Part shown: piece by piece, positions 1-64,000 of the stretch
Layout: every line of letters begins with the position of its first letter
Position numbering within the stretch: the stretch's first letter is position 1
Source of the DNA: Flavobacteriales bacterium
GTDB taxonomy: Bacteria > Bacteroidota > Bacteroidia > Flavobacteriales_D > Sanyastnellaceae
Length of the DNA stretch: 64,000 nucleotides
Direction of reading: 5' to 3'
NCBI GenBank assembly: GCA_947488195.1
Contig: CANKYR010000001.1
Coordinates: forward strand, 1-64,000
Program-made: the position numbers and the translations under genes
Notes under the pieces: model-generated
What the model was told of the DNA's origin: nothing
The model's database searches: none
What the model saw: the letters and a program-made list of their open reading frames with translations, nothing else

Positions 1-679
<679 letters not shown>

Positions 680-692
680 TCATTCTGCGCCC

Positions 693-700
693 TATCTTCG
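693..700 (+). promoter_or_regulatory. -7 promoter-like element for leuS
   Basis: TATCTTCG, ATG at 721. Confidence 0.45.
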
Positions 701-720
701 CGAACGATTCTACACGATTT

Positions 721-3528
721 ATGGAATACGATTTTAGAAATATTGAAGCTTACTGGCGCAAGAAATGGGCCCAGGACGAGTCTTATAAAGTTACCGAAGA
801 CCCGAATAAGAAGAAGTTTTACGTCTTAGACATGTTCCCCTATCCAAGCGGGGCAGGGCTTCACGTCGGTCATCCACTGGGGTATATCGCCTCAGATATT
901 TATGCTCGATACATGCGTCACAAAGGATACAATGTATTGCATCCGATGGGCTACGATTCGTTCGGACTTCCAGCAGAACAATACGCAATTCTAACCGGAC
1001 AGCACCCGGCGAAAACAACAGAGCAGAACATTGCGCGCTACCGCGAACAGCTTGATAAGATTGGTTTTTCATACGATTGGAGCAGAGAAGTTCGAACGAG
1101 CTCTCCGGAATATTACAAGTGGACACAATGGATTTTCGGATTGTTGTTCAACGCTTGGTACGATTTAGAAACGAACAAGACTCGACCTATTTCCGAGTTA
1201 ATTGCGAAGTTTGAAGAGAACGGTTCGTACGGCGTGAATGCGCACATGGACGAAGACTGGTGGAAGACTTATTTGTTGGAAGCCGACCATATTTTCTCAG
1301 CTCATTTCGAAGGAGAATTCACAGACACCGATTGGAAGAGCATGAGCGAAGCGCAAAAGGAAGCGTTGCTTATGAATTACCGCGTGTCTTATTTGGCTGA
1401 CTCTTTAGTGAATTGGTGTACGGCTTTGGGAACCGTTTTAGCGAACGATGAAATCAAAGACGGTGTTAGCGAACGCGGCGGACATGCCGTTGAGCAAAAG
1501 AAAATGCGTCAATGGAGTATGCGCATTTCGGCTTATTCGGAACGATTGATTTCCGATTTAGACACGATAGATTGGCCCGATAACATTAAAGAAATTCAAC
1601 GCAACTGGATTGGAAAATCTTCCGGAGCACGCGTTCGTTTTCAGGCAGAAAAAGAAGTAACGATTGAAGTATTCACAACGCGTCCGGATACATTATACGG
1701 CGTTTCATTTTTAACATTGGCTCCTGAACACGAAAGTGTAGAAGTCTTGACCACAGAGGAACAGCGCGACGCTGTGTCGGAATACGTTGCGAATTCCAAG
1801 TTGAAGACAGAACGCGAACGCATGGCCGAGAAGAAAATCTCAGGTGTGTTCACGGGAGGCTACGCGCAGCACCCATTAACGGGAGATCAAGTTCCCGTTT
1901 GGATAGGCGATTACGTGTTGGCAGGATATGGAACTGGGGCTGTAATGGCTGTTCCAGCAGGAGATCAACGCGACTATGATTTCGCGAAGCATTTCAACCT
2001 AGAAATAAAAAATATTTTTGCTGAATCTGATTTGTCAGAGAAGGCAGAAACTTCAAAGGATGCGCTGTTAGCGAATTCAGATTTCTTGAACGGAATGAAT
2101 TACTACGCTGCATTTGACGCGGTGTGTGAGCGTTTGATGGAAATTGGTGCAGGAGAAAAGAGAGTGAACTATAGACTTCGCGACGCGGTGTTTAGCCGTC
2201 AGCGTTATTGGGGAGAGCCGTTTCCGATTTATTATGAAAACGGAATTCCGCGATTAATTGAAACAGAAGAACTTCCTACGCAATTGCCCGATGTAGACGC
2301 GTATCTTCCAACAGAATCAGGCGAACCACCGTTGGCTCGTGCAACGAATTGGGAAAGAAACGGTATGCCCATGGAGTGCAACACCATGCCGGGTTGGGCA
2401 GGATCTTCGTGGTATTTCTTGCGTTACATGGACCCGAACAATCATTCGGTTTTTGCATCGGAAGAGCGCATAAAATATTGGGGACAAGTAGACTTGTATA
2501 TGGGCGGTGCCGAGCACGCAACCGGACACTTGTTGTATTCTCGTTTTTGGACGAAAGTGTTGTTCGACCTGGGATACATTCCATTCAACGAGCCATTTAA
2601 AAAGATGATAAACCAAGGAATGATCCTAGGTCGTAGCAGCTTTGTTTACCGCATAAAAGACAGCAACACTTTCATTTCTTTCGAGCGAAGAAAAGAGTTT
2701 GAAACACAGCGCTTGTATGCAGACATTTCATTGGTTGACAATGATAAATTGAATATTGAAGGATTTAAGAGCTGGCTTCCAGAATACGCAAACGCAGAAT
2801 TCATGTTGAATGAAAACAGCGAATACACGTGCGGTTGGGAAGTTGAGAAAATGTCGAAGTCGAAGTACAATGTTCAAACTCCAGATGAATTAATTGAAAA
2901 GTTCGGCGCAGACACTTTACGCTGCTACGAAATGTTCTTAGGACCAGTTGAACAAAGCAAACCGTGGGATACTAAGGGTATTAGCGGGGTGCACAATTTC
3001 TTGCGTCGCTTCCACCGTTTATTCTTGGAGAACGAAACGTTTTCTGTTTCCTCTGAAGAGGCCACTGCGGCTGAAATGCGGGTGGTTCACAAGACTATAA
3101 AAAAGATAACCGAAGACCTTGAGCGCTTCTCTTGGAATACCGTTGTTAGTGCTTGCATGATTGCGACCAATGAGCTTACAGATCTGAAATGCAACAAACG
3201 TCAGGTGTTGGAGCCTTTGGTTGTTTTGCTTTCTCCGTATGCCCCTCACTTGGCTGAAGAACTTTGGAAGAATTTAGGTCATTCAACTTCAGTGATGAAT
3301 GAATCATGGCCAATTGCCGAGAACAAGTATTTGGAAGAAGAGAATTTCGAATATGCGATTTCATTCAATGGAAAAACAAGATTTTTCTTATCGCTTCCTG
3401 CCGGGATGAGTGCCGCGGATGTTGAGGCGGAGGTGATGGCGCACGACAGCACCGCGAAATATTTGGAAGGAAAAAGCCCGAAAAAGATTATTGTTGTTCC
3501 AAAACGTATTGTGAATGTAGTTATGTAG
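721..3528 (+). CDS. leuS: Leucyl-tRNA synthetase
   Basis: FPYPSGAGLHVGHPLGY (HIGH region) and KMSKSKYN (KMSKS); 935 aa. Confidence 0.98.
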   Translation: MEYDFRNIEAYWRKKWAQDESYKVTEDPNKKKFYVLDMFPYPSGAGLHVGHPLGYIASDIYARYMRHKGYNVLHPMGYDSFGLPAEQYAILTGQHPAKTTEQNIARYREQLDKIGFSYDWSREVRTSSPEYYKWTQWIFGLLFNAWYDLETNKTRPISELIAKFEENGSYGVNAHMDEDWWKTYLLEADHIFSAHFEGEFTDTDWKSMSEAQKEALLMNYRVSYLADSLVNWCTALGTVLANDEIKDGVSERGGHAVEQKKMRQWSMRISAYSERLISDLDTIDWPDNIKEIQRNWIGKSSGARVRFQAEKEVTIEVFTTRPDTLYGVSFLTLAPEHESVEVLTTEEQRDAVSEYVANSKLKTERERMAEKKISGVFTGGYAQHPLTGDQVPVWIGDYVLAGYGTGAVMAVPAGDQRDYDFAKHFNLEIKNIFAESDLSEKAETSKDALLANSDFLNGMNYYAAFDAVCERLMEIGAGEKRVNYRLRDAVFSRQRYWGEPFPIYYENGIPRLIETEELPTQLPDVDAYLPTESGEPPLARATNWERNGMPMECNTMPGWAGSSWYFLRYMDPNNHSVFASEERIKYWGQVDLYMGGAEHATGHLLYSRFWTKVLFDLGYIPFNEPFKKMINQGMILGRSSFVYRIKDSNTFISFERRKEFETQRLYADISLVDNDKLNIEGFKSWLPEYANAEFMLNENSEYTCGWEVEKMSKSKYNVQTPDELIEKFGADTLRCYEMFLGPVEQSKPWDTKGISGVHNFLRRFHRLFLENETFSVSSEEATAAEMRVVHKTIKKITEDLERFSWNTVVSACMIATNELTDLKCNKRQVLEPLVVLLSPYAPHLAEELWKNLGHSTSVMNESWPIAENKYLEEENFEYAISFNGKTRFFLSLPAGMSAADVEAEVMAHDSTAKYLEGKSPKKIIVVPKRIVNVVM

Positions 3529-3531
3529 CAC

Positions 3532-3539
3532 TACCTTTG
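3532..3539 (+). promoter_or_regulatory. -7 promoter-like element 8 nt before the dnaG ATG
   Basis: TACCTTTG-GTAGTCCC-ATG, within dyad CTACC-TTT-GGTAG. Confidence 0.45.
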
Positions 3540-3547
3540 GTAGTCCC

Positions 3548-5512
3548 ATGATTTCCCGTTCCACCATAGATCGAATTTTTCAGGCCATTCTTATTGAAGA
3601 TGTGGTTGGCGAGTTCGTTCATTTGAAAAAAAGCGGGTCTTCTTATCGCGGCCTTTCTCCGTTTGTGAATGAAAAAACACCGAGTTTTTTCGTTGTTCCA
3701 GCGAAAGGAATTTACAAAGATTTCAGTTCAGGGAAAGGCGGAAACGCCATTGACTTCCTCATGCAGCACGAGAAGCTTACCTATCCGGAAGCCTTGCGTT
3801 GGTTGGCGAACAGGTACAACATTGAGATTGAAGAAGAGAGTCAGACGGAAGAACAAAAAGCTGAAAAAAGCGAGCGCGAACAACTTTCTGTTGTTACGGA
3901 TTACGCCAATAAATACTTCCAAGATCAGATGTACAATTCGGAAATGGGAAGAGCCATTGGCCTTTCTTATTTCGAAGCGCGCGGATTTCGCGAAGACACC
4001 CTGAAGAAATTTCAGTTGGGTTATTGTCCAGATGGATGGGACAAGATGTCCCAAGCAGCCCTATCTGCAGGACATTCGCTAACTTATTTATTGAAGACGG
4101 GATTAACGCGTGAAAAGGACGGTTCGCCTTATGATTTCTTCCGCGGAAGAGTGATGTTCCCGATTCACAATGTGAGTGGAAAAGTGATTGCCTTTGGTGG
4201 AAGAACACTGAAGGCGGAGAAGGACATTGCGAAGTATTTCAACAGTCCGGAAAGCGATCTTTATCACAAGTCGAACACCTTGTACGGCTTGCACCTCGCG
4301 AAGAACGCGATGGTGAAGGAAGACAACTGTTTTTTGGTTGAAGGATATACAGATGTGATTGCCCTTCACCAAGCGGGCGTTGAGAATGTGGTCGCGAGTA
4401 GCGGAACAAGTTTGACCGAAGGGCAGATTCGTTTGATTCGCCGATTCACTCAAAACATTACTATTCTATACGACGGAGACAAAGCTGGAATTAAAGCGAG
4501 TTTCCGAGGTATTGACATGATATTGAAGGAAGGGATGAACGTTCGCGTTTCGTCATTCCCAGATGGAGACGATCCTGACAGTTATTCTAGAAAGCACAGC
4601 AGCGAAGAGATTCAGCTGTATGTGAAGGACAATGCGAAAGATTTTATTCGATATAAAACCGCATTACTTCTTGAAGAGGTTGGTAATGACCCCATTAAAA
4701 AAGCGGGATTAATTCGCGGAATTGTGGATAGCATTGCGCTTATTCCGGATGCCATTAAGCGATCGGTATTTGTTCAAGACTGTTCGCAAATTATGGGCAT
4801 TGGAGAGTCTGTTCTGTTCTTAGAACTGAACAAATCACTTCAAGAAAATTTAAAGAAAGGCCCAGGAAAACCAGCTTCTTCTGAAGAAGGCGGTGTTCAC
4901 ACAACTGTTGAAGCTCCATCGCCTTTTGACGAAACGGTTCCGATTCCGGATGCACTGAATGCAGAGGCCCAAGAGCGAGATTTCCTGCGCATTTTGTTGA
5001 TGTATGGCGAATATGAAATGCCCATTGAAATAGTGAACGAAGAAGGAAAACGTGAAGTGATTCATTTATCGGTGGCTGATTATTTAATTGGAAATCTCGA
5101 GCACGACTTCATGACGCTTCAGTCTGAAGTTTACTCGAAAATGTTAAAGGAGTATTTGGAATTGGTGAAGGACAATCAGATGCCGAGTCATCACAATTTT
5201 ACTTCTCATGAGGAAGAGAGCGTAAGAAGTGAAGCGGTAAACGTTTTAACCACGCGCCACCAAATTAGCGAGAACTGGAAATCGAAACACGGCATATTAA
5301 CTGAATCAGAGGAGTACGTCATAGGAAAGGCCGCGAAAGATTGTTTATTTCGCATGAAAATGCGCCACGTACAAATAGCAGCGAAGGCCATTGAATCTCA
5401 ATTGGAAGGCGAGTCCAACGAAGATGAAGTGATGATATTATTGGCGGAAAAGAAACGATTGGACGAAGTGCGAAAGCAATTAGCAGATAATTTTGGTACA
5501 GTGGTTTTATAA
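3548..5512 (+). CDS. dnaG: DNA primase DnaG
   Basis: N-terminal primase domain and Toprim (LVEGYTDVIALHQAG, YDGDKAGIKA). The usual N-terminal zinc-finger cysteines are not obvious in the translation. Confidence 0.95.
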   Translation: MISRSTIDRIFQAILIEDVVGEFVHLKKSGSSYRGLSPFVNEKTPSFFVVPAKGIYKDFSSGKGGNAIDFLMQHEKLTYPEALRWLANRYNIEIEEESQTEEQKAEKSEREQLSVVTDYANKYFQDQMYNSEMGRAIGLSYFEARGFREDTLKKFQLGYCPDGWDKMSQAALSAGHSLTYLLKTGLTREKDGSPYDFFRGRVMFPIHNVSGKVIAFGGRTLKAEKDIAKYFNSPESDLYHKSNTLYGLHLAKNAMVKEDNCFLVEGYTDVIALHQAGVENVVASSGTSLTEGQIRLIRRFTQNITILYDGDKAGIKASFRGIDMILKEGMNVRVSSFPDGDDPDSYSRKHSSEEIQLYVKDNAKDFIRYKTALLLEEVGNDPIKKAGLIRGIVDSIALIPDAIKRSVFVQDCSQIMGIGESVLFLELNKSLQENLKKGPGKPASSEEGGVHTTVEAPSPFDETVPIPDALNAEAQERDFLRILLMYGEYEMPIEIVNEEGKREVIHLSVADYLIGNLEHDFMTLQSEVYSKMLKEYLELVKDNQMPSHHNFTSHEEESVRSEAVNVLTTRHQISENWKSKHGILTESEEYVIGKAAKDCLFRMKMRHVQIAAKAIESQLEGESNEDEVMILLAEKKRLDEVRKQLADNFGTVVL

Positions 5513-5521
5513 AACAGTAAC

Positions 5522-5746
5522 ATGGAAAAAGCGATGAGATACCCAATGCCAGGTGAGCGTTGGAAACATTACAAAGGCGGGGTTTATGAAATTATTACGC
5601 TAGCGAATCACAGTGAAAACCAAGAGGCCTTGGTTGTTTATAAATCCATTCCTTTTGGCTCTGTATACGCCCGTCCGCTTGCTATGTGGGAAGACGAGTG
5701 TGAGCTTGGACGCATTAAGTTCAAGCGTTTTGAAGTTATTGAATAA
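5522..5746 (+). CDS. DUF1653-like small protein
   Basis: 74 aa, GERWKHYKGGVYEIITLANHSENQEALVVYKS...GSVYARPLAMWEDE resembles DUF1653. Confidence 0.75.
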   Translation: MEKAMRYPMPGERWKHYKGGVYEIITLANHSENQEALVVYKSIPFGSVYARPLAMWEDECELGRIKFKRFEVIE

Positions 5747-5773
5747 GTTGAAAAGTCTAACGTCTGAAGGGGA

Positions 5774-5791
5774 GGTTTTCAATTGAAAACC
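5774..5791. promoter_or_regulatory. 18-bp perfect palindrome upstream of clpP
   Basis: GGTTTTCAATTGAAAACC equals its own reverse complement; 29 nt before the clpP ATG. Confidence 0.6.
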
Positions 5792-5819
5792 GCTGTATCT
5801 TCGACACAAATATTACTAT

Positions 5820-6500
5820 ATGTTTGAACGCAAAGAATTTAAAAAATATGCTACTGGTCATCTAGGTATCAATAGCACAGTGGTGAACGATGTGATCTCT
5901 CACATGTATGGTCCAGAGAACATGACAAGAACAGTTATTGAAGAGCGTCACATGCCTTTCCGTGAGGTAGATGTGTTTTCTCGTTTGATGGCTGATAGAA
6001 TTATTTTCTTGGGAACTGAAATCGATGACTATATCGCGAATATTATTCAAGCGCAGTTGTTGTTTTTAGAAAGCACAGATTCTAAAAAAGACATTCAGAT
6101 TTACATTAACTCTCCAGGAGGAAGTGTATACGCAGGTCTAGGTATCTACGACACCATGCAATACATTAATCCAGACGTTGCAACGATTTGCACAGGTATG
6201 GCTGCTTCTATGGGAGCTGTTTTGTTGTGTGCTGGTGAAGCAGGAAAACGCACTGGATTGAAGCACTCTCGCGTTATGATTCACCAACCTCTAGGAGGCG
6301 CGCGTGGACAAGCCTCAGACATTGAAATCACGGCACGTGAAATTCAAAAATTGAAGAAAGAGTTGTATGATATTATTGCTACACACAGCGGTAAGACATA
6401 CGATCAAGTTTGGGCAGATAGCGATCGCGATTATTGGATGATTGCATCTGAGGCGAAAGAGTACGGAATGATTGACGAAGTTTTAGAAAGAAAAGTATAA
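5820..6500 (+). CDS. clpP: ATP-dependent Clp protease proteolytic subunit
   Basis: [40 protein letters not shown]. Confidence 0.98.
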
Positions 6501-6521
6501 GAATTTCAAACCGAATAAAAG

Positions 6522-6553
6522 TAGAGACACGACTTTCGTGTCTCTATTTGTTT
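6522..6553 (+). terminator. Rho-independent terminator after clpP
   Basis: TAGAGACACGA-CTT-TCGTGTCTCTA perfect 11-bp stem followed by TTTGTTT. Confidence 0.85.
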
Positions 6554-6560
6554 ATAGACT

Positions 6561-9020
6561 ATGAAGACTTTTTTTGTTGATGTTGTTGTCCCGTTGGCGC
6601 TTCCGCAAGTGCTTACCTACAGGGTTCCTGTAGCCTGGGAGAGCCATGTTCAGCAAGGGATTCGCGTGGTAGTGCCATTGGGAAAGTCGAAACGATACAC
6701 AGGAATTGTGTGGCGTGTCCATGAAGAAGTTCCGCAAGATTATGCGGCTAAGTATTTTGAAGAAGTGTTGGACGATGTTCCGGTAGTTTCAGAAACACAA
6801 ATGAAATTGTGGGACTGGATAGCGAAATACTATGCTTGCACGCTCGGAGAAGTTATGACGGCAGCTCTTCCAAGTGGATTGAAACTATCGAGTGAAACGG
6901 TTTACACAACAAAAGATTTGTCTGTTGAACTAACACCGAATGAACGTTCGGTTTTAGATGTGATTGTTGAAAAAGACCGTGGAATGGGCGTTATGTCGAA
7001 AGACATTCAACACGCATTGCCGAAAGTTTCCATTCATTCTACATTAAAAAATCTATTGAAGAAGAACGCCATTGCGTCGTTCGAAGAAGTGAAAGAGAAG
7101 TTCATTCCGAAGCGAGTTTCTTATGTGAGTTTAGGAGAAAACGGAAATACCGACGAGCAGTTGCAACAACATTTTTCGTCTTTGGAAAAACGCAATGCGG
7201 ACAAGCAAATTCAAGTGTTGATGACGTTTTTGCAAATGAGCAAATGGGACGGAAAGAGCGGAGAATCTGTAAAGAAGAAGGAACTTGAAATTCAATCGAA
7301 GACAGACGCTTCTGCTGTTTCTGCTTTGGTGAAAAAGGGAATTCTTGCAATAGAAGATCGCTCTGAATTGCGTATGATAAGCGGAGATCACGAACTTCTT
7401 CCGTTGCCAGTTTTAAGTGAATTGCAACAAAGCGCCTTTGAAAAAATTAAATCGCATGCAGGAGTAACACTGCTGCACGGAGTAACCTCTTCCGGAAAAA
7501 CAGAAGTGTATTTGCACCTCATGCAAGAGCAAATTCAACAAGGCAAACAAGTGTTGTTGTTGGTTCCTGAAATTGCATTGACATCGCATTTGATAGATCG
7601 CATTCAACGTTTTTTTGGAGTTCGTGTGGGTATTTACCACAGCGGCTACAGTACCCATGAACGCACAGAAGTGTGGCATCGGGTGCATTCTGAATTGCAT
7701 AGATTCGATATAGTGCTTGGCGCTCGTTCAGGAGTGTTTCTTCCTTTCGAAAATCTGGGATTAATTATCGTAGATGAAGAACACGAAGGCACATTCAAAC
7801 AACAAGATCCAGCTCCGCGATATCACGCGCGAGACACTGCTATTAAGTTAAGTGTTTTATCGAATGCGCAAGTGGTGTTAGGAAGCGCAACACCTTCGTT
7901 GGAATCGTACTTCAATGCGACACAAGAAAAATATCAGCTGGTTGAAATGTTCGAGCGTTATGGCAATGCTGTTCAACCTAAAATAGATTTTGTAAATCTG
8001 CGATCAGAGCTTCAGGCGAAGAGAATGCAGGGAGTTTTTTCTTCGATTTTATTGGAGGCTATAGACTCAACGGTAAAGGCGGGAAAGCAAGTTATTTTGT
8101 TCCAGAACCGAAGAGGGTATACGCCGCTGTGGGAGTGCGAGATGTGTCATTACACACCCGAGTGTAAGAACTGCGACGTGAGTTTGACGTATCATAAATT
8201 TCATCATGAACTCCGTTGTCATTACTGCGGTCATCATGAAATTCCTGTTCAGCAATGTCCGTCTTGCGGAGCGAACGCATTCAAAATGTTGGGCGCAGGA
8301 ACGGAACGCATTGAAGAAGAGTTGGGCGAGTGTTTGCCGCATTTGCGTATTTCTCGCATGGACTTAGACGTTGCAAAGGGAAAGAATGCGCACCATAAAA
8401 TAATTTCGGAATTCGAAAGCGGAATGACCGATGTGCTCATTGGAACGCAGATGGTGACGAAGGGTTTAGATTTTAGCAACGTTCATTTGGTAGGCATACT
8501 GAATGCCGATCGCATGTTGAAGCACCCCGACTTTCGCTCGATAGAACGTGCGTTTCAGATGATGGTTCAGGTTGCGGGAAGAAGTGGAAGAAGAGAGGAA
8601 AGAGGCCGAGTGCTGATACAAACTTACGCTCCCGAGCATTGGGTTTTTCCCTTGATTGAAAACAATCAGTACGGACAATTTTTTGCTTTGGAGTTAGCAG
8701 AACGCAAGCAGTTTAGGTATCCGCCATTTACGCGCATGATAAAGCTCTCCTTGAAACACAAGGAACAAGGAGTGGTGCTTAGCGCAGCAGCAGAACTTGG
8801 AACGTGGTTTTTCAAATCGTTATTTGGAAATTATACAGGCCCCGAAACGCCTGCCATTGGACGCGTGAACAACTATTACATTCAACAATTTTGGATTCGA
8901 ATTCCGAATGAAATAACACCAGCTCAAGTGAAGCGCTATCTCATAGATTGTTCGCATTCACTCACGTCTCAACAGAAATATAAAATGGTTCGCGTGTCTA
9001 TTGACGTAGACCCTATGTAA
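6561..9020 (+). CDS. priA: Primosomal protein N' (replication restart helicase PriA)
   Basis: GVTSSGKTEVY, DEEHEGTFKQQDPAPRYHARD, zinc-binding cysteines CEMCHYTPECKNCD...CHYCGHHEIPVQQCPSCG. Confidence 0.98.
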   Translation: MKTFFVDVVVPLALPQVLTYRVPVAWESHVQQGIRVVVPLGKSKRYTGIVWRVHEEVPQDYAAKYFEEVLDDVPVVSETQMKLWDWIAKYYACTLGEVMTAALPSGLKLSSETVYTTKDLSVELTPNERSVLDVIVEKDRGMGVMSKDIQHALPKVSIHSTLKNLLKKNAIASFEEVKEKFIPKRVSYVSLGENGNTDEQLQQHFSSLEKRNADKQIQVLMTFLQMSKWDGKSGESVKKKELEIQSKTDASAVSALVKKGILAIEDRSELRMISGDHELLPLPVLSELQQSAFEKIKSHAGVTLLHGVTSSGKTEVYLHLMQEQIQQGKQVLLLVPEIALTSHLIDRIQRFFGVRVGIYHSGYSTHERTEVWHRVHSELHRFDIVLGARSGVFLPFENLGLIIVDEEHEGTFKQQDPAPRYHARDTAIKLSVLSNAQVVLGSATPSLESYFNATQEKYQLVEMFERYGNAVQPKIDFVNLRSELQAKRMQGVFSSILLEAIDSTVKAGKQVILFQNRRGYTPLWECEMCHYTPECKNCDVSLTYHKFHHELRCHYCGHHEIPVQQCPSCGANAFKMLGAGTERIEEELGECLPHLRISRMDLDVAKGKNAHHKIISEFESGMTDVLIGTQMVTKGLDFSNVHLVGILNADRMLKHPDFRSIERAFQMMVQVAGRSGRREERGRVLIQTYAPEHWVFPLIENNQYGQFFALELAERKQFRYPPFTRMIKLSLKHKEQGVVLSAAAELGTWFFKSLFGNYTGPETPAIGRVNNYYIQQFWIRIPNEITPAQVKRYLIDCSHSLTSQQKYKMVRVSIDVDPM

Positions 9021-9035
9021 ACAGCCGAGTTTCAT

Positions 9036-9043
9036 TACCTTTG
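9036..9043 (+). promoter_or_regulatory. Bacteroidota -7 promoter element for clpX
   Basis: TACCTTTG matches TAnnTTTG. Confidence 0.5.
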
Positions 9044-9059
9044 TTGGAAAGAATTAAAG

Positions 9060-10289
9060 ATGGCCAAACTAGAGATTAACTGCTCGTTTTGTGGAAGAAA
9101 AAAGAGCGAGGTGAATGTTCTCATTGCGGGTGTTTCTGGACACATATGCGACGACTGCGCGAGACAAGCCAACGAGATTGTCAAAGAAGAGGCTGTTGTT
9201 CCGCAGGAAGAATTTAGCACTTCGGAATTAATGAAGCCTATTCAGATAAGAGATTTTTTAAATGAATACATCATTGGTCAAGACGAAGCCAAGAAGGTTT
9301 TGAGCGTTGCAGTGTACAATCACTACAAGCGATTGTCGCAGCACGCAGCAGGTAAGCAAGACGATGAAGTTGAAATTGAAAAATCGAACATTGTTTTGGT
9401 TGGTGAAACCGGAACAGGTAAAACACTTTTAGCGAAGACCATTGCGAAGATGTTGAATGTTCCGTTCTGCATTGCAGATGCTACCGTGCTTACACAAGCC
9501 GGTTACGTGGGAGAAGATGTTGAAAGTATTCTTTCTAGACTTTTACAAAGCGCAGACTTCGATGTGCAAAAGGCAGAACGCGGAATTGTATTCATTGATG
9601 AAATAGATAAGATTGCACGCAAGAGCGACAATCCAAGCATTACGCGCGACGTGAGTGGTGAAGGAGTTCAACAAGCATTATTGAAATTGCTGGAAGGAGC
9701 AGCGGTGAGTGTTCCCCCACAGGGCGGAAGAAAGCATCCGGAGCAGAAGATGATTCAAATTGACACCAAGAATATTTTGTTTGTTTGTGGAGGTGCGTTC
9801 GATGGAATTGACAAGCACATTGAGCGCCGCATGAACACAGCGAGCATCGGATATCGCAATGCATTTACGGTTGAAGAACAAGGCGGATGGTTGCAATACA
9901 TTGCTCCTGCCGATTTGAAACAGTTCGGATTAATTCCTGAATTAATTGGTCGCTTCCCGGTATTAACGTTTCTAAGTCCGCTAGACGAATCGGCATTGAG
10001 AAGAATTCTCACCGAACCGAAAAACGCGTTGGTGAAGCAGTATGTGAAGTTGTTTGAAATGGACGGGGTGAAACTTTCTTTCGAGAAAAAAGTATTGGAT
10101 TATATTGTTGAAAAAGCAATGACATACAAATTGGGGGCGCGGGGATTGCGTTCAATCTGCGAGGCTATCTTGTTGGATTTAATGTTTGAAATCCCGAATC
10201 AAACGGAAGAAAAAGAATTCAAAGTAACATTGGCCTATGCGCGAGATAAATTCGAAAGTTCGAAATTGAGTCAATTGAAGGTGGCGTAA
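9060..10289 (+). CDS. clpX: ATP-dependent Clp protease ATP-binding subunit ClpX
   Basis: Zinc finger [15 protein letters not shown], Walker [26 protein letters not shown]. Confidence 0.98.
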
Positions 10290-10290
10290 A

Positions 10291-12912
10291 ATGACGGAAG
10301 AAAAATCGACGGTGGCGGAAACACCACTCATGAAACAATTCAATGAGATTAAGGCGCAATATCCAGATGCGCTTTTGTTGTTTCGTGTGGGCGATTTTTA
10401 TGAAACCTTTGGATCGGATGCTATTGCTGCCGCGCGCATTTTAGGAATTACATTAACCAAGCGCAAAAATGGCGTAGGAACTTACATAGAGTTAGCAGGA
10501 TTCCCTCACCATTCGCTAGACACTTATTTACCGAAGTTGGTTCGTGCGGGAAACCGCGTGGCCATTTGCGATCAGCTTGAAGATCCAAAACTCACCAAGA
10601 AAATTGTGAAGCGAGGAGTTACTGAATTGGTTACGCCCGCAGTGAGTTATAACGAGAAAACATTCGACAGTTCGAACAACCAATTTTTGGCTGCGGTTGT
10701 TATGCGCGATCAGCAAGCGGGAGTGAGTTTTTTAGATATTTCCACCGGTGAATTTTATTTGGCGGAAGGAAGCACTTCCCACATTAACAAATTGCTTCAA
10801 AGCTTTCGTCCGAATGAAGTGTTGTTTCAAAAGCACGAAGATCAGCAGTTCCGTGAAGCGTTTGGAGATACGAAGTGGTTTACGTTTCGCATAGACGAAT
10901 GGGTATTTTCATTGGACTACGCGAAAGAAGTTTTGCAAAAGCAATTCGACACGAAATCGCTTAAAGGCTTTGGTGTTGAAGAATTGAAGCTCGGTGTAAT
11001 TGCTGCCGGAACTGTGTTGCATTACTTGAAAGATACACAGCATCACAAGACGCAGCACATTCAAAAAATTTCTCGAATTGAAGAAGACACGTTTGTTTGG
11101 TTAGATCGTTTCACCATTCGAAATTTAGAGTTGGTGCATTCGAATTACGACGAAACAGCAACGTTGTTCTACACGCTCAATCACACCAGCACACCCATGG
11201 GTGCGAGACTTTTGCGACGCTGGGTGCTCATGCCTTTGAAAGATATTACTCAAATTGAAAAACGTCAGTTTGTAGTTGGAAATTTTGTCAAGAACGCAGA
11301 GCTTCTTGCTGAAACGCGTCTTCATTTGAACACCATTGGCGATGTTGAACGGTTGGCTTCGAAGATTGCCACCGGGCGAGTGAATCCGCGGGAGCTTCTT
11401 CAGCTAGCGAAAGGCATGCAAACGGCAGAGCACATTCAAGCGCTGGGGGCGAATTCAACGAGCAAAGAGATACAAGCGTTGTTCAACGTGTTGAAGCCGT
11501 TGACCGATTGGTGCAATAACATTTTCGAAAAAATAAATCCGGAAGCTCCTATGGCGCTGAACCGCGGTTCTGTTATTGCCGAAGGCGTGAATGCTGATTT
11601 AGACGAGTTGCGGAATTTGCAAAAGTCAGGAAAAGACTATTTGCAAATGGTGCAAGAACGCGAAAGCGAACGAACTGGAATTCCATCCTTGAAGATTTCC
11701 TTCAACAATGTTTTCGGATATTATTTGGAAGTGCGAAACATGCATAAAGACAAGGTTCCGCAGGAATGGATTCGCAAACAAACGGTCACACAAGCGGAAC
11801 GATACATTACCCCAGAGCTGAAGGAATACGAAGCGAAGATTATGGGCGCTGAAGACAAGATTTCAATTTTAGAAAATCAGATTTATCAATCGTTGATCGA
11901 AGAGACGCTGCCACACTTGGTGAGTATGCAGTTGAATGCGCGTGTGCTTGCTGAGATTGACGCGTTGGCTTCTTTCGCAACGGTTGCAGTAGCGAATAAA
12001 TATTGCGCCCCGGAGTTTACCGAAGAGAACAAATTAGAGATTGAACAAGGAAGGCATGCCATTATTGAATTGCGCCTTCCGCCGAATGATCCGTACATCG
12101 CAAACGACATTACGCTCGATAGAGATACGCAGCAGATCATGATGATCACAGGCCCGAACATGTCGGGGAAGTCCGCTGTGTTGCGACAAACTGCTCTCAT
12201 TGTACTCATGGCGCAGATGGGTTCTTTCGTGCCAGCAAAGCGCGTGAGAATGGGGATCGTAGACAAGGTGTTTACACGTGTGGGCGCGAACGACAACATG
12301 AGCGCTGGCGAATCTACGTTCATGGTTGAAATGAATGAGACCGCCAGTATTTTAAATAATTTAAGTGATCGAAGTTTAATTTTGTTGGATGAAATCGGAA
12401 GAGGAACTTCCACGTACGACGGCGTTTCTATTGCTTGGGCTATTGCCGAATATCTGCACGAGCACGAGCAATTCAGAGCGAAGACACTTTTCGCAACGCA
12501 TTACCACGAGTTGAATGATATGACGAACTTATTTCCGCGTATTAAAAACTATAACGTGTCGGTTTCTGAGGCGAAAGGAAAAATTGTTTTTAGAAGGAAG
12601 TTGCAAGAAGGTGGAAGCAATCACAGCTTTGGAATTCACGTAGCGCAGTTGGCAGGAATGCCGAAGACGGTCGTGAATAGAGCGAATGATATGCTTCACG
12701 AATTGGAAACAAAAAGAGGTCAAGCCCCTACGGGGAAAGGAAAATCGGGAAGTGTTCAAGGAGAAGAAAAAATGCAATTAAGTTTTTTCCAACTAGATGA
12801 TCCGACCCTTGTTCAGATAAAAAAAGAAGTAGAAAAAATTGATATCAATACGCTTACCCCGGTTGAAGCTTTGTTCAAGTTGAACGAGATCAAGAAGATA
12901 GTGGGAAGCTAA
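10291..12912 (+). CDS. mutS: DNA mismatch repair protein MutS
   Basis: FRVGDFYETFGSDA, TGPNMSGKSAVLRQTALIVLMAQMGSFVPA, LDEIGRGTSTYDG. Confidence 0.98.
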   Translation: MTEEKSTVAETPLMKQFNEIKAQYPDALLLFRVGDFYETFGSDAIAAARILGITLTKRKNGVGTYIELAGFPHHSLDTYLPKLVRAGNRVAICDQLEDPKLTKKIVKRGVTELVTPAVSYNEKTFDSSNNQFLAAVVMRDQQAGVSFLDISTGEFYLAEGSTSHINKLLQSFRPNEVLFQKHEDQQFREAFGDTKWFTFRIDEWVFSLDYAKEVLQKQFDTKSLKGFGVEELKLGVIAAGTVLHYLKDTQHHKTQHIQKISRIEEDTFVWLDRFTIRNLELVHSNYDETATLFYTLNHTSTPMGARLLRRWVLMPLKDITQIEKRQFVVGNFVKNAELLAETRLHLNTIGDVERLASKIATGRVNPRELLQLAKGMQTAEHIQALGANSTSKEIQALFNVLKPLTDWCNNIFEKINPEAPMALNRGSVIAEGVNADLDELRNLQKSGKDYLQMVQERESERTGIPSLKISFNNVFGYYLEVRNMHKDKVPQEWIRKQTVTQAERYITPELKEYEAKIMGAEDKISILENQIYQSLIEETLPHLVSMQLNARVLAEIDALASFATVAVANKYCAPEFTEENKLEIEQGRHAIIELRLPPNDPYIANDITLDRDTQQIMMITGPNMSGKSAVLRQTALIVLMAQMGSFVPAKRVRMGIVDKVFTRVGANDNMSAGESTFMVEMNETASILNNLSDRSLILLDEIGRGTSTYDGVSIAWAIAEYLHEHEQFRAKTLFATHYHELNDMTNLFPRIKNYNVSVSEAKGKIVFRRKLQEGGSNHSFGIHVAQLAGMPKTVVNRANDMLHELETKRGQAPTGKGKSGSVQGEEKMQLSFFQLDDPTLVQIKKEVEKIDINTLTPVEALFKLNEIKKIVGS

Positions 12913-12916
12913 TTTG

Positions 12917-12924
12917 TATATTTG
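12917..12924 (+). promoter_or_regulatory. -7 promoter element for the PSP1/ricT gene
   Basis: TATATTTG, ATG at 12944. Confidence 0.5.
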
Positions 12925-12943
12925 AGAATATAAAATAGAAAAC

Positions 12944-14149
12944 ATGGGATGTTCGAGTTGTGGAAATAATGATGGGAGCGTTCCTAACGGCTGTAAAAGC
13001 AATGGTAATTGCGGAACCTGCAGCACAGGGAAGAAGGAGGTTTTCGATTGGCTGTCAGGAGTTCCATTGGCAGACGGCTTAAAGCCGTTTGACGTGGTTG
13101 AGGCGCGTTTTAAAAATGGCCGCAAAGCCTTTTTTAGAAAAGGAAGTTTAGAGTTGTTTCAAGGTGATGTGGTGGCTGTTGAGGCTTCTACAGGATACGA
13201 TGTGGGAATTGTTTCTTTGGCGGGTGAGTTGGTTCGTGTTCAAATGAATCGTCGCGAAATCAAAGACAATTATGAGTTGAAACGCGTTCTTCGAAAAGCA
13301 GTACAATCAGACTTCGATATCTGGCAAGATGCTCGTCAGTTAGAAACAGGCACTATGATTCGTTCACGTGAAATTTCGCGCGAGTTGGGTCTTCAAATGA
13401 AAATTAGCGATGTGGAATATCAAGGCGATAAAACCCGCGCGATATTTTACTACACGGCCGATGACCGTGTAGATTTCCGTGAACTCATTCGCAAGTATGC
13501 TGAAGAGTTCAAGGTGCGCATTGAAATGCGCCAGATTGGACTTCGTCTTGAAGCTGGTCGTCTTGGCGGAATCGGCTCCTGCGGAAGAGAGCTTTGCTGC
13601 TCTACCTGGCTAACCGATTTCAGATCGGTATCTACCGGCGCAGCACGCTATCAGCAGCTTTCATTGAACCCAGGCAAACTAGCAGGGCAATGTGGAAAGC
13701 TGAAGTGTTGTTTGAATTACGAATTGGATCAATACGTTGAAGCCGTTCGTATGCTACCCCCAACACACGTGAAATTGAAACTTCCGAAAGGAATTGCAAC
13801 GCATTTTAAAACAGATATTTTCAAGCAAGTTATTTATTACACCATTGAAGGACAACACAGCGACGGGCCGTTTGCGCTTTCTGCAGATGTAGTAAAAGAC
13901 ATCATTGAAAAGAACAAGCGCGGTGAGGTGATAGGTGAAGTTCAGACATTTATTGAAGAGAAAGAGATTGTTGAAAGTGTTGAATTTGCAGAGGTAGTTG
14001 GACAAGATAGCCTAACGCGTTTCGATAATAAAAAGCGTAAGCCGACCAACAACAACCGCAATCGCAACAGCAAGCCTGGAGGAAATGCCAACAGACCTCC
14101 TCGCTTCAAAGGCAAGCCAAACAACCCGAATCAAGGTCCGAAAGAATGA
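12944..14149 (+). CDS. ricT: PSP1/RicT-family regulatory iron-sulfur subunit homolog
   Basis: GGIGSCGRELCCSTWL, CGKLKCCLNYE cysteine signature of PSP1 C-terminal domain. Confidence 0.88.
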   Translation: MGCSSCGNNDGSVPNGCKSNGNCGTCSTGKKEVFDWLSGVPLADGLKPFDVVEARFKNGRKAFFRKGSLELFQGDVVAVEASTGYDVGIVSLAGELVRVQMNRREIKDNYELKRVLRKAVQSDFDIWQDARQLETGTMIRSREISRELGLQMKISDVEYQGDKTRAIFYYTADDRVDFRELIRKYAEEFKVRIEMRQIGLRLEAGRLGGIGSCGRELCCSTWLTDFRSVSTGAARYQQLSLNPGKLAGQCGKLKCCLNYELDQYVEAVRMLPPTHVKLKLPKGIATHFKTDIFKQVIYYTIEGQHSDGPFALSADVVKDIIEKNKRGEVIGEVQTFIEEKEIVESVEFAEVVGQDSLTRFDNKKRKPTNNNRNRNSKPGGNANRPPRFKGKPNNPNQGPKE

Positions 14150-14610
14150 TGAGAATAGTTTTTTTTTTAAGTCTAACGCTTCTTCTCAGCTCATGCGGCG
14201 ATGATTTTGTTTATGAGAGTAACATGCCGGTTGAAGGCGGTGTTTGGGACAACAAGAAAGTAGCAAATTTTGAATTCGATATTCAGGACACGGTAAGTTT
14301 ACACGACTTTTTTATCGATGTCCGCAACGGTGAACAATACGAATTCAGCAATCTATACGTGTTTATTGAAATGGAATTCCCAAATGGAAAATTGGCGGTT
14401 GATACGTTGGAATGTCCAATGGCCGACGCTCAAGGAAATTGGTATGGGAAATCAGGATTAGGCGATTTATACGACAATCGAATTATTTACAAATCACGTA
14501 AGCAGTTTCCGCTTTCTGGACACTACAAAGTGTCAATCCATCAAGCCATGCGCGTGAATCCGGTTGAAGGAATTTATGATGTAGGATTTCGTTTAGCAAA
14601 GTCGAAGTAA
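14146..14610 (+). CDS. gldH: Gliding motility lipoprotein GldH
   Basis: Lipobox LLLSSCGDD, GldH-like sequence, downstream of ricT as commonly seen in Flavobacteriia. Confidence 0.82.
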   Translation: MMRIVFFLSLTLLLSSCGDDFVYESNMPVEGGVWDNKKVANFEFDIQDTVSLHDFFIDVRNGEQYEFSNLYVFIEMEFPNGKLAVDTLECPMADAQGNWYGKSGLGDLYDNRIIYKSRKQFPLSGHYKVSIHQAMRVNPVEGIYDVGFRLAKSK

Positions 14611-14682
14611 CCCCTTCGCGAAGCGACCTTGCGGAGCACCTTTGTAAAACAATCTTTGCAAAGCAATCTTGCTTCAGCATCT
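14611..14682. repeat. Tandem array of 12-14 nt micro-hairpin modules (locus 1)
   Basis: Minus-strand modules: TGC-TGAA-GCA-AGA, TTGC-TTT-GCAA-AGA, TTGT-TTT-ACAA-AGG, TGC-TCC-GCA-AGG, TCGC-TTC-GCGA-AGG; fills the convergent gap gldH/GT2. Confidence 0.8.
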
Positions 14683-14694
14683 AATAATCTCCGA

Positions 14695-15432
14695 TTATTT
14701 TGTGTTTTTGCGGCTCCAAATATTGTATTTCGCAATACACCAAAACGCGCGAACACCGTCTTTCCAGCCAATCTTTTTGCCCTCTTCGTAGGTGCGGCCG
14801 TAATATGAAATTCCAACTTCGTAAATACGAATGTTAGGAACTCTTGAAAGCTTTGCGGTGATTTCCGGTTCGAAACCGAAACGCTTTTCACACAACAATA
14901 AATTCTTTGCAATGTCTGCACGAATAAGTTTGTAGCACGTTTCCATATCTGTTAAATTCAGATTGGTAAAGGCGTTGCTGGCGAAGGTTAAAAGCTTGTT
15001 TCCGATGCTGTGCCAGAAGAACAGGATACGGTGAGGATTTCCTCCCATGAAACGAGAGCCGTAAACAACGTCTGCGCCGTCTTTAAAAACAGGCTTTAAC
15101 AAGTCGTTGTATTCATCAGGATCGTATTCCAAATCGGCGTCTTGAACTAAGATATAATCACCCGTTGCAATCTCAATAGCCTTGTGTAAAGCCGCCCCCT
15201 TTCCTTGATTGTAGGGCTGCGAGTAGAAGTTGAACGTTCGCTCAGGATGAGCAGCAATGTATGATTCAATGGCCTCAACAGTGTTGTCTGTGGAAGCATC
15301 GTTAACAATCACAATTTCCATTTCAATGTTGTTCATCAACTTAACGTCAGCAATTCGATCGAGAATTAAGTGAATAGTTCTTCCTTCGTTGTATGCTGGA
15401 ATAAGTATAGAAAGCTTTTTAAACTCGTGCAT
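14695..15432 (-). CDS. Glycosyltransferase family 2 (dolichol-phosphate mannosyltransferase-like)
   Basis: [43 protein letters not shown]. Confidence 0.92.
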
Positions 15433-15435
15433 GAA

Positions 15436-15726
15436 TTATTGTTTAATTACTTTAGGAACACGGAAGTAATACATGTCTTTTGATGGTGCGTTTTTGAGCG
15501 CTTCAGCTTGTGAAACGGGCGCTTCTACAACGTCTTCTCGCAAGACATTCGTTTCTTCGGTCATAAACACGAGAGGCTCTACATTTGCAGTGTCCATCTC
15601 TTTGAGCTTGTCTACAAACGCAATCATTTCGTTTAACCCGTCAACCATGTCTTTTTCTTCGTTTTCAGAAAAAGAGAGCTTGCTTAATTCAGCTAGGCGA
15701 CGAACGGTGGCAACTTCAACTTTCAT
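15436..15726 (-). CDS. gatC: Asp-tRNA(Asn)/Glu-tRNA(Gln) amidotransferase subunit C
   Basis: 96 aa, VRRLAELSKLSFSENEEKDMVDGLNEMIAFVDKLKEMDTANVEPL. Confidence 0.93.
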   Translation of the reverse strand: MKVEVATVRRLAELSKLSFSENEEKDMVDGLNEMIAFVDKLKEMDTANVEPLVFMTEETNVLREDVVEAPVSQAEALKNAPSKDMYYFRVPKVIKQ

Positions 15727-16462
15727 GTGTTTTATTCAATTCGCGTTGAATGGTTTCAAACGCTTGAGTGCGCAAAGGTAATAAATCAGATGCAGTTAAC
15801 CCTGCGGTAGCAATTGGAGCGTGCACTGTAACCTTTATTTTTTGGGGGAGAGAGTATTGAAAAAACTTCGCCGGGTCTAAAAGAACTTTATAGTTTGAGT
15901 GCCAGGTAATAGGAACAACGGGCTTTTGCTGTTCAATAGCAACCTTGAAAGCCCCGTTTTTAAAAGGCATTAATTTCGGAGCGTCGTCTGGAATTGTGCC
16001 CTCCGGATAAATGGCAACACTCATGTCGTTGCGCAAACTTTTCGCCACACGATCCAAGGCCACCAGTGCTGCTTTGTTTTGTCCTCTGCGAATGGGAATG
16101 TCTTGCTTTCGAAAAAACAACGAGAACAAAGGCCAACTTAACAACTCACCTTTTCCAACAAACAGAAAATCACGTCCAATGGCCTCATACATAAATACAG
16201 TGTCGAGATAACTGCTGTGATTAGACGCTATAATGAAAGATCCTTCAGGCAAAGGAGCTTCAAAGGTTATTTCAATAGGACAAAAAATGCACTTGCGAAT
16301 GAGCTTTCCCCAAAAACGTTTTAAGACGAATGCTTTAAGATGACGTTCTCTTTTTTTGTAAACCCAAACGAAAGGAATGTAAAGAAAAATAAGGGTTATC
16401 CAAAAGACTAAACCAATCCAAAGTTTATAGACGAAATATATGGGCGCTAGGATGAAGTGCAA
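15716..16462 (-). CDS. plsC: 1-acyl-sn-glycerol-3-phosphate acyltransferase
   Basis: ASNHSSYLD (NHxxxxD) and YPEGTIPDD motifs. Confidence 0.88.
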   Translation of the reverse strand: MHFILAPIYFVYKLWIGLVFWITLIFLYIPFVWVYKKRERHLKAFVLKRFWGKLIRKCIFCPIEITFEAPLPEGSFIIASNHSSYLDTVFMYEAIGRDFLFVGKGELLSWPLFSLFFRKQDIPIRRGQNKAALVALDRVAKSLRNDMSVAIYPEGTIPDDAPKLMPFKNGAFKVAIEQQKPVVPITWHSNYKVLLDPAKFFQYSLPQKIKVTVHAPIATAGLTASDLLPLRTQAFETIQRELNKTHES

Positions 16463-16502
16463 GGTTGGGTTGGTTTAGAATGGAAAGATACGAAACGAAC
16501 GA

Positions 16503-17480
16503 CTATCCCGAATAACCTAAATTCTTGCGAACGCGATCAAGGGTATGAGAGGCAGTAATACGTGCTTTTTCCCCACCTTGTTTTAAAATATTTTCAAGTG
16601 AAGTGAAGTCTGAAATGTATTCGAAGTAGCTTTTTCTTTCTGCTTCGAAACGCGTAAGTATAGCTCCAAGCAATTCTTTTTTCGCGTGTCCCCATCCGAA
16701 ATTTCCCGCGATTAATTTTTCGCAAAGAACAGCCGCTTCGGCTCTACCAGCAATGAGTTCGTACAATGCACAAATGCTATTGGCGTTAGGATCCTTTGGA
16801 TCTTCAAGCGTTGTAGCGTCGGTAATAATGTTCTTATTGATAATGTCTTTCAGCTCTTTTTCAGGAAGAAAAATGTTAATGTAATTGCCGTAGCTCTTGC
16901 TCATTTTTTGTCCGTCTGTTCCCGGAACATACATGGTTGCTTCATTCACTTTTGAATCGGGTATCACAAATGTTTCTCCCATTTGGTGATTGAAAGCAGA
17001 AGCAATGTCGCGCGTAATTTCTAAATGTTGAAGCTGATCTTTTCCTACGGGAACAACGTTTGCGTCGTACAACAATATATCTGCAGCCATTAAAACCGGA
17101 TAGGTGAACAACCCAGCATTCACCTCTTTCAAACGATCTTGACGGTCTTTAAAACTGTGAGCGTTAGCGAGCATGGGGAACGGCGTGAAGCAGTTCAAAT
17201 ACCAAGCGAGTTCTGTTACCTCAGGCACATCGCTTTGACGATAGAATACATTTTTATCTGTGTTGAACCCGCACGCTAACCACGTTGCAGCGACGCTATA
17301 CGTGTTGTTGCGAATTTCTTCAGCGTTCTTAAGTTGAGTTAAGGTGTGGAAATTAGCAATGAATAAATACGCTTCGTTGGAAGGATGATTGCTCATTTCA
17401 ATTGCCGGAGCAATTGCGCCCAACACATTACCTAGATGCGGTGTTCCTGTACTTTGAATGCCTGTTAATACGCGTGCCAT
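16503..17480 (-). CDS. trpS: Tryptophanyl-tRNA synthetase
   Basis: TGIQSTGTPHLGNVLGAI, KMSKSYGNYI. Confidence 0.97.
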   Translation of the reverse strand: MARVLTGIQSTGTPHLGNVLGAIAPAIEMSNHPSNEAYLFIANFHTLTQLKNAEEIRNNTYSVAATWLACGFNTDKNVFYRQSDVPEVTELAWYLNCFTPFPMLANAHSFKDRQDRLKEVNAGLFTYPVLMAADILLYDANVVPVGKDQLQHLEITRDIASAFNHQMGETFVIPDSKVNEATMYVPGTDGQKMSKSYGNYINIFLPEKELKDIINKNIITDATTLEDPKDPNANSICALYELIAGRAEAAVLCEKLIAGNFGWGHAKKELLGAILTRFEAERKSYFEYISDFTSLENILKQGGEKARITASHTLDRVRKNLGYSG

Positions 17481-17511
17481 AGGTTTTTATATTCCCTGCA
17501 AAGAAACGGCT

Positions 17512-18831
17512 TTATTTGCTTCGTTCTTTATCGTATTTGTTCTTGTATAACAAGTACATTTCAGTTTGCATATTGCTTAGTTCAATGCGTCTTCCGTCGA
17601 TGTACGCAAGTCGCAATTGGTTCGTGGTCATGTTCAAGGCATCGCCGTAAGAAACAAAAAGTGTTGCACTTTTTCCCACTTCAAGACTTCCGTATTTTTT
17701 ATCGATGCCTAAAATCGTAGCTGCGTTTATAGTTAAACCCTTCACGGCTTCTTCGTATGGAAGTCCGTGCGCAACGGCGGTACCGGCCATGAACGGTAGG
17801 TTTCGCGTGCCCATGCGCTCCATGTCTCCTTCGTTTTGAAATGCGAAAAGGATTCCAGCGTCGTATAATTTTTTTGCTAAAGCGAAAGATGCGTGTGGAT
17901 CGTCTTCGTCCAAAGAAGCAAGATCATGCACACGACGAAGAAGCACAGAAACATTTTCTTCTTTTAAAATAGAAGCCGCAAGTGGTGCGTCGTATCCGCC
18001 AACAAGCACCATCTTCACAATGCCCATGTCGCGTTTGAATTGTACCGCTTCGTGAATAGATTTCAATTCATCTGCATGAACGTAAAGTGTTTTGCTTCCG
18101 TCGAAAAGCCCTTTCATGGCTTCGAAGCGAAGCTCAGTCAAATCTCCCTTTGGAGCTTTAGCGTAGGCTTTGGCGTCGCTGAAGAACAGTTCTATTTCGC
18201 GCTTTTGTTTATCGTAGCTTTTCACTTTAGACACAAGAATTCTTCCTTTGTCGTAGTGTCTGTGAATGACTTGCGGCCAGTTGAGGTGCAGGCCATCGTC
18301 TGCGCGAACAACAGCATCTTCCCAGTTCCACGCATCGAATTGCATGATTGAAGAAGAGCCTGAAATTATTCCGCCTCGCGGCGTTATTTGTCCCAATAAC
18401 ACACCGTTCGAACGAACGGTGGGAATAATTTCCGAGTCTGCGTTGTACGCAATAACCGAACGAACGCTCGGTTTGAAAGTTCCCACTTCATACAAATCGT
18501 TTTGTGCACGAATGGCATCTGTTTCAACCAATCCCAACGAAGAGTTAGGTGCAATAAATCCAGGATAAACATGCTGACCTTCGATAGGAATAACCTTGTC
18601 GAATTTTGTCACGTCTATGCGAGAAACAGTAGCATCTGCAACAAGGGTAAGTATGCCGTTTTCGAAAGCGATGAAGGCGTTCTCGATCACTTTACCATTT
18701 CCCAAATGCGCGTAGCAGTTGGTCAAAAGAATAGACTCGTTCTGCGCTGCCGCGGGAGTTGGCCTGTGCTGTGCTTGCGCGGAAACAGTTGCAAGAAGCG
18801 CGAGTGATAAAAATATTTTTCGGATAGTCAT
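17512..18831 (-). CDS. Amidohydrolase-fold exported protein, apparently lacking the HxH metal motif
   Basis: Signal peptide; C-terminal AATILGIDKKYGSLEVGKSATLFV typical of imidazolonepropionase-like amidohydrolases; HVYPGFIAPNSSLG where PGxIDxHxH is expected. Confidence 0.82.
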   Translation of the reverse strand: MTIRKIFLSLALLATVSAQAQHRPTPAAAQNESILLTNCYAHLGNGKVIENAFIAFENGILTLVADATVSRIDVTKFDKVIPIEGQHVYPGFIAPNSSLGLVETDAIRAQNDLYEVGTFKPSVRSVIAYNADSEIIPTVRSNGVLLGQITPRGGIISGSSSIMQFDAWNWEDAVVRADDGLHLNWPQVIHRHYDKGRILVSKVKSYDKQKREIELFFSDAKAYAKAPKGDLTELRFEAMKGLFDGSKTLYVHADELKSIHEAVQFKRDMGIVKMVLVGGYDAPLAASILKEENVSVLLRRVHDLASLDEDDPHASFALAKKLYDAGILFAFQNEGDMERMGTRNLPFMAGTAVAHGLPYEEAVKGLTINAATILGIDKKYGSLEVGKSATLFVSYGDALNMTTNQLRLAYIDGRRIELSNMQTEMYLLYKNKYDKERSK

Positions 18832-18837
18832 GTTCGT

Positions 18838-21800
18838 TTATTCTTTAATGAAAATTCCTTTCGAGGTCTCATCCATACTGTCGCAATGGAAGTGATGCGG
18901 AGTCTTTGGTTGTGGCTTTCTGGTTGAAGCACCGCTGTTTTTAGCGTCTTCCATTTTTTGAATGATGCGTTCGCGTTCGGCCGTGAAAGCGTCTCTGGCT
19001 TTTTCATCTTCTTCCAAGTTGAAGTAGCACGTTCCGTCTATGTAAGTCTTTTCTGCCCGTGCATAGATGCTCAGGGGTTCGTTGTTCCAAACCACGAAGT
19101 CTGCGTCTTTCCCCACTTTCAACGAACCCATGCGATCGTCGAGGTGAAGAAGTTTTGCAGGATTTAGGGTCACCATTTTCAAGGCTTCTTCTGCGGGAAC
19201 GCCCCCGTATTTCACAATCTTTCCAGCTTCCTGATTCAAGCGTGCGCCCATTTCCGCATCGTCGGAATTGATGGCTACCACAATTCCTTGCTCATACATA
19301 AGCGCAGCATTGTATGGAATGGCGTCTTTCACTTCAGCCTTGTAGGCCCACCAGTCGCTGAATGTAGAAGCTCCGGCTCCGTGAGCTTTCATTTTGTCAG
19401 CGACTTTATAGCCTTCCAAAATGTGGGTGAATGTATTTATTTTGAAGTTGAAGCTATCTGCTACATGCATGAGCATGTTGATTTCGCTTTGCACATAGCT
19501 GTGACAACTGATGAATCTTTCTTTGCGAAGAATTTCTAGAATGGTTTCCAATTCTAGATCTCTACGCGGCGCGAGGGGCATGGGTAGTCCTTTCTTTACT
19601 TTTTTGCAAGCCGCGTTGTAGTTGTCCCACGCCTTGCCGTATTCCAGCGCGCGATAGAAATGATCGTAGTAAACTTGCTCTACTCCCATGCGGGTTTGAG
19701 GGAAGCGAGTCATTGCGCGATCTCCCCAATTGCTTTGCTTCACGTTTTCGCCCAAAGCGAATTTGATAAATCCAGGAGCGTTCTCAATCTTCATCCCTTC
19801 CGCATTTACACCCCAACGCAACTTCACCAATGCGCTCTGTCCGCCAATAGGATTAGCACTTCCGTGCAACAATTGTGAAGCGGTAGTTCCTCCAGAGAGC
19901 TGACGATAGATATCAATGTCTTCCGGATAAATAACACTTCCTTCTTCCACTTCAGCGCTACTCGCTTGCGTGCCTTCGTTCACACTCGAAAGCGCAATGT
20001 GGCTGTGCTCGTCAATGATACCCGGTGTAATGTGTTTTCCTTTTGCATCAAATTCCTGAACCACTTCTCCCTTCGGAATGCTAAGGTCTACGCCTATTCC
20101 AGCGATTTTTCCATTCTTCACCCACAAATCTCCTTCTTGAACGGTTCCGTTTTCACATGTCCAAAGGGTTGCATTTCGAAACACAACATTCTCTTTTTGC
20201 GGAAGTGAAGACTTGCCGTATGCGGTGAACGGATAAACGATTTCTCCAGGAAGTGTTTTTGTTTTTTCGCCTTTCTTCTCTTCTTCTTTCTTCGGAAGAG
20301 CTACTACGGTTGCGTTGATTGAAAGCGTTGATTTTCCGAACGATGTTAGGTCTAACGACAACTCTTTTTCTTTAGCGTGAATATTTCCTGAAACACGCAC
20401 GAATGCTGCGCTATCCAATGTTAACTCTCCAACAGGGAATCCATCTTTCAATTGTAACTTCAACTGAAACAAAGTTGAATCTTGTGCGGTTGATCCCAGT
20501 TCGTTGTGAAGTTTTTTCAGCGCATCTGTTGTTTTCAATTTAGAAGTAATCACTACTCCTTCTCCTTTGCCCTTCTTGCTTTCAGCTTGAACCGTTGTTC
20601 CTAAAACTGAGACAGTGTAAGTTCCTTCAAGTGAAAGGGATTCGGCATTCGAAACGAAATAAGGTTTTCCGTTTACCCATGTTTCAAGGATTTTAGAACC
20701 GTTCGTGAAAAGCTCTTTGTTGGTAATGATCAAGTTTGCGTCGTATCCCGCAAGGACAGAACCTACGCGTTGTTGCTCGTTTAAATATTGCGCAGGACGA
20801 GTGGTTAAAGCGGCCAACGCGATGTTTGCAGGAAGACCGTTTTCAACCGCCGTTTTCACATTTTCCAACAACTGATTTTTGTCTTCCAAGCCTTGTGTGG
20901 TAATGCAAAACTCAAGTCCAGCCTTGTGCATGTAGGCAAGGTTGTATGGCGCCAACTCCCAGTGTTTCATTTCAGCAGTTGTTATGTAACGGTTGCTCGC
21001 TGGATCGCTCACATCGAAGGCTTGCGGATAGTTTACAGGGATAATGAATTTACCTTTCGTGCCTTTCATTTCTTCCAAACGTTGGTATTCATTTCCGTTT
21101 GTTTTGAAGAGATACTGAACTCCGAATTCATCGCCCACTGCGTCGGCACGAAGAATGTTCCACTTATCGTTCGCTTCGAAAATTTGCGCGCGATTGCTGT
21201 TCGCGTTGAAGGCGCGCAATGAAAGATTGGTCTCCCCTGCTCCTTTCAAACTCGCATACCAATTCGCGTCGCAATACGTTTGTTTTAAAAGCGCAATACT
21301 TCCCATGATGGAAGATGGATATTGTTGCGGACTGCTTCCTTTGTTGAATGAGAAATAGGCTGCAGCCTCAGCGCTAATAACGTCTGCATGAATTTCATTT
21401 CCCAAAGAAACAAGCGCTCCTGTTCCGCGTGAAATACCATCGGCCTTGTGCGAGCACACTGCGGTTATTCCCGCATTGCGATAGCTTTCGGCATCTTCTT
21501 CGTTGTGTTGAAGTTGCATAGAAGCGTTGTATTCCGGATGAATAGCGGCGTTCCAGCCGAGAACATTTTTTCCTGAATCTTCAGTTTCTTCGCCGTGATT
21601 GTCGTTTTGTTTTTTTGGAATGCCATAAGATGAAAAAACATCGATGAATCCAGCATAGATGAACTTGCCTGTTGCATCAATGCTAACGCAATTCGAGGGA
21701 ATAGCGATTCCTTTTCCAACAGCGATTATTTTCCCTTTTTCAATGACCACGGTTGCTCCTTCCAATTTATTTTCTGGAGTGGAGTACACGGTGGCGTTAA

Positions 21801-21915
21801 TAAGAGCGTAGGCCGTTACGTCCTTCGGACGAACCCCATTGAACGGAAAGGTTTCTTGCGCGAAGGCTGCAACGCCATTTGATGCAAGTAAAATGAATAC
21901 CAAGAGTTTTCTCAT
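18838..21915 (-). CDS. Two-domain amidohydrolase: degenerate N-terminal copy plus C-terminal copy with HxH
   Basis: 1025 aa; N-half IYAGFIDVFSSYG (no HxH); C-half TPGIIDEHSHIAL, LNPAKLLHLDDRMGSLKVGKDADFVVW. Confidence 0.88.
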   Translation of the reverse strand: MRKLLVFILLASNGVAAFAQETFPFNGVRPKDVTAYALINATVYSTPENKLEGATVVIEKGKIIAVGKGIAIPSNCVSIDATGKFIYAGFIDVFSSYGIPKKQNDNHGEETEDSGKNVLGWNAAIHPEYNASMQLQHNEEDAESYRNAGITAVCSHKADGISRGTGALVSLGNEIHADVISAEAAAYFSFNKGSSPQQYPSSIMGSIALLKQTYCDANWYASLKGAGETNLSLRAFNANSNRAQIFEANDKWNILRADAVGDEFGVQYLFKTNGNEYQRLEEMKGTKGKFIIPVNYPQAFDVSDPASNRYITTAEMKHWELAPYNLAYMHKAGLEFCITTQGLEDKNQLLENVKTAVENGLPANIALAALTTRPAQYLNEQQRVGSVLAGYDANLIITNKELFTNGSKILETWVNGKPYFVSNAESLSLEGTYTVSVLGTTVQAESKKGKGEGVVITSKLKTTDALKKLHNELGSTAQDSTLFQLKLQLKDGFPVGELTLDSAAFVRVSGNIHAKEKELSLDLTSFGKSTLSINATVVALPKKEEEKKGEKTKTLPGEIVYPFTAYGKSSLPQKENVVFRNATLWTCENGTVQEGDLWVKNGKIAGIGVDLSIPKGEVVQEFDAKGKHITPGIIDEHSHIALSSVNEGTQASSAEVEEGSVIYPEDIDIYRQLSGGTTASQLLHGSANPIGGQSALVKLRWGVNAEGMKIENAPGFIKFALGENVKQSNWGDRAMTRFPQTRMGVEQVYYDHFYRALEYGKAWDNYNAACKKVKKGLPMPLAPRRDLELETILEILRKERFISCHSYVQSEINMLMHVADSFNFKINTFTHILEGYKVADKMKAHGAGASTFSDWWAYKAEVKDAIPYNAALMYEQGIVVAINSDDAEMGARLNQEAGKIVKYGGVPAEEALKMVTLNPAKLLHLDDRMGSLKVGKDADFVVWNNEPLSIYARAEKTYIDGTCYFNLEEDEKARDAFTAERERIIQKMEDAKNSGASTRKPQPKTPHHFHCDSMDETSKGIFIKE

Positions 21916-22010
21916 GTTGTATGTTGAAGTGAAAAATTCACAAACGAATTAAACGAAAATACGAGGTTTAAAGATAAACATTCATTGTAAATGTTTTCGA
22001 GTAATGCAAT

Positions 22011-22018
22011 TACATTTG
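22011..22018 (+). promoter_or_regulatory. -7 promoter element 4 nt before the nfu ATG
   Basis: TACATTTG-TAAC-ATG. Confidence 0.5.
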
Positions 22019-22022
22019 TAAC

Positions 22023-22667
22023 ATGAACGAAAGAAAAAAAATTCCGACGGCTGTATATGCTGAAATGACCCCGAATCCTTCATCTATGAAGTTCGTTGCG
22101 GATCGTTTGCTATTAACTGGCGGACTTCAAGTTGAATATAAATCGAAGGCCGAAGCATCGGGTTCTTCGCCTCTTGCGGAAGAGCTTTTTAATTTTCCAT
22201 TTGTAACCAATGTATTTATTGCACATAATTTCGTGACCGTAACGAAAGACGGCACCATTGATTGGGACATGATTGTGATGCAGCTTCGCGAATACATTCG
22301 TGAGTGGCTCATGGACAACGAGATTGCGGTTTCTACTGTTCCCGCAGAGCTTATGAGCAGAAGTGCAAGCATGATTGAAGAAGCGAAAGTTGGAGGGTCA
22401 TCGCCATCAGCAGTTGATCGTTCAAGGTTCAAACCTTCGGAACACGACGATGCAATTATGGCGTTGTTGGAAGAGTTTGTTCGTCCAGCAGTGGAAGCGG
22501 ACGGTGGCGCCATTGACTTCGTAGGTTACGATGAGAAGAAAGTTTTTGTTGAAATGAAAGGCTCTTGCGCGGGTTGCCCATCTTCAAAGGAAACGTTGAA
22601 AGGAGGAATTGAAAACCTTTTGAAAGCCAAGCTTCCGAGTGTGGTGGAAGAAGTAATTTCGGTATAA
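22023..22667 (+). CDS. NifU/Nfu-like Fe-S scaffold protein
   Basis: N-terminal Nfu domain (EMTPNPSSMKFVAD) and NifU C-terminal domain (VEADGGAIDFVGYD...MKGSCAGCPSSKETLKGGIENLL). Confidence 0.93.
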   Translation: MNERKKIPTAVYAEMTPNPSSMKFVADRLLLTGGLQVEYKSKAEASGSSPLAEELFNFPFVTNVFIAHNFVTVTKDGTIDWDMIVMQLREYIREWLMDNEIAVSTVPAELMSRSASMIEEAKVGGSSPSAVDRSRFKPSEHDDAIMALLEEFVRPAVEADGGAIDFVGYDEKKVFVEMKGSCAGCPSSKETLKGGIENLLKAKLPSVVEEVISV

Positions 22668-22705
22668 GGAAATAATCTGCGAAGACTATCGTTTCATCCA
22701 CGCTC

Positions 22706-23797
22706 ATGAAGAAAAATTGCATTTCGAAAATTGTACTTGTTGCCTTACTCTTTTGCGCTGCAACCGTTGTGCAAGCTCAAGTAGCGCGTGTCTATGTGAA
22801 CGAATTCTTGCAAATAGGTGTTGGGGCGCGTGCTATGGGAATGTCACAGGCGCAAGTCAGTAGCGTGAACGATGTAACATCGGGCTATTGGAATCCTGCA
22901 GGATTAATGGGACTTGGTAATAAGTTAGACGCGGCACTCATGCACAGCGAGTCTTATGCCGGAATTGCGAAGTACGATTATGCTGCAGTGGGCAAGCGAC
23001 TCGATTCAACGTCAGCGGCATCTTTTTCTATGATTCGTTTTGGAATAGATGATATTCCGAACACGTTGGATTTGTACGACCCCAACGGAAACATTGACTA
23101 TTCGAGGGTTACAACATTTAACGCAGCGGATTACGCGTTCTTATTTTCTTACGCGAAGAAGGGGGTTCCTTTCATTCACAAGCCATGGGCAAGTCGCGTA
23201 AACATTGGTGGAACAGCGAAAATTATTTACAGACAGATTGGAGATTTCGCACGCTCATTTGGATTCGGATTCGATCTAGGTGCGCAGTACCAAGGAAAGC
23301 ATTTGTGCATGGGCGCTGTTATTCGCGATGCCAGCTCAACGTTCAACGCATGGTCGTTCAGCTTAGGCTCAACCGCAACTGCCGTCTTTGAACAAACAGG
23401 AAACGAACTTCCGAAAAACGGATTGGAGATTGCGTTGCCGAGAGCGATATTGGGTGCGGGCTACAAATTCAACAAAGAAAAAATTTCATTTTTGGTGGAA
23501 GGAAATGCGACGATCACCACAGACGGACAGCGTAATGCTTTGGTGTCTGGAAATACGTTTAGTATTGATCCGAATATTGGTTTGGAAGTAGGTTATTCGA
23601 ACACCATCTTTTTCAGAGCAGGAGTTGGAAACGCACAGCGGGTAAAGGATTTCGAGGAAGAGTACACTACCTATCAACCCAATATTGGAATAGGCATTCG
23701 CCTTCGAAAAATGTTTATTGACTATGCGTTAACAGATGTTGGAAATTCTTCCGACGTTCTGTATAGCAACGTTTTTTCGTTGAAGTTTTCGTTTTAA
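22706..23797 (+). CDS. PorV/PorQ-family outer-membrane protein
   Basis: Signal peptide; FLQIGVGARAMGMSQAQVSSVNDVTSGYWNPAGL typical of the PorV/PorQ/UPF0164 family. Confidence 0.82.
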   Translation: MKKNCISKIVLVALLFCAATVVQAQVARVYVNEFLQIGVGARAMGMSQAQVSSVNDVTSGYWNPAGLMGLGNKLDAALMHSESYAGIAKYDYAAVGKRLDSTSAASFSMIRFGIDDIPNTLDLYDPNGNIDYSRVTTFNAADYAFLFSYAKKGVPFIHKPWASRVNIGGTAKIIYRQIGDFARSFGFGFDLGAQYQGKHLCMGAVIRDASSTFNAWSFSLGSTATAVFEQTGNELPKNGLEIALPRAILGAGYKFNKEKISFLVEGNATITTDGQRNALVSGNTFSIDPNIGLEVGYSNTIFFRAGVGNAQRVKDFEEEYTTYQPNIGIGIRLRKMFIDYALTDVGNSSDVLYSNVFSLKFSF

Positions 23798-25342
23798 TTA
23801 TTCAATAATAAAACGCTCACTTTCGTGAGTGGTTTGTCCTTCAGCGTGTAGTACGTAAATTCCTTTTGGAAGGTCAAGCTCCAGAGTTTGCGTATGCATT
23901 CCGCCTGGGATGTTCCATTTCGATTCGTAAACGACCCTGCCGCTAATATCTGTAACAGTGACAAGGGCTTTATCGAAGCGTTGATTGAATGTTTGAACAT
24001 TGAATGTTCCGTTGTTCGGATTTGGAAAAACATCGAATTGCTGTTTCGCAAAATGCTGCTCTTCTGTGCTCACGATTGGTTCAACAACAATGTCTTCATC
24101 TCCCGGTAAATAATAGGTATAAGCGAAGAACACAATCATCATTTCGTCTCCTGTTTCTTCTCCCGCCATCACCAATTGCGGCGGGCTGTTTGGGTTGTAC
24201 GGATTTGCAGAAGTGTTGTCGTAAAATGCTTCTGCACGAAGGTTTGAATTTTGTGGAATGTGAATCAATTGTGGATAGTTATAACTTAACTGCCAATTGA
24301 AGTCCCAAGAAGGAATGCTGATTAGTGGTTCTGTGGCGCCACTTGGAAGTTCAGCCCAACTACTGATGCTTCTTCCAATTAAATGCATGTGAGGGAAGGC
24401 TCCGATTAGCGTGATCTCTGCAGGAACGGAGTATGTTTCAGTAAATGTTGCGGTTTGATTTGCAGGAATAAATAGAAAATTTTGATCTAAAATTCCAGGC
24501 GCATGGTTGAGTATAGGATTGTACCAAACTTCTCGTGGAGTTGGGTCGTCTGAATAATGAAGATTGATCGTGGTTTGATCTGTTTGACCCAGTGTGCCCG
24601 CCGGGTAGTGGAATTCAACCAAGAGATCTCCGCCCGCCTCAAGGCGTTGAGCAAAACCGAATGGCACCCACAAAGGTCCTCCGCCGGGGGCCCAAGCCGC
24701 AAGAAATTTTGCTCCGTTTACCAAGCTTCCTCCACTCGACTGAAACCCATCTCCAGGATCATTCGCATCTAATGTAGCGCCCGCCCCAGTTGGATCATAG
24801 GATATTACTACGTGGTGAACAATGTCTGCGTTTCCGGGAATGATTTCAATTCCGTCAATCCATCTATCTTGAGTCAATCCACCTGAAATAACGAAGGTTC
24901 TATAGTAGTCGCTGTTTGTTGCAGGGCTTGTGTAATCTGGCGTCTGATACGATTGATCTACAGAGGGAAGTTGCGTGTTGTTGTTGTAAACCGGTGCAGC
25001 GGGTGCAAGCGCCAAATCGCCGCTAGGGGCGCCTCCAACAATCCAATCTTCAATGGTTTGTTTTTCTGCTTGTGTCAACACATTTTCGCCAACGAGGTGA
25101 CGGTAATTAGGATCAGCCGGCCATGGCGGCATTTGTCCAGAAGTGATGGCCCCTAAAATCCCAGCCGAACTGTTGTAAGCATCGTCGTAAGTCATGAATG
25201 AAGACGGTCCAATTCCACCTTCGTGGTGGCAAGTAGTGCAGTGGTCAAATAGAATAGGCGCTACATTTTCACTCCACGTTACTTGTGCGAATGCTCCAAT
25301 TGAACTGATTAGAATAGCGAATAGAAATATAAGTTTTTTCAC
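23798..25342 (-). CDS. T9SS-secreted heme-c / PHM-like copper type II monooxygenase-like protein
   Basis: Signal peptide; CTTCHH heme-c motif; VHHVV, FHYPAG, FPHMHLIGR, GDEMM putative copper ligands; C-terminal VFPNPNNGTFNV...KGIYVLHAEG type-A T9SS domain. Confidence 0.85.
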   Translation of the reverse strand: MKKLIFLFAILISSIGAFAQVTWSENVAPILFDHCTTCHHEGGIGPSSFMTYDDAYNSSAGILGAITSGQMPPWPADPNYRHLVGENVLTQAEKQTIEDWIVGGAPSGDLALAPAAPVYNNNTQLPSVDQSYQTPDYTSPATNSDYYRTFVISGGLTQDRWIDGIEIIPGNADIVHHVVISYDPTGAGATLDANDPGDGFQSSGGSLVNGAKFLAAWAPGGGPLWVPFGFAQRLEAGGDLLVEFHYPAGTLGQTDQTTINLHYSDDPTPREVWYNPILNHAPGILDQNFLFIPANQTATFTETYSVPAEITLIGAFPHMHLIGRSISSWAELPSGATEPLISIPSWDFNWQLSYNYPQLIHIPQNSNLRAEAFYDNTSANPYNPNSPPQLVMAGEETGDEMMIVFFAYTYYLPGDEDIVVEPIVSTEEQHFAKQQFDVFPNPNNGTFNVQTFNQRFDKALVTVTDISGRVVYESKWNIPGGMHTQTLELDLPKGIYVLHAEGQTTHESERFIIE

Positions 25343-25485
25343 AAGAAATATTTTTGAGGTTTTATAAAGTTAAGCAGAGTTCAAATAAGAAGGCTATTCG
25401 GCAGGAAGGTTTATTGCGATTGCAATGTTTATTTCTTCAACCGACAAATGTCTTTCCAACTGAAATAATAGTCATCTTGCAGCTA

Positions 25486-27102
25486 GTGAAAACTTTGTTG
25501 GAAATACGAAATTTAAGTGTGGCCTTCAACAACAGAATTGTTGTGAATACATTGTCCTATGCGCTTTTCGCAGGAAAGATAACTGCGGTGGTGGGTGAAT
25601 CTGGAAGTGGAAAATCGGTAAGCGCGATGTCGTTGCTCGGGCTACTTCCAACAAAAAATTTAACGTTTCCTTCCGGAGATATTTTTCTTTCGGGCGAATT
25701 GTTGGGCTCGGAAGAACGAACAGTGAAGCCCACAGACGAAGTTTTGGTTTCTCTTCGCGGAAAGAAGATTGCAGTTATTTTTCAAGAGCCCATGACGGCG
25801 CTCAATCCCGCAATGACGTGTCAGCAGCAAATGGAGGAATGCCTTCAACATGAACATAAAGAAGCGCGAAGAAGTAAAGTGCTCTCCTTGTTGGAAGAGG
25901 TTGAAATGCCAGATCCGACAGGTGCTCTAAAGAAATATCCACACGAGTTTTCGGGCGGACAACGTCAACGCATAATGATTGCCATGGCGTTGGCTTCCGA
26001 GCCCCAACTGCTCATAGCAGACGAGCCAACAACTGCCCTAGACCCGTCAGTGCAAGCATCCATTTTAGAGCTAATCAAAAAGCTTAAAGTACAACGAAAC
26101 ATGTCGGTTCTTTTCATTTCTCACGACTTGCATGTGGTGAAGGAAATGGCAGATTACATTGTTGTGATGAAGTCTGGAAACGCTGTTGAACAGGGCAATG
26201 CAGAGGAAGTCTTGAATCATCCACAGCACGATTATACAAGAGGACTACTCGCTTGTCGACCTTCGAAATCTTCGAAGGGAAAGAGTTTGATTACGTTAGG
26301 AAACGATAGAGATGAAAAGCATTATTCATTTTCCGAAAGTGAAAATATTTTATTGCATGTTGAAGGATTAACGAAGGTTTATCCCGGTCAAACTATTCCT
26401 GCTGTGAACAATGTTTCCTTCGAAATTAAACAGGGTGAAACCCTTGGTTTAATTGGTGAAAGTGGATGCGGTAAGACCTCGTTGAGCCGCATGCTTATGG
26501 GGCTTCTTGCGCCAACAAGCGGAAAGGTTTGGTTCGAAGCAGAGCAGCTTATTGGCAACAGAAATTCCTTTCCGAATAAATTTCGGAAGGATATTCAAAT
26601 GGTTTTTCAAGATCCATTCGCATCGTTAAATCCGAAGTTGAAAATTGAAGACATGCTTCTTGAACCCTTGCACATTCATAAAATTGGGAGCACAAACGCG
26701 GAACGAAAAAAGCGCGTAGAATATTTACTGAATGCGGTTGGAATGCCCGCTGATAGCGCGCAGCGATACGCACATAACTTTTCAGGCGGACAGCGTCAGC
26801 GTATTGTTATTGCTCGCGCATTGGCTACTACCCCGAAGTTAATTATTTGCGATGAAGCCGTTGCAGCCCTTGATGTTTCAGTTCAAGCGCAGGTGTTGAA
26901 TTTGTTAAACGATTTGAAGGAAGAGTTCGGTCTGACGTATTTATTTATTTCTCACGACATGCCGGGGGTCTATCACATGAGCAACAATGTTATGGTTATG
27001 CGGAAAGGTGAGTTGGTTGAAAAAGGCAGCACGGAAGAGGTTTTCCTTCATCCCTCGAACGATTACACACAGCGATTAATGAGCATAGCCAGTCTTAGGT
27101 GA
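25486..27102 (+). CDS. Duplicated ABC transporter ATP-binding protein (peptide-type, YejF/DppD-DppF-like)
   Basis: Two Walker A (GESGSGKS, GESGCGKT) and two signatures (FSGGQRQRI twice). Track ORF starts at 25354; similarity appears to begin at a GTG at 25486 (VKTLLEIRNLSVAF). Confidence 0.9.
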   Translation: MKTLLEIRNLSVAFNNRIVVNTLSYALFAGKITAVVGESGSGKSVSAMSLLGLLPTKNLTFPSGDIFLSGELLGSEERTVKPTDEVLVSLRGKKIAVIFQEPMTALNPAMTCQQQMEECLQHEHKEARRSKVLSLLEEVEMPDPTGALKKYPHEFSGGQRQRIMIAMALASEPQLLIADEPTTALDPSVQASILELIKKLKVQRNMSVLFISHDLHVVKEMADYIVVMKSGNAVEQGNAEEVLNHPQHDYTRGLLACRPSKSSKGKSLITLGNDRDEKHYSFSESENILLHVEGLTKVYPGQTIPAVNNVSFEIKQGETLGLIGESGCGKTSLSRMLMGLLAPTSGKVWFEAEQLIGNRNSFPNKFRKDIQMVFQDPFASLNPKLKIEDMLLEPLHIHKIGSTNAERKKRVEYLLNAVGMPADSAQRYAHNFSGGQRQRIVIARALATTPKLIICDEAVAALDVSVQAQVLNLLNDLKEEFGLTYLFISHDMPGVYHMSNNVMVMRKGELVEKGSTEEVFLHPSNDYTQRLMSIASLR

Positions 27103-27133
27103 CGAACATCACCTCGTTGTTTTCTCGAAGAAC

Positions 27134-27141
27134 TATCTTTG
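27134..27141 (+). promoter_or_regulatory. -7 promoter element 4 nt before the TauE ATG
   Basis: TATCTTTG-CACT-ATG. Confidence 0.55.
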
Positions 27142-27145
27142 CACT

Positions 27146-27925
27146 ATGGAACTTACAATGGCCCTAGGATTTTTCGGAGCTTTGCTCATGGGCTTTGTGC
27201 TGGGCGTCCTTGGGGGAGGTGGTGCAATACTTACCATTCCTATTTTAGTTTATTTTTTTGGTTTTGATTTACGCGCCGCTGTGGTTTCATCATATGCGAT
27301 CTTGTTTTTCAGTTCTATCGTTGGTGGAATTCAAAGCCGAAAAGAAGTCGAATGGCGCTTAGCCCTATTGTTTGCCTCGGTTTCCGCCGTCTTCATAGCA
27401 TTAACCAAATTCTTTGTGTTGCCGAGTTTACCCAAAGAATTTTTTATTTTAGGCTGGAAGGTTTCAACGCAAAGTATCTTGCTTTTGCTTTTTGTGACCA
27501 TCATGTACATTGTGGCCTACAAACTTATGAATCCGAAGAAAGCTAAAGGCAAAAGCCTTGTTTCGTTGGCTTTGAACGCTGCTGTTGTCGGGGTGTTAGG
27601 TTCGCTCATTGGCGTGGGAGGGGGATTCCTAATAGTCCCTGCTATTTATGCTTACCGCAACACAACAATGTCTGCGGCCATTGCTTCAACCTTTGTGGTG
27701 ATTACTTTGAATTCAGCATCAGGACTAGCCGTGTCTTATTCAGAATTAAACACCTTGAATTTTTCCATCTTAATACCTTTCTTAGCCTTGGCTGTTGTGG
27801 GTGTGGTAGTTGGAACTTTACTCTCTAAAAAATGGTCAGATGCGATTTTGCGAAAGTCCTTCGTTGTACTTTTGTTGGTCGTGGGAACGTATATGTTATC
27901 GAAAGAAATGATTGAGATACTATGA
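27146..27925 (+). CDS. TauE/SafE-family sulfite exporter
   Basis: GFVLGVLGGGGAILTIPILVYFFG, GSLIGVGGGFLIVPAI. Confidence 0.92.
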   Translation: MELTMALGFFGALLMGFVLGVLGGGGAILTIPILVYFFGFDLRAAVVSSYAILFFSSIVGGIQSRKEVEWRLALLFASVSAVFIALTKFFVLPSLPKEFFILGWKVSTQSILLLLFVTIMYIVAYKLMNPKKAKGKSLVSLALNAAVVGVLGSLIGVGGGFLIVPAIYAYRNTTMSAAIASTFVVITLNSASGLAVSYSELNTLNFSILIPFLALAVVGVVVGTLLSKKWSDAILRKSFVVLLLVVGTYMLSKEMIEIL

Positions 27926-29328
27926 AAATTGAACAGATTTATACTGGATGTTTAGCGCAAGGCGCTTATTACATTGAAAGCAACGGAGAGGCCGTTATCA
28001 TAGATCCGCTTCGCGATACGAAAGCGTACACAGATAGAGCAACCGCTTCGGGAGTGAAGATCAAATACATTTTAGAAACGCATTTTCATGCAGACTTTGT
28101 AAGCGGACATTTAGACCTTCAGGTTTATACTGGGGCTACCATTGTTTTCGGCCCGAATGCAAAAACAGAATTTATTTCTCATAGTGCAACTGACGGAGAA
28201 ATTCTTTCTGTTGGAAATTGTACGATTGAAGTATTGCACACACCTGGGCACACGATGGAAAGCACGTGTTATTTGCTTCGCGATGAAAACGGAAAACAAG
28301 TGGCGGTATTTACTGGAGACACGCTTTTCATTGGCGATGTTGGAAGACCAGATTTGGCGCAGAAGTCGGGTGAATTAACGAAGGAAGATTTAGCTGGATT
28401 TTTATTTGACAGCTTAAGAAACAAATTAATGCCGTTGGAAAACGACATTACGGTTTATCCTGCGCACGGCGCTGGATCGGCTTGTGGTAAGAACATGAGC
28501 AAAGAAACCTTCGACACATTAGGTCATCAGAAGGAAGTGAATTACGCGTTACAAGACATGACGAAGGAAGCGTTTATTCAGGAAGTAACGGATGGCTTGT
28601 TGCCCCCTCCGTTTTATTTCCCCGAGAATGTAGCCATGAATAAGAAAGGCGTTTCTTCTTTGGAAGGTGTTGTTCAACACTCATTGAAACCGCTGTCTGT
28701 GGAGGCGTTTACGGTATTGATGGAAGATGAAAGTGTGTTAATGTTAGACGTTCGCGGTCCGCAAGTATTTTGCAAAGGATTCATTCCAGGGTCAGTGAAC
28801 ATTGGATTGAAGGGCGATTTCGCTCCGTGGGTGGGAACTTTGATCACAGACATGAAGCAACCCATTGCGTTGGTTACAGAGCCGGGTCAGGAAGAAGAAG
28901 CAATCACGCGTTTGGCGCGTGTAGGCTACGACGGTGTTGTTGGATATTTGGAAGGCGGATTTGAGTCGTGGGATAAATCAGAGAACGAAATAGATCAGAT
29001 TGAAAGCGTTTCTGCCGAGCAATTTGCGGAATTGGCTTCCGATAAAAAAGTGAATACTATTGACGTTCGGAAGCCTACGGAATTCGAGGCAGAGCACCTA
29101 GAAGCTGTTGCTAGCGCGCCTCTTCACGAGTTGAATCAGCACATGAGCGCCTTCAAAACAGGAGAGAACAATTACATTCATTGTGCAGGTGGATACCGCA
29201 GCATGATCGCAGCAAGTATTTTGAAAAGTCGTGGAATACACAATGTCATTGACATTGCGGGTGGTTACAACGCTATTTCGAAGACCTCTTTACCCAAAAC
29301 CAATTTCGTTTGTCCGAGTAAGCTATAA
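27922..29328 (+). CDS. MBL-fold persulfide dioxygenase with pseudo-rhodanese and rhodanese domains (CstB-like)
   Basis: THFHADFVSGHLDL, HTPGHTMES, TGDTLFIGDVGRPDL; middle rhodanese-like segment lacks catalytic Cys; C-terminal rhodanese has HCAGGYRS. Confidence 0.93.
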   Translation: MKIEQIYTGCLAQGAYYIESNGEAVIIDPLRDTKAYTDRATASGVKIKYILETHFHADFVSGHLDLQVYTGATIVFGPNAKTEFISHSATDGEILSVGNCTIEVLHTPGHTMESTCYLLRDENGKQVAVFTGDTLFIGDVGRPDLAQKSGELTKEDLAGFLFDSLRNKLMPLENDITVYPAHGAGSACGKNMSKETFDTLGHQKEVNYALQDMTKEAFIQEVTDGLLPPPFYFPENVAMNKKGVSSLEGVVQHSLKPLSVEAFTVLMEDESVLMLDVRGPQVFCKGFIPGSVNIGLKGDFAPWVGTLITDMKQPIALVTEPGQEEEAITRLARVGYDGVVGYLEGGFESWDKSENEIDQIESVSAEQFAELASDKKVNTIDVRKPTEFEAEHLEAVASAPLHELNQHMSAFKTGENNYIHCAGGYRSMIAASILKSRGIHNVIDIAGGYNAISKTSLPKTNFVCPSKL

Positions 29329-29342
29329 CCTTTGGTTTGTCG

Positions 29343-29350
29343 TATATTTG
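29343..29350 (+). promoter_or_regulatory. -7 promoter element for tatA
   Basis: TATATTTG, ATG at 29370. Confidence 0.5.
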
Positions 29351-29369
29351 TGCATCTAAAAATTAAGTC

Positions 29370-29555
29370 ATGGGAAAATTAGGTTGGCCAGAGATTCTTT
29401 TAATTCTAGCGGTAGTAATGTTGTTGTTTGGTGGAAAGAAAATTCCAGAAATGATGCGTGGTCTAGGAAAAGGAATGAAGGAATTCAAAGACGCTAGCAA
29501 AGGCGAAGGAACTTCTTCAACGCCTTCAGAGTCTGACAAGATCGAGAATAAATAA
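29370..29555 (+). CDS. tatA: Sec-independent translocase TatA/TatE
   Basis: [36 protein letters not shown]. Confidence 0.95.
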
Positions 29556-29567
29556 CATCTATTCACA

Positions 29568-30986
29568 ATGGTGTTTCATTCCTTGAAGGAAGTTCAGTCT
29601 GAGCTTTCCTCAAAATCCATTTCGTTAAAAAACGTTGTTTCTCAATACCTTCAAAACATTGAAGCGCGCATGAATTTGAATGCGTTCATCGAGGTTTGGG
29701 GAGATGAGGCGCTCGCGCAAGCTGAGCTAATTCAACAAAAAATAGACAATGGAACCGCGGGTAAACTTGCGGGAATGGTCATTGCCATTAAAGATAACAT
29801 CTGTTATAAAAATCATAAAGTTTCGGCATCATCTAAAATCCTTGAGGGATTTGAATCGTTATACAGTGCAACCGTTGTAGAACGCATTTTGGCAGAAGAT
29901 GCAATTATTATTGGAAGACTGAATTGCGACGAGTTCGCGATGGGCTCTTCCAACGAAACATCTTATTACGGTGCGGTTAAAAACCCGTTGAATGAAAATT
30001 GTGTACCTGGGGGATCTTCGGGTGGTGCGTCTGCAGCGGTAGCAGCAGACTTTTGTTTAGCCGCCTTGGGGAGCGACACAGGAGGATCTATTCGTCAACC
30101 CGCTTCATTCACGGGCATTGTGGGTATGAAACCTACCTACGGCGCGGTTTCTAGATATGGACTTATTGCTTACGCTTCAAGTTTCGATCAAATAGGTCCA
30201 ATGACCAAGTGCGTGGAAGACGCAGAATTATTATTGAAAATCATTGGCGGTCCAGATGCATACGACAGCACAGCTTTGTTGGAAGTCCTTCCAGCAGCGT
30301 CAGTTCGCGCAAGCAAACCAAAGATTGCTTATTTGAAAGAAGCGGTTGAAAGCGAAGCGGTTCATCCGGAAATTCGTGAACGCATCAACTCAATCATAGA
30401 TAATTTAAAGTCGGAAGGCTATACGGTTGAACCGATATCTTTTCCGTATTTAGACTATATGGTTCCCGCATACTACGTTTTAACCACGGCAGAAGCTTCT
30501 TCCAACCTAGCCCGTTTCGACGGAATTAATTACGGTTATAGAAGTAAAGAAGCGAAAGGCATTGACGAGACATACAGAAAAAGCAGAACCGAAGGTTTTG
30601 GTCGTGAAGTGAAGCGTAGAATTTTATTGGGTTCGTTCGTGTTGAGTTCAGGATATATAGATGCCTATTATGGTACGGGACAGCGCGTGCGCCGCGTGTT
30701 GCAAGAGAAGACGAAAGCTATTTTCGATCAATACGACTTCTTGCTTTCTCCAACCTGCACAGATGTAGCCTTTGAATTTGGCGCGAAGTCGAAGGATCCA
30801 ATTTCCATGTACATGCAAGACATTTTCACGGTGCATGCAAACCTTACGGGCAACCCAGCGATATCTATTCCATGTGGAAAAGAATCAACAACAGGCTTAC
30901 CTTTTGGCATTCAGGTTACCGCTCGTCACAAGGAAGACAATGATTTGTTCGTGTTTTCAAAAACGCTAGAAGCCTTATTATCCTAG
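29568..30986 (+). CDS. gatA: Asp-tRNA(Asn)/Glu-tRNA(Gln) amidotransferase subunit A
   Basis: GSSGGASAAVAADFCLAALGSDTGGSIRQPASFTGIVGMKPTYGAVSRYG amidase signature. Confidence 0.97.
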   Translation: MVFHSLKEVQSELSSKSISLKNVVSQYLQNIEARMNLNAFIEVWGDEALAQAELIQQKIDNGTAGKLAGMVIAIKDNICYKNHKVSASSKILEGFESLYSATVVERILAEDAIIIGRLNCDEFAMGSSNETSYYGAVKNPLNENCVPGGSSGGASAAVAADFCLAALGSDTGGSIRQPASFTGIVGMKPTYGAVSRYGLIAYASSFDQIGPMTKCVEDAELLLKIIGGPDAYDSTALLEVLPAASVRASKPKIAYLKEAVESEAVHPEIRERINSIIDNLKSEGYTVEPISFPYLDYMVPAYYVLTTAEASSNLARFDGINYGYRSKEAKGIDETYRKSRTEGFGREVKRRILLGSFVLSSGYIDAYYGTGQRVRRVLQEKTKAIFDQYDFLLSPTCTDVAFEFGAKSKDPISMYMQDIFTVHANLTGNPAISIPCGKESTTGLPFGIQVTARHKEDNDLFVFSKTLEALLS

Positions 30987-31055
30987 GCTAAGCGAGTTTT
31001 TCCCTAACAGAGTGTTCACAATTGTGTTTTTTCTAGATTGGAAATAATGCATTTT

Positions 31056-31125
31056 TTTCGGAAATTGTATCCGAAACGGAAGGGCAATAAACACGTTGAA
31101 ACGTTGTTGCCCTCTTTATAAAGGG
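31056..31125 (+). promoter_or_regulatory. Predicted structured 5' leader of the mltD-like gene
   Basis: TTTCGG...CCGAAA, then AGGGC...GCCCT with inner paired AACACGT-tgaa-ACGtTGTT, then CCC-tcTTTATAAA-GGG, just before ATG at 31134. Confidence 0.45.
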
Positions 31126-31133
31126 AAATCATA

Positions 31134-32708
31134 ATGAAAAAATTAGTTACAGTATTACTGGGCGTGCTATCGTTTTGGAGCGTAAGTGCCATTGAAATTC
31201 CGAAGGACACTTTGCAAGATCGTCAGGTGGCGGGATTGAAGAAAGAAGAGATTGATGAAATTGACCGGATGCTTGTAGCGAGTTATCTCAATCATTTTTG
31301 TTTTTCTGCAGATCCAGACATTCAAAATGCATATGATTATCCTGCAGATCACATTCCAAATTTCCCTGAAGATTTAACGCGCGAAAGAATGAAAGTGCTT
31401 GATAGAGAAAGCCCTTTCGATTTGGTGTACAACGACAATGTACGTGATTTCATTGCGCTCTACTCAGTAAGAAGAAGAGATGTAACCGCAAAGGTTTTAG
31501 GTCTTTCTCAATTGTATTTCCCTCTGATTGAAGATGCACTTGCGAAATACAATATTCCGCTTGAGTTGAAATATTTGGCTATTGTTGAGTCGGCTTTGAA
31601 TCCAACCGCCATCTCTAGAGCAGGTGCTGCGGGACTTTGGCAGTTCATGCCTGGAACCGGAAAGATGTATGGCTTGGACATTACGAGTTATCAGGATGAG
31701 CGTTTCGACCCGATAAAGGAAACAGAAGCAGCTTGTAAATACTTGCGTTTTTTATACAACACATTCGGCGATTGGAATCTTGCCTTGGCGGCCTATAACA
31801 GTGGCCCGGGTAACGTAAACAAAGCTATTCGTCGCGCCAATGGCAAGAAAGATTTTTGGGCCATTAAGCAATTCCTTCCGAAGGAAACACAAGGTTATGT
31901 TCCCGCATTTATTGCGGTGAATTACATTATGAACTACTCTACGGAGCATAACATTTTTGCTAAGAAAGCGGCCATGTCGTATTTCGAAACAGACACGATT
32001 CATGTTACAGGAAGAGTAGATTTTGAAGTCGTTTCTAAGAGCTTGAATCTTCCACTTGAGGAAATCACCTATTTGAACGGGACATACAAATTGAAGGAGA
32101 TTCCAGACAATGGGCAGGTCCATTACTTAATGTTACCCGTGGAGAAAATTGGCGACTTCTTGGCTCATGAAAAAGAGATTTATTTAGCCAGTGAGGTGAA
32201 AAAGCCAGAACCAGGGCCTGTTGTAGCGGATACCGCATCAACCGAGGGTGGTGCTGGACAAACAACAAAAGTTATTTGGGAAGATCAATGGAAGACCCAC
32301 AAAGTAAAGAAAGGCGAAACACTGAAAGGCGTTTCAACGAAATACGGAGTCTCCTCTTCTGACATTAAAAAATGGAATAAGCTGAAGTCTTCATCATTGA
32401 AAATCGGTCAAAACTTAAAGGTTAAAGTGAAGGTGAAGAAGACCATTACGATTCCTAAAGTAACCGAGCCAGCCGATTCGACTTCAACCAATACACCGAA
32501 GGTAATCCCGCCAGCAGAAGCTCCGAAACCAACGCCTCCGAAGCCTGCTACCCCAGAGTATGTTTATTATACAGTGAAATCAGGCGACAGTCTTTCGGGG
32601 ATTGCTTCTAAAAACAGAGTGTCTGTTGATTCAATAGTGAAACTAAACAAGGGTTTAACACCGAACAAAATACAAATCGGACAGAAAATTAAAATCAAAA
32701 AGAAATGA
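31134..32708 (+). CDS. mltD: Membrane-bound lytic transglycosylase (MltD-like) with two LysM domains
   Basis: ESALNPTAISRAGAAGLWQFMPGTGKMYGL, LALAAYNSGPGNV; C-terminal HKVKKGETLKGVSTKYGVSSSDIKKWN and YTVKSGDSLSGIASKN. Confidence 0.93.
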   Translation: MKKLVTVLLGVLSFWSVSAIEIPKDTLQDRQVAGLKKEEIDEIDRMLVASYLNHFCFSADPDIQNAYDYPADHIPNFPEDLTRERMKVLDRESPFDLVYNDNVRDFIALYSVRRRDVTAKVLGLSQLYFPLIEDALAKYNIPLELKYLAIVESALNPTAISRAGAAGLWQFMPGTGKMYGLDITSYQDERFDPIKETEAACKYLRFLYNTFGDWNLALAAYNSGPGNVNKAIRRANGKKDFWAIKQFLPKETQGYVPAFIAVNYIMNYSTEHNIFAKKAAMSYFETDTIHVTGRVDFEVVSKSLNLPLEEITYLNGTYKLKEIPDNGQVHYLMLPVEKIGDFLAHEKEIYLASEVKKPEPGPVVADTASTEGGAGQTTKVIWEDQWKTHKVKKGETLKGVSTKYGVSSSDIKKWNKLKSSSLKIGQNLKVKVKVKKTITIPKVTEPADSTSTNTPKVIPPAEAPKPTPPKPATPEYVYYTVKSGDSLSGIASKNRVSVDSIVKLNKGLTPNKIQIGQKIKIKKK

Positions 32709-33151
32709 TAAAAGAAGGAGCCACCATAGAGGTGAATTACGAACTTTTCATCGACGATGAAAACGGAGAATTGGTAGAATCTACCCTGGAACAAGGACCA
32801 ATGAGATTTACTTTCAAGGTTGATCCAATGATTGAAGGATTTGAAAAAGGATTAGCTGGATTGAATGTTGGCGATGAATTTCGCATTAGCATTCCTTGTG
32901 CAGAAGCATACGGAGATGAGCAGGAAGAATATTATATGGAGTTTCCGAAAAGCGATTTCATGGAAGAAGATGGTGAGTTCGACGAAGATGTGTTTGCAGT
33001 GGGGGAAGTCATTCCAATGGAAACGCCTGAGGGACATCAAGTTCAAGGTGTTGTTGAAGAAGTTAAATTGAACACTGTGGTTATTGATTTTAACCATCCG
33101 TTAGCTGGAGAGAACTTGTTCTTTAAAGGACATGTGGTTTCAGTATCGTAA
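32705..33151 (+). CDS. slyD: FKBP-type peptidyl-prolyl isomerase (SlyD-like)
   Basis: VNYELFIDDENGELVEST...GFEKGLAGLNVGDEFRISIPCAEAYGD...DFNHPLAGENLFFKGHV. Confidence 0.92.
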   Translation: MIKEGATIEVNYELFIDDENGELVESTLEQGPMRFTFKVDPMIEGFEKGLAGLNVGDEFRISIPCAEAYGDEQEEYYMEFPKSDFMEEDGEFDEDVFAVGEVIPMETPEGHQVQGVVEEVKLNTVVIDFNHPLAGENLFFKGHVVSVS

Positions 33152-34022
33152 GAATATGCAATTCGTTCGCACTTCGGCCAGTAGCATGTCGCGGATCTCT
33201 GCATTTGCAGGATCAACGCTGGTGTTGCTCATGGTTGGAATATTTTTAGTGTTCTATTTAGTGGCGTTGCAGGTTTCGGATCACATTAGATCTCAATTTA
33301 CTGTGCAATTGCTATTGAATGAAGAAGCGAGTGAAGAACAAATACTAAGCTTTAAAAAGGAAATTGAGGGAGGCGGAATCGCCTCCCAAGTTTCTTATAC
33401 ATCAAGCGAACAGGCTGAAGCAGAATACAGCAAGGAAATCGGCGAAGACTTTGTCCAAGTGCTGGGCTATAACCCGCTCCCAGCATCCATAGATGTTCAA
33501 ATCAATCCGGAAAAAGCAGATGCCGCAACGGTAGACGCCTTTGTAGAATCGTGTAAGTTGAATCCGATTATTAAGGATGTTGGATACGAGAAAACTCTTC
33601 TTCAGTCGGTGAATGAGAACATTTCGAAGTGGGGCGCTATCATTGGCGGAATAGTTATTCTGTTTTTGATTATTTCGGCTTTCATTATTATGAATACGGT
33701 TGAACTGGCTATCTCTTCTCAGCGTCTAATTATTCGAAGCATGCAGTTGGTGGGCGCTACACCCTGGTTTATTAAGCGTCCGTTTTTATGGCAAAGCTTA
33801 AAGAACGCATTGCTTTCTTCTTCTATAGCTTGGCTTTCCATTTCAGTAATATTGTATTTTAATCAGCAATCGTTAACCGACATCATTCAAATTTTGCTAG
33901 ATGGCGGGGGATTTTGGAAACTCGGAGCTTTACTCATAACATTGAGTGTTGTGGTTGGAGTTTCCAGCACTTATATAACCGTAAGCCGTTTCGTTCGCGC
34001 GAAACTGCATCAAATGTATTAA
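33132..34022 (+). CDS. ftsX: Cell division protein FtsX-like permease
   Basis: FtsX topology, LNEEASEEQILSFKKEI..., PLPASIDVQI; overlaps slyD by 20 nt (alternative ATG at 33156). Confidence 0.9.
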   Translation: MWFQYRKNMQFVRTSASSMSRISAFAGSTLVLLMVGIFLVFYLVALQVSDHIRSQFTVQLLLNEEASEEQILSFKKEIEGGGIASQVSYTSSEQAEAEYSKEIGEDFVQVLGYNPLPASIDVQINPEKADAATVDAFVESCKLNPIIKDVGYEKTLLQSVNENISKWGAIIGGIVILFLIISAFIIMNTVELAISSQRLIIRSMQLVGATPWFIKRPFLWQSLKNALLSSSIAWLSISVILYFNQQSLTDIIQILLDGGGFWKLGALLITLSVVVGVSSTYITVSRFVRAKLHQMY

Positions 34023-34173
34023 TGCCGTTCCTTTGAGGGTGTCGGCCTAAACCCCAAGAATAACAGCCGAAAACAGAACCTTCGTAATAAATAAAGGGGC
34101 AGCCGTTATTCTTGTTCAACGTTAACGAAATATGAAGATTTCGAAGCGGTGCTCGAAATTGAGCAAACTTCCT

Positions 34174-34181
34174 TATTTTCG
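34174..34181 (+). promoter_or_regulatory. -7 promoter element for the exbB operon
   Basis: TATTTTCG, ATG at 34221. Confidence 0.4.
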
Positions 34182-34220
34182 TTGCCCGAATAAAACAACA
34201 GAAAATTAATTAACACAGAC

Positions 34221-35042
34221 ATGAGCACAAAAGAAAGTCCTACAGTTAAGCAAGAAAATGGCTTTAACTTCAGTTCAATTTTTCCTTACATCGCAATTCC
34301 AATTGCATTGTTAACCGGATGGGCATTATACACCTTCATCTTGGGTGATGCTGCAAACTTCGAAGGCGGAGACGCAATTAAAGGTCATCCATTAAATGTA
34401 TTAGGCACTGTTCACAAGGGTGGATTCATTGTACCGATTCTTATCGCGGTTAACTTGATTGTAATTATCTTCTTCTTTGAGCGTTTCATTAGCATAATGG
34501 CGGCTAAAGGAAAAGGAAGTATTTCTGCTTTCGTTCAAAACGTTCGTAAAATGCTTGCTAACGGAGATGTTAATGGCGCTTTGGCGGCCTGTGATGCGCA
34601 AAGAGGTTCTGTAGCTGCTGTATTGCGCGCGGGTCTTTTGAAATACCGCGACATGTCAGAGAATACAGAGTTAGACAAAGAAGCAAAAGTTACTGCAATT
34701 AAGCAAGAGTTAGAAGAAGCTACAGCTTTAGAGTTGCCAATGCTTTCTAAGAACTTGGTTATCCTTTCAACTTGTGGATCATTAGGAGTACTTGTTGGAC
34801 TTTTAGGAACTGTAAAAGGTATGATTTCTTCGTTTGAAGCCATGGCAACTGCCGGTGCTCCTGACGCAACTGCACTTTCATTGGGTATCTCTGAGGCCTT
34901 GATCAACACGTTCTTGGGTATCATGGCATCTGCGATTGCAATTATCCTTTACAACTTCTTCAATACACGTATTGATAGCATGACATTCGCAATGGACGAG
35001 GCTAACTTCACAGTTACTCAAACATTCGCTTCGAAGCACTAA
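34221..35042 (+). CDS. exbB: MotA/TolQ/ExbB proton channel family protein
   Basis: GSLGVLVGLLGTVKGMISSFEAMA...ALSLGISEALINTFLGIMASAIAIILYNFF. Confidence 0.95.
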   Translation: MSTKESPTVKQENGFNFSSIFPYIAIPIALLTGWALYTFILGDAANFEGGDAIKGHPLNVLGTVHKGGFIVPILIAVNLIVIIFFFERFISIMAAKGKGSISAFVQNVRKMLANGDVNGALAACDAQRGSVAAVLRAGLLKYRDMSENTELDKEAKVTAIKQELEEATALELPMLSKNLVILSTCGSLGVLVGLLGTVKGMISSFEAMATAGAPDATALSLGISEALINTFLGIMASAIAIILYNFFNTRIDSMTFAMDEANFTVTQTFASKH

Positions 35043-35077
35043 TTCAAGTTTTTACTTAATTATTAATATTAAAGAAT

Positions 35078-35734
35078 ATGTCGAAAATCAAGATGCCCAA
35101 AAGCGCTCCAAGTTTGGATATGACGCCTATGGTTGACCTTGGTTTCTTGTTGGTAACATTCTTTATTCTCACCGCGAAGTTTCGTCCAAACGAACCTGTA
35201 ATTGTAGACGTTCCTGCTGCAACATCTGAATTGTTGTTGCCAGAGAAAGTGATGCAAATTACGGTGGATGACAAGGGAAGAGTTTTCTTTGACCTTGCAG
35301 GAAAGGAAATTCGAAGAGAAATGTTATCTCGAATGGTTCAGAGACATCCGGAATTAAAACTTACCGAAGACGAAGCGCGTAAATTCGCTTTACTAGGTAT
35401 GTGTGGAATGCCATTGAACAACCTGAGTCAGTACCTAGGTTCTGATGAAAAAACAAGAGCAGCACTTGACGCACAAACCCCTGGTATCCCTACCGATTCT
35501 ATCAATGGTGAATTGGGAGATTGGATTCAGAGTGGGTACGAAGCCTTTATGGCCGATGCCGAAAAACACGGTTTAGAACCGAAAGACATCAAAGGCGATA
35601 AAGCGTTACGATACGCAATAAAAGCAGACGGAACAACAGACTACGAAAAGGTAGAGCAAGTTATTGACGTGTTCCGCGACAAGAATATTTTCCAATTTAA
35701 CATGGTGACTAGTTTGGAATCAGGTTCCAAATAA
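35078..35734 (+). CDS. exbD: ExbD/TolR family protein (first copy)
   Basis: LDMTPMVDLGFLLVTFFILTAKF; long periplasmic part. Confidence 0.92.
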   Translation: MSKIKMPKSAPSLDMTPMVDLGFLLVTFFILTAKFRPNEPVIVDVPAATSELLLPEKVMQITVDDKGRVFFDLAGKEIRREMLSRMVQRHPELKLTEDEARKFALLGMCGMPLNNLSQYLGSDEKTRAALDAQTPGIPTDSINGELGDWIQSGYEAFMADAEKHGLEPKDIKGDKALRYAIKADGTTDYEKVEQVIDVFRDKNIFQFNMVTSLESGSK

Positions 35735-35759
35735 TGCAACCGTATAGAACAAACATGTT

Positions 35760-36431
35760 ATGGCAGAAATAATAGAAGGTGGTGGAGGCCACGAAAAAGG
35801 CGGAAAAAAGAGACCCAAGAAGAACCCGGTGCGCATGGACATGACGCCTATGGTTGACTTGGCGTTCCTTCTTTTGACCTTCTTCATTTTGGCAACCTCA
35901 CTGAGCAAACCAAAGACACTAGAGATTGTCTATCCGAAAGATGTGGAAAATCCAGAGGATCAAACAAAATTGGATGACGATTTAGCTACGACAATTATTG
36001 TGGGTGAAACCGATGATCAAATTTTCTACTATCATGGAAAATTTAGAAAGGACACCACGAAATTAGAGACATCAGATTTTTCTAAAGACGGCTTACGTGT
36101 TATGCTGCTTGAGAGAAACAAAAGAGTTGTCGAGCAGGTAAACAGTTTGAAAGATCAACAAAGGGAAGAGTTGAGAAAGAGTAACTCGCGCGAAGATGAT
36201 GAAAAAATAAATCTCCGTTTCAAGGAGCTTATTGCAGACGCTTCGAACGATTCTCTTGCTCCATTCGTTATTGTGAAAACAATGCCTACAACGAAATGGA
36301 AGAACGTTGTAAATGCGATTGATGAATTGAACATTACTAACGTGAAGAAGCGCGCCATTATGGATATGGAAGCGCGTGAAGCATTGCTTTTCCTTTCACC
36401 AGAAAAAGTAGCGGAATTAAAATTGAAATGA
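35760..36431 (+). CDS. exbD: ExbD/TolR family protein (second copy)
   Basis: MDMTPMVDLAFLLLTFFILATSLSKPK. Confidence 0.92.
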   Translation: MAEIIEGGGGHEKGGKKRPKKNPVRMDMTPMVDLAFLLLTFFILATSLSKPKTLEIVYPKDVENPEDQTKLDDDLATTIIVGETDDQIFYYHGKFRKDTTKLETSDFSKDGLRVMLLERNKRVVEQVNSLKDQQREELRKSNSREDDEKINLRFKELIADASNDSLAPFVIVKTMPTTKWKNVVNAIDELNITNVKKRAIMDMEAREALLFLSPEKVAELKLK

Positions 36432-36478
36432 ACGATTGATGTGTAGTCCTGTACCGCACATTATAAAAGCAAACCATT

Positions 36479-37384
36479 ATGTCAGCAGTAACTGATTTTC
36501 TTAGCAACCACTCAGACTTGGTGGCTGTAGCTACAGCAGCGGCTGTGGTTACATTCCTTGGTTTTGAAGCGGGCTGGAATAGCATTATGGCCCCAGAGCG
36601 TAATGAGCAGGTATTCGAAAACAAAAACAAAGCTTACGGAGCCTATAGAATTCGTTCTAGGTACGGCAGCGTTCTAGCGATAGCAGTGTTTTCTGGTATT
36701 TTCTTGGTATCTGGTGCGCTAATTGTTCCAGTCATTTTAGCCAAAGGCGAAAAGAAGGAGAAAGATGTGAAGGTGGAAATGAACGCAGAAATGATTGCGC
36801 CGCCACCAACGGATCCGAATGAGCCGCCACCACCACCACCACCACCGCCACCACCGCCGCCACCACCACCAACGGTGCGTCAGATTCAATTTACGTCTAT
36901 TGTTATTGAAGAGAATGTAGAGACTCCTCCACCATCTCAGGATAAATTGAAAGATGAAAAAATTGCAGACGAAACTACTGAAGGGGATGACGGTCCAATG
37001 GGGCCATCAGATGCAATAGCGGTTTATACTCCAGTCGATACCAAAAACGACAGAGATGCTCCGTTGCAATTCGTGCAGGAGATGCCGGCTTATCCGGGTG
37101 GGGAGAAGGCGTTGTATGAGTTTTTGTACAACAACATTGCATACCCTGAGCAAGAAAAATCTCAGAACATTGAAGGAACCGTTTTCGTAAACTTCGTTGT
37201 TGAGAAAGACGGAACACCTACCAACTTCACCGTAACACGTGGTGTAGAAGGTGGTAAAGGATTGGACAGAGAGGCTTTGGGGGCTTGTAAGAAATTAGGC
37301 AAGTTCAACCCAGGAAAACAAAACGGGGTTTCTCAACGTGTATTCTTGACCATTCCGATTAAATTTACTCTTGCAGATAATTAA
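36479..37384 (+). CDS. tonB: TonB energy transducer with proline-rich linker
   Basis: ENKNKAYGAYRIRSRYG, poly-Pro, C-terminal TonB domain GTVFVNFVVEKDGTPTNFTVTRGVEGGKGLDREAL. Confidence 0.93.
   Translation: MSAVTDFLSNHSDLVAVATAAAVVTFLGFEAGWNSIMAPERNEQVFENKNKAYGAYRIRSRYGSVLAIAVFSGIFLVSGALIVPVILAKGEKKEKDVKVEMNAEMIAPPPTDPNEPPPPPPPPPPPPPPPPTVRQIQFTSIVIEENVETPPPSQDKLKDEKIADETTEGDDGPMGPSDAIAVYTPVDTKNDRDAPLQFVQEMPAYPGGEKALYEFLYNNIAYPEQEKSQNIEGTVFVNFVVEKDGTPTNFTVTRGVEGGKGLDREALGACKKLGKFNPGKQNGVSQRVFLTIPIKFTLADN
36824..36871 (+). repeat. CCR trinucleotide tract encoding about 16 consecutive prolines in TonB
   Basis: Uninterrupted CCG/CCA codons read directly. Confidence 0.95.
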
Positions 37385-37401
37385 TCGATAAATACTTACT
37401 G

Positions 37402-37436
37402 AAAAGGGTTGGCTTAGGTCAACCCTTTTTTATTTT
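37402..37436 (+). terminator. Rho-independent terminator after tonB
   Basis: AAAAGGGTTG-GCTTAGGT-CAACCCTTTTTTATTTTT. Confidence 0.92.
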
Positions 37437-37445
37437 TGAATAAGA

Positions 37446-38042
37446 ATGTTCCCCTTTCACATAGATAGCAACGAAGCGGGCTTAGATGAAGCCGGAAGAG
37501 GCTGCCTTGCAGGCCCAGTGGTTGCTGCTGCAGTTATACTTCCGGAAGGATTTTCACATCCTTGGTTGAACGATTCGAAGCAAATGAGCAAGAAGCATCG
37601 AGATGAACTTCGTGTTATCATTGAGGAAGTTGCGGTAGCATGGAACGTCGAGTTTGTTTCACCTCAGGAAATAGATGAGCTGAATATTCTTCGTGCTTCC
37701 ATAACGGCTATGCAGCGGGCAACCTTGAAATTGAAGAAAAAACCTTCTCATCTTTTAGTAGATGGGAACCGATTTTATGCCTTGGAAGGATATGCGCACA
37801 CGTGCATGATTAAAGGCGATGCGCGCTTTATGAATATTGCTGCTGCTTCGGTTTTGGCTAAAACACACCGCGATGAATTCATGTTGAATCTGCACGAAAA
37901 ACACCCGCATTATAAGTGGGATCGCAACATGGGATACCCTACAAAGGTCCATCGCGCAGCCATTTCAGAATTCGGGTCGTGTGAACATCATCGCATGACC
38001 TTCGCTCTTTTACCAAGGTCGTTGCAGATAGAAGCGCTTTGA
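37446..38042 (+). CDS. rnhB: Ribonuclease HII
   Basis: [51 protein letters not shown]. Confidence 0.97.
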
Positions 38043-38046
38043 TGCC

Positions 38047-38054
38047 TATTTTCG
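38047..38054 (+). promoter_or_regulatory. -7 promoter element 4 nt before the lptB ATG
   Basis: TATTTTCG-CACT-ATG. Confidence 0.45.
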
Positions 38055-38058
38055 CACT

Positions 38059-38793
38059 ATGCAGTTAAGAGCTGAAAACATTCAGAAGATCTATGGAAAG
38101 CGCACGGTTGTAAAGGACGTGTCGTTTCACGTTGAACAAGGCGAAATTGTTGGATTACTCGGGCCGAATGGTGCGGGTAAAACAACAAGTTTCTACATGG
38201 TAACCGGATTAATTCAACCCAATCATGGAAAAGTGTTGCTCGATGATAGTGAGATTACGCATATGCCCATGTTCAAAAGAGCGAAGATGGGTGTTGGCTA
38301 TTTGCCGCAAGAAGCCTCTATATTTCGCTCGTTATCCGTTGAAGACAACATTAAAGCTGTGCTTGAATTGACAGCGCTTTCGAAGAAAGATCAAGCAGAA
38401 AAATTAGATGCGCTGTTGGAAGAATTTGGTCTTACCGAAAGAAGAAAATACATTGGTCACCACCTAAGCGGCGGTGAAAGAAGACGGACTGAAATTGCTC
38501 GTGCATTGGCAACGGACCCTAAATTTATTTTATTAGACGAACCCTTTGCAGGCGTGGATCCTATTGCTGTTGAAGACATTCAACGCATTGTTTGGAAGCT
38601 GAAGGAGCGGAACATTGGAATCCTCATTACCGACCACAATGTGCAAGAAACCCTTTCGATTACAGATCGCGCTTATTTGTTGTATGACGGAAATATTTTG
38701 AAGTCTGGAAGTGCTGAAGAGCTAGCTTCCGACGAGCAAGTGCGTCGAGTTTATTTGGGTCAAAACTTTGTTTTAAGAGCCCGAAAAGAATAA
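38059..38793 (+). CDS. lptB: LPS export ABC transporter ATP-binding protein
   Basis: [56 protein letters not shown]. Confidence 0.96.
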
Positions 38794-38827
38794 GCCCCCG
38801 AGAATCTCGAGGGCTTCATTATTTTTT
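38793..38827. terminator. Probable bidirectional terminator between lptB and sodB
   Basis: AGCCCCCGAG-AAT-CTCGAGGGCT (9 of 10 pairs) followed by T-rich tract, between convergent genes. Confidence 0.8.
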
Positions 38828-38838
38828 ATTTGGAAGAA

Positions 38839-39438
38839 TTACTTCGCGCTGTTGTAGCGAGCTTCAACCACTTCCCAATTGATAACATTGAAAAAAGCTT
38901 GAATGTAATCAGGACGTCTGTTCTGATAGTTCAGGTAATACGCGTGTTCCCAAACGTCTAAACCTAAAATTGGAAATCCAGAACAACCAACTCCTGGCAT
39001 CAATGGATTATCTTGGTTTGGTGTAGAGCAAACTTCAAGTTTTCCGTCTTTCACACACAACCAAGCCCAACCTGAACCGAAGCGAGTCATTGCCGCCTTC
39101 ACGAACAATTCTTTGAACGAGTCGAATGATCCGAAAGCCTCGTTAATTGCGGTTTCCATAGTAGAAGTAACCTTTCCGCCGGTTGGCGAAAGCAATTCCC
39201 AAAATAGGTTGTGATTGTAAAATCCACCACCGTTGTTTCTAACCGCAGGGGTGTCGAAACCTTTCACCATAACTTCTTCGATAGATAGATTTTCTAAATC
39301 TGTTCCAGCAATTGCGTTATTTAAGTTTGTGGTGTATGCTGCGTGGTGCTTGCTGTGATGTATTTCCATTGTGCGAGCATCGATGTTTGGCTCAAGCGCA
39401 TCGTAGGAATAAGGTAAATTTGGTAGTTCGAATGACAT
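38839..39438 (-). CDS. sodB: Superoxide dismutase (Fe/Mn)
   Basis: [58 protein letters not shown]. Confidence 0.97.
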
Positions 39439-39519
39439 AGTTATTTTTTTGCGAAATTAACTCAAAACACACGCCGCAAAAAAATTCTTATCAATTCGTT
39501 AATATGCTTGATGCGCGCT

Positions 39520-39527
39520 TATCTTTG
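39520..39527 (+). promoter_or_regulatory. -7 promoter element for the mreB operon
   Basis: TATCTTTG with upstream TTG; about 49-nt leader to ATG at 39577. Confidence 0.55.
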
Positions 39528-39576
39528 TAACTCTATCGAAGCGTTTTCAATTAACCTATTTTAAAGAAGGAAAAGC

Positions 39577-40602
39577 ATGGGACTGTTTAGTTTCCTAACA
39601 CAAGAAATTGCCATTGACTTAGGTACGGCAAACACAATCATTATCATGAACGATAAGGTTGTTGTAGATGAACCATCTATCATAGCTCGTGACCGAGTTT
39701 CGGGTAGAACCGTTGCTGTTGGTCGATTAGCGCAACAGATGCATGGTAAAACGCACGAGAATATTAAGACAATTCGTCCATTGAAAGACGGTGTAATTGC
39801 CGATTTTCATGCTGCTGAAGACATGATCAAAGGATTAATCAAAATGATTAACAAGGGAGGGAAAATGTTTCAACCATCATTGAGAATGGTAATTTGTATT
39901 CCTTCTGGAATTACTGAAGTTGAAAAACGTGCGGTTAAAGATTCTGCTGAACACGCAGGTGCGAAAGAAGTTTATTTGATTCACGAACCAATGGCTGCTG
40001 CTATTGGTATTGGCGTTGACGTGGAAGAGCCGATGGGAAATATGATCATTGACATCGGAGGTGGTACATCTGAAATTGCAGTTATTGCTTTGGGCGGAAT
40101 TGTAACAGACAAAAACATTCGTGTAGCTGGAGATGAACTTACACAAGACATTGAAGATTACATGCGTCGTCATCATAACATTTTAATTGGTGAGCGCACA
40201 GCAGAACAAATTAAAATTGAGGTAGGTGCTGCAATTGACGACTTAGAGGTTCCGCCGGCGGACTACAGTGTTCGCGGTCGTGACTTAGTTACAGGTATTC
40301 CAAAAGAAATTATGGTTTCCTACAAAGAGATTGCTCATGCGTTGAACAAATCAATTTCTAAAATTGAAGAAGCAATCATGAGTTGTTTGGAAAACACTCC
40401 TCCAGAATTATCAGCAGATATTTTCAAGACGGGTATTTATTTAGCCGGTGGTGGGGCATTGCTTCGTGGATTAGATGTGCGGATCAACCGTAAAACGAAA
40501 TTGCCTGTTCACGTTGCCGACGACCCGTTGCGTGCAGTAGCGAGAGGTACAGGAATTGCGTTGAAAAACATCAACCGCTTCCAATTCTTAATGCGCGAGT
40601 AA
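39577..40602 (+). CDS. mreB: Rod shape-determining protein MreB
   Basis: AIDLGTANTIIIMNDKVVVDEPSIIA, IDIGGGTSEIAVIALGGIV. Confidence 0.98.
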   Translation: MGLFSFLTQEIAIDLGTANTIIIMNDKVVVDEPSIIARDRVSGRTVAVGRLAQQMHGKTHENIKTIRPLKDGVIADFHAAEDMIKGLIKMINKGGKMFQPSLRMVICIPSGITEVEKRAVKDSAEHAGAKEVYLIHEPMAAAIGIGVDVEEPMGNMIIDIGGGTSEIAVIALGGIVTDKNIRVAGDELTQDIEDYMRRHHNILIGERTAEQIKIEVGAAIDDLEVPPADYSVRGRDLVTGIPKEIMVSYKEIAHALNKSISKIEEAIMSCLENTPPELSADIFKTGIYLAGGGALLRGLDVRINRKTKLPVHVADDPLRAVARGTGIALKNINRFQFLMRE

Positions 40603-40623
40603 TTCGTTAACACGTAAAGCAGA

Positions 40624-41463
40624 ATGGGTAATCTTCTAGCATTGTTGCAACGATTTCACGTGCTTTTGTTGTTCTTAGTGCTTCAGGTTTTTTCAATGAT
40701 TGTTTTATTTTCCGAAAACAATTTTCATCGTAAAGAATTCATTCGTCACAGTTCTGACTTTGCCGGATATATTTACGCAAAACGCGATGAGTTCACGAGT
40801 TATTTAAGGCTAGCAGAAATTAACGATCAATTGGCTATTGAGAACGCGGCCTTGCGAAGCCTTCTTCCGGAAAATTATATTACTTCAGACACGGCAACTT
40901 TTAAGGCGCAAGGCGTTCGCCAGCACTACACATACACCCCCGCGAAGGTCGTTAACGCTACGGTAAGCAGAAAGCGAAACTACTTAACCCTGAATAAGGG
41001 ATACGCTGAAGGGATAGGCATTGAAATGGGAGTTATTGCAAACGGAAGTATTGTTGGAATTGTGAGTAGTGTCAGTGAAAATTATTCGATTGTTATGCCT
41101 GTCCTTCACACGAAATTTCAAGGTTCTGTGAAGATGAAAGGAACAGGAGAGTTTGGAATTTTGGAATGGCTCGGTGGGGATCCACTTTTTGCGTTTGTAA
41201 AAGAAATTCCAAAACACGTTTATGTAAATGTTGGTGACACCGTAGTGACAACGGGCTTTTCAAGCCATTTTCCTGAAGGAATGTTAATTGGAAGTGTTGA
41301 AACATTGGAAGATAAGCCCGAAGAAAACTTCCATAGAATAAAAGTGAAGTTGGCAACGGATTACCGCAAGGTGGCGTGGGTGCAGGTGGTAAAGAATCTT
41401 CAGAAGATGGAGATTGACTCGCTTCAACAACAACAAATTATTGCAGACGGAGGAGAAGAATGA
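40624..41463 (+). CDS. mreC: Rod shape-determining protein MreC
   Basis: N-terminal TM, VVNATVSRKRNYLTLNKGYAEGIGIEMGVIANGSIVGIVSSVSENYS. Confidence 0.95.
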   Translation: MGNLLALLQRFHVLLLFLVLQVFSMIVLFSENNFHRKEFIRHSSDFAGYIYAKRDEFTSYLRLAEINDQLAIENAALRSLLPENYITSDTATFKAQGVRQHYTYTPAKVVNATVSRKRNYLTLNKGYAEGIGIEMGVIANGSIVGIVSSVSENYSIVMPVLHTKFQGSVKMKGTGEFGILEWLGGDPLFAFVKEIPKHVYVNVGDTVVTTGFSSHFPEGMLIGSVETLEDKPEENFHRIKVKLATDYRKVAWVQVVKNLQKMEIDSLQQQQIIADGGEE

Positions 41464-41966
41464 TGAACTATTTGCGCATATTTTTATTCGTAATCGTGCA
41501 AGCCTTGGTGGTTAGTCGAATTCAACTGTTCGACGGTCTGGTTCTTCCGTTTATTTACATATTTAGTTTGTTAATGTTTCCATTCGACACACCGCGTTGG
41601 CTGTTGTTGTTGATAGGATTTTTTACTGGAATACTGATGGATTTATTTACAGGACCTCCAGGGCTTCACACGTCCGCTTGCCTGCTCCTTGCATTCTTGC
41701 AGCCCTTGGTTCAAAACATGTTGGCGCCAAGAGAAGGGTACGATTCAAGCCTGAAGCCAACCATACAAAAAATGGGATTGGCTTGGTACACGACCTATGC
41801 GGGAATTCTAACACTGGTGCATCATTCATGGCTTATCTTTTTTGAATTTTTGCGTTGGGACAAATTTTTCTTTCAGTTGTTTCATATTTTGTTAAGTTCT
41901 ATTGCAACTTTATTGCTTATGATTTTGGCGCAACTCTTAATTTCGCCAGATAAGAAAAGCAGCTAA
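41460..41966 (+). CDS. mreD: Rod shape-determining protein MreD
   Basis: Polytopic membrane protein between mreC and pbp2; GFFTGILMDLFTGPPGLHTSACLLLAFLQP. Confidence 0.9.
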   Translation: MMNYLRIFLFVIVQALVVSRIQLFDGLVLPFIYIFSLLMFPFDTPRWLLLLIGFFTGILMDLFTGPPGLHTSACLLLAFLQPLVQNMLAPREGYDSSLKPTIQKMGLAWYTTYAGILTLVHHSWLIFFEFLRWDKFFFQLFHILLSSIATLLLMILAQLLISPDKKSS

Positions 41967-41971
41967 TTACT

Positions 41972-43780
41972 TTGAACAACGACAATCGCCGGTATACCTT
42001 CTTGTTTATTGTTGGAACCATCTGTGTAATATACATAGTGCGTCTTTTTGCGCTCCAGGTTGCCACAAGCGAATGGAAGAATAAAGGGTCGCGATTAACG
42101 GAGAGAGAAGTTGTTGTTTATCCATCACGAGGAAATATCTTCGATCGTAACGGAAAAGTTTTGGTAACGAATCAAACCGTTTACGACTTAATGGTTTTGC
42201 CGAAAGAAGTTTTGCCTTTCGACACTCTTGAATTCTGTAAGTTGGTGAATCTACCTTATGACGAGCTGAAGGAAATCTTAAAAAAGTCAACCACCTATCC
42301 GAACGTTAAGTACAAACCTTCTCCGGTTATTAAACAAATGCTTCCTGAGGAGTATGCGCTTTTTGCAGAGCGACTGTATAAATTTCCGGGCTTCTTTGTT
42401 CAAGCGAGAACGTTGCGTACTTATCCGGAAAGCCTTGGATCACTGTTATTGGGCGATGTCGGAGAGGTGAATAAAGACATTTTGGAGAAGCATCCGGATT
42501 ATCGCAAAGGCGATTATATAGGATTGAATGGAATAGAAAAGTCTTACGAGAAAGAACTTCGTGGAAAACGCGGAATTAAATATGTTTATCGCGATAATCT
42601 CGGAGTTGAACACAGCGTTGCGAACGGTCAGCTCGACAGTGCTGCTCAAGAGGGTGTGGATTTGTATGCAACCATTGATGCGGAGTTGCAGAAATATGGT
42701 GAGCAGTTAATGCAGAACAAGCGAGGTTGTATTGTAGCCATTGAACCTTCAACAGGAGAAATTTTAGCGCTAGTTTCGGCTCCAACCTTTGATCCTAATT
42801 TGTTGGTTGGAAGAGCTCGCGGACAAAACTTCTCGGCCTTAGCTAAGGACCCGCTGAAGCCGCTTTTCAATCGCGCCACACAAGCACAATATAGACCAGG
42901 ATCTATTTTCAAATTAGCGCAATCGCTCACGGCGTTACAGCTGGGATCCATAACAAAGGACACACGTATTGCGTGTAATAGAGGGCTTATTGGTTGTCAC
43001 GGCGCGCACAGCATGGACGATTTGGAAATGGCTATTGTTCACTCTTGCAATCCCTATTTTAGAGGTGTATTGCAACGTGTGGTTGAAGCGAATAGAGATC
43101 CTAACAGTCGCGCGAAAGATGCGGCTATTGGCCTTTCAATTTGGAACGAACAAATTCGAAAGCTTGGATTCGGATCTAATCTAGGAAGTGATCTTCCGGG
43201 AATGAAAAAAGGGAATGTTCCAAGCGCAGAATATTACAACAAGAAATACGGTGTAGAGGCTTGGAATTTCTCAACCATTTATTCCATTGCAATTGGCGAA
43301 GGTGAGATGTTGATTAACCCTGTTCAAATGTGCAATCTTGTCTGCATCATTGCAAATCGAGGGTTCTATGTTCCCCCGCATACCGTAAGACAAATTGGAA
43401 GAGACGGATCTGCGCGTGCGGAATATGTTACGCGAGTAGATGTTGGCGTAAAACCAGAATATTTTGAAACCGTGGTAAACGCCATGGAAAAAGTAGTTGG
43501 CCCCGGTGGTACGGCCAATAGCATTAAGCTTTCTGATATTGTTATTTGTGGGAAAACAGGAACGGTTCAGAACGAACCCCGCGAAGACCACAGTGTGTTC
43601 GTTTGCTTTGCTCCGAAAGAGAATCCGAAAATTGCGTTAGCTGTTTATGTGGAATATGCAGGATTTGGAGGAACGTGGGCGGCCCCAATATCAAGTTTAA
43701 TGATTGAGAAATATTTGAAGGGAGGAACCACGAACAAGGGAAGAGAAGAATTAATCATGAACGCGAAAATTCTGAACTAA
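41972..43780 (+). CDS. mrdA: Penicillin-binding protein 2 (TTG start in the track ORF)
   Basis: TQAQYRPGSIFKLAQSLTALQ (SxxK), VHSCNPYF, CGKTGTVQN (KTG). Confidence 0.96.
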   Translation: MNNDNRRYTFLFIVGTICVIYIVRLFALQVATSEWKNKGSRLTEREVVVYPSRGNIFDRNGKVLVTNQTVYDLMVLPKEVLPFDTLEFCKLVNLPYDELKEILKKSTTYPNVKYKPSPVIKQMLPEEYALFAERLYKFPGFFVQARTLRTYPESLGSLLLGDVGEVNKDILEKHPDYRKGDYIGLNGIEKSYEKELRGKRGIKYVYRDNLGVEHSVANGQLDSAAQEGVDLYATIDAELQKYGEQLMQNKRGCIVAIEPSTGEILALVSAPTFDPNLLVGRARGQNFSALAKDPLKPLFNRATQAQYRPGSIFKLAQSLTALQLGSITKDTRIACNRGLIGCHGAHSMDDLEMAIVHSCNPYFRGVLQRVVEANRDPNSRAKDAAIGLSIWNEQIRKLGFGSNLGSDLPGMKKGNVPSAEYYNKKYGVEAWNFSTIYSIAIGEGEMLINPVQMCNLVCIIANRGFYVPPHTVRQIGRDGSARAEYVTRVDVGVKPEYFETVVNAMEKVVGPGGTANSIKLSDIVICGKTGTVQNEPREDHSVFVCFAPKENPKIALAVYVEYAGFGGTWAAPISSLMIEKYLKGGTTNKGREELIMNAKILN

Positions 43781-45102
43781 TGGCAGCGTCAGGCAAACAG
43801 AACTTACAACTCGATTGGGGCACTATTGCGCTCTACGGGGCGTTGGTTTTGTTCGGATGGCTTTCTATTTATAGCGCTGCGTTTAATCCGCTATTACCAA
43901 GTCCGTTTACGTTTTCCGAAGAGTACGGAAAACAGTTGGTGTGGATAGGCGCTTGTGTTTTTTTAATTGTAGTCATTCTTTATTTAGATGCAGAGGTATT
44001 CAATAAACTAGCCGTTTATATATACTTCTTTTTTGTGCTTTTGCTCATGCTAGTATTAGTTATTGGAAAGGAAGTAAATGGCGCCAAGGCGTGGTTTGGT
44101 ATTGGGGATTTTGGAATTCAGCCGAGTGAGTTTTCTAAGATTGGCGTCGGGCTATTTCTGTCCAAATTTATTTCCAGTTCAGGAATGCAATTGAAAAATT
44201 TGCGAATGCGCATTCAGGCGTTCGCAATTATTGGGTTGCCGGCAGTTTTGATTTTACTTCAGCCCGATGTGGGTTCATTGTTAACGTTCCTTGCATTCAT
44301 CTTGGTAATGTATCGCGAAGGAATGTCGGGTAATGTGCTTATCGCTGGATTTGCCAGTGTGGTCATTGGAACGCTAAGTATTGTTATTGGTGCAGGAAGA
44401 ACGAGTTACCCTTATTTCGGAGAGTTGAGTTCTATTTGGACTTTTATTATTTCCCTCTTCGGGTTATCAATTCTTGCTTTGATTTTCGTTAGAAATTTTG
44501 TTGTCCCACGATCAAGAAGAATGCTTTATTCTGTGGTTGTCATTTCTATGGTGCTAGCTTCGAGTCTTGCGTTTTCGATAAATTACATTGTAGACAACGT
44601 GCTTGAAAAGCACCACAAAGAGCGTATCTACGTTATGCTTTCACTGCCGGTTGAACGTCAAGATGCTACCTACAATTCCGAGATGGCGAAAATTACCGTG
44701 GGTTCCGGGGGGTTTATTGGAAGAGGGTTTCATCAAGGACCAATGACCCAAAATAATTACGTGCCTGAGCAATGGACCGACTTTATTTTTAGTGCTGTCG
44801 CAGAAGAGTGGGGATTCCTTGGAAGTGTAACTGTAATTCTTATGTTCTTCACCCTTATATACCGATTGGTGGTATTGGCAGAACGGCAACGTTCTCAATT
44901 TTCCAGGGTGTATGGCTATTGCGTAGCAGCAATCATATTCATGCACCTACTCATTAACATTGGAATGGTGCTCGGTCTAGCGCCTATTATTGGTATTCCC
45001 CTGCCCTTCTTTAGTTACGGCGGATCTTCGCTTATGGCGTTTACCATTCTGTTGTTTATTATGATTCGCCTTGACGCGGAGCGATTGAGTGTATTTAGAT
45101 AA
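43780..45102 (+). CDS. rodA: Rod shape-determining protein RodA (SEDS family)
   Basis: LQPDVGSLLTFLAFILVMYREG, AEEWGFLGSVTVILMF, GIPLPFFSYGGSSLMAF. Confidence 0.97.
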   Translation: MAASGKQNLQLDWGTIALYGALVLFGWLSIYSAAFNPLLPSPFTFSEEYGKQLVWIGACVFLIVVILYLDAEVFNKLAVYIYFFFVLLLMLVLVIGKEVNGAKAWFGIGDFGIQPSEFSKIGVGLFLSKFISSSGMQLKNLRMRIQAFAIIGLPAVLILLQPDVGSLLTFLAFILVMYREGMSGNVLIAGFASVVIGTLSIVIGAGRTSYPYFGELSSIWTFIISLFGLSILALIFVRNFVVPRSRRMLYSVVVISMVLASSLAFSINYIVDNVLEKHHKERIYVMLSLPVERQDATYNSEMAKITVGSGGFIGRGFHQGPMTQNNYVPEQWTDFIFSAVAEEWGFLGSVTVILMFFTLIYRLVVLAERQRSQFSRVYGYCVAAIIFMHLLINIGMVLGLAPIIGIPLPFFSYGGSSLMAFTILLFIMIRLDAERLSVFR

Positions 45103-45230
45103 ACGCGTTGCGGGTGACGCGACGCGAATTGATTCAGAGTTAACATTGCATCGTTTGTAAGGTTAGAGTGAACACTATGTTCTGCTGTAACCTAATTTCT
45201 ACTTTAGCGTAAAACCGAATATACGCGCTC

Positions 45231-48200
45231 ATGAAATTTCTACACATATTATTCCTTTCAGCTATTCTTACGCTCACTTGCAACTTCGCGTTAGCAAACA
45301 ATTCTTTTTTCATTGAAAACAAGGGGCAGGTAAAAAACGAAAAGGGAATTCAAGACCATTCGGTTTTGTTTACGTACGCTACTTCTGAAATGGATGTGTT
45401 TGTCCGCAAGAGTGGGCTAACCTACCAGTTCAAGCGTTATAACAATGATGGGGTTTACGCAGAGCGTGTTGATGTGAATTGGAAGGGATGTTCTGTAGGT
45501 TCTGTGGCGAAAGGATTACAAGAGTTGGGTTACACGGAGAATTATTTTGTAGATGGAAAATCAAATTCGGCAAACGCGTTTCAAGAAGTGCGCATTTCGA
45601 ATATTTATCCGGGCGTGGATTGGAGAATGTATATTACTGAAGCTGGATTGAAATACGAATTCATTGCGGAAAGTGCCCAAGCTGCAATGCAAATTAGCAT
45701 GCAAGTTGAAGGGGCGGAAGAATTGGAAAAGTGTTCCAACGGTAGCATTCGAATTAAAGGTGAAATGGGACAAGTGAACGATGCGAAGCCGGTTTATTTC
45801 AACCAAGAAAAAAGTATTGAAGGAAATTTTATTGTGAATGGAAATTCAATTCAATTTGAAATTCCTTCCAACACCGTTGGTGAAATTGTTTTAGATCCAG
45901 AGGTTATTTGGACTTCTTACTACGGCGGAGCCGGACTAGACGATTCACGTGGAATTTATACCGACACAAATGGCGATTATTATTTAACGGGAGCGACCAA
46001 TTCAACCACGCTCATTTCATACCTCGGATATCAAGGTTTGTTGGGCGGAAGCAATGATGTGTATGTGGTGAAGTTCAATAGCTTGAATCAACGCTTGTGG
46101 GCCACTTATTACGGCAGAACTGGAAGCGATGTTGGAAACGACATTGTTGTTGATCCTTACGGAGGAATTTATGTAGCAGGAAGCACAAGTTCAATGTCCG
46201 CATTCGCGGTGAATAGTCAGCAGACTGTTTATGGTGGCGGCCCGAAAGATGGATTTGTTTTGAAATTGTTTCCAGACGGAACGCTGGAGTGGTGCTCTTA
46301 TTACGGCGGCAGTGGCGACGAGCAATTGACATCGTTGTCTGTCGGGTTTCAAGGCGAGGTTTATTTCATTGGAGAAACGAGTTCGACTGATTTGATTACT
46401 TTGGACGCCTTGCAAAGTGCATATGGCGGAGGTGCAAGTGATTTTTATTTGGGGATGATAGATCCGGGAGGGTTCCTTCTTCGCTACACTTATTTTGGTG
46501 GCACCGGGGCGGAATTGGCGGGAGACCTTGTTGCAACAAGCGATTTCAATTTGTATTTCACGGGAACTACAAGCTCTCCTGCAGGAATGGCTGCAGGTGG
46601 CGCACAGAACACATACGGTGGCGGGGCTTATGACGGTTTCTTTGCTAAGATAAACGGTGGAAATATAATTGAATGGGCTTCCTACATAGGTGGAGCCAGT
46701 GAAGACAGAGCGGAAGCCATTCATGTTGCGGGCGACCAGCTTTACATAGTTGGAAAATCCGGCTCAATAAGTGGAATTTCTACCCCCGGTGCTGCGCAAG
46801 TGTTCAATGGAGGAGGAAGTTTCGACGGGTTCTTAGCCTCTTATATGATTGATGGAATGGTGAATTGGAAAACCTATTACGGAGGTTCTGGAAACGAATC
46901 GCTTTGGGGAGTTACCACAGATGCGGCGGGAAGTGTATTCATTACAGGGAATTCAACCTCTTCCAACTTGGGAGATAATGGCTTTCAGAATGCAAATGGC
47001 GGATTAACGGACATTGTTTTTGCGGGATACTCAATAGATGGCCCGCGCTATTGGAGTTCTTATTTAGGCGGAAGCGCTGATGAATCGGTGAGCGATTTGG
47101 TGATTAATTCAGATCAAGAAATGTATTTTGCCGGAAGTTCCGCCTCTTCTAATCTTGCCGTGGGTGGATACGAAGCCACTAACAATGGTGGTGGTGAAGC
47201 GTTCTTCGGGAAGTTGAAAAACTGCGACTATCCTTATTTAACGGTTCACATTACCGGCGACACTATATTCTGTGACGGAAAGTCCGCCATTTTGTGCGCA
47301 GGTGGTGCCGATCATTTTCTCTGGTCTACTGGAGATACAACTGCAGCGATTGAAGTTGACGCGCCAATGGTTGTTTATCTTATTGGAACAAACACTCCCG
47401 GTTGTAGCACGCGCTCAGACGATTACACCTTTACGGTTTTACCGCAGCCAACGATTACAATTGCGGCAGACGGGCCCCTAACTTTTTGCGGCAACGTTTC
47501 TGTGAACCTAACAGCAACTGGAGGTTTGAGTTATGAATGGAACAGTGGTCCACTTACAGAAACAATTAATGTGACGGAGTCGGGTAATTACTCCTGTACT
47601 GGCATTAATGAATACGGATGCGAAGGAAGCAGCAATCAGTTGAGTGTTGAAGTCTTTGATTTGCCACAAGTTGCCATGGGACTTTCTACCGATAGCATTT
47701 GTATTTCAGCCGATCCGGTAGGTATTGTTGGTTTGCCTTTGGGGGGCACCTACATTGGGGATGGTATTGTTGGGAATTCCATTGACCCAACGGTTGCTGG
47801 CGGCGGCGCGCATCAGATCTATTATACCTATACTGATTCAAACGGATGTACTAACACGTCAGATGTGTTCGACTATTTCGTGTTGTTCGAGCCTACGGTT
47901 CTTTTCCTTTCACAAGACACGGTAATGGCAGGAGATCCTCCGGTTGAGATGACCGGCATTCCAAGTGGCGGATATTATACCGGCTTTGGGGTAAGCGGAA
48001 ATTTATTTTATCCCGAGTTGGTAGCCCCCGGGTTCTACCAAGTTACATATAACTATGTAGATGACAATGGCTGTACCAATAGAGATACGCAAGTCATCTA
48101 TGTCTGTTGCGTTGGAATTGACGAAGCAACGGCATCAGAGCCGAAGTTGTATCCTAATCCGACCGAAGGGGTGTTGAATTTCACTTTAGGAACGCATTCC

Positions 48201-48368
48201 GCCCGAGCATATCGCATTTATGATCTTTCGGGAAGGGTGGTTCAACAAGAAAATTTATTTTTAGAGCAAAGTTCTCTTAACGTCACGAATTTAGCGAATG
48301 GTCAGTATTTACTGAGGTTTGAAGGCGACGGGGTCTTTATTCCGATTCCATTTTCAGTTTCGAAATAA
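45231..48368 (+). CDS. Large secreted protein with SBBP-type repeats and T9SS C-terminal domain
   Basis: N-terminal FFIENKGQVKNEKGI; repeats such as WASYIGGASEDRAEAIHV, WKTYYGGSGNESLWGVTTDAAGSVFITGNS; C-terminal LYPNPTEGVLNFTLG...GQYLLRFEGDG. Confidence 0.9.
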   Translation: MKFLHILFLSAILTLTCNFALANNSFFIENKGQVKNEKGIQDHSVLFTYATSEMDVFVRKSGLTYQFKRYNNDGVYAERVDVNWKGCSVGSVAKGLQELGYTENYFVDGKSNSANAFQEVRISNIYPGVDWRMYITEAGLKYEFIAESAQAAMQISMQVEGAEELEKCSNGSIRIKGEMGQVNDAKPVYFNQEKSIEGNFIVNGNSIQFEIPSNTVGEIVLDPEVIWTSYYGGAGLDDSRGIYTDTNGDYYLTGATNSTTLISYLGYQGLLGGSNDVYVVKFNSLNQRLWATYYGRTGSDVGNDIVVDPYGGIYVAGSTSSMSAFAVNSQQTVYGGGPKDGFVLKLFPDGTLEWCSYYGGSGDEQLTSLSVGFQGEVYFIGETSSTDLITLDALQSAYGGGASDFYLGMIDPGGFLLRYTYFGGTGAELAGDLVATSDFNLYFTGTTSSPAGMAAGGAQNTYGGGAYDGFFAKINGGNIIEWASYIGGASEDRAEAIHVAGDQLYIVGKSGSISGISTPGAAQVFNGGGSFDGFLASYMIDGMVNWKTYYGGSGNESLWGVTTDAAGSVFITGNSTSSNLGDNGFQNANGGLTDIVFAGYSIDGPRYWSSYLGGSADESVSDLVINSDQEMYFAGSSASSNLAVGGYEATNNGGGEAFFGKLKNCDYPYLTVHITGDTIFCDGKSAILCAGGADHFLWSTGDTTAAIEVDAPMVVYLIGTNTPGCSTRSDDYTFTVLPQPTITIAADGPLTFCGNVSVNLTATGGLSYEWNSGPLTETINVTESGNYSCTGINEYGCEGSSNQLSVEVFDLPQVAMGLSTDSICISADPVGIVGLPLGGTYIGDGIVGNSIDPTVAGGGAHQIYYTYTDSNGCTNTSDVFDYFVLFEPTVLFLSQDTVMAGDPPVEMTGIPSGGYYTGFGVSGNLFYPELVAPGFYQVTYNYVDDNGCTNRDTQVIYVCCVGIDEATASEPKLYPNPTEGVLNFTLGTHSARAYRIYDLSGRVVQQENLFLEQSSLNVTNLANGQYLLRFEGDGVFIPIPFSVSK

Positions 48369-48445
48369 AAAAAATAAAGTTTTTTTGAGAAAAGTGTAAC
48401 CTTTTTAGGTCGATAGGGGTAAAAGAAGCATAACCTATTTGACTT

Positions 48446-48943
48446 ATGAAAAACTCAATCACAATCTCCATCTTCGCAGCAGTTCTTTCTCTTAGCCTTG
48501 TGTCTTGTCAGAAAGAATTCTACATGCCATCATCACCTGTATCTTTAACGGACACCACTTCTAGTGTTTCAAACACAGACGAGACTGCTCCAACAGCGGT
48601 TCTAGGTGAAGACGTTGCTAAATTGAATTTCGTGTGGCTTCAGCCAGAAGGAGCAAATGCAACCCTTCAAGGGGTGAAAATAGAGATTGCAGATAAGAAT
48701 GGGGAGGTCGTGTTTTCAGCAATCGACGTAATGGCAGCAGGTGACGAGGTGTTTCAGTGGTATCCTGGAATTATTCTTCAAGCCGATGAATATACTTTCA
48801 CAATGAAATCCGCCTCTGGCAACGTATTAAGTGTTACAACCTTAAATGTTGCAGACGCTTTCGAACAAGACGAATACATTCATCAAGCAGACGGAGCGAA
48901 ATTCTTCCTTCAAATGTCTTGGGAAAAAGCATCAGAAATATAA
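48446..48943 (+). CDS. Hypothetical lipoprotein
   Basis: Lipobox LSLVSCQKEF; no recognised domain. Confidence 0.65.
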   Translation: MKNSITISIFAAVLSLSLVSCQKEFYMPSSPVSLTDTTSSVSNTDETAPTAVLGEDVAKLNFVWLQPEGANATLQGVKIEIADKNGEVVFSAIDVMAAGDEVFQWYPGIILQADEYTFTMKSASGNVLSVTTLNVADAFEQDEYIHQADGAKFFLQMSWEKASEI

Positions 48944-48967
48944 GTTCAGGTTAGTTAGGTATGAGAC

Positions 48968-48993
48968 AACCCCTTCAAGCGGAGGGGTTTTTT
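48968..48993 (+). terminator. Rho-independent terminator
   Basis: AACCCCTTC-AAGC-GGAGGGGTTTTTT (one G-T pair). Confidence 0.88.
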
Positions 48994-49006
48994 CATGAAA
49001 TAAATA

Positions 49007-49039
49007 ACGCAGTTTGTGCACCTATATACGCAGTTTGTG
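49007..49039 (+). promoter_or_regulatory. Direct repeat ACGCAGTTTGTG x2 (21-bp period) at the hybrid kinase promoter
   Basis: ACGCAGTTTGTG at 49007-49018 and 49028-49039; -7-like TAAATTCG at 49042-49049. Confidence 0.6.
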
Positions 49040-49056
49040 TATAAATTCGCATCCGC

Positions 49057-51051
49057 ATGACCCAAGAAGAAGAACTCAAATATTTACGCGGGCGGATTGC
49101 CGAATTGGAGCAGTCTGAGCATAAAGCTTTGAATAGCGCTGAAAAATTGATTTTCAATCGCGAGGCAAAGTTCAAGGGAATTATAGATAATTTTCATTTA
49201 GGTCTTCTTGAGGTAGCCCCAGACGGACGGATTATACGAGCGAATGAGTCGTTTTGCGAAATGAGTGGGTTCAGCTGTGAAGAATTGCAAGGTCAGGATG
49301 GTGGTGATTTGTTGTTAGACAGCGAAGAGAAAGAGCTAATGACAGCGCGCAATACGGGACGCACGGAAGGTAAAGAAGATGTTTATGAATTGCGTGTCTT
49401 CAACAAGAATAAAGAAACGCGCTACTGGTTGGTAAGCGCAGCCCCTCTTTTGGGAGATGACGGCGAGGTGCATGGATCAATTGGTATTCATTGGGACATT
49501 ACCGAGATGAAACAATTGGAATTTGAGTTGAAAGGAGCGCGTCACAAAGCAGAAGAATCGTCGAAAGCTAAAGCCATGTTCTTAGCGAATATGAGCCATG
49601 AAATTCGAACCCCTCTAAATGGAATTGTTGGAATGGCAGAGCAGCTAGCTCAATCTCAATTGGATGCCGACCAGCGCTATTTTGTAGACATCATGCGTTC
49701 GGCATCTTCCACGTTGTTATCGATAATAAATGATGTTTTAGATATTTCAAAAATTGAATCAGGGAAATTTAGTATTGAAACGACACCGTTCAATTTGAAC
49801 GAAACCATTCGAAGAACGTTAAGCATTTTTGGAGAGAAGGCGAAGCAAACCAATGTATCGTTGGACATAGAGCTAATGGACGACCGGGGAATTATGCATC
49901 TGGGAGATCCACACCGACTTAGTCAGGTGCTTTTCAACATTGTTGGAAACGCAATGAAGTTCACGCAAGCGGGATATGTTCGGGTGACTTCACACCTCGC
50001 TCGAGGTGAAAACGATAGATGCCTCGTTTCGTTTTCAATTGAAGACACGGGAGTTGGAATGGATATGGCTTATTTGACAAAGGTTTTTGAAGCGTTTACC
50101 CAAGAAGACGCGAGCGTTACTCGAAAGTTTGGAGGAAGCGGCTTAGGCTTGAGTATAGCGCGAAACATTGTGCACATTATGGGAGGCACCATTGAAATTG
50201 AAAGCGAAAAAGGGAAAGGCACGCGGGTTAACATTCGCATTCCAATGAGAATATCGAATGAAAAAACGAAACAGGATATAGTAGAAATTACAGACTTACA
50301 AAAATCGCTTAAAGGCCTTCGCATCTTAGCTGTTGAAGACAATGAGCTGAATCGAATGGTTCTTCAAGTTATCTTGAAGAAGTGCGAAGTTGTTTTAACC
50401 ATTGCGCATAATGGACAAGAGGCCATTGATCTTATTCAACAACAAGAATTTGACCTTGTGCTAATGGATGTTCAGATGCCAATCGTTGATGGATTAGAAG
50501 CCACGAAGTACATCCGGAATGAATTGAAAATGATCATCCCGATTATTGGATTAAGTGCAAACGCCATGCGTGAAGAGGTTGAGATTTGTAAGCAGGCGGG
50601 TATGAACGATTATTTGGTGAAACCTTATTCAGAACGAGTGCTGGTGGAAATAATGAAAAAGTGGAGTACTGAAGTGATGGCGACAGAATCTACAAAGGAC
50701 GGGAATGAAGTTGCGGAAGAGTTAGATCTTTCCGTTTTGAAACAATACGTAGGAAATGATATTGACGCATTGAGAGATATTGTTACCGGATACCTAAAGC
50801 ACCTTCCCCCACAATTGGACCGATTGGAATTGGCTTTAGTTGGTTCAGATGTTTTGGCTTTGCGTCACGAGCTTCATCAGTTGAAAGCGAGCATGGAAAT
50901 TATAGGTGTCCGTCCAGACGGACTATCTTTTGCAGCCATTTCGAACGAATTGAAATCAGATGGTTTATCTGACCTTGTGAAAACTGCCATTAACTCTGTT
51001 ATTACAAAAGGAAAGGACGCCATTATTAGTCTACGCAAGACCGTTGAATAG
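49057..51051 (+). CDS. Soluble hybrid sensor histidine kinase (PAS - HK - REC - HPt)
   Basis: PAS region, ANMSHEIRTPLNGIVGMAEQ, FGGSGLGLSIARNIV, receiver LAVEDNELNR...LVLMDVQMPIVDG, C-terminal HPt-like LHQLKASMEIIG; no TM segment. Confidence 0.93.
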   Translation: MTQEEELKYLRGRIAELEQSEHKALNSAEKLIFNREAKFKGIIDNFHLGLLEVAPDGRIIRANESFCEMSGFSCEELQGQDGGDLLLDSEEKELMTARNTGRTEGKEDVYELRVFNKNKETRYWLVSAAPLLGDDGEVHGSIGIHWDITEMKQLEFELKGARHKAEESSKAKAMFLANMSHEIRTPLNGIVGMAEQLAQSQLDADQRYFVDIMRSASSTLLSIINDVLDISKIESGKFSIETTPFNLNETIRRTLSIFGEKAKQTNVSLDIELMDDRGIMHLGDPHRLSQVLFNIVGNAMKFTQAGYVRVTSHLARGENDRCLVSFSIEDTGVGMDMAYLTKVFEAFTQEDASVTRKFGGSGLGLSIARNIVHIMGGTIEIESEKGKGTRVNIRIPMRISNEKTKQDIVEITDLQKSLKGLRILAVEDNELNRMVLQVILKKCEVVLTIAHNGQEAIDLIQQQEFDLVLMDVQMPIVDGLEATKYIRNELKMIIPIIGLSANAMREEVEICKQAGMNDYLVKPYSERVLVEIMKKWSTEVMATESTKDGNEVAEELDLSVLKQYVGNDIDALRDIVTGYLKHLPPQLDRLELALVGSDVLALRHELHQLKASMEIIGVRPDGLSFAAISNELKSDGLSDLVKTAINSVITKGKDAIISLRKTVE

Positions 51052-51076
51052 GCCTATAATTTCAGCCTAAAACAAA

Positions 51077-51107
51077 CGCAGATTAAGAATTATAGTTTAA
51101 TCTTGCG
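51077..51107. promoter_or_regulatory. Inverted repeat upstream of the PP2C response regulator
   Basis: CGCAGATTAA ... TTAATCTTGCG (one bulged base, 10-nt spacer), no T-tract. Confidence 0.45.
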
Positions 51108-51124
51108 TCGTAAATCCACACCAA

Positions 51125-52378
51125 TTGAGAAGAGGAAAACGATACATTATTCTTGTAGATGATGAAGCTATTATTCTGAGCGTCTTATCGCTTCATGTAA
51201 AAAGCTTTTTACCGGAAGGAATTGAATTGCTAACCGCTAATTCAGGCGAAAGTGCGTTAGAAAAACTAAACCCCTTACTTGAAGAAGGCGGAGAACTTTT
51301 GTGTGTTATTAGCGACTATATGATGTCTCCAATGAGAGGCAGTGAATTGTTGGGTCAATTGGAAATACTTTCACCGGCGAGTAAAAAGATAATGCTAACG
51401 GGTCAGGCTGATTTACAGGCGGTTTCAGAAGTCTTAGGTAAAGCTCGATTGTTTCGATACATAGAAAAACCCTGGGAGCCGAAGGACTTGGAGCTTACGG
51501 TGTTAGAGGCCATTCACATTTATGACAACGAAACTGAATTAGCCAAGCGGACACAAGAGCTTGAAATTCTGCACAAGGAATTGGAGCAAAAAGTTATAGA
51601 TAGAACTGCGGAATTAAATCAGAAAAACGAAGAGCTTAGGCAGGGACTTCAATACGCGCGATTTGTTCAAGAGTGCTTTTTACCAAATCACACAGATGCG
51701 TGGGATGTATTGCCGAAACTGCATGTGTTTAGCACTTCGGCAGAAGCTGTTTCAGGAGACTTTTATTGGTATAAAAATTTGGGAGATTCTGTTCTTATTG
51801 CTCAAGGCGATTGCACGGGACACGGCTTAGCTGGCGCATTGCTCACTGTTTTGGTAAGTGATTTTCTTTCTGAAAAAACAAGTCACCTTGTTGGGGCAGT
51901 TAACGTGAAGGAAATTGTGAGTGGTACTGTATACGACTTGAAGAAGAGATTGCGCAGAGATGTTCAATATTCAGATATGGTTGCAGGTTTTGACTTGGCA
52001 CTTATGCAGGTTAATTTAAAAACAGGCGACGCTGATTGGGGGAGTTTGAATTCGAATCTCATGTTGGTGAATGAAAGCAATGAGGTTGAAATTATTTCAA
52101 AGTCGAAGGGGTTTCTTCATTTAGATCTTGAACAAACAGATGTTGCCGGAGGAAAAGTGAACATAAAAGGAAAGCGAGTTGTCATGTGTTCAGATGGACT
52201 TTACGATCAAATAGGCGAAGTGTCGAACAAGCGTCTGCGTATGAGCGGACTTATTCAATGGATTGAAAGCGGACAGGTGTTCTTGGACAACAAATGCGGC
52301 ATTGACGATTTGTTTGCTACCTGGAAAGGAGCGCAAGATCAAACCGATGACGCTACGTGGGTGAGTTTTCAGCTTTAG
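51125..52378 (+). CDS. Response regulator with SpoIIE/PP2C-type phosphatase output (TTG start)
   Basis: Receiver IILVDDEAIIL...VISDYMMSPMRG...MLTG...EKPWEP; phosphatase AVSGDFYWYKN, GDCTGHGLAGAL, MCSDGLYDQIG. Confidence 0.92.
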   Translation: MRRGKRYIILVDDEAIILSVLSLHVKSFLPEGIELLTANSGESALEKLNPLLEEGGELLCVISDYMMSPMRGSELLGQLEILSPASKKIMLTGQADLQAVSEVLGKARLFRYIEKPWEPKDLELTVLEAIHIYDNETELAKRTQELEILHKELEQKVIDRTAELNQKNEELRQGLQYARFVQECFLPNHTDAWDVLPKLHVFSTSAEAVSGDFYWYKNLGDSVLIAQGDCTGHGLAGALLTVLVSDFLSEKTSHLVGAVNVKEIVSGTVYDLKKRLRRDVQYSDMVAGFDLALMQVNLKTGDADWGSLNSNLMLVNESNEVEIISKSKGFLHLDLEQTDVAGGKVNIKGKRVVMCSDGLYDQIGEVSNKRLRMSGLIQWIESGQVFLDNKCGIDDLFATWKGAQDQTDDATWVSFQL

Positions 52379-52458
52379 CAAAAATCGAAAATTTTCGAAA
52401 CTTGTCAAAAGGGGCTAATCCTTTTTGAACACCTCATTTTTATTTGAATGTCCTCAAT

Positions 52459-52466
52459 TACATTTG
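52459..52466 (+). promoter_or_regulatory. -7 promoter element 4 nt before the thyA ATG
   Basis: TACATTTG-GAGC-ATG. Confidence 0.5.
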
Positions 52467-52470
52467 GAGC

Positions 52471-53265
52471 ATGAAGCAGTATCACGATTTGTTACAACAC
52501 CTTTTAGACAACGGCGCGAAGAAGGAAGACCGCACGGGTACGGGAACTTACAGTGTTTTCGGACATCAAATGCGATTTAATTTAGCGGAAGGATTTCCGC
52601 TAATAACAACGAAGAAGCTTCATACACGAAGCATTTTCGTAGAGCTTTTGTGGTTTCTAAAAGGCGACACGAACATTTCTTATTTAAAGGATAACGGAGT
52701 TTCCATTTGGGACGAATGGGCCGATGAAAATGGAAACTTAGGTCCTGTATACGGCTACCAGTGGCGCTCATGGCCGAATCCAGACGGAAGCTCAACCGAT
52801 CAGATTGTTAATTTGGTAAACGGATTGAAAAAAAATCCGAATAGTCGCAGACACATTGTTTCTGCTTGGAACCCTTCATTCATTGAAGATATGGCGCTTC
52901 CGCCCTGCCACTGTTTGTTTCAGTTTTATGTGGCGGAAGGAAAATTGAGTTGTCAATTGTACCAAAGAAGTTGCGATACGTTTTTAGGAGTTCCCTTCAA
53001 CATAGCATCATACGCTTTGTTGGTTCATATGATTGCGCAAGTATGCGATTTGGAAGTGGGTGATTTTGTTTGGACCGGTGGAGATGTGCATTTGTATTCC
53101 AACCACGTAGATCAAGCGAAACTGCAATTGACCCGCGAACACCGCACACTTCCAACTTTAAAATTGAATCCGAATGTGAAAGATCTTTTTGCATTCACCA
53201 TGGACGATATTTCAATTGAAAACTACGATCCGCATCCACACATTAAAGCAGCAGTTGCTATCTAA
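52471..53265 (+). CDS. thyA: Thymidylate synthase
   Basis: [68 protein letters not shown]; true start probably the internal ATG of the 52444 ORF. Confidence 0.97.
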
Positions 53266-53774
53266 TGGAAATTTCAGTAATCGCCGCCATGGGCTTGAAT
53301 CGTGAGATTGGTAAAGACAACGATTTAATGTGGCACCTCCCAAACGATATGAAGTTCTTCAAGGATACTACGAAGGGCCATCACATTATCATGGGAAGAA
53401 AAAACTACGAAAGCATTCCGCTCGCATTTCGTCCGTTTAAAAATCGCGTGAACATTGTTTTATCGCGCGATAAAAATTACGACGCTCCCGGATGTGTGGT
53501 CTTCGACGAACTAAGTCGGGCATTGGGTTTTTCGCGCGAAGGAGGAGAAACAGAAGTGTTTATTATTGGCGGCGAGCAAATCTATGCTTGGGCGCTTCGT
53601 GAGGGCTTTGTTCAGCATATTTATTTGACGCATATTGAAGGTGAATTCCCAGGCGCTCATGCGCATTTTCCTGAATTCGATGCGAGTTTATATTCGAGAG
53701 AATTGATTTTGGAACAGGGAGTTGATGAGAGGCATAAGTTTGGGTTTAAGACTTACAAATACACGTTGGTTTAG
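53265..53774 (+). CDS. folA: Dihydrofolate reductase
   Basis: ISVIAAMGLNREIGKDNDLMWHLPNDMKFFKDTTKGHHIIMGRKNYES, FIIGGEQIYAWAL. Confidence 0.97.
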   Translation: MEISVIAAMGLNREIGKDNDLMWHLPNDMKFFKDTTKGHHIIMGRKNYESIPLAFRPFKNRVNIVLSRDKNYDAPGCVVFDELSRALGFSREGGETEVFIIGGEQIYAWALREGFVQHIYLTHIEGEFPGAHAHFPEFDASLYSRELILEQGVDERHKFGFKTYKYTLV

Positions 53775-53902
53775 TTGCTTTGCAAGGTCTTTCAGAAGGT
53801 CGCTACGCGAAGCGTCCTTGCAAAGCACCTTTCGTAGAACCTTGTCAATACACCTTCCGCAGGACCTTTCGTAGAACCTTGTGAACACACCTCTCGCAGA
53901 AT
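53775..53902. repeat. Tandem array of 12-13 nt micro-hairpin modules (locus 2)
   Basis: Seven contiguous modules at 53816-53901: CCTTGCAAAGCA, CCTTTCGTAGAA, CCTTGTCAATACA, CCTTCCGCAGGA, CCTTTCGTAGAA, CCTTGTGAACACA, CCTCTCGCAGAA; preceded by TTGCTTTGCAAGG, TCTTTCAGAAGG, TCGCTACGCGAAGCGT; convergent gap folA/mmcQ. Confidence 0.85.
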
Positions 53903-54241
53903 CTATTTATTCTTCTTTGATTTAGGCTTTACCAGATCGAAGCTGTGTTGAACGAGTTCTTTCAATAATTTATCGGGAACGTCGCTGTTCGGGATGACAA
54001 GGTTCCAATGTTTTTTGCTGGTGTGGTAACCGGGTTGAATGCCGTTGTATTCTTCACGAAGTTCAATGGCTCTTTCGGGGTCGCATTTGAGGTTGATTCC
54101 TTTTTCGAAGTTGTCGAGATTAACCATGGCGAAGATTTTATTTTCAATTCGAAAAACCAAAGCACTTTCGTCGAAGGGTAAATCAGACGTTACCTCTTCA
54201 CTAATGGCTTGACATGTTTCGAAAAAATCTTCTATGTTCAT
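53903..54241 (-). CDS. MmcQ/YjbR family protein
   Basis: MNIEDFFETCQAISEEVTSDLPFDESALVFRIENKIFAMVNLD...INLKCDPERAIELREEYNGIQPGYHTSKKHWNLV; start set at the internal ATG (54241). Confidence 0.9.
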   Translation of the reverse strand: MNIEDFFETCQAISEEVTSDLPFDESALVFRIENKIFAMVNLDNFEKGINLKCDPERAIELREEYNGIQPGYHTSKKHWNLVIPNSDVPDKLLKELVQHSFDLVKPKSKKNK

Positions 54242-55167
54242 CAGTCGTACGCTGCACAAGGAACGTGATTGCGTTCTTTGAGTCCGCAAGCACGGAAGCC
54301 TAGGGTAATTTCATGCGAATTGGTAGCGGCATAACGCAAACGATTTGCGGTAATGTCGTAGGCGTATGCAATCGTTAAGTACGGAAGCGCATCTAATTTC
54401 ACAAGTGCAGACCCTCCGTGCCCCGTTCTGCCTGCGAGACCAATTGCAATGACTTTTTTGTAATCAAGCATCGCCTGTCCCTCTAAAGAAGGTTTGCTTT
54501 TCCCCACGTAATTCAACAACGCGGCTGGTTTAAATGTGAATTTGTCATTCAATTGAACGGCCCTACCATACGCTAACGTAAAGTGCCTTCTCATCTGTGT
54601 ATCTGGAAGTCCTTTTACTTTTGGTTGAGTGAGTTGTCGAATGGATAAACCATAGAATCGATCTTTTCGGTAAAGCCACAATCCGAAATTCACCGTAGGG
54701 GCTACGATGCTTCCCAAAGAGTTTCCAATCACCGGATCTATTTCAATGTCGGGCATTGAAATTCCACCTAAACCAAGGCGGTATTGCGTAAAGCCCACGC
54801 CAATTCCTGAAGACAAGGAGTAGCCCTTCGTTAATTTCATGTGGTAAGCGTAGTTAGCTACGAGTGACGTGGTGCCGAACGGTCCATAGGAATCGTTTTC
54901 CACCATAACACCGAGGCCGTGAAAATTGTATCTGCGTTGCCCGAATTTGTTATGAACGTTTACATAACCTGTTGTTGGTGCACCCTGAAATCCTGTCCAC
55001 TGCTTGCGGTATCCTACACGAGCCTCCAAGCAAGGCGTGCTTCCGGTTACAGCGGGATTGTAATTTAAATAGTTGTACGTGAAATTCGTGTAATGCGGAA
55101 GCTGTTGTGCTTGCACGTTGGAACTGAAGATCCACAAAAGGGCGAGTATGGTCAGGATCTTTTTCAT
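54241..55167 (-). CDS. PorP/SprF family type IX secretion outer-membrane protein
   Basis: QLPHYTNFTYNYLNYNPAVTGSTPCLEARVGYRKQWTGFQGAPTTGYVNVH. Confidence 0.92.
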   Translation of the reverse strand: MKKILTILALLWIFSSNVQAQQLPHYTNFTYNYLNYNPAVTGSTPCLEARVGYRKQWTGFQGAPTTGYVNVHNKFGQRRYNFHGLGVMVENDSYGPFGTTSLVANYAYHMKLTKGYSLSSGIGVGFTQYRLGLGGISMPDIEIDPVIGNSLGSIVAPTVNFGLWLYRKDRFYGLSIRQLTQPKVKGLPDTQMRRHFTLAYGRAVQLNDKFTFKPAALLNYVGKSKPSLEGQAMLDYKKVIAIGLAGRTGHGGSALVKLDALPYLTIAYAYDITANRLRYAATNSHEITLGFRACGLKERNHVPCAAYD

Positions 55168-56177
55168 CTTAATATGGAAACGATTCCGACATACGGTGGT
55201 ATGTACAAGTTATAGGTATTCAATTCAATGACGTAGTAGTACGCACCAGTAGGTAAATACTTTCCGTTGTTTGTGCCGTCCCACGGCGTGCGATATCCGA
55301 GCGATTTAAATACTTGTTGTCCCCATCTATCGAAAACACTTACCACAGCGGCTTCGAATACGGGTCGGTCAATTCCGCCGATTGTCCAAGTGTCATCTAT
55401 GTTATCGTCATTCGGAGTAAGTGCGTTGTAGATTGAAATTGGAGATAGAATATTGACGAAAATGGGAGCGTTCACTGTGCAGTCTCCGATGGTTCCAACC
55501 GCGGAAATGGAGATCGTTTGTCCTTCTTCAGTTGGATAAAAGGTCATGGTTGAATCGCTGGTTATCTCGTTGAATTCCGGCATTGGCTCCCAAGTGTAGG
55601 TTGTCCCAGGGCTACCCCCTTGTGCCATCGCAGAAGTCGATTCGCCTAAGACAATTTCATAAGGGGAAGTTCCTGCTATAATATCTACCGCAGTTCCTCC
55701 AATGAATAAATCGTATGAACAAATTCCGAAAAGCGGGTCGTGATCTGAACCCACTAGAATTACATAATCGTGATCAGGAAGCAATCCACCCACAAAAAAA
55801 ACTTCACTCGAATCTGTGGAGAAACAAGGACTAATAATGTTGTATGACGCCGGTAAGCAAGGGTCTGAAGAGGGAATTAGTTCGGCAACCACAAGGCCCA
55901 TGGTGTTGTTCCCAGAAAAATCATCGCAATCCTGAAGAAGCATTGCCGCTTCAAGGACACCGTTTGGAGTGGTTCCAGTATGAAAGCTGTAGAAGTTTGT
56001 CATGGAGTAGCTGAAACACCCCGTGTTGAATGGAGCGGAAACCAATTGTTCGGTCGTCACAGGGGCATCGGCGCACAATACATTGCTTGCAACACCCGCA
56101 CACGGTTGTGCCATTGCTTGAGCAACAAAGAAAAATAGTGATATGGCTAAAAACAGCTGTTTCATTTGACTATTCAA
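55164..56177 (-). CDS. T9SS type B (CHU_C / gliding motility-associated) C-terminal domain protein
   Basis: YNALTPNDDNIDDTWTIGGI...VSVFDRWGQQVFKSLGYRTPWDGTNNGKYLPTGAYYYVIEL. Confidence 0.92.
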   Translation of the reverse strand: MNSQMKQLFLAISLFFFVAQAMAQPCAGVASNVLCADAPVTTEQLVSAPFNTGCFSYSMTNFYSFHTGTTPNGVLEAAMLLQDCDDFSGNNTMGLVVAELIPSSDPCLPASYNIISPCFSTDSSEVFFVGGLLPDHDYVILVGSDHDPLFGICSYDLFIGGTAVDIIAGTSPYEIVLGESTSAMAQGGSPGTTYTWEPMPEFNEITSDSTMTFYPTEEGQTISISAVGTIGDCTVNAPIFVNILSPISIYNALTPNDDNIDDTWTIGGIDRPVFEAAVVSVFDRWGQQVFKSLGYRTPWDGTNNGKYLPTGAYYYVIELNTYNLYIPPYVGIVSILR

Positions 56178-56670
56178 AAGTAATCATGACCGATCCTTTT
56201 TCAACGGCTTGACCAGCATTCACTGAAATGCTTTTGACTACCCCGTCGGTTGGGCTCTTGATTACGTTTTCCATTTTCATAGCTTCTAAAATTAATAGAG
56301 GCTCGTCTTTTTTAATTTCTTTTCCAACTTCGGCACTAATGGAAAGCACAAGCCCGGGCATTGGAGATTTCACTTGTTTAATTTTCGCGCTGTTGGCAGA
56401 AGAGAATCCTAACGAATTCAACAATGCGTCTAGCGGCTCTTCTAACCGAACCTCCGTTGTTTTATTGTTAACCTTCAAGATAACTTTTTTCTCTTCCTTG
56501 GAAAGAGAAAGAACTTCTACGTTTACACTTTTCCCCTTCCACACAAAATGCAGATGAGCCCCATTTTGCAGTACGTCTAGCGGTAACGACTGGTCGTTTA
56601 ACACAACGGTTTTACTGTTGGTGTTCGAAGAAACTTCGAATGCGGTGGCGTTATTTACAGTGGCCTTCAT
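56170..56670 (-). CDS. Biotin carboxyl carrier (biotin/lipoyl attachment) protein
   Basis: SPMPGLVLSISAEVGKEIKKDEPLLILEAMKMENVIKSP (AMKM biotinylation motif). Confidence 0.92.
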   Translation of the reverse strand: MKATVNNATAFEVSSNTNSKTVVLNDQSLPLDVLQNGAHLHFVWKGKSVNVEVLSLSKEEKKVILKVNNKTTEVRLEEPLDALLNSLGFSSANSAKIKQVKSPMPGLVLSISAEVGKEIKKDEPLLILEAMKMENVIKSPTDGVVKSISVNAGQAVEKGSVMITFE

Positions 56671-56714
56671 TTCTTATTCGTCTTACGTACGCGAAGCTAA
56701 CTAAATTCGCGCAG

Positions 56715-57821
56715 ATGATGGGTGTCTATTTTCATATTCCGTTCTGCAGGCATGCCTGTCACTATTGCGATTTTCATTTTTCTACGAAGCTTGATGCGCA
56801 AGAAGATTTGGTTGTGGCTATGTTGAAGGAAATGTCGCTTCGCAAGGAAGAGATTGTTCAACATGAAATAAACACAATCTACTTCGGCGGGGGAACACCG
56901 TCGCTGCTTACTGAATCGCAGCTCGGAAGAATGTTAGAGAGCTTGGGAGAAGGAATGTCTTCGGCCAAAGAAATTACGTTGGAAGCCAATCCGGAAGACC
57001 TTACACCTGAATATTTGCGGATGCTTCAGCGCCTAGGAATAAACAGGCTGAGCATAGGAGTTCAATCTTTTTATAACGAGCACCTCGAATACATGAACCG
57101 CAAGCACACCGGTGCTCAAGCGGAAGCCGCGATCAAACGCGCTCAAGACTCGGGAATCACCAACATTACAGCAGATCTTATTTTTGGAATTCCTATTGCC
57201 ACGTTTTCACAATGGCAGTCTAATGTTGAGCAATTACTTCAACTGGAAATTCCGCATTTCAGTGCCTATGCGCTTACGATTGAAGAGAAAACAGTTTTCG
57301 GCGCTCGTCAGAAAAAAGGAATTTTAGAACCGCAAAAAGACGAAGAAGTTGAAAAGAGTTTTTTGTATTTGCATGAAACTGCGAAGCTTCTCGGATACGA
57401 GCATTACGAGCTTTCGAATTACGCGAAGCCAAGCTTTCGCTCTGTTCATAACGGGAATTACTGGAAAGGCATTCCCTATGTGGGTTTCGGGCCTTCAGCG
57501 CATTCTTTTTCAGAAGGAAAACGTCGCTGGAACATTTCGAACAATCCGCAATACATCCGTTCAATTGAATTGAAGAAAGATTTTTTTGAGGTGGAAGAAT
57601 TGACAGAAGTCGATCGTTTAAACGAACGTATTATGGTTGGCCTTCGAACCTGTGGTGGAATAGATTGGAAAGACTTTCCAGATGATTGGAGAAAAGACAA
57701 CGAGCGAAATTTTTTCAAATTTGTAGAAGGTGGAAATGCAGAAATGGATGAATCAGGATTTCGACTTACGCCGAAGGGATGGCTCATTTCCAACCACATT
57801 ATTTCATCATTATTTATTTAA
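56715..57821 (+). CDS. hemW: Radical SAM heme chaperone HemW
   Basis: MMGVYFHIPFCRHACHYCDFHFS, YFGGGTPSLL, INRLSIGVQSF; start moved from 56640 to the internal ATG. Confidence 0.95.
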   Translation: MMGVYFHIPFCRHACHYCDFHFSTKLDAQEDLVVAMLKEMSLRKEEIVQHEINTIYFGGGTPSLLTESQLGRMLESLGEGMSSAKEITLEANPEDLTPEYLRMLQRLGINRLSIGVQSFYNEHLEYMNRKHTGAQAEAAIKRAQDSGITNITADLIFGIPIATFSQWQSNVEQLLQLEIPHFSAYALTIEEKTVFGARQKKGILEPQKDEEVEKSFLYLHETAKLLGYEHYELSNYAKPSFRSVHNGNYWKGIPYVGFGPSAHSFSEGKRRWNISNNPQYIRSIELKKDFFEVEELTEVDRLNERIMVGLRTCGGIDWKDFPDDWRKDNERNFFKFVEGGNAEMDESGFRLTPKGWLISNHIISSLFI

Positions 57822-57830
57822 TCTTGTAAC

Positions 57831-58571
57831 ATGAAACTAACACTGGAAAAAGACGGGCGACGCTATTCATTTCAAACCGAAAAAGGAATGGATCTTAGCA
57901 TCTCTATGAATCCAAAAGGTCCGCGCGCTTGGTACGTTGAACCTATGCGTATTGAGCCGGTTCGAACAGAACAGTTCTTGGGTTCTGTTGCAGAAGGTGG
58001 CGATGTGAATTTTCGCGATGTGTATTTCAATCCGCATGGACACGGCACTCACACCGAAAATGTTGTACATATAGTTGACACGGATTTTCCTGTGATAAAC
58101 AGTATTTCTTCATCTCATTTTTTTGCGAATCTAATTTCTGTTGAATTGAAAAATCAATCCAATGATTGGGTGGTGAGTGAAGAGAGTTTAGCGGGCTTTG
58201 ATTTAAATGTTGAAGCCCTTATTATTCGCACAAAACCGAATGATCATTCGAAAATACAAAGACAATATTCCGGAACGAATTTTCCATACTTAACAATCGG
58301 AGCTATGCAGCGTATTGTTGATGCGGGCGTTCAGCATTTGCTCATTGACTTGCCTAGCGTAGATCGCGAAGAGGACGGCGGGGCGCTTGTTGCGCATCAT
58401 TTATTTTGGAATGTTCCTGCTGAGCCAAACTTTCAGAAAACCATTACAGAGTTGATTTACGTTCCAAATGAAATTGCAGACGGAATTTATTTGTTGAATT
58501 TGCAAGTTTCGAATTTCGCTAACGACGCTGCTCCGAGTAGACCTATGCTTTTTGATCTAGAGGAAGAATAA
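57831..58571 (+). CDS. Cyclase-family protein (kynurenine formamidase-like)
   Basis: NPHGHGTHTENVVHIVD metal-binding region. Confidence 0.83.
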   Translation: MKLTLEKDGRRYSFQTEKGMDLSISMNPKGPRAWYVEPMRIEPVRTEQFLGSVAEGGDVNFRDVYFNPHGHGTHTENVVHIVDTDFPVINSISSSHFFANLISVELKNQSNDWVVSEESLAGFDLNVEALIIRTKPNDHSKIQRQYSGTNFPYLTIGAMQRIVDAGVQHLLIDLPSVDREEDGGALVAHHLFWNVPAEPNFQKTITELIYVPNEIADGIYLLNLQVSNFANDAAPSRPMLFDLEEE

Positions 58572-59994
58572 CGAAGAAGGAACTTCCTTTATCGACTTGC
58601 GTTCTGAAAGCTACGTTACCGTTCATCTGTGTAATAATGCTCTTCACCATGGCTAATCCAAGTCCACTGCCAGTGCTTCGTGTAGTGAAGTTCGGCATAA
58701 AAATGCGCTTAGAAATTTCCGGGGAAATTCCACTCCCGTTATCGGTTATTTTTATTGTAACGTGATTTTTAGAAAAGCGCAACCCGAGAGAAATGTTCTT
58801 TTTCCGTTCGGTAGGAATTGACTGAATTGCGTTTGTTAGGAGGTTGTTCAATACACGAATGACGTGAGATTTATCTCCGAAAACGAACGCGGTGTAATGG
58901 GTATTTTGATAAAATGAAATGGTCTGATTTTCATTTTCAAATGTTGATAGAACCGACTTCACGATGTCTTGAAGATTCAATCGTTCGTTTTTCGATTGAG
59001 GCATTTTTGCAAAGTTTGAAAACTCTTGTGCAATGTGCGAAAGGGTGTCTATTTGATCGGTCATACTCTGCACGAAATCGTTCAGTCGCGTTTGAAATTC
59101 TTCCGGATGATCTTGCCACGAGCGCTGCAAATGCTGCATGCGCAGTTTCATTGGAGTAAGCGGATTCTTAATCTCATGTGCCACTTGCTGCGCCATTTCG
59201 CGCCAAGCTGTTTCGCGCTCTTGCTGCGCAAGCTTGTCTGCGCTGGCTTCCAACTGAAACAGCATGCTGTTGTATTCTTGAATGAGTTGACCTATTTCAT
59301 CGTTGCTCTTCCACTCCAAGGTCTCGTTCTTTTTTCCGAGTTTCAAATGATTGATGCTGTCGCTGAGCTTGCTGAGCGAACGTGTGAAATCTCGTGTTAT
59401 GAGGAAGGCGATGGCTGCTGCAACTGCAAAAAGCACCAAGAATGTTTTTCCAATTTCTTGCATGAAATTCCAGAGCTTTACTTTCTCGACATCTTTCTTT
59501 TCATACAACATTCCAACAAGAGCGAGTGGTCTACCATAGTCGTCGCTGAAACACCAATAAGCTAAATTCTGAGTCGTGTTTGTTTCTGACGGAAGAATAA
59601 TGGCTTTCTTTTTTGTTGAAGTAGTTATTTCTTTGGTAAGATCTGCATTCAGCTGCATGGGAATTTTGTTCGCTTCGGCGGTATCTGTATTCATGGAAAC
59701 GAGATACCTTCCATTCAAATCGTAAATGGTAATGAAGAGATTATTTACCTCGGAGAGTTCACAAACCTTATCTCCCAAAAGCATTGAAATGGAGTCTGGG
59801 GCAATGAATCCACCATTTTGAAGTAGCAAGTATTCCAGTGACGCACGTATAGACTTTTCTTTCTCTGCAATGCGTTCTTCATTGTAGGTAATGTCATGCT
59901 CGTAATGGTCGAGCCACGCCACAATTCCTGTTGCCACAAACGAGATGACAATGACGGAAAAAAGCGAAACGTATATGCGCGAGCGTAAAGTCAT
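58543..59994 (-). CDS. Membrane sensor histidine kinase (NtrY-like)
   Basis: Two TM regions, QQVAHEIKNPLTPMKLRMQHLQRSW, NLLTNAIQS, DNGSGISPEI, GSGLGLAMVKSI. Confidence 0.93.
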   Translation of the reverse strand: MTLRSRIYVSLFSVIVISFVATGIVAWLDHYEHDITYNEERIAEKEKSIRASLEYLLLQNGGFIAPDSISMLLGDKVCELSEVNNLFITIYDLNGRYLVSMNTDTAEANKIPMQLNADLTKEITTSTKKKAIILPSETNTTQNLAYWCFSDDYGRPLALVGMLYEKKDVEKVKLWNFMQEIGKTFLVLFAVAAAIAFLITRDFTRSLSKLSDSINHLKLGKKNETLEWKSNDEIGQLIQEYNSMLFQLEASADKLAQQERETAWREMAQQVAHEIKNPLTPMKLRMQHLQRSWQDHPEEFQTRLNDFVQSMTDQIDTLSHIAQEFSNFAKMPQSKNERLNLQDIVKSVLSTFENENQTISFYQNTHYTAFVFGDKSHVIRVLNNLLTNAIQSIPTERKKNISLGLRFSKNHVTIKITDNGSGISPEISKRIFMPNFTTRSTGSGLGLAMVKSIITQMNGNVAFRTQVDKGSSFFVILPLDQKA

Positions 59995-59998
59995 GGGA

Positions 59999-60814
59999 TT
60001 AAAAATCGAAATTATCTGAATCGCGTGGTTTTGTGTTGGCTGGAATAATGCTCAACCCAATGACCATTGGATAAATTTCAGTTTGAAATTTATTGTTGCA
60101 AAAAAGTGGAGTTAAGGATCGCGAAGCGAAGAATATTAGATTCTGAAACCCCACGCGCAAGCACGCTTCCGTGTTGAATCTATTGACATAAATTTCTTCG
60201 CTGTTTTTTCGAATGATGGTGGCTTCATTGGTCTTGTGCATTTGATACGTGCTGTTCGCATAGCGATAGCTCTCTTGCACGCCAAAGGCAACATGCACAT
60301 TATTCTTGAAGGTGTTCTTGCTATTTATTTCAAACATAAATGGAACAGAAACCGAAAAAGAACGCAGCTGGTTTTTCAAATAATTGATTGTATCAGTATG
60401 CATTTGGGTTTCTGTGCCGGTATTAATGAACTTGAAATTATCTTGGAATCCGATTTGCTGATAGCCCAATGAAATTCCAGAAAAAAATCCGAATCTATTC
60501 CCAATCAATTGCTTTTTGTATTCAACAAGATTTAAACGAATTGAGAAAGATTGCTTCGGCTGTATAGGAAACGTTTCGTTTTGCAATGAAACCAGCCCGA
60601 AATCAACACCAGTGAAGAAGCACATGTATCGAATATAGTCTTTGGAATTGTAATCGTCTTCTAGAATTTGCAGAGGAGCCAATTCGAAGTCCTCGACATT
60701 AATTTCCGGAAAAGGCACCACCGTATCGGGGGGTAGAACAAAGTCAAGGCTATCAGTTTGCCCGAAACAGATTATCGCAGGGGAAAAGATGAATATAAAA
60801 ATCAGTCGCTTCAT
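59999..60814 (-). CDS. Hypothetical exported protein, possibly an outer-membrane beta-barrel
   Basis: Signal peptide; alternating hydrophobic strands; no recognised domain. Confidence 0.6.
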   Translation of the reverse strand: MKRLIFIFIFSPAIICFGQTDSLDFVLPPDTVVPFPEINVEDFELAPLQILEDDYNSKDYIRYMCFFTGVDFGLVSLQNETFPIQPKQSFSIRLNLVEYKKQLIGNRFGFFSGISLGYQQIGFQDNFKFINTGTETQMHTDTINYLKNQLRSFSVSVPFMFEINSKNTFKNNVHVAFGVQESYRYANSTYQMHKTNEATIIRKNSEEIYVNRFNTEACLRVGFQNLIFFASRSLTPLFCNNKFQTEIYPMVIGLSIIPANTKPRDSDNFDF

Positions 60815-60846
60815 GAAAAGTCAATGTGATTCAAATGTAAGCTATC

Positions 60847-60854
60847 TATCTTTG
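60847..60854 (+). promoter_or_regulatory. -7 promoter element 6 nt before the rlmN ATG
   Basis: TATCTTTG-CACGGC-ATG. Confidence 0.5.
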
Positions 60855-60860
60855 CACGGC

Positions 60861-61925
60861 ATGAATACAAAAAAGGATTTGCGAGAATTGAGTTCGGAAG
60901 AACTAATGTCCGAGTTGAAAGAATTGGGCGCACCTTCGTTTCGTGCGAAGCAGATTCGAGAATGGATGTGGCAGAGAGGTGCTGCAAGTATTTCAGAGAT
61001 GCAGAATTTGCCCAAAGAATTACGTGAGGTACTCGATGGGAAGTATTACTTAACTAAAGCCGTCTTGCATGAGCAACAAATAAGCGCGGACAAGACCATT
61101 AAATGTGCGTTCAAGGTAGACGGAGACAAGGTTGTAGAAGGGGTGCTAATTCCTTCAACGAAGCGCATGACGGCTTGTATTTCTTCGCAAGTGGGCTGCA
61201 GCTTGGCGTGTAAATTCTGTGCTACAGGCAGATTGAAAATGTTGCGCAATTTAACAGGAGGAGAGATTTTCGATCAGGTGAATTATTTGCGCAACGAGGC
61301 GCTTACGCGATACAAGACTCCGCTTACAAACATTGTGTATATGGGCATGGGAGAGCCGTTGCTCAATTACAACAACATGATGCATTCCATTCAATGGATT
61401 ACCAGTCCGGAAGGATTGGGCATGTCGCCTCAGCGCATTACTGTGAGCACAGCGGGAATAGCCAAAATGATTAAAAAGCTTGGCGACGATAAGGTTAAGT
61501 TTAACCTAGCGCTTTCGCTGCACGCAGCGAACGACGTGAAGCGCAGCAAGATCATGGAGATTAACGACTCGAATAACTTGGCCGCTCTTTCCGAAGCCTT
61601 GAAGTATTTCCATGAGGCTACAGGAACACGCATAACGTTCGAATACATCATTTTCAAAGACTTCAACGATACAATCCAAGATGCAAAAGAATTGGCTGAA
61701 TTTTGCAAGCAGCTTCCAGTTAAAATAAATATTATAGAATACAATCCGATCGATGACGGGGAGTTTCAACAGGCCAGTCCTGAGCGCGTAGATGCTTTTG
61801 CGAAATTTTTGGAAAGCAAGAATATGATTGTGAATGTTCGTCGTTCAAGAGGAAAAGATATTGATGCGGCGTGCGGACAATTGGCCAACAAGAACAAATC
61901 TGCTGGTGAACGTGTTTTTAAATAA
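60861..61925 (+). CDS. rlmN: 23S rRNA (adenine2503-C2)-methyltransferase
   Basis: CISSQVGCSLACKFCATG, VYMGMGEPLLNYNN, RRSRGKDIDAACGQL; start moved from 60789 to the internal ATG. Confidence 0.97.
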   Translation: MNTKKDLRELSSEELMSELKELGAPSFRAKQIREWMWQRGAASISEMQNLPKELREVLDGKYYLTKAVLHEQQISADKTIKCAFKVDGDKVVEGVLIPSTKRMTACISSQVGCSLACKFCATGRLKMLRNLTGGEIFDQVNYLRNEALTRYKTPLTNIVYMGMGEPLLNYNNMMHSIQWITSPEGLGMSPQRITVSTAGIAKMIKKLGDDKVKFNLALSLHAANDVKRSKIMEINDSNNLAALSEALKYFHEATGTRITFEYIIFKDFNDTIQDAKELAEFCKQLPVKINIIEYNPIDDGEFQQASPERVDAFAKFLESKNMIVNVRRSRGKDIDAACGQLANKNKSAGERVFK

Positions 61926-61956
61926 TTGAGTAAACTTTAAAACTAAATATTTCAAC

Positions 61957-62325
61957 ATGAAAAAAGTAATATTATTCGCCGCAATTGCGGTAGGTCTTGC
62001 ATCATGCGGTGGATGGAACGACGAAAAACGCGCAGAGGTTAAATCTGAATGCGGGAAAACTGTGGGCAGTCTTTATTCGAAAGAGGACGGCGTGAAAATT
62101 TGCGATTGCGTTTCGACAAAGATCTCAGAGAAATTTCCGAAGGCAGATTACAAGCCAAGCGATGTAAACGACCAAACGAAAGAGTGTATCAAAGACGGGA
62201 AATATGTTGATATTTTGACCAAAGAATTGGAGGAGTCTTTCAATAAGTTAGAAAGCGATGCTGACTCTTTAACAAAAGCCTTGGAGTCTCAGATGGACGA
62301 TGAAATGAGTAAGCTTACTGAGTAA
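61957..62325 (+). CDS. Hypothetical lipoprotein
   Basis: Lipobox VGLASCGGW; 122 aa. Confidence 0.65.
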   Translation: MKKVILFAAIAVGLASCGGWNDEKRAEVKSECGKTVGSLYSKEDGVKICDCVSTKISEKFPKADYKPSDVNDQTKECIKDGKYVDILTKELEESFNKLESDADSLTKALESQMDDEMSKLTE

Positions 62326-64000
62326 ATGAAACCATTCTGCGAAGATTTATTTGGCTACAAGCGTATTAAAACGAGCCATGTAACCATAGGTGAATTAACC
62401 ATGGGAGGCGATGCGCCCATTCGCGTCCAGTCCATGACCACGGCAGACACCATGAATACTGAAGCTACCGTTGCTGAAAGTATTCGCATGATTGAAGCCG
62501 GTTGTGAGTTGGTGCGAATTACCGCTCCTAGTAAAAATGAAGCTGAAAATCTTCGCAACATTCGCGAAGAACTTCAAAAAGCTGGTTATAACATTCCCCT
62601 TGTGGCAGATATTCACTTCACTCCGAACGCCGCCGAAATAGCGGCTCGCATAGTAGAGAAGGTTCGTGTGAATCCGGGGAATTACGCGGACAAAAAGAAA
62701 TTTGAGGAAATTGTATACACAGATGAATCTTACGCTGCTGAATTGAAGCGCATTCGCGAGCGATTCATTCCACTTGTAGAAATTTGCAAAGAACACGGAA
62801 CAGCAATGCGCATTGGAACGAACCATGGTTCCCTCTCTGATCGCATTCTTAGTCGTTATGGAGACACCCCTGAAGGCATGGTGGAATCGGCCATGGAGTT
62901 CATTCGCATTTGTCTCGATTGCAATTACAAGAATTTGGTTATTTCCATGAAAGCGTCTAATCCGCAAGTGATGGTGCAAGCCTATCGTTTGTTGGTTCAA
63001 ACACTTTTGGAAGCGGGTGAAGTTTTTCCTTTGCACCTCGGTGTTACAGAGGCGGGTGATGGTGAAGATGGAAGAATTAAATCGGCTATTGGAATTGGTA
63101 CTTTGTTGGAAGACGGCATTGGCGATACCGTTCGTGTTTCATTGACTGAAGCCCCGGAAGCAGAGATGCCTGTAGCGAAATTGTTGGTTGATCGTTATGC
63201 GAATAGAACGCTTGGATTACACATTCCTGCGGAAGAAATTCCAATTGATTTTTTCTCTTATTCAAGAAGACACACACACGAAGTTTTAAATATTGGAGGA
63301 AAAAATGTTCCGCGTGTTTTCGCGGATTATTCGAACCGCGAATCGATTACTGCGGCTTCACTTTTCGCAGTGGGTTACGCATATTCAATAGATATGGACA
63401 AGTGGAATTTGTCTGATTCGGCTTGCGATTATTTGTTTGTTGGAAAGAACACGGTGAATTTTGAAATTCCTGGAACCCTTGGTGTTGCTATGGAACACGC
63501 AGCATGGCTTCAACATAAAAATAGAGATCGTCATTATCCAGTTTTATCTTCAAGCGAATACACCCAACCGAATGAACGTTCGGGCGAGTTGAATTTTGTT
63601 GAAGTTGAATTGGAAGATTTAACAGAAAGTTTTTTAGCCGTGTTGAAACAAGATTCAACTGTTGTGTTGTTGTTGAAGTCTTCGCATGAGTATGTTGTGC
63701 AGCACAGAAGAACGGCGATTTTCCGTTTGATGAATCACGGCGTCACTTGTCCGGTTGTTCTTTCTTCCACCTACAACATCGAAGAGGAAGCGTACACGCT
63801 TTATTCTTCAACCGACGTAGGAGCCTTGTTACTAGACGGATTGGGCGATGGCGTTCTTATTTCTAGCAGTCAATCTTCTTTGGCGAAATCGAATGCGATT
63901 GCATTTGGAATTCTTCAAGCCACGCGCACACGTATTTCAAGAACAGAGTATATTTCTTGTCCAAGTTGTGGAAGAACGCTTTTCGATCTTCAAGAGACTA
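62326..64000 (+). CDS. ispG: 4-hydroxy-3-methylbut-2-en-1-yl diphosphate synthase (IspG/GcpE), 3' end truncated by the window edge
   Basis: ATG at 62326: MKPFCEDLFGYKRIKTSHVTIGELTMGGDAPIRVQSMTTADT...; long internal insertion before ISCPSCGRTLFDLQ; absent from the ORF track because it runs off the window. Confidence 0.95.
   Translation, partial: MKPFCEDLFGYKRIKTSHVTIGELTMGGDAPIRVQSMTTADTMNTEATVAESIRMIEAGCELVRITAPSKNEAENLRNIREELQKAGYNIPLVADIHFTPNAAEIAARIVEKVRVNPGNYADKKKFEEIVYTDESYAAELKRIRERFIPLVEICKEHGTAMRIGTNHGSLSDRILSRYGDTPEGMVESAMEFIRICLDCNYKNLVISMKASNPQVMVQAYRLLVQTLLEAGEVFPLHLGVTEAGDGEDGRIKSAIGIGTLLEDGIGDTVRVSLTEAPEAEMPVAKLLVDRYANRTLGLHIPAEEIPIDFFSYSRRHTHEVLNIGGKNVPRVFADYSNRESITAASLFAVGYAYSIDMDKWNLSDSACDYLFVGKNTVNFEIPGTLGVAMEHAAWLQHKNRDRHYPVLSSSEYTQPNERSGELNFVEVELEDLTESFLAVLKQDSTVVLLLKSSHEYVVQHRRTAIFRLMNHGVTCPVVLSSTYNIEEEAYTLYSSTDVGALLLDGLGDGVLISSSQSSLAKSNAIAFGILQATRTRISRTEYISCPSCGRTLFDLQET

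Follow-up and report, generated by a model that had tools for sequence, protein, structure and literature searches.

The 64,000-nt window analyzed here (contig CANKYR010000001.1 of a Flavobacteriales bacterium) carries a short gap between gldH and a convergent family 2 glycosyltransferase (GT2) gene, and this gap is filled by a phased row of six units in which a YCT linker directly precedes a perfect hairpin (Table 1). The first-pass annotation, reading the minus strand, had listed five dyads with AGR linkers, and all five are present. These modules are real, but several are longer than the usual unit of 12 bp with a 3-bp stem found genome-wide; stems at this locus measure 3, 4 and 7 bp. A hairpin at 14683-14699, previously described as weak, is in fact the sixth complete unit, in phase with the others and with a perfect stem of 7 bp, and it encloses the triplet that ends GT2 on the minus strand (stop codon at 14695-14697). 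This boundary unit is kept in genomes G004, G006 and G008 of the same genus, while the start of the array (14613-14638) is also kept in G002, G006 and JANQWV. The longest chain of units obtained by chance was two in 2000 shuffles of the segment and three in 60 shuffles of the window; six were never reached.

Table 1. Coordinates, strands and sequences of the arrays, their neighbors and related features in the window.
Feature	Sequence	Position	Strand	Remarks
gldH (GldH lipoprotein, PF14109)		14146..14610	+	Upstream neighbor of array
Unipolar micro-hairpin array, six YCT-hairpin units		14613..14699	+	AGR linkers on minus strand
Array unit 1	CCT-TCGCGAAGCGA	14613-14626	+	
Array unit 2	CCT-TGCGGAGCA	14627-14638	+	
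Units 1 and 2, putative core B remnant	CCT-TCGCGAAGCGA CCT-TGCGGAGCA	14613..14638	+	Compared with 53805-53830
Array unit 3	CCT-TTGTAAAACAA	14639-14652	+	
Array unit 4	TCT-TTGCAAAGCAA	14653-14666	+	
Array unit 5	TCT-TGCTTCAGCA	14667-14679	+	
Array unit 6 (boundary)	TCT-AATAATCTCCGATTATT = TCT-AATAATC-TCC-GATTATT	14680-14699	+	Same phase as units 1-5
Family 2 glycosyltransferase (GT2, PF00535)		14695..15432	-	Convergent neighbor of array
Bipolar array behind dihydrofolate reductase gene, left half		53776..53799	-	AGR linkers on + strand
Core B centre	TCGCTACGCGAAGCGT	53800..53815	.	At 8 unrelated sites of genus
Bipolar array, right half		53816..53889	+	YCT linkers, six units
Edge of empty coding site, as read in gene	VELKNQSNDWVVSEE	58159..58182	.	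Four related species: 72-180 bp in-frame arrays

A second array lies at 53.8 kb. As had been proposed from the sequence, the two arrays share material: CGCGAAGCG(A/T)CCTTGC...GCACC occurs in both and belongs to a sequence, here called core B, whose centre is the conserved 16-mer ACGCTTCGCGTAGCGA. Units 1 and 2 of the 14.6 kb array are probably a remnant of one core B half, as a comparison with 53805-53830 suggests. Core B is a frequent centre of bipolar arrays, the other frequent centre being a direct AGR|YCT junction. Within the genus, core B together with its neighbors was found at 8 sites and a further core, core A (...GGAAGGTCTTGCGAAGCACCTT...), at 9 sites; within a single genome such cores occur at up to four unrelated sites. 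Since cores recur at unrelated loci, sequence moves between loci. As to the hallmarks of MITEs (terminal inverted repeats and target-site duplication), some cores end in CTTGAAA, and inspection of the empty sites by eye showed no duplication.

The family was traced with a stem-blind pattern, YCTTN7A three times in succession, which specifies only the linkers and the closing T-A pair. It matched 100 times in the genome of origin (G000), where the reversed (mirror) pattern gave 0 matches, and 43-171 times in eight of nine genomes of the genus, the highest number belonging to G003 (96% complete). The ninth genome, G007 (95% complete), had none. Genomes of other genera gave 0-3 matches, about the number expected by chance, and the control pattern behaved likewise with few exceptions. 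After conservative merging, the genus holds at least 42 distinct array sites. Together with the cores common to unrelated loci, these counts strongly support the dispersed family that had been suggested on first reading. G007 is also the most divergent congener, with 83% identity in GT2 (94-99% in the others) and 63% in dihydrofolate reductase (DHFR; 92-99% in the others), so that a single gain after the G007 split is the simplest history. When one genome per species was searched across 84,980 species, only Flavobacteriales or Bacteroidetes MAGs matched the three-unit pattern; as far as can be judged from sample names, several of these are of lake origin. Three MAGs labelled Chryseobacterium gleum (CAMCUG, CAMCVP and CAMDFE) carry the family at orthologous sites and are probably mislabelled members of the array-carrying genus. 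Viral carriage was considered and rejected, as no IMG/VR contig matched the three-unit pattern. We found no description of hairpin arrays in Bacteroidetes in the open-access literature, and within that literature the family appears to be previously undescribed.

A typical unit spans 12 bp and consists of YCT followed by a 9-nt hairpin, T-b-b, a 3-nt loop and b'-b'-A, with a 3-bp stem. Among 623 linker-delimited units, 92.3% have a perfect 3-bp stem, compared to 21% when arms are shuffled between units. This pairing, together with the absence of matches to the reversed pattern, shows that module sharing does not come from base composition. In 64 distinct units, hand-picked to span perfect and imperfect types, the covariation score was 0.632 vs 0.159 after shuffling, 0 of 500 shuffles reached the observed value, and sliding the partner columns destroyed the score. 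The most frequent stems are TTC, TGC, TGT, TCC, TAC and TCG. In 1.10 Mb of the genome of origin, 22 chains of at least three units were counted against 0.2 per shuffle. That genome is a draft MAG (159 contigs, 85% complete), which could have favored an assembly artefact, but independent assemblies of other species carry the family at orthologous sites and neither shuffles nor the reversed pattern yield more than almost none. An explanation by chance, composition or artefact is thus already refuted.

Loops are strongly biased between strands. Read on the YCT strand, 400 of 575 perfect units have a GNA loop and 27 the mirror type TNC. The GNA:TNC ratio is 165:10 in coding arrays read in the purine sense, 55:5 in coding arrays read in the pyrimidine sense and 85:6 in noncoding arrays. 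Because the bias holds in coding and noncoding arrays, it is not a coding or codon effect. In single-stranded DNA, minihairpins of the type d(C-GNA-G), for example d(GCGAAGC), have unusual stability. Standard folding parameters do not bring this out: nearest-neighbor energies of single units were near zero for DNA and RNA on both strands and thus uninformative. A variant array with A-closing units (TCT-ACCGAAGGT and TCT-ACGGAACGT) lies between two minus-strand genes on contig C49 of G000 (L032:1509-1619), and other species of the genus retain it with a similar spacer.

Arrays are either unipolar or bipolar, the bipolar form being [hairpin-AGR]n centre [YCT-hairpin]m. Among 110 distinct arrays this polarity occurred 44 times and the simple opposite form 0 times, with three compound cases; among merged sites, at least 22 of 42 are bipolar in this one polarity and 0 in the opposite. 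In half of the genome of origin (1.10 Mb, including one 17-kb contig chosen for its matches), arrays occur in 2 of the 125 convergent gaps, in 5 of the 524 between tandem genes and in 0 of the 130 divergent ones; a further 6 lie inside genes. Per base, intergenic DNA is strongly preferred: its 46.5 kb hold 7 arrays, whereas the 945 kb of genes hold 6. Across the genus, 40 of 91 loci (about 44%) are inside open reading frames and 51 are intergenic, mostly between tandem genes, in a set partly fetched by pattern and therefore biased, with genes called by a simple ORF rule that leaves divergent and N-terminal cases uncertain. The preference for convergent gaps inferred from the first two arrays is not supported by these counts, in which in-ORF and tandem sites predominate. 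The accompanying observation that arrays directly follow stop codons does generalize: arrays commonly start no more than 15 bp away from a stop codon, which their linkers often supply (T+AGR = TAG). A general rule that the first hairpin arm is made by the stop codon was discarded; the counts were 5 of 36 vs 6 of 1207, but all five cases come from the ends of a single orthologous gene.

Such closeness to stop codons, along with sites kept in several species, would suit an RNA element under selection where genes end, acting as a terminator, as protection of mRNA 3' ends or as a two-way insulator. Such a role was implied by the first-pass suggestion to map transcript ends. We consider it improbable. 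Nearly half of the loci are inside ORFs and convergent gaps are not enriched; no intrinsic terminator, with its GC-rich stem and downstream T run, was found at 14500-14800; a search of Rfam at gathering score returned 0 matches in the window; RNA folding of arrays was only slightly below that of shuffled units; and array content varies, or arrays are missing, between close relatives.

Arrays inside genes are translated in frame. Those read in the purine sense encode D-x-x-Q/K repeats (DASQ, DSSK, DVSQ), and some coding arrays use other frames (SCETSFAE, DLPEDLSKN). Units of the type TAC-NNN-GTA, which would place a stop in the D-x-x-Q frame, make up 0 of the 212 units in coding purine-sense arrays and 12 of the 141 in noncoding ones, and unit length is divisible by three in 97% of coding vs 77% of noncoding arrays. 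Hosts include an amino acid kinase family protein, a periplasmic binding protein and a GT2 protein, whose loop KQ(F/Y)LD|GVVTKFL holds an insert of one unit in G001 and about 20 or more in G006. GT2 homologs of other genera are without this insert. An AlphaFold model of a GT2 host protein was too poor for use (mean pLDDT 44). The single frame of purine-sense arrays and their freedom from stop-forming units could point to selection on the D-x-x-Q/K peptide as a soluble disordered linker, with noncoding copies as by-products. We consider this very unlikely, as more than half of the loci are noncoding, the peptide requires neither matched arms nor GNA loops, and the other frames listed above are also used. 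In another gene (G000:C19:11155-11334, listed as L199:11155-11334), a unit with a broken stem, TCTTGCTTGTCA, is repeated six times in frame (DDKQ). The sixfold repetition of this imperfect unit shows that tandem duplication can proceed without a perfect hairpin.

The content of orthologous sites varies between none and 25 units. In the gldH/GT2 gap the two stop codons touch in G005 (TAATTA) and are a few bases apart in G007, both sites being empty, while arrays are present in G000, G002, G004, G006, G008 and JANQWV and several of them differ in content. The gap between DHFR and YjbR is likewise empty with touching stops in G007; G005, G006 and CANGEF have arrays at the same place with different content and partly opposite polarity. 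The first reading had set dispersal against local duplication. Dispersal stands, but unit number also changes by local tandem duplication, which elsewhere is visible as alternating periods of 24 bp and 36 bp. Alignable orthologous arrays show 15 loop-only changes, 7 one-arm changes and two clean double-arm (compensatory) changes. With only two compensatory changes, homogenization of arms is inferred mainly from the standing pattern.

On balance we lean, with some reservation, towards the reading that the array belongs to a family of dispersed micro-palindromes, for the most part neutral or selfish, which is copied between sites, expanded by slippage and kept matched in its arms by hairpin-templated copying. 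A seed element around a short core (AGR|YCT or core B) would be copied to a new site, usually one directly after a stop codon or within a protein loop that tolerates it. Replication slippage would then alter unit number by one or a few units per step. When the YCT strand is single-stranded, units may fold into minihairpins with GNA loops, and a polymerase switching templates at such a hairpin could copy one arm from the other, so that the arms stay matched while their letters drift. Template switching is known both to generate hairpins and to repair them (PMC8794818). Purifying selection would restrict arrays in genes to multiples of 3 bp and to units free of in-frame stops, leaving length free outside genes. 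At 14.6 kb, the array probably has no function of its own beyond altering the gldH and GT2 3' ends; a required function is disfavored by the presence of arrays inside amino acid kinase and GT2 genes as well as in gaps, and by their absence from a congener. As a counterpoint to this neutral reading, the fact that several species retain the same sites could also reflect function.

No mutation event was seen directly, and no enzyme or intermediate for the spread of arrays was identified in the draft genus genomes, in which gene absence is weak evidence owing to their draft state (85% completeness in the genome of origin). A retron- or DGR-type reverse transcriptase was considered and rejected, none being present in the nine genomes. 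Loss of the hairpin nuclease SbcD showed no link to the arrays, as SbcD is absent in most relatives with and without them, and neither did loss of exonuclease VII, as XseA is present in most carriers. The large subunit of exonuclease VII was unmatched in G003 and G007 (both about 95% complete), whereas the other genomes have it except the incomplete G002. We tentatively put forward propagation driven by DNA structure, in which ultra-short single-stranded C-GNA-G minihairpins are the replicating unit, copy their own arms and use no dedicated transposase, so that arrays would grow at gene ends and in protein loops. If true, such self-copying minihairpins would be a class of repeats distinct from REPs, MITEs and microsatellites.

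Whatever the route of spread, the family presents empty, single-unit and long states side by side, with matched arms changing repeatedly over few species. Such side-by-side states make it testable whether compensatory changes arise from selection on structure or from DNA copying alone, and covariation by itself is no proof of a functional RNA. The arrays also illustrate that protein genes such as those for the amino acid kinase and the glycosyltransferase absorb long in-frame repeats that differ between close relatives.

Among known systems, REP/BIME/REPIN sequences are similar in being high-copy short palindromes that form head-to-head pairs near gene 3' ends, with some copies providing stops and some within ORFs (PMC3733652). 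The bipolar arrays, in their single opposed (-|+) polarity, and the adjoining stops agree with this pairing and position. A mobile element of this kind, in which a transposase (Y1, RAYT-like, or another) reads YCTT plus a hairpin and mobilizes the core with its opposed halves in single-stranded form, would account for these shared traits, for the intragenic copies and for the presence of cores A and B at unrelated loci, yet we regard it as unlikely. Y1_Tnp (PF01797) was found in only four of nine genus genomes and is absent from G000, G008 and G003; its absence from array-rich G003, with 171 matches, led us to reject a Y1/RAYT transposase as the necessary mover. Reverse transcriptase (PF00078) was detected in 0 of nine genomes, and no target-site duplication was obvious by eye at the empty sites inspected. 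A REP unit measures 20-40 bp, carries a GTAG or CGTC tag and has a stem of 5-13 bp, and GTAG forms accompany RAYT genes, while the arrays have YCT/AGR linkers with no unpaired GTAG or CGTC tag, mostly 3-bp stems, 12-bp tandem units with varying matched arms, and several carriers missing a Y1 transposase. The arrays are therefore not REPs by the published definition, though their ecology is much alike.

Rickettsia palindromic elements (RPEs) are likewise palindromic and occur both between genes and as in-frame insertions in unrelated protein genes (PMC10969869). The arrays share in-frame insertion, in 40 of 91 loci and with a clean GT2 insert relative to other genera, but they are tandem 12-bp units of variable number and stems, in contrast to the RPE palindrome of about 150 bp with its conserved peptide. 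They are not RPEs, an Rfam family or intrinsic terminators. Template-switch (quasipalindrome) mutation is similar in that a single event generates a hairpin and brings its arms back into match (PMC8794818). It is a mutation mechanism, whereas the arrays are a repeat family. We know of no template-switch mutation that makes phased arrays with a fixed linker. The closest likeness is to the palindromes of Volvox organelles and the hairpin elements of sponge mitochondria, which are proliferating, lineage-specific small hairpins with loops of 3-5 nt (PMC2670323, PMC2800124). Volvox mtDNA palindromes measure 11-77 nt, and organellar hairpin repeats are thought to be selfish (PMC2670323, PMC2800124). 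These organellar hairpins differ in being noncoding and mostly longer, with no fixed linker or 12-bp tandem phase and with in-frame copies unreported. The arrays behave most like proliferating organellar hairpin repeats, but in a bacterial chromosome, with a 12-bp phase and in frame within genes.

Follow-up and report, generated by a model that had tools for sequence, protein, structure and literature searches.

Rickettsia palindromic elements (RPE) lie between genes and also in frame within conserved protein genes, and have no established transposase (PMC2229807, PMC3733652). Units of the RPE-1 type measure ~105-146 bp and have long stems, and those of the CGTC-tagged RPE-4 and RPE-6 have stems of 8-9 bp. 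REP/BIME elements, which are mostly intergenic, combine a short palindrome (unit 20-40 bp) with a one-sided GTAG or CGTC tag and form inverted pairs or clusters (PMC3733652). The PARCELs of Mollicutes and others are tandem coding repeats with dyad symmetry, in which a 75-nt unit encodes an amphipathic repeat of 25 residues (DUF285) in genes of unknown function (PMC2996958). Lastly, coding palindromes of nematomorph mitochondria keep their stem pairing and are gained and lost dynamically, for which arm-to-arm conversion by template switching has been proposed (PMC6649704).

Here we describe a repeat whose module is 12-13 nt long and consists of a 3-bp stem with a 3-4-nt loop, followed by AGG or AGA (CCT or TCT on the other strand). 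Some modules stand alone, and others follow one another in tandem arrays that can reach tens of units. As with RPE, the palindromes are found in gaps and in frame in conserved genes, where insertions are tolerated; unlike RPE, the unit and its stem are far smaller, the units run in tandem, and their orientation flips at a core. The resemblance to REP/BIME lies in a short palindrome with a one-sided tag, arranged in inverted pairs and clusters about a core. However, the tag is AGG/AGA next to the stem, the stems are of 3 bp (4 bp in the core), coding insertions are frequent, the tandem periodicity is 12 nt and there is no consistent RAYT. In contrast to PARCELs, the unit is 12 nt (4 aa) and sits in housekeeping enzymes as well as gaps, and DUF285 gave no match in ten proteins scanned, eight of them with module arrays. 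Stem pairing in coding sequence and gain/loss dynamics are shared with the nematomorph palindromes, but the latter, perfect inverted repeats with long arms (up to 142 bp each), are not built from a tandem, tagged 12-nt unit. In its workings the family thus resembles REP/BIME and RPE, but it lacks those of their defining traits that we tested (unit size, tag and association with a transposase), and the literature that we covered in part held no description of such a 12-nt micro-hairpin family. We consider it, with a probability of roughly 0.6, to be a family of non-autonomous palindromic repeats specific to the genus, an analogue of REP/BIME and RPE with a new 12-nt unit. Among the roles guessed at in a preliminary description of this DNA, a small palindrome-generating mobile repeat family comes closest. 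It looks like previously undescribed, fast-evolving parasitic palindromic DNA, and the simplest view is that it is selfish or neutral.

In the 64-kb stretch of DNA analysed here (the window), an array occupies the folA/mmcQ gap (53775-53902), its edges lying one base off both stop codons (Table 1). Seven contiguous minus-strand units (53816-53901; 12, 12, 13, 12, 12, 13 and 12 nt) stand opposite two plus-strand units (53776-53799), on the other side of a 24-nt core that reads AAGGTCGCTACGCGAAGCGTCCTT on the plus strand (53796-53819). This agrees with the preliminary description, which had the array internally inverted: all modules that it named are present with the lengths it gave, and the single exception to complementarity is a T-G wobble. 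What it listed as the module TCGC-TAC-GCGA-AG is part of the core. The run of seven is the sole run of at least three modules in the window, and no such run arose in 10 shuffles of the window or 5,000 shuffles of the surrounding 500-bp region, perfect or wobble stems being allowed. The same description had set the array apart from CRISPR, classic REP and a normal terminator. We concur, since modules adjoin without spacers and vary in sequence, there is no T-tract, the interval 53600-54100 contains no terminator-like site, and an Rfam search returned no match up to E=1.

Table 1. Positions of the repeat modules, the core and the genes discussed, in window coordinates. The start of mmcQ/yjbR (ATG 54241) was set from homologues.
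Feature	Position	Strand	Basis
folA (dihydrofolate reductase), left neighbour	53265..53774	+	ORF; Pfam DHFR_1 E=2.9e-43; stop codon adjoins array
Module TGC-TTT-GCA-AGG	53776..53787	+	sequence
Module TCT-TTC-AGA-AGG	53788..53799	+	sequence
Core AAGGACGCTTCGCGTAGCGACCTT: two overlapping 4-bp-stem hairpins; module orientation switches here	53796..53819	-	
Module TGC-TTT-GCA-AGG	53816..53827	-	sequence
Two 37-nt superunits (12+12+13), 84% identical: block duplication	53816..53889	-	
Module TTC-TAC-GAA-AGG	53828..53839	-	sequence
13-nt module TGT-ATTG-ACA-AGG	53840..53852	-	sequence
Module TCC-TGC-GGA-AGG	53853..53864	-	sequence
Module TTC-TAC-GAA-AGG	53865..53876	-	sequence
13-nt module TGT-GTTC-ACA-AGG	53877..53889	-	sequence
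Module TTC-TGC-GAG-AGG, one T-G wobble pair (outermost)	53890..53901	-	sequence
mmcQ/yjbR, right neighbour	53903..54241	-	Pfam YjbR E=2.2e-27; stop codon adjoins array
Cyclase-family hydrolase, array-free in window genome	57831..58580	+	Pfam Cyclase for G008 orthologue

The family is confined to one genus of Flavobacteriales, found mostly in lakes, where its unit is present in hundreds of copies across the genus. With the 261-bp array region as query, we recovered 8 places in its own genome and matches in 7/8 other sampled genomes of the genus. Genome-wide counts rest on pattern searches and sampled stretches, and the genus genomes are all draft MAGs, some of them incomplete. A two-module pattern (AAGRTBYTNCRVAAGRTBYTNCRVAAGRT) occurs 12-75 times per genome in 8/9 genus genomes; it is absent from the ninth, G007, and from all 390 other genomes of the order. 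Runs of at least two modules numbered 104 in 282 kb of array-bearing loci from the genus, counted with orthologues and thus not as independent events, against 1 in shuffles. The preliminary description had proposed looking for further arrays in this genome and its relatives and comparing orthologous gaps. Further arrays are indeed many, far above shuffled controls, and copy number differs between orthologous gaps; the description had missed the conserved core element of ~50 bp at many loci and the arrays within conserved enzymes. A match in G030 (L016), outside the genus, was at chance level with no array there, and an excess in G023 under a looser pattern was gone under the two-module pattern. 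Arrays coincide with contig ends and runs of N, so that copy numbers are lower bounds. Runs of 100 N lie inside arrays at L034:8922-9021, L040:10097-10196 and L203:3119-3218, and contigs end inside arrays in G001 (C25) and G008 (C70). Short-read assembly breaks at arrays, and MAG copy numbers are probably underestimates.

The exact core is present in 8/9 genus genomes at 1-7 copies each and in 0/106 other genomes of the family, with a backward control of zero. A scan of 85,488 species with the core returned 21 stretches, all from lake MAG records or MAGs titled Flavobacteriales. Several lake MAG records of the genus named 'Chryseobacterium gleum' (L074, L077, L078 and related ones; CAMDFE, CAMCUG, CAMCVP) share this genus-specific core with records named 'Flavobacteriales bacterium', and the species label on them is probably wrong. 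Aligned across different species and sites, 22 core sequences match over ~50 bp (AAGGTGCTTTGCAAGGACGCTTCGCGTAGCGACCTTC and a less conserved part up to the next CCTT), beyond which the conserved part is just the 12-nt period of AAGG/CCTT. Judged from its sequence, the core forms two overlapping hairpins with 4-bp stems and GNA loops on opposite strands. At many loci the modules left of the core carry AGG on one strand and those to its right carry AGG on the other; the orientation of intergenic arrays often flips at this conserved two-hairpin element. A second core variant (AAGAACGCTTCGCGTAAATTTCTT) is restricted to the folA/mmcQ gap of four genomes. Viral contigs did not contain the core, and the module-like matches in them are unrelated coding repeats without stems; we therefore rejected viral carriage.

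Such inverted pairs about a core are what a BIME would look like, and a REP/BIME-type element could be moved by a RAYT-like HUH transposase recognising the hairpin and its AGR/CCT tag. The logic is the same, down to the one-sided tag, the clusters and the occasional in-gene copies (PMC3733652), and Y1_Tnp proteins, the mark of such a transposase that we looked for, occur in 4/9 genus genomes. However, Y1_Tnp is missing from the array-rich, 96% complete G003 and also from G000, G002 and G008, some of the genomes being incomplete, which amounts to no consistent association with arrays. Moreover, neither GTAG nor CGTC is present as a terminal tag, and the stems are of 3-4 bp compared with 8-9 bp in CGTC families (PMC3733652). 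We consider a RAYT-moved element unlikely. The genus genomes contain no RVT_1 reverse transcriptase either.

Close species differ through gain, loss, lengthening and replacement of arrays. Acetyl-CoA synthetase (Acs) has no insert in G000, G004, G007 and outgroups and differing arrays in G005, G006 and G008. A GT2 glycosyltransferase holds one module in G001, 21 (84 aa) in G006 and none in G007. Orthologues of the cyclase-family hydrolase that is array-free in the window genome contain 6-13 modules in G001, G003, G006 and G008 and one module in G005. This multi-species series, from an empty site through one module to as many as 21 in the same gene, captures a palindromic repeat invading conserved enzymes, which acquire low-complexity inserts of 10-84 aa between close species. 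The stop codons of folA and mmcQ are 0 bp apart in G007, and in this gap the other eight genomes carry one of two array types, A (G000, G002, G004, G001) or B (G006, G008, G003, G005). Arrays are 87-99% identical within a type where aligned and mostly 51-56% between types (one pair reaching 73% over 48 aligned bases). These types cross-cut the relatedness of the genes. The folA of G000 and G006 is 94.7% identical and the mmcQ of G002 and G008 95.6% identical, and in both pairs the array types differ; G000 and G004 share a type with folA at 89.8% identity. It follows that whole arrays were either exchanged at this site or transferred within tracts barely longer than the array. A MITE would have terminal inverted repeats and a target-site duplication. 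Inverted modules flank the core here, and no target-site duplication was seen, the empty site of G007 being only ~62% identical and too diverged to resolve one. G007 itself is 95% complete, belongs to the genus by assignment and has no arrays, its folA being only ~62% identical; it is either an outgroup that is useful for its empty sites or a genome misplaced in the genus.

Array sites include co-directional, divergent and convergent gaps as well as gene interiors, and they often adjoin stop codons. This distribution does not support the special tie to convergent genes that had been supposed from the folA/mmcQ gap. The termination role suggested there is likewise not supported, there being no terminator-like site. 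A broader function at the RNA level, in which transcript structure of the inverted array ends or protects mRNAs and the micro-hairpins serve as spacers, would fit the frequent position next to stop codons. Folded as RNA, the 136-nt gap was better than shuffles on both strands (z -1.8 and -2.4). Moreover, arrays within one haplotype are sometimes more conserved than the flanking genes, which could mean function. However, folding as DNA gave similar z-scores (z -1.8 to -2.4 overall, a modest gain over shuffles), there is no T-tract, and arrays also sit within genes and in every gap orientation. Orthologous gaps are, moreover, empty or filled with unalignable arrays. An RNA-level role is accordingly improbable in our view. 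The predicted folds of the gap array are dominated by longer-range pairing, about the core and between distant parts of the array, and not by the 3-bp micro-hairpins; for this reason we can only infer that micro-hairpins form in vivo.

Besides Acs, the GT2 glycosyltransferase and the cyclase-family hydrolase, modules occur in an aspartokinase-type AA_kinase, a Ppx/GppA phosphatase (Ppx-GppA), a periplasmic binding protein (Peripla_BP_2) and others. Placed on the solved enzyme 2p20, the Acs insert of G006 falls between residues 565 and 574. Within genes the units are translated into 4-aa repeats, for example DSAKDASQDVSQ. Across a checked set of ORFs, the same-strand modules (56/56) all lie in a single frame, GRT-BYT-NCR-VAA, which reads [GD][SAPV][SAT][KQE], and in a second set 160/181 do so. 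Most exceptions of the second set sit in a single ORF call judged spurious: L199:3919-4374 (G006:C1) is an array of ~460 bp and ~35 modules that looks intergenic, and the 275-aa ORF that mechanical ORF calling yields there is probably spurious. Opposite-strand modules in genes use mainly two frames. Modules of 13 nt number 0/90 in verified genes compared with 25/200 between genes (p=7e-5). Given the one shared frame and the absence of 13-nt units, it is most likely that the in-gene inserts are translated and that selection acting on the protein filters them. The preliminary description's remark that this is not a repeat protein consequently stands for the folA/mmcQ gap, where 13-nt units break the frame, and fails elsewhere, where modules solely of 12 nt run in frame within conserved enzymes.

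We collected nine-mers solely by their flanks, AAGR at one end and AGR at the other, to measure covariation. A full 3-bp stem was present in 290/635 anchored nine-mers from loci of the genus, compared with 3/178 in shuffled sequence, 0/77 in other genera and 5/254 in viral coding repeats. Mutual information between the inner stem pairs, columns 2-8 and 3-7, was 0.63 and 0.50 (shuffle maxima 0.22 and 0.23), and non-partner columns were at background level. Within arrays, 316/352 of the 12-nt units with a main stem are perfect. Five stems (TTC, TGT, TGC, TCC and TCT) make up ~94% of modules, and with so small a vocabulary, plain copying from a module pool could account for much of the covariation. 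Six further stems have both arms altered: AGC/GCT, CGC/GCG, TAC/GTA, TCG/CGA, TTG/CAA and TTT/AAA. The covarying columns and these new stems uphold the earlier proposal that structure rather than sequence is kept. GNA loops are found on the CCT strand of 198/290 modules (68%), mostly with a C-G closing pair, and GCGAAGC is part of common modules as read on that strand, e.g. TGC-GAA-GCA. DNA mini-hairpins with a GNA triloop, such as d(GCGAAGC), are exceptionally stable. The d(GCGAAGC) mini-hairpin is used as a stable hairpin in the hairpin literature (PMC10527192); unlike the modules, it represents a motif of biophysics and no family of genomic repeats.

These measurements also bear on whether the family is an ordinary coding minisatellite of tetrapeptide repeats that leaked into gaps, with complementarity a by-product of codon choice. 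In-gene units do read [GD]-[SAPV]-[SAT]-[KQE], and viral contigs contain comparable tetrapeptide repeats of D/S/K. However, those viral repeats lack stem complementarity, as the 5/254 anchored instances show, whereas in the genus the choices of first and last codon covary so that pairing is kept, and intergenic arrays, which include 13-nt units, retain their stems. We regard a leaked minisatellite as quite improbable. Weakest of all is an array of protein-binding sites (nucleoid or partition type) in which every module would be one pseudo-palindromic site. Conserved AGR spacers and a regular spacing close to one helical turn might recommend it, but it is very improbable, given large presence/absence differences among close species and stem bases that vary freely while pairing is kept, the opposite of what a binder reading bases in duplex DNA would produce.

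For a non-autonomous palindromic family we can sketch how it may be maintained. Short pieces, one to a few modules long, would seed new sites, and replication slippage or recombination would lengthen and shorten arrays in blocks of 24-60 nt. Stems might stay complementary by copying through, or correction by, hairpins in single-stranded DNA at replication forks (a template switch from one arm to the other), plus copying from the existing pool of modules. In genes, selection would discard frame-breaking units and retain hydrophilic, stop-free tetrapeptides, and at a given site whole arrays may be replaced. A bolder version, which we think rather unlikely, sees in the 12-nt micro-hairpin a DNA parasite of a new kind, spreading by single-stranded-DNA hairpin copying without a dedicated transposase. 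Its arms would co-evolve by template switching, its 12-nt period and stop-free frame would preadapt it to coding sequence, and the two-hairpin core would be a dispersal or origin unit moving whole arrays between species. With this family one can test whether selection or mutation (template switching) keeps stems paired, a question that applies to REP- and RPE-like repeats.

Autocorrelation of the arrays gave block sizes of 36, 37 and 60 nt. One large protein, for which the copy at L193 had no Pfam match, carries very different arrays in the same N-terminal region in two species (L201:2786-3025 and L193:3168-3335), with a 60-nt superunit repeated several times (QGRSEGASQELPQDPFQDAP).
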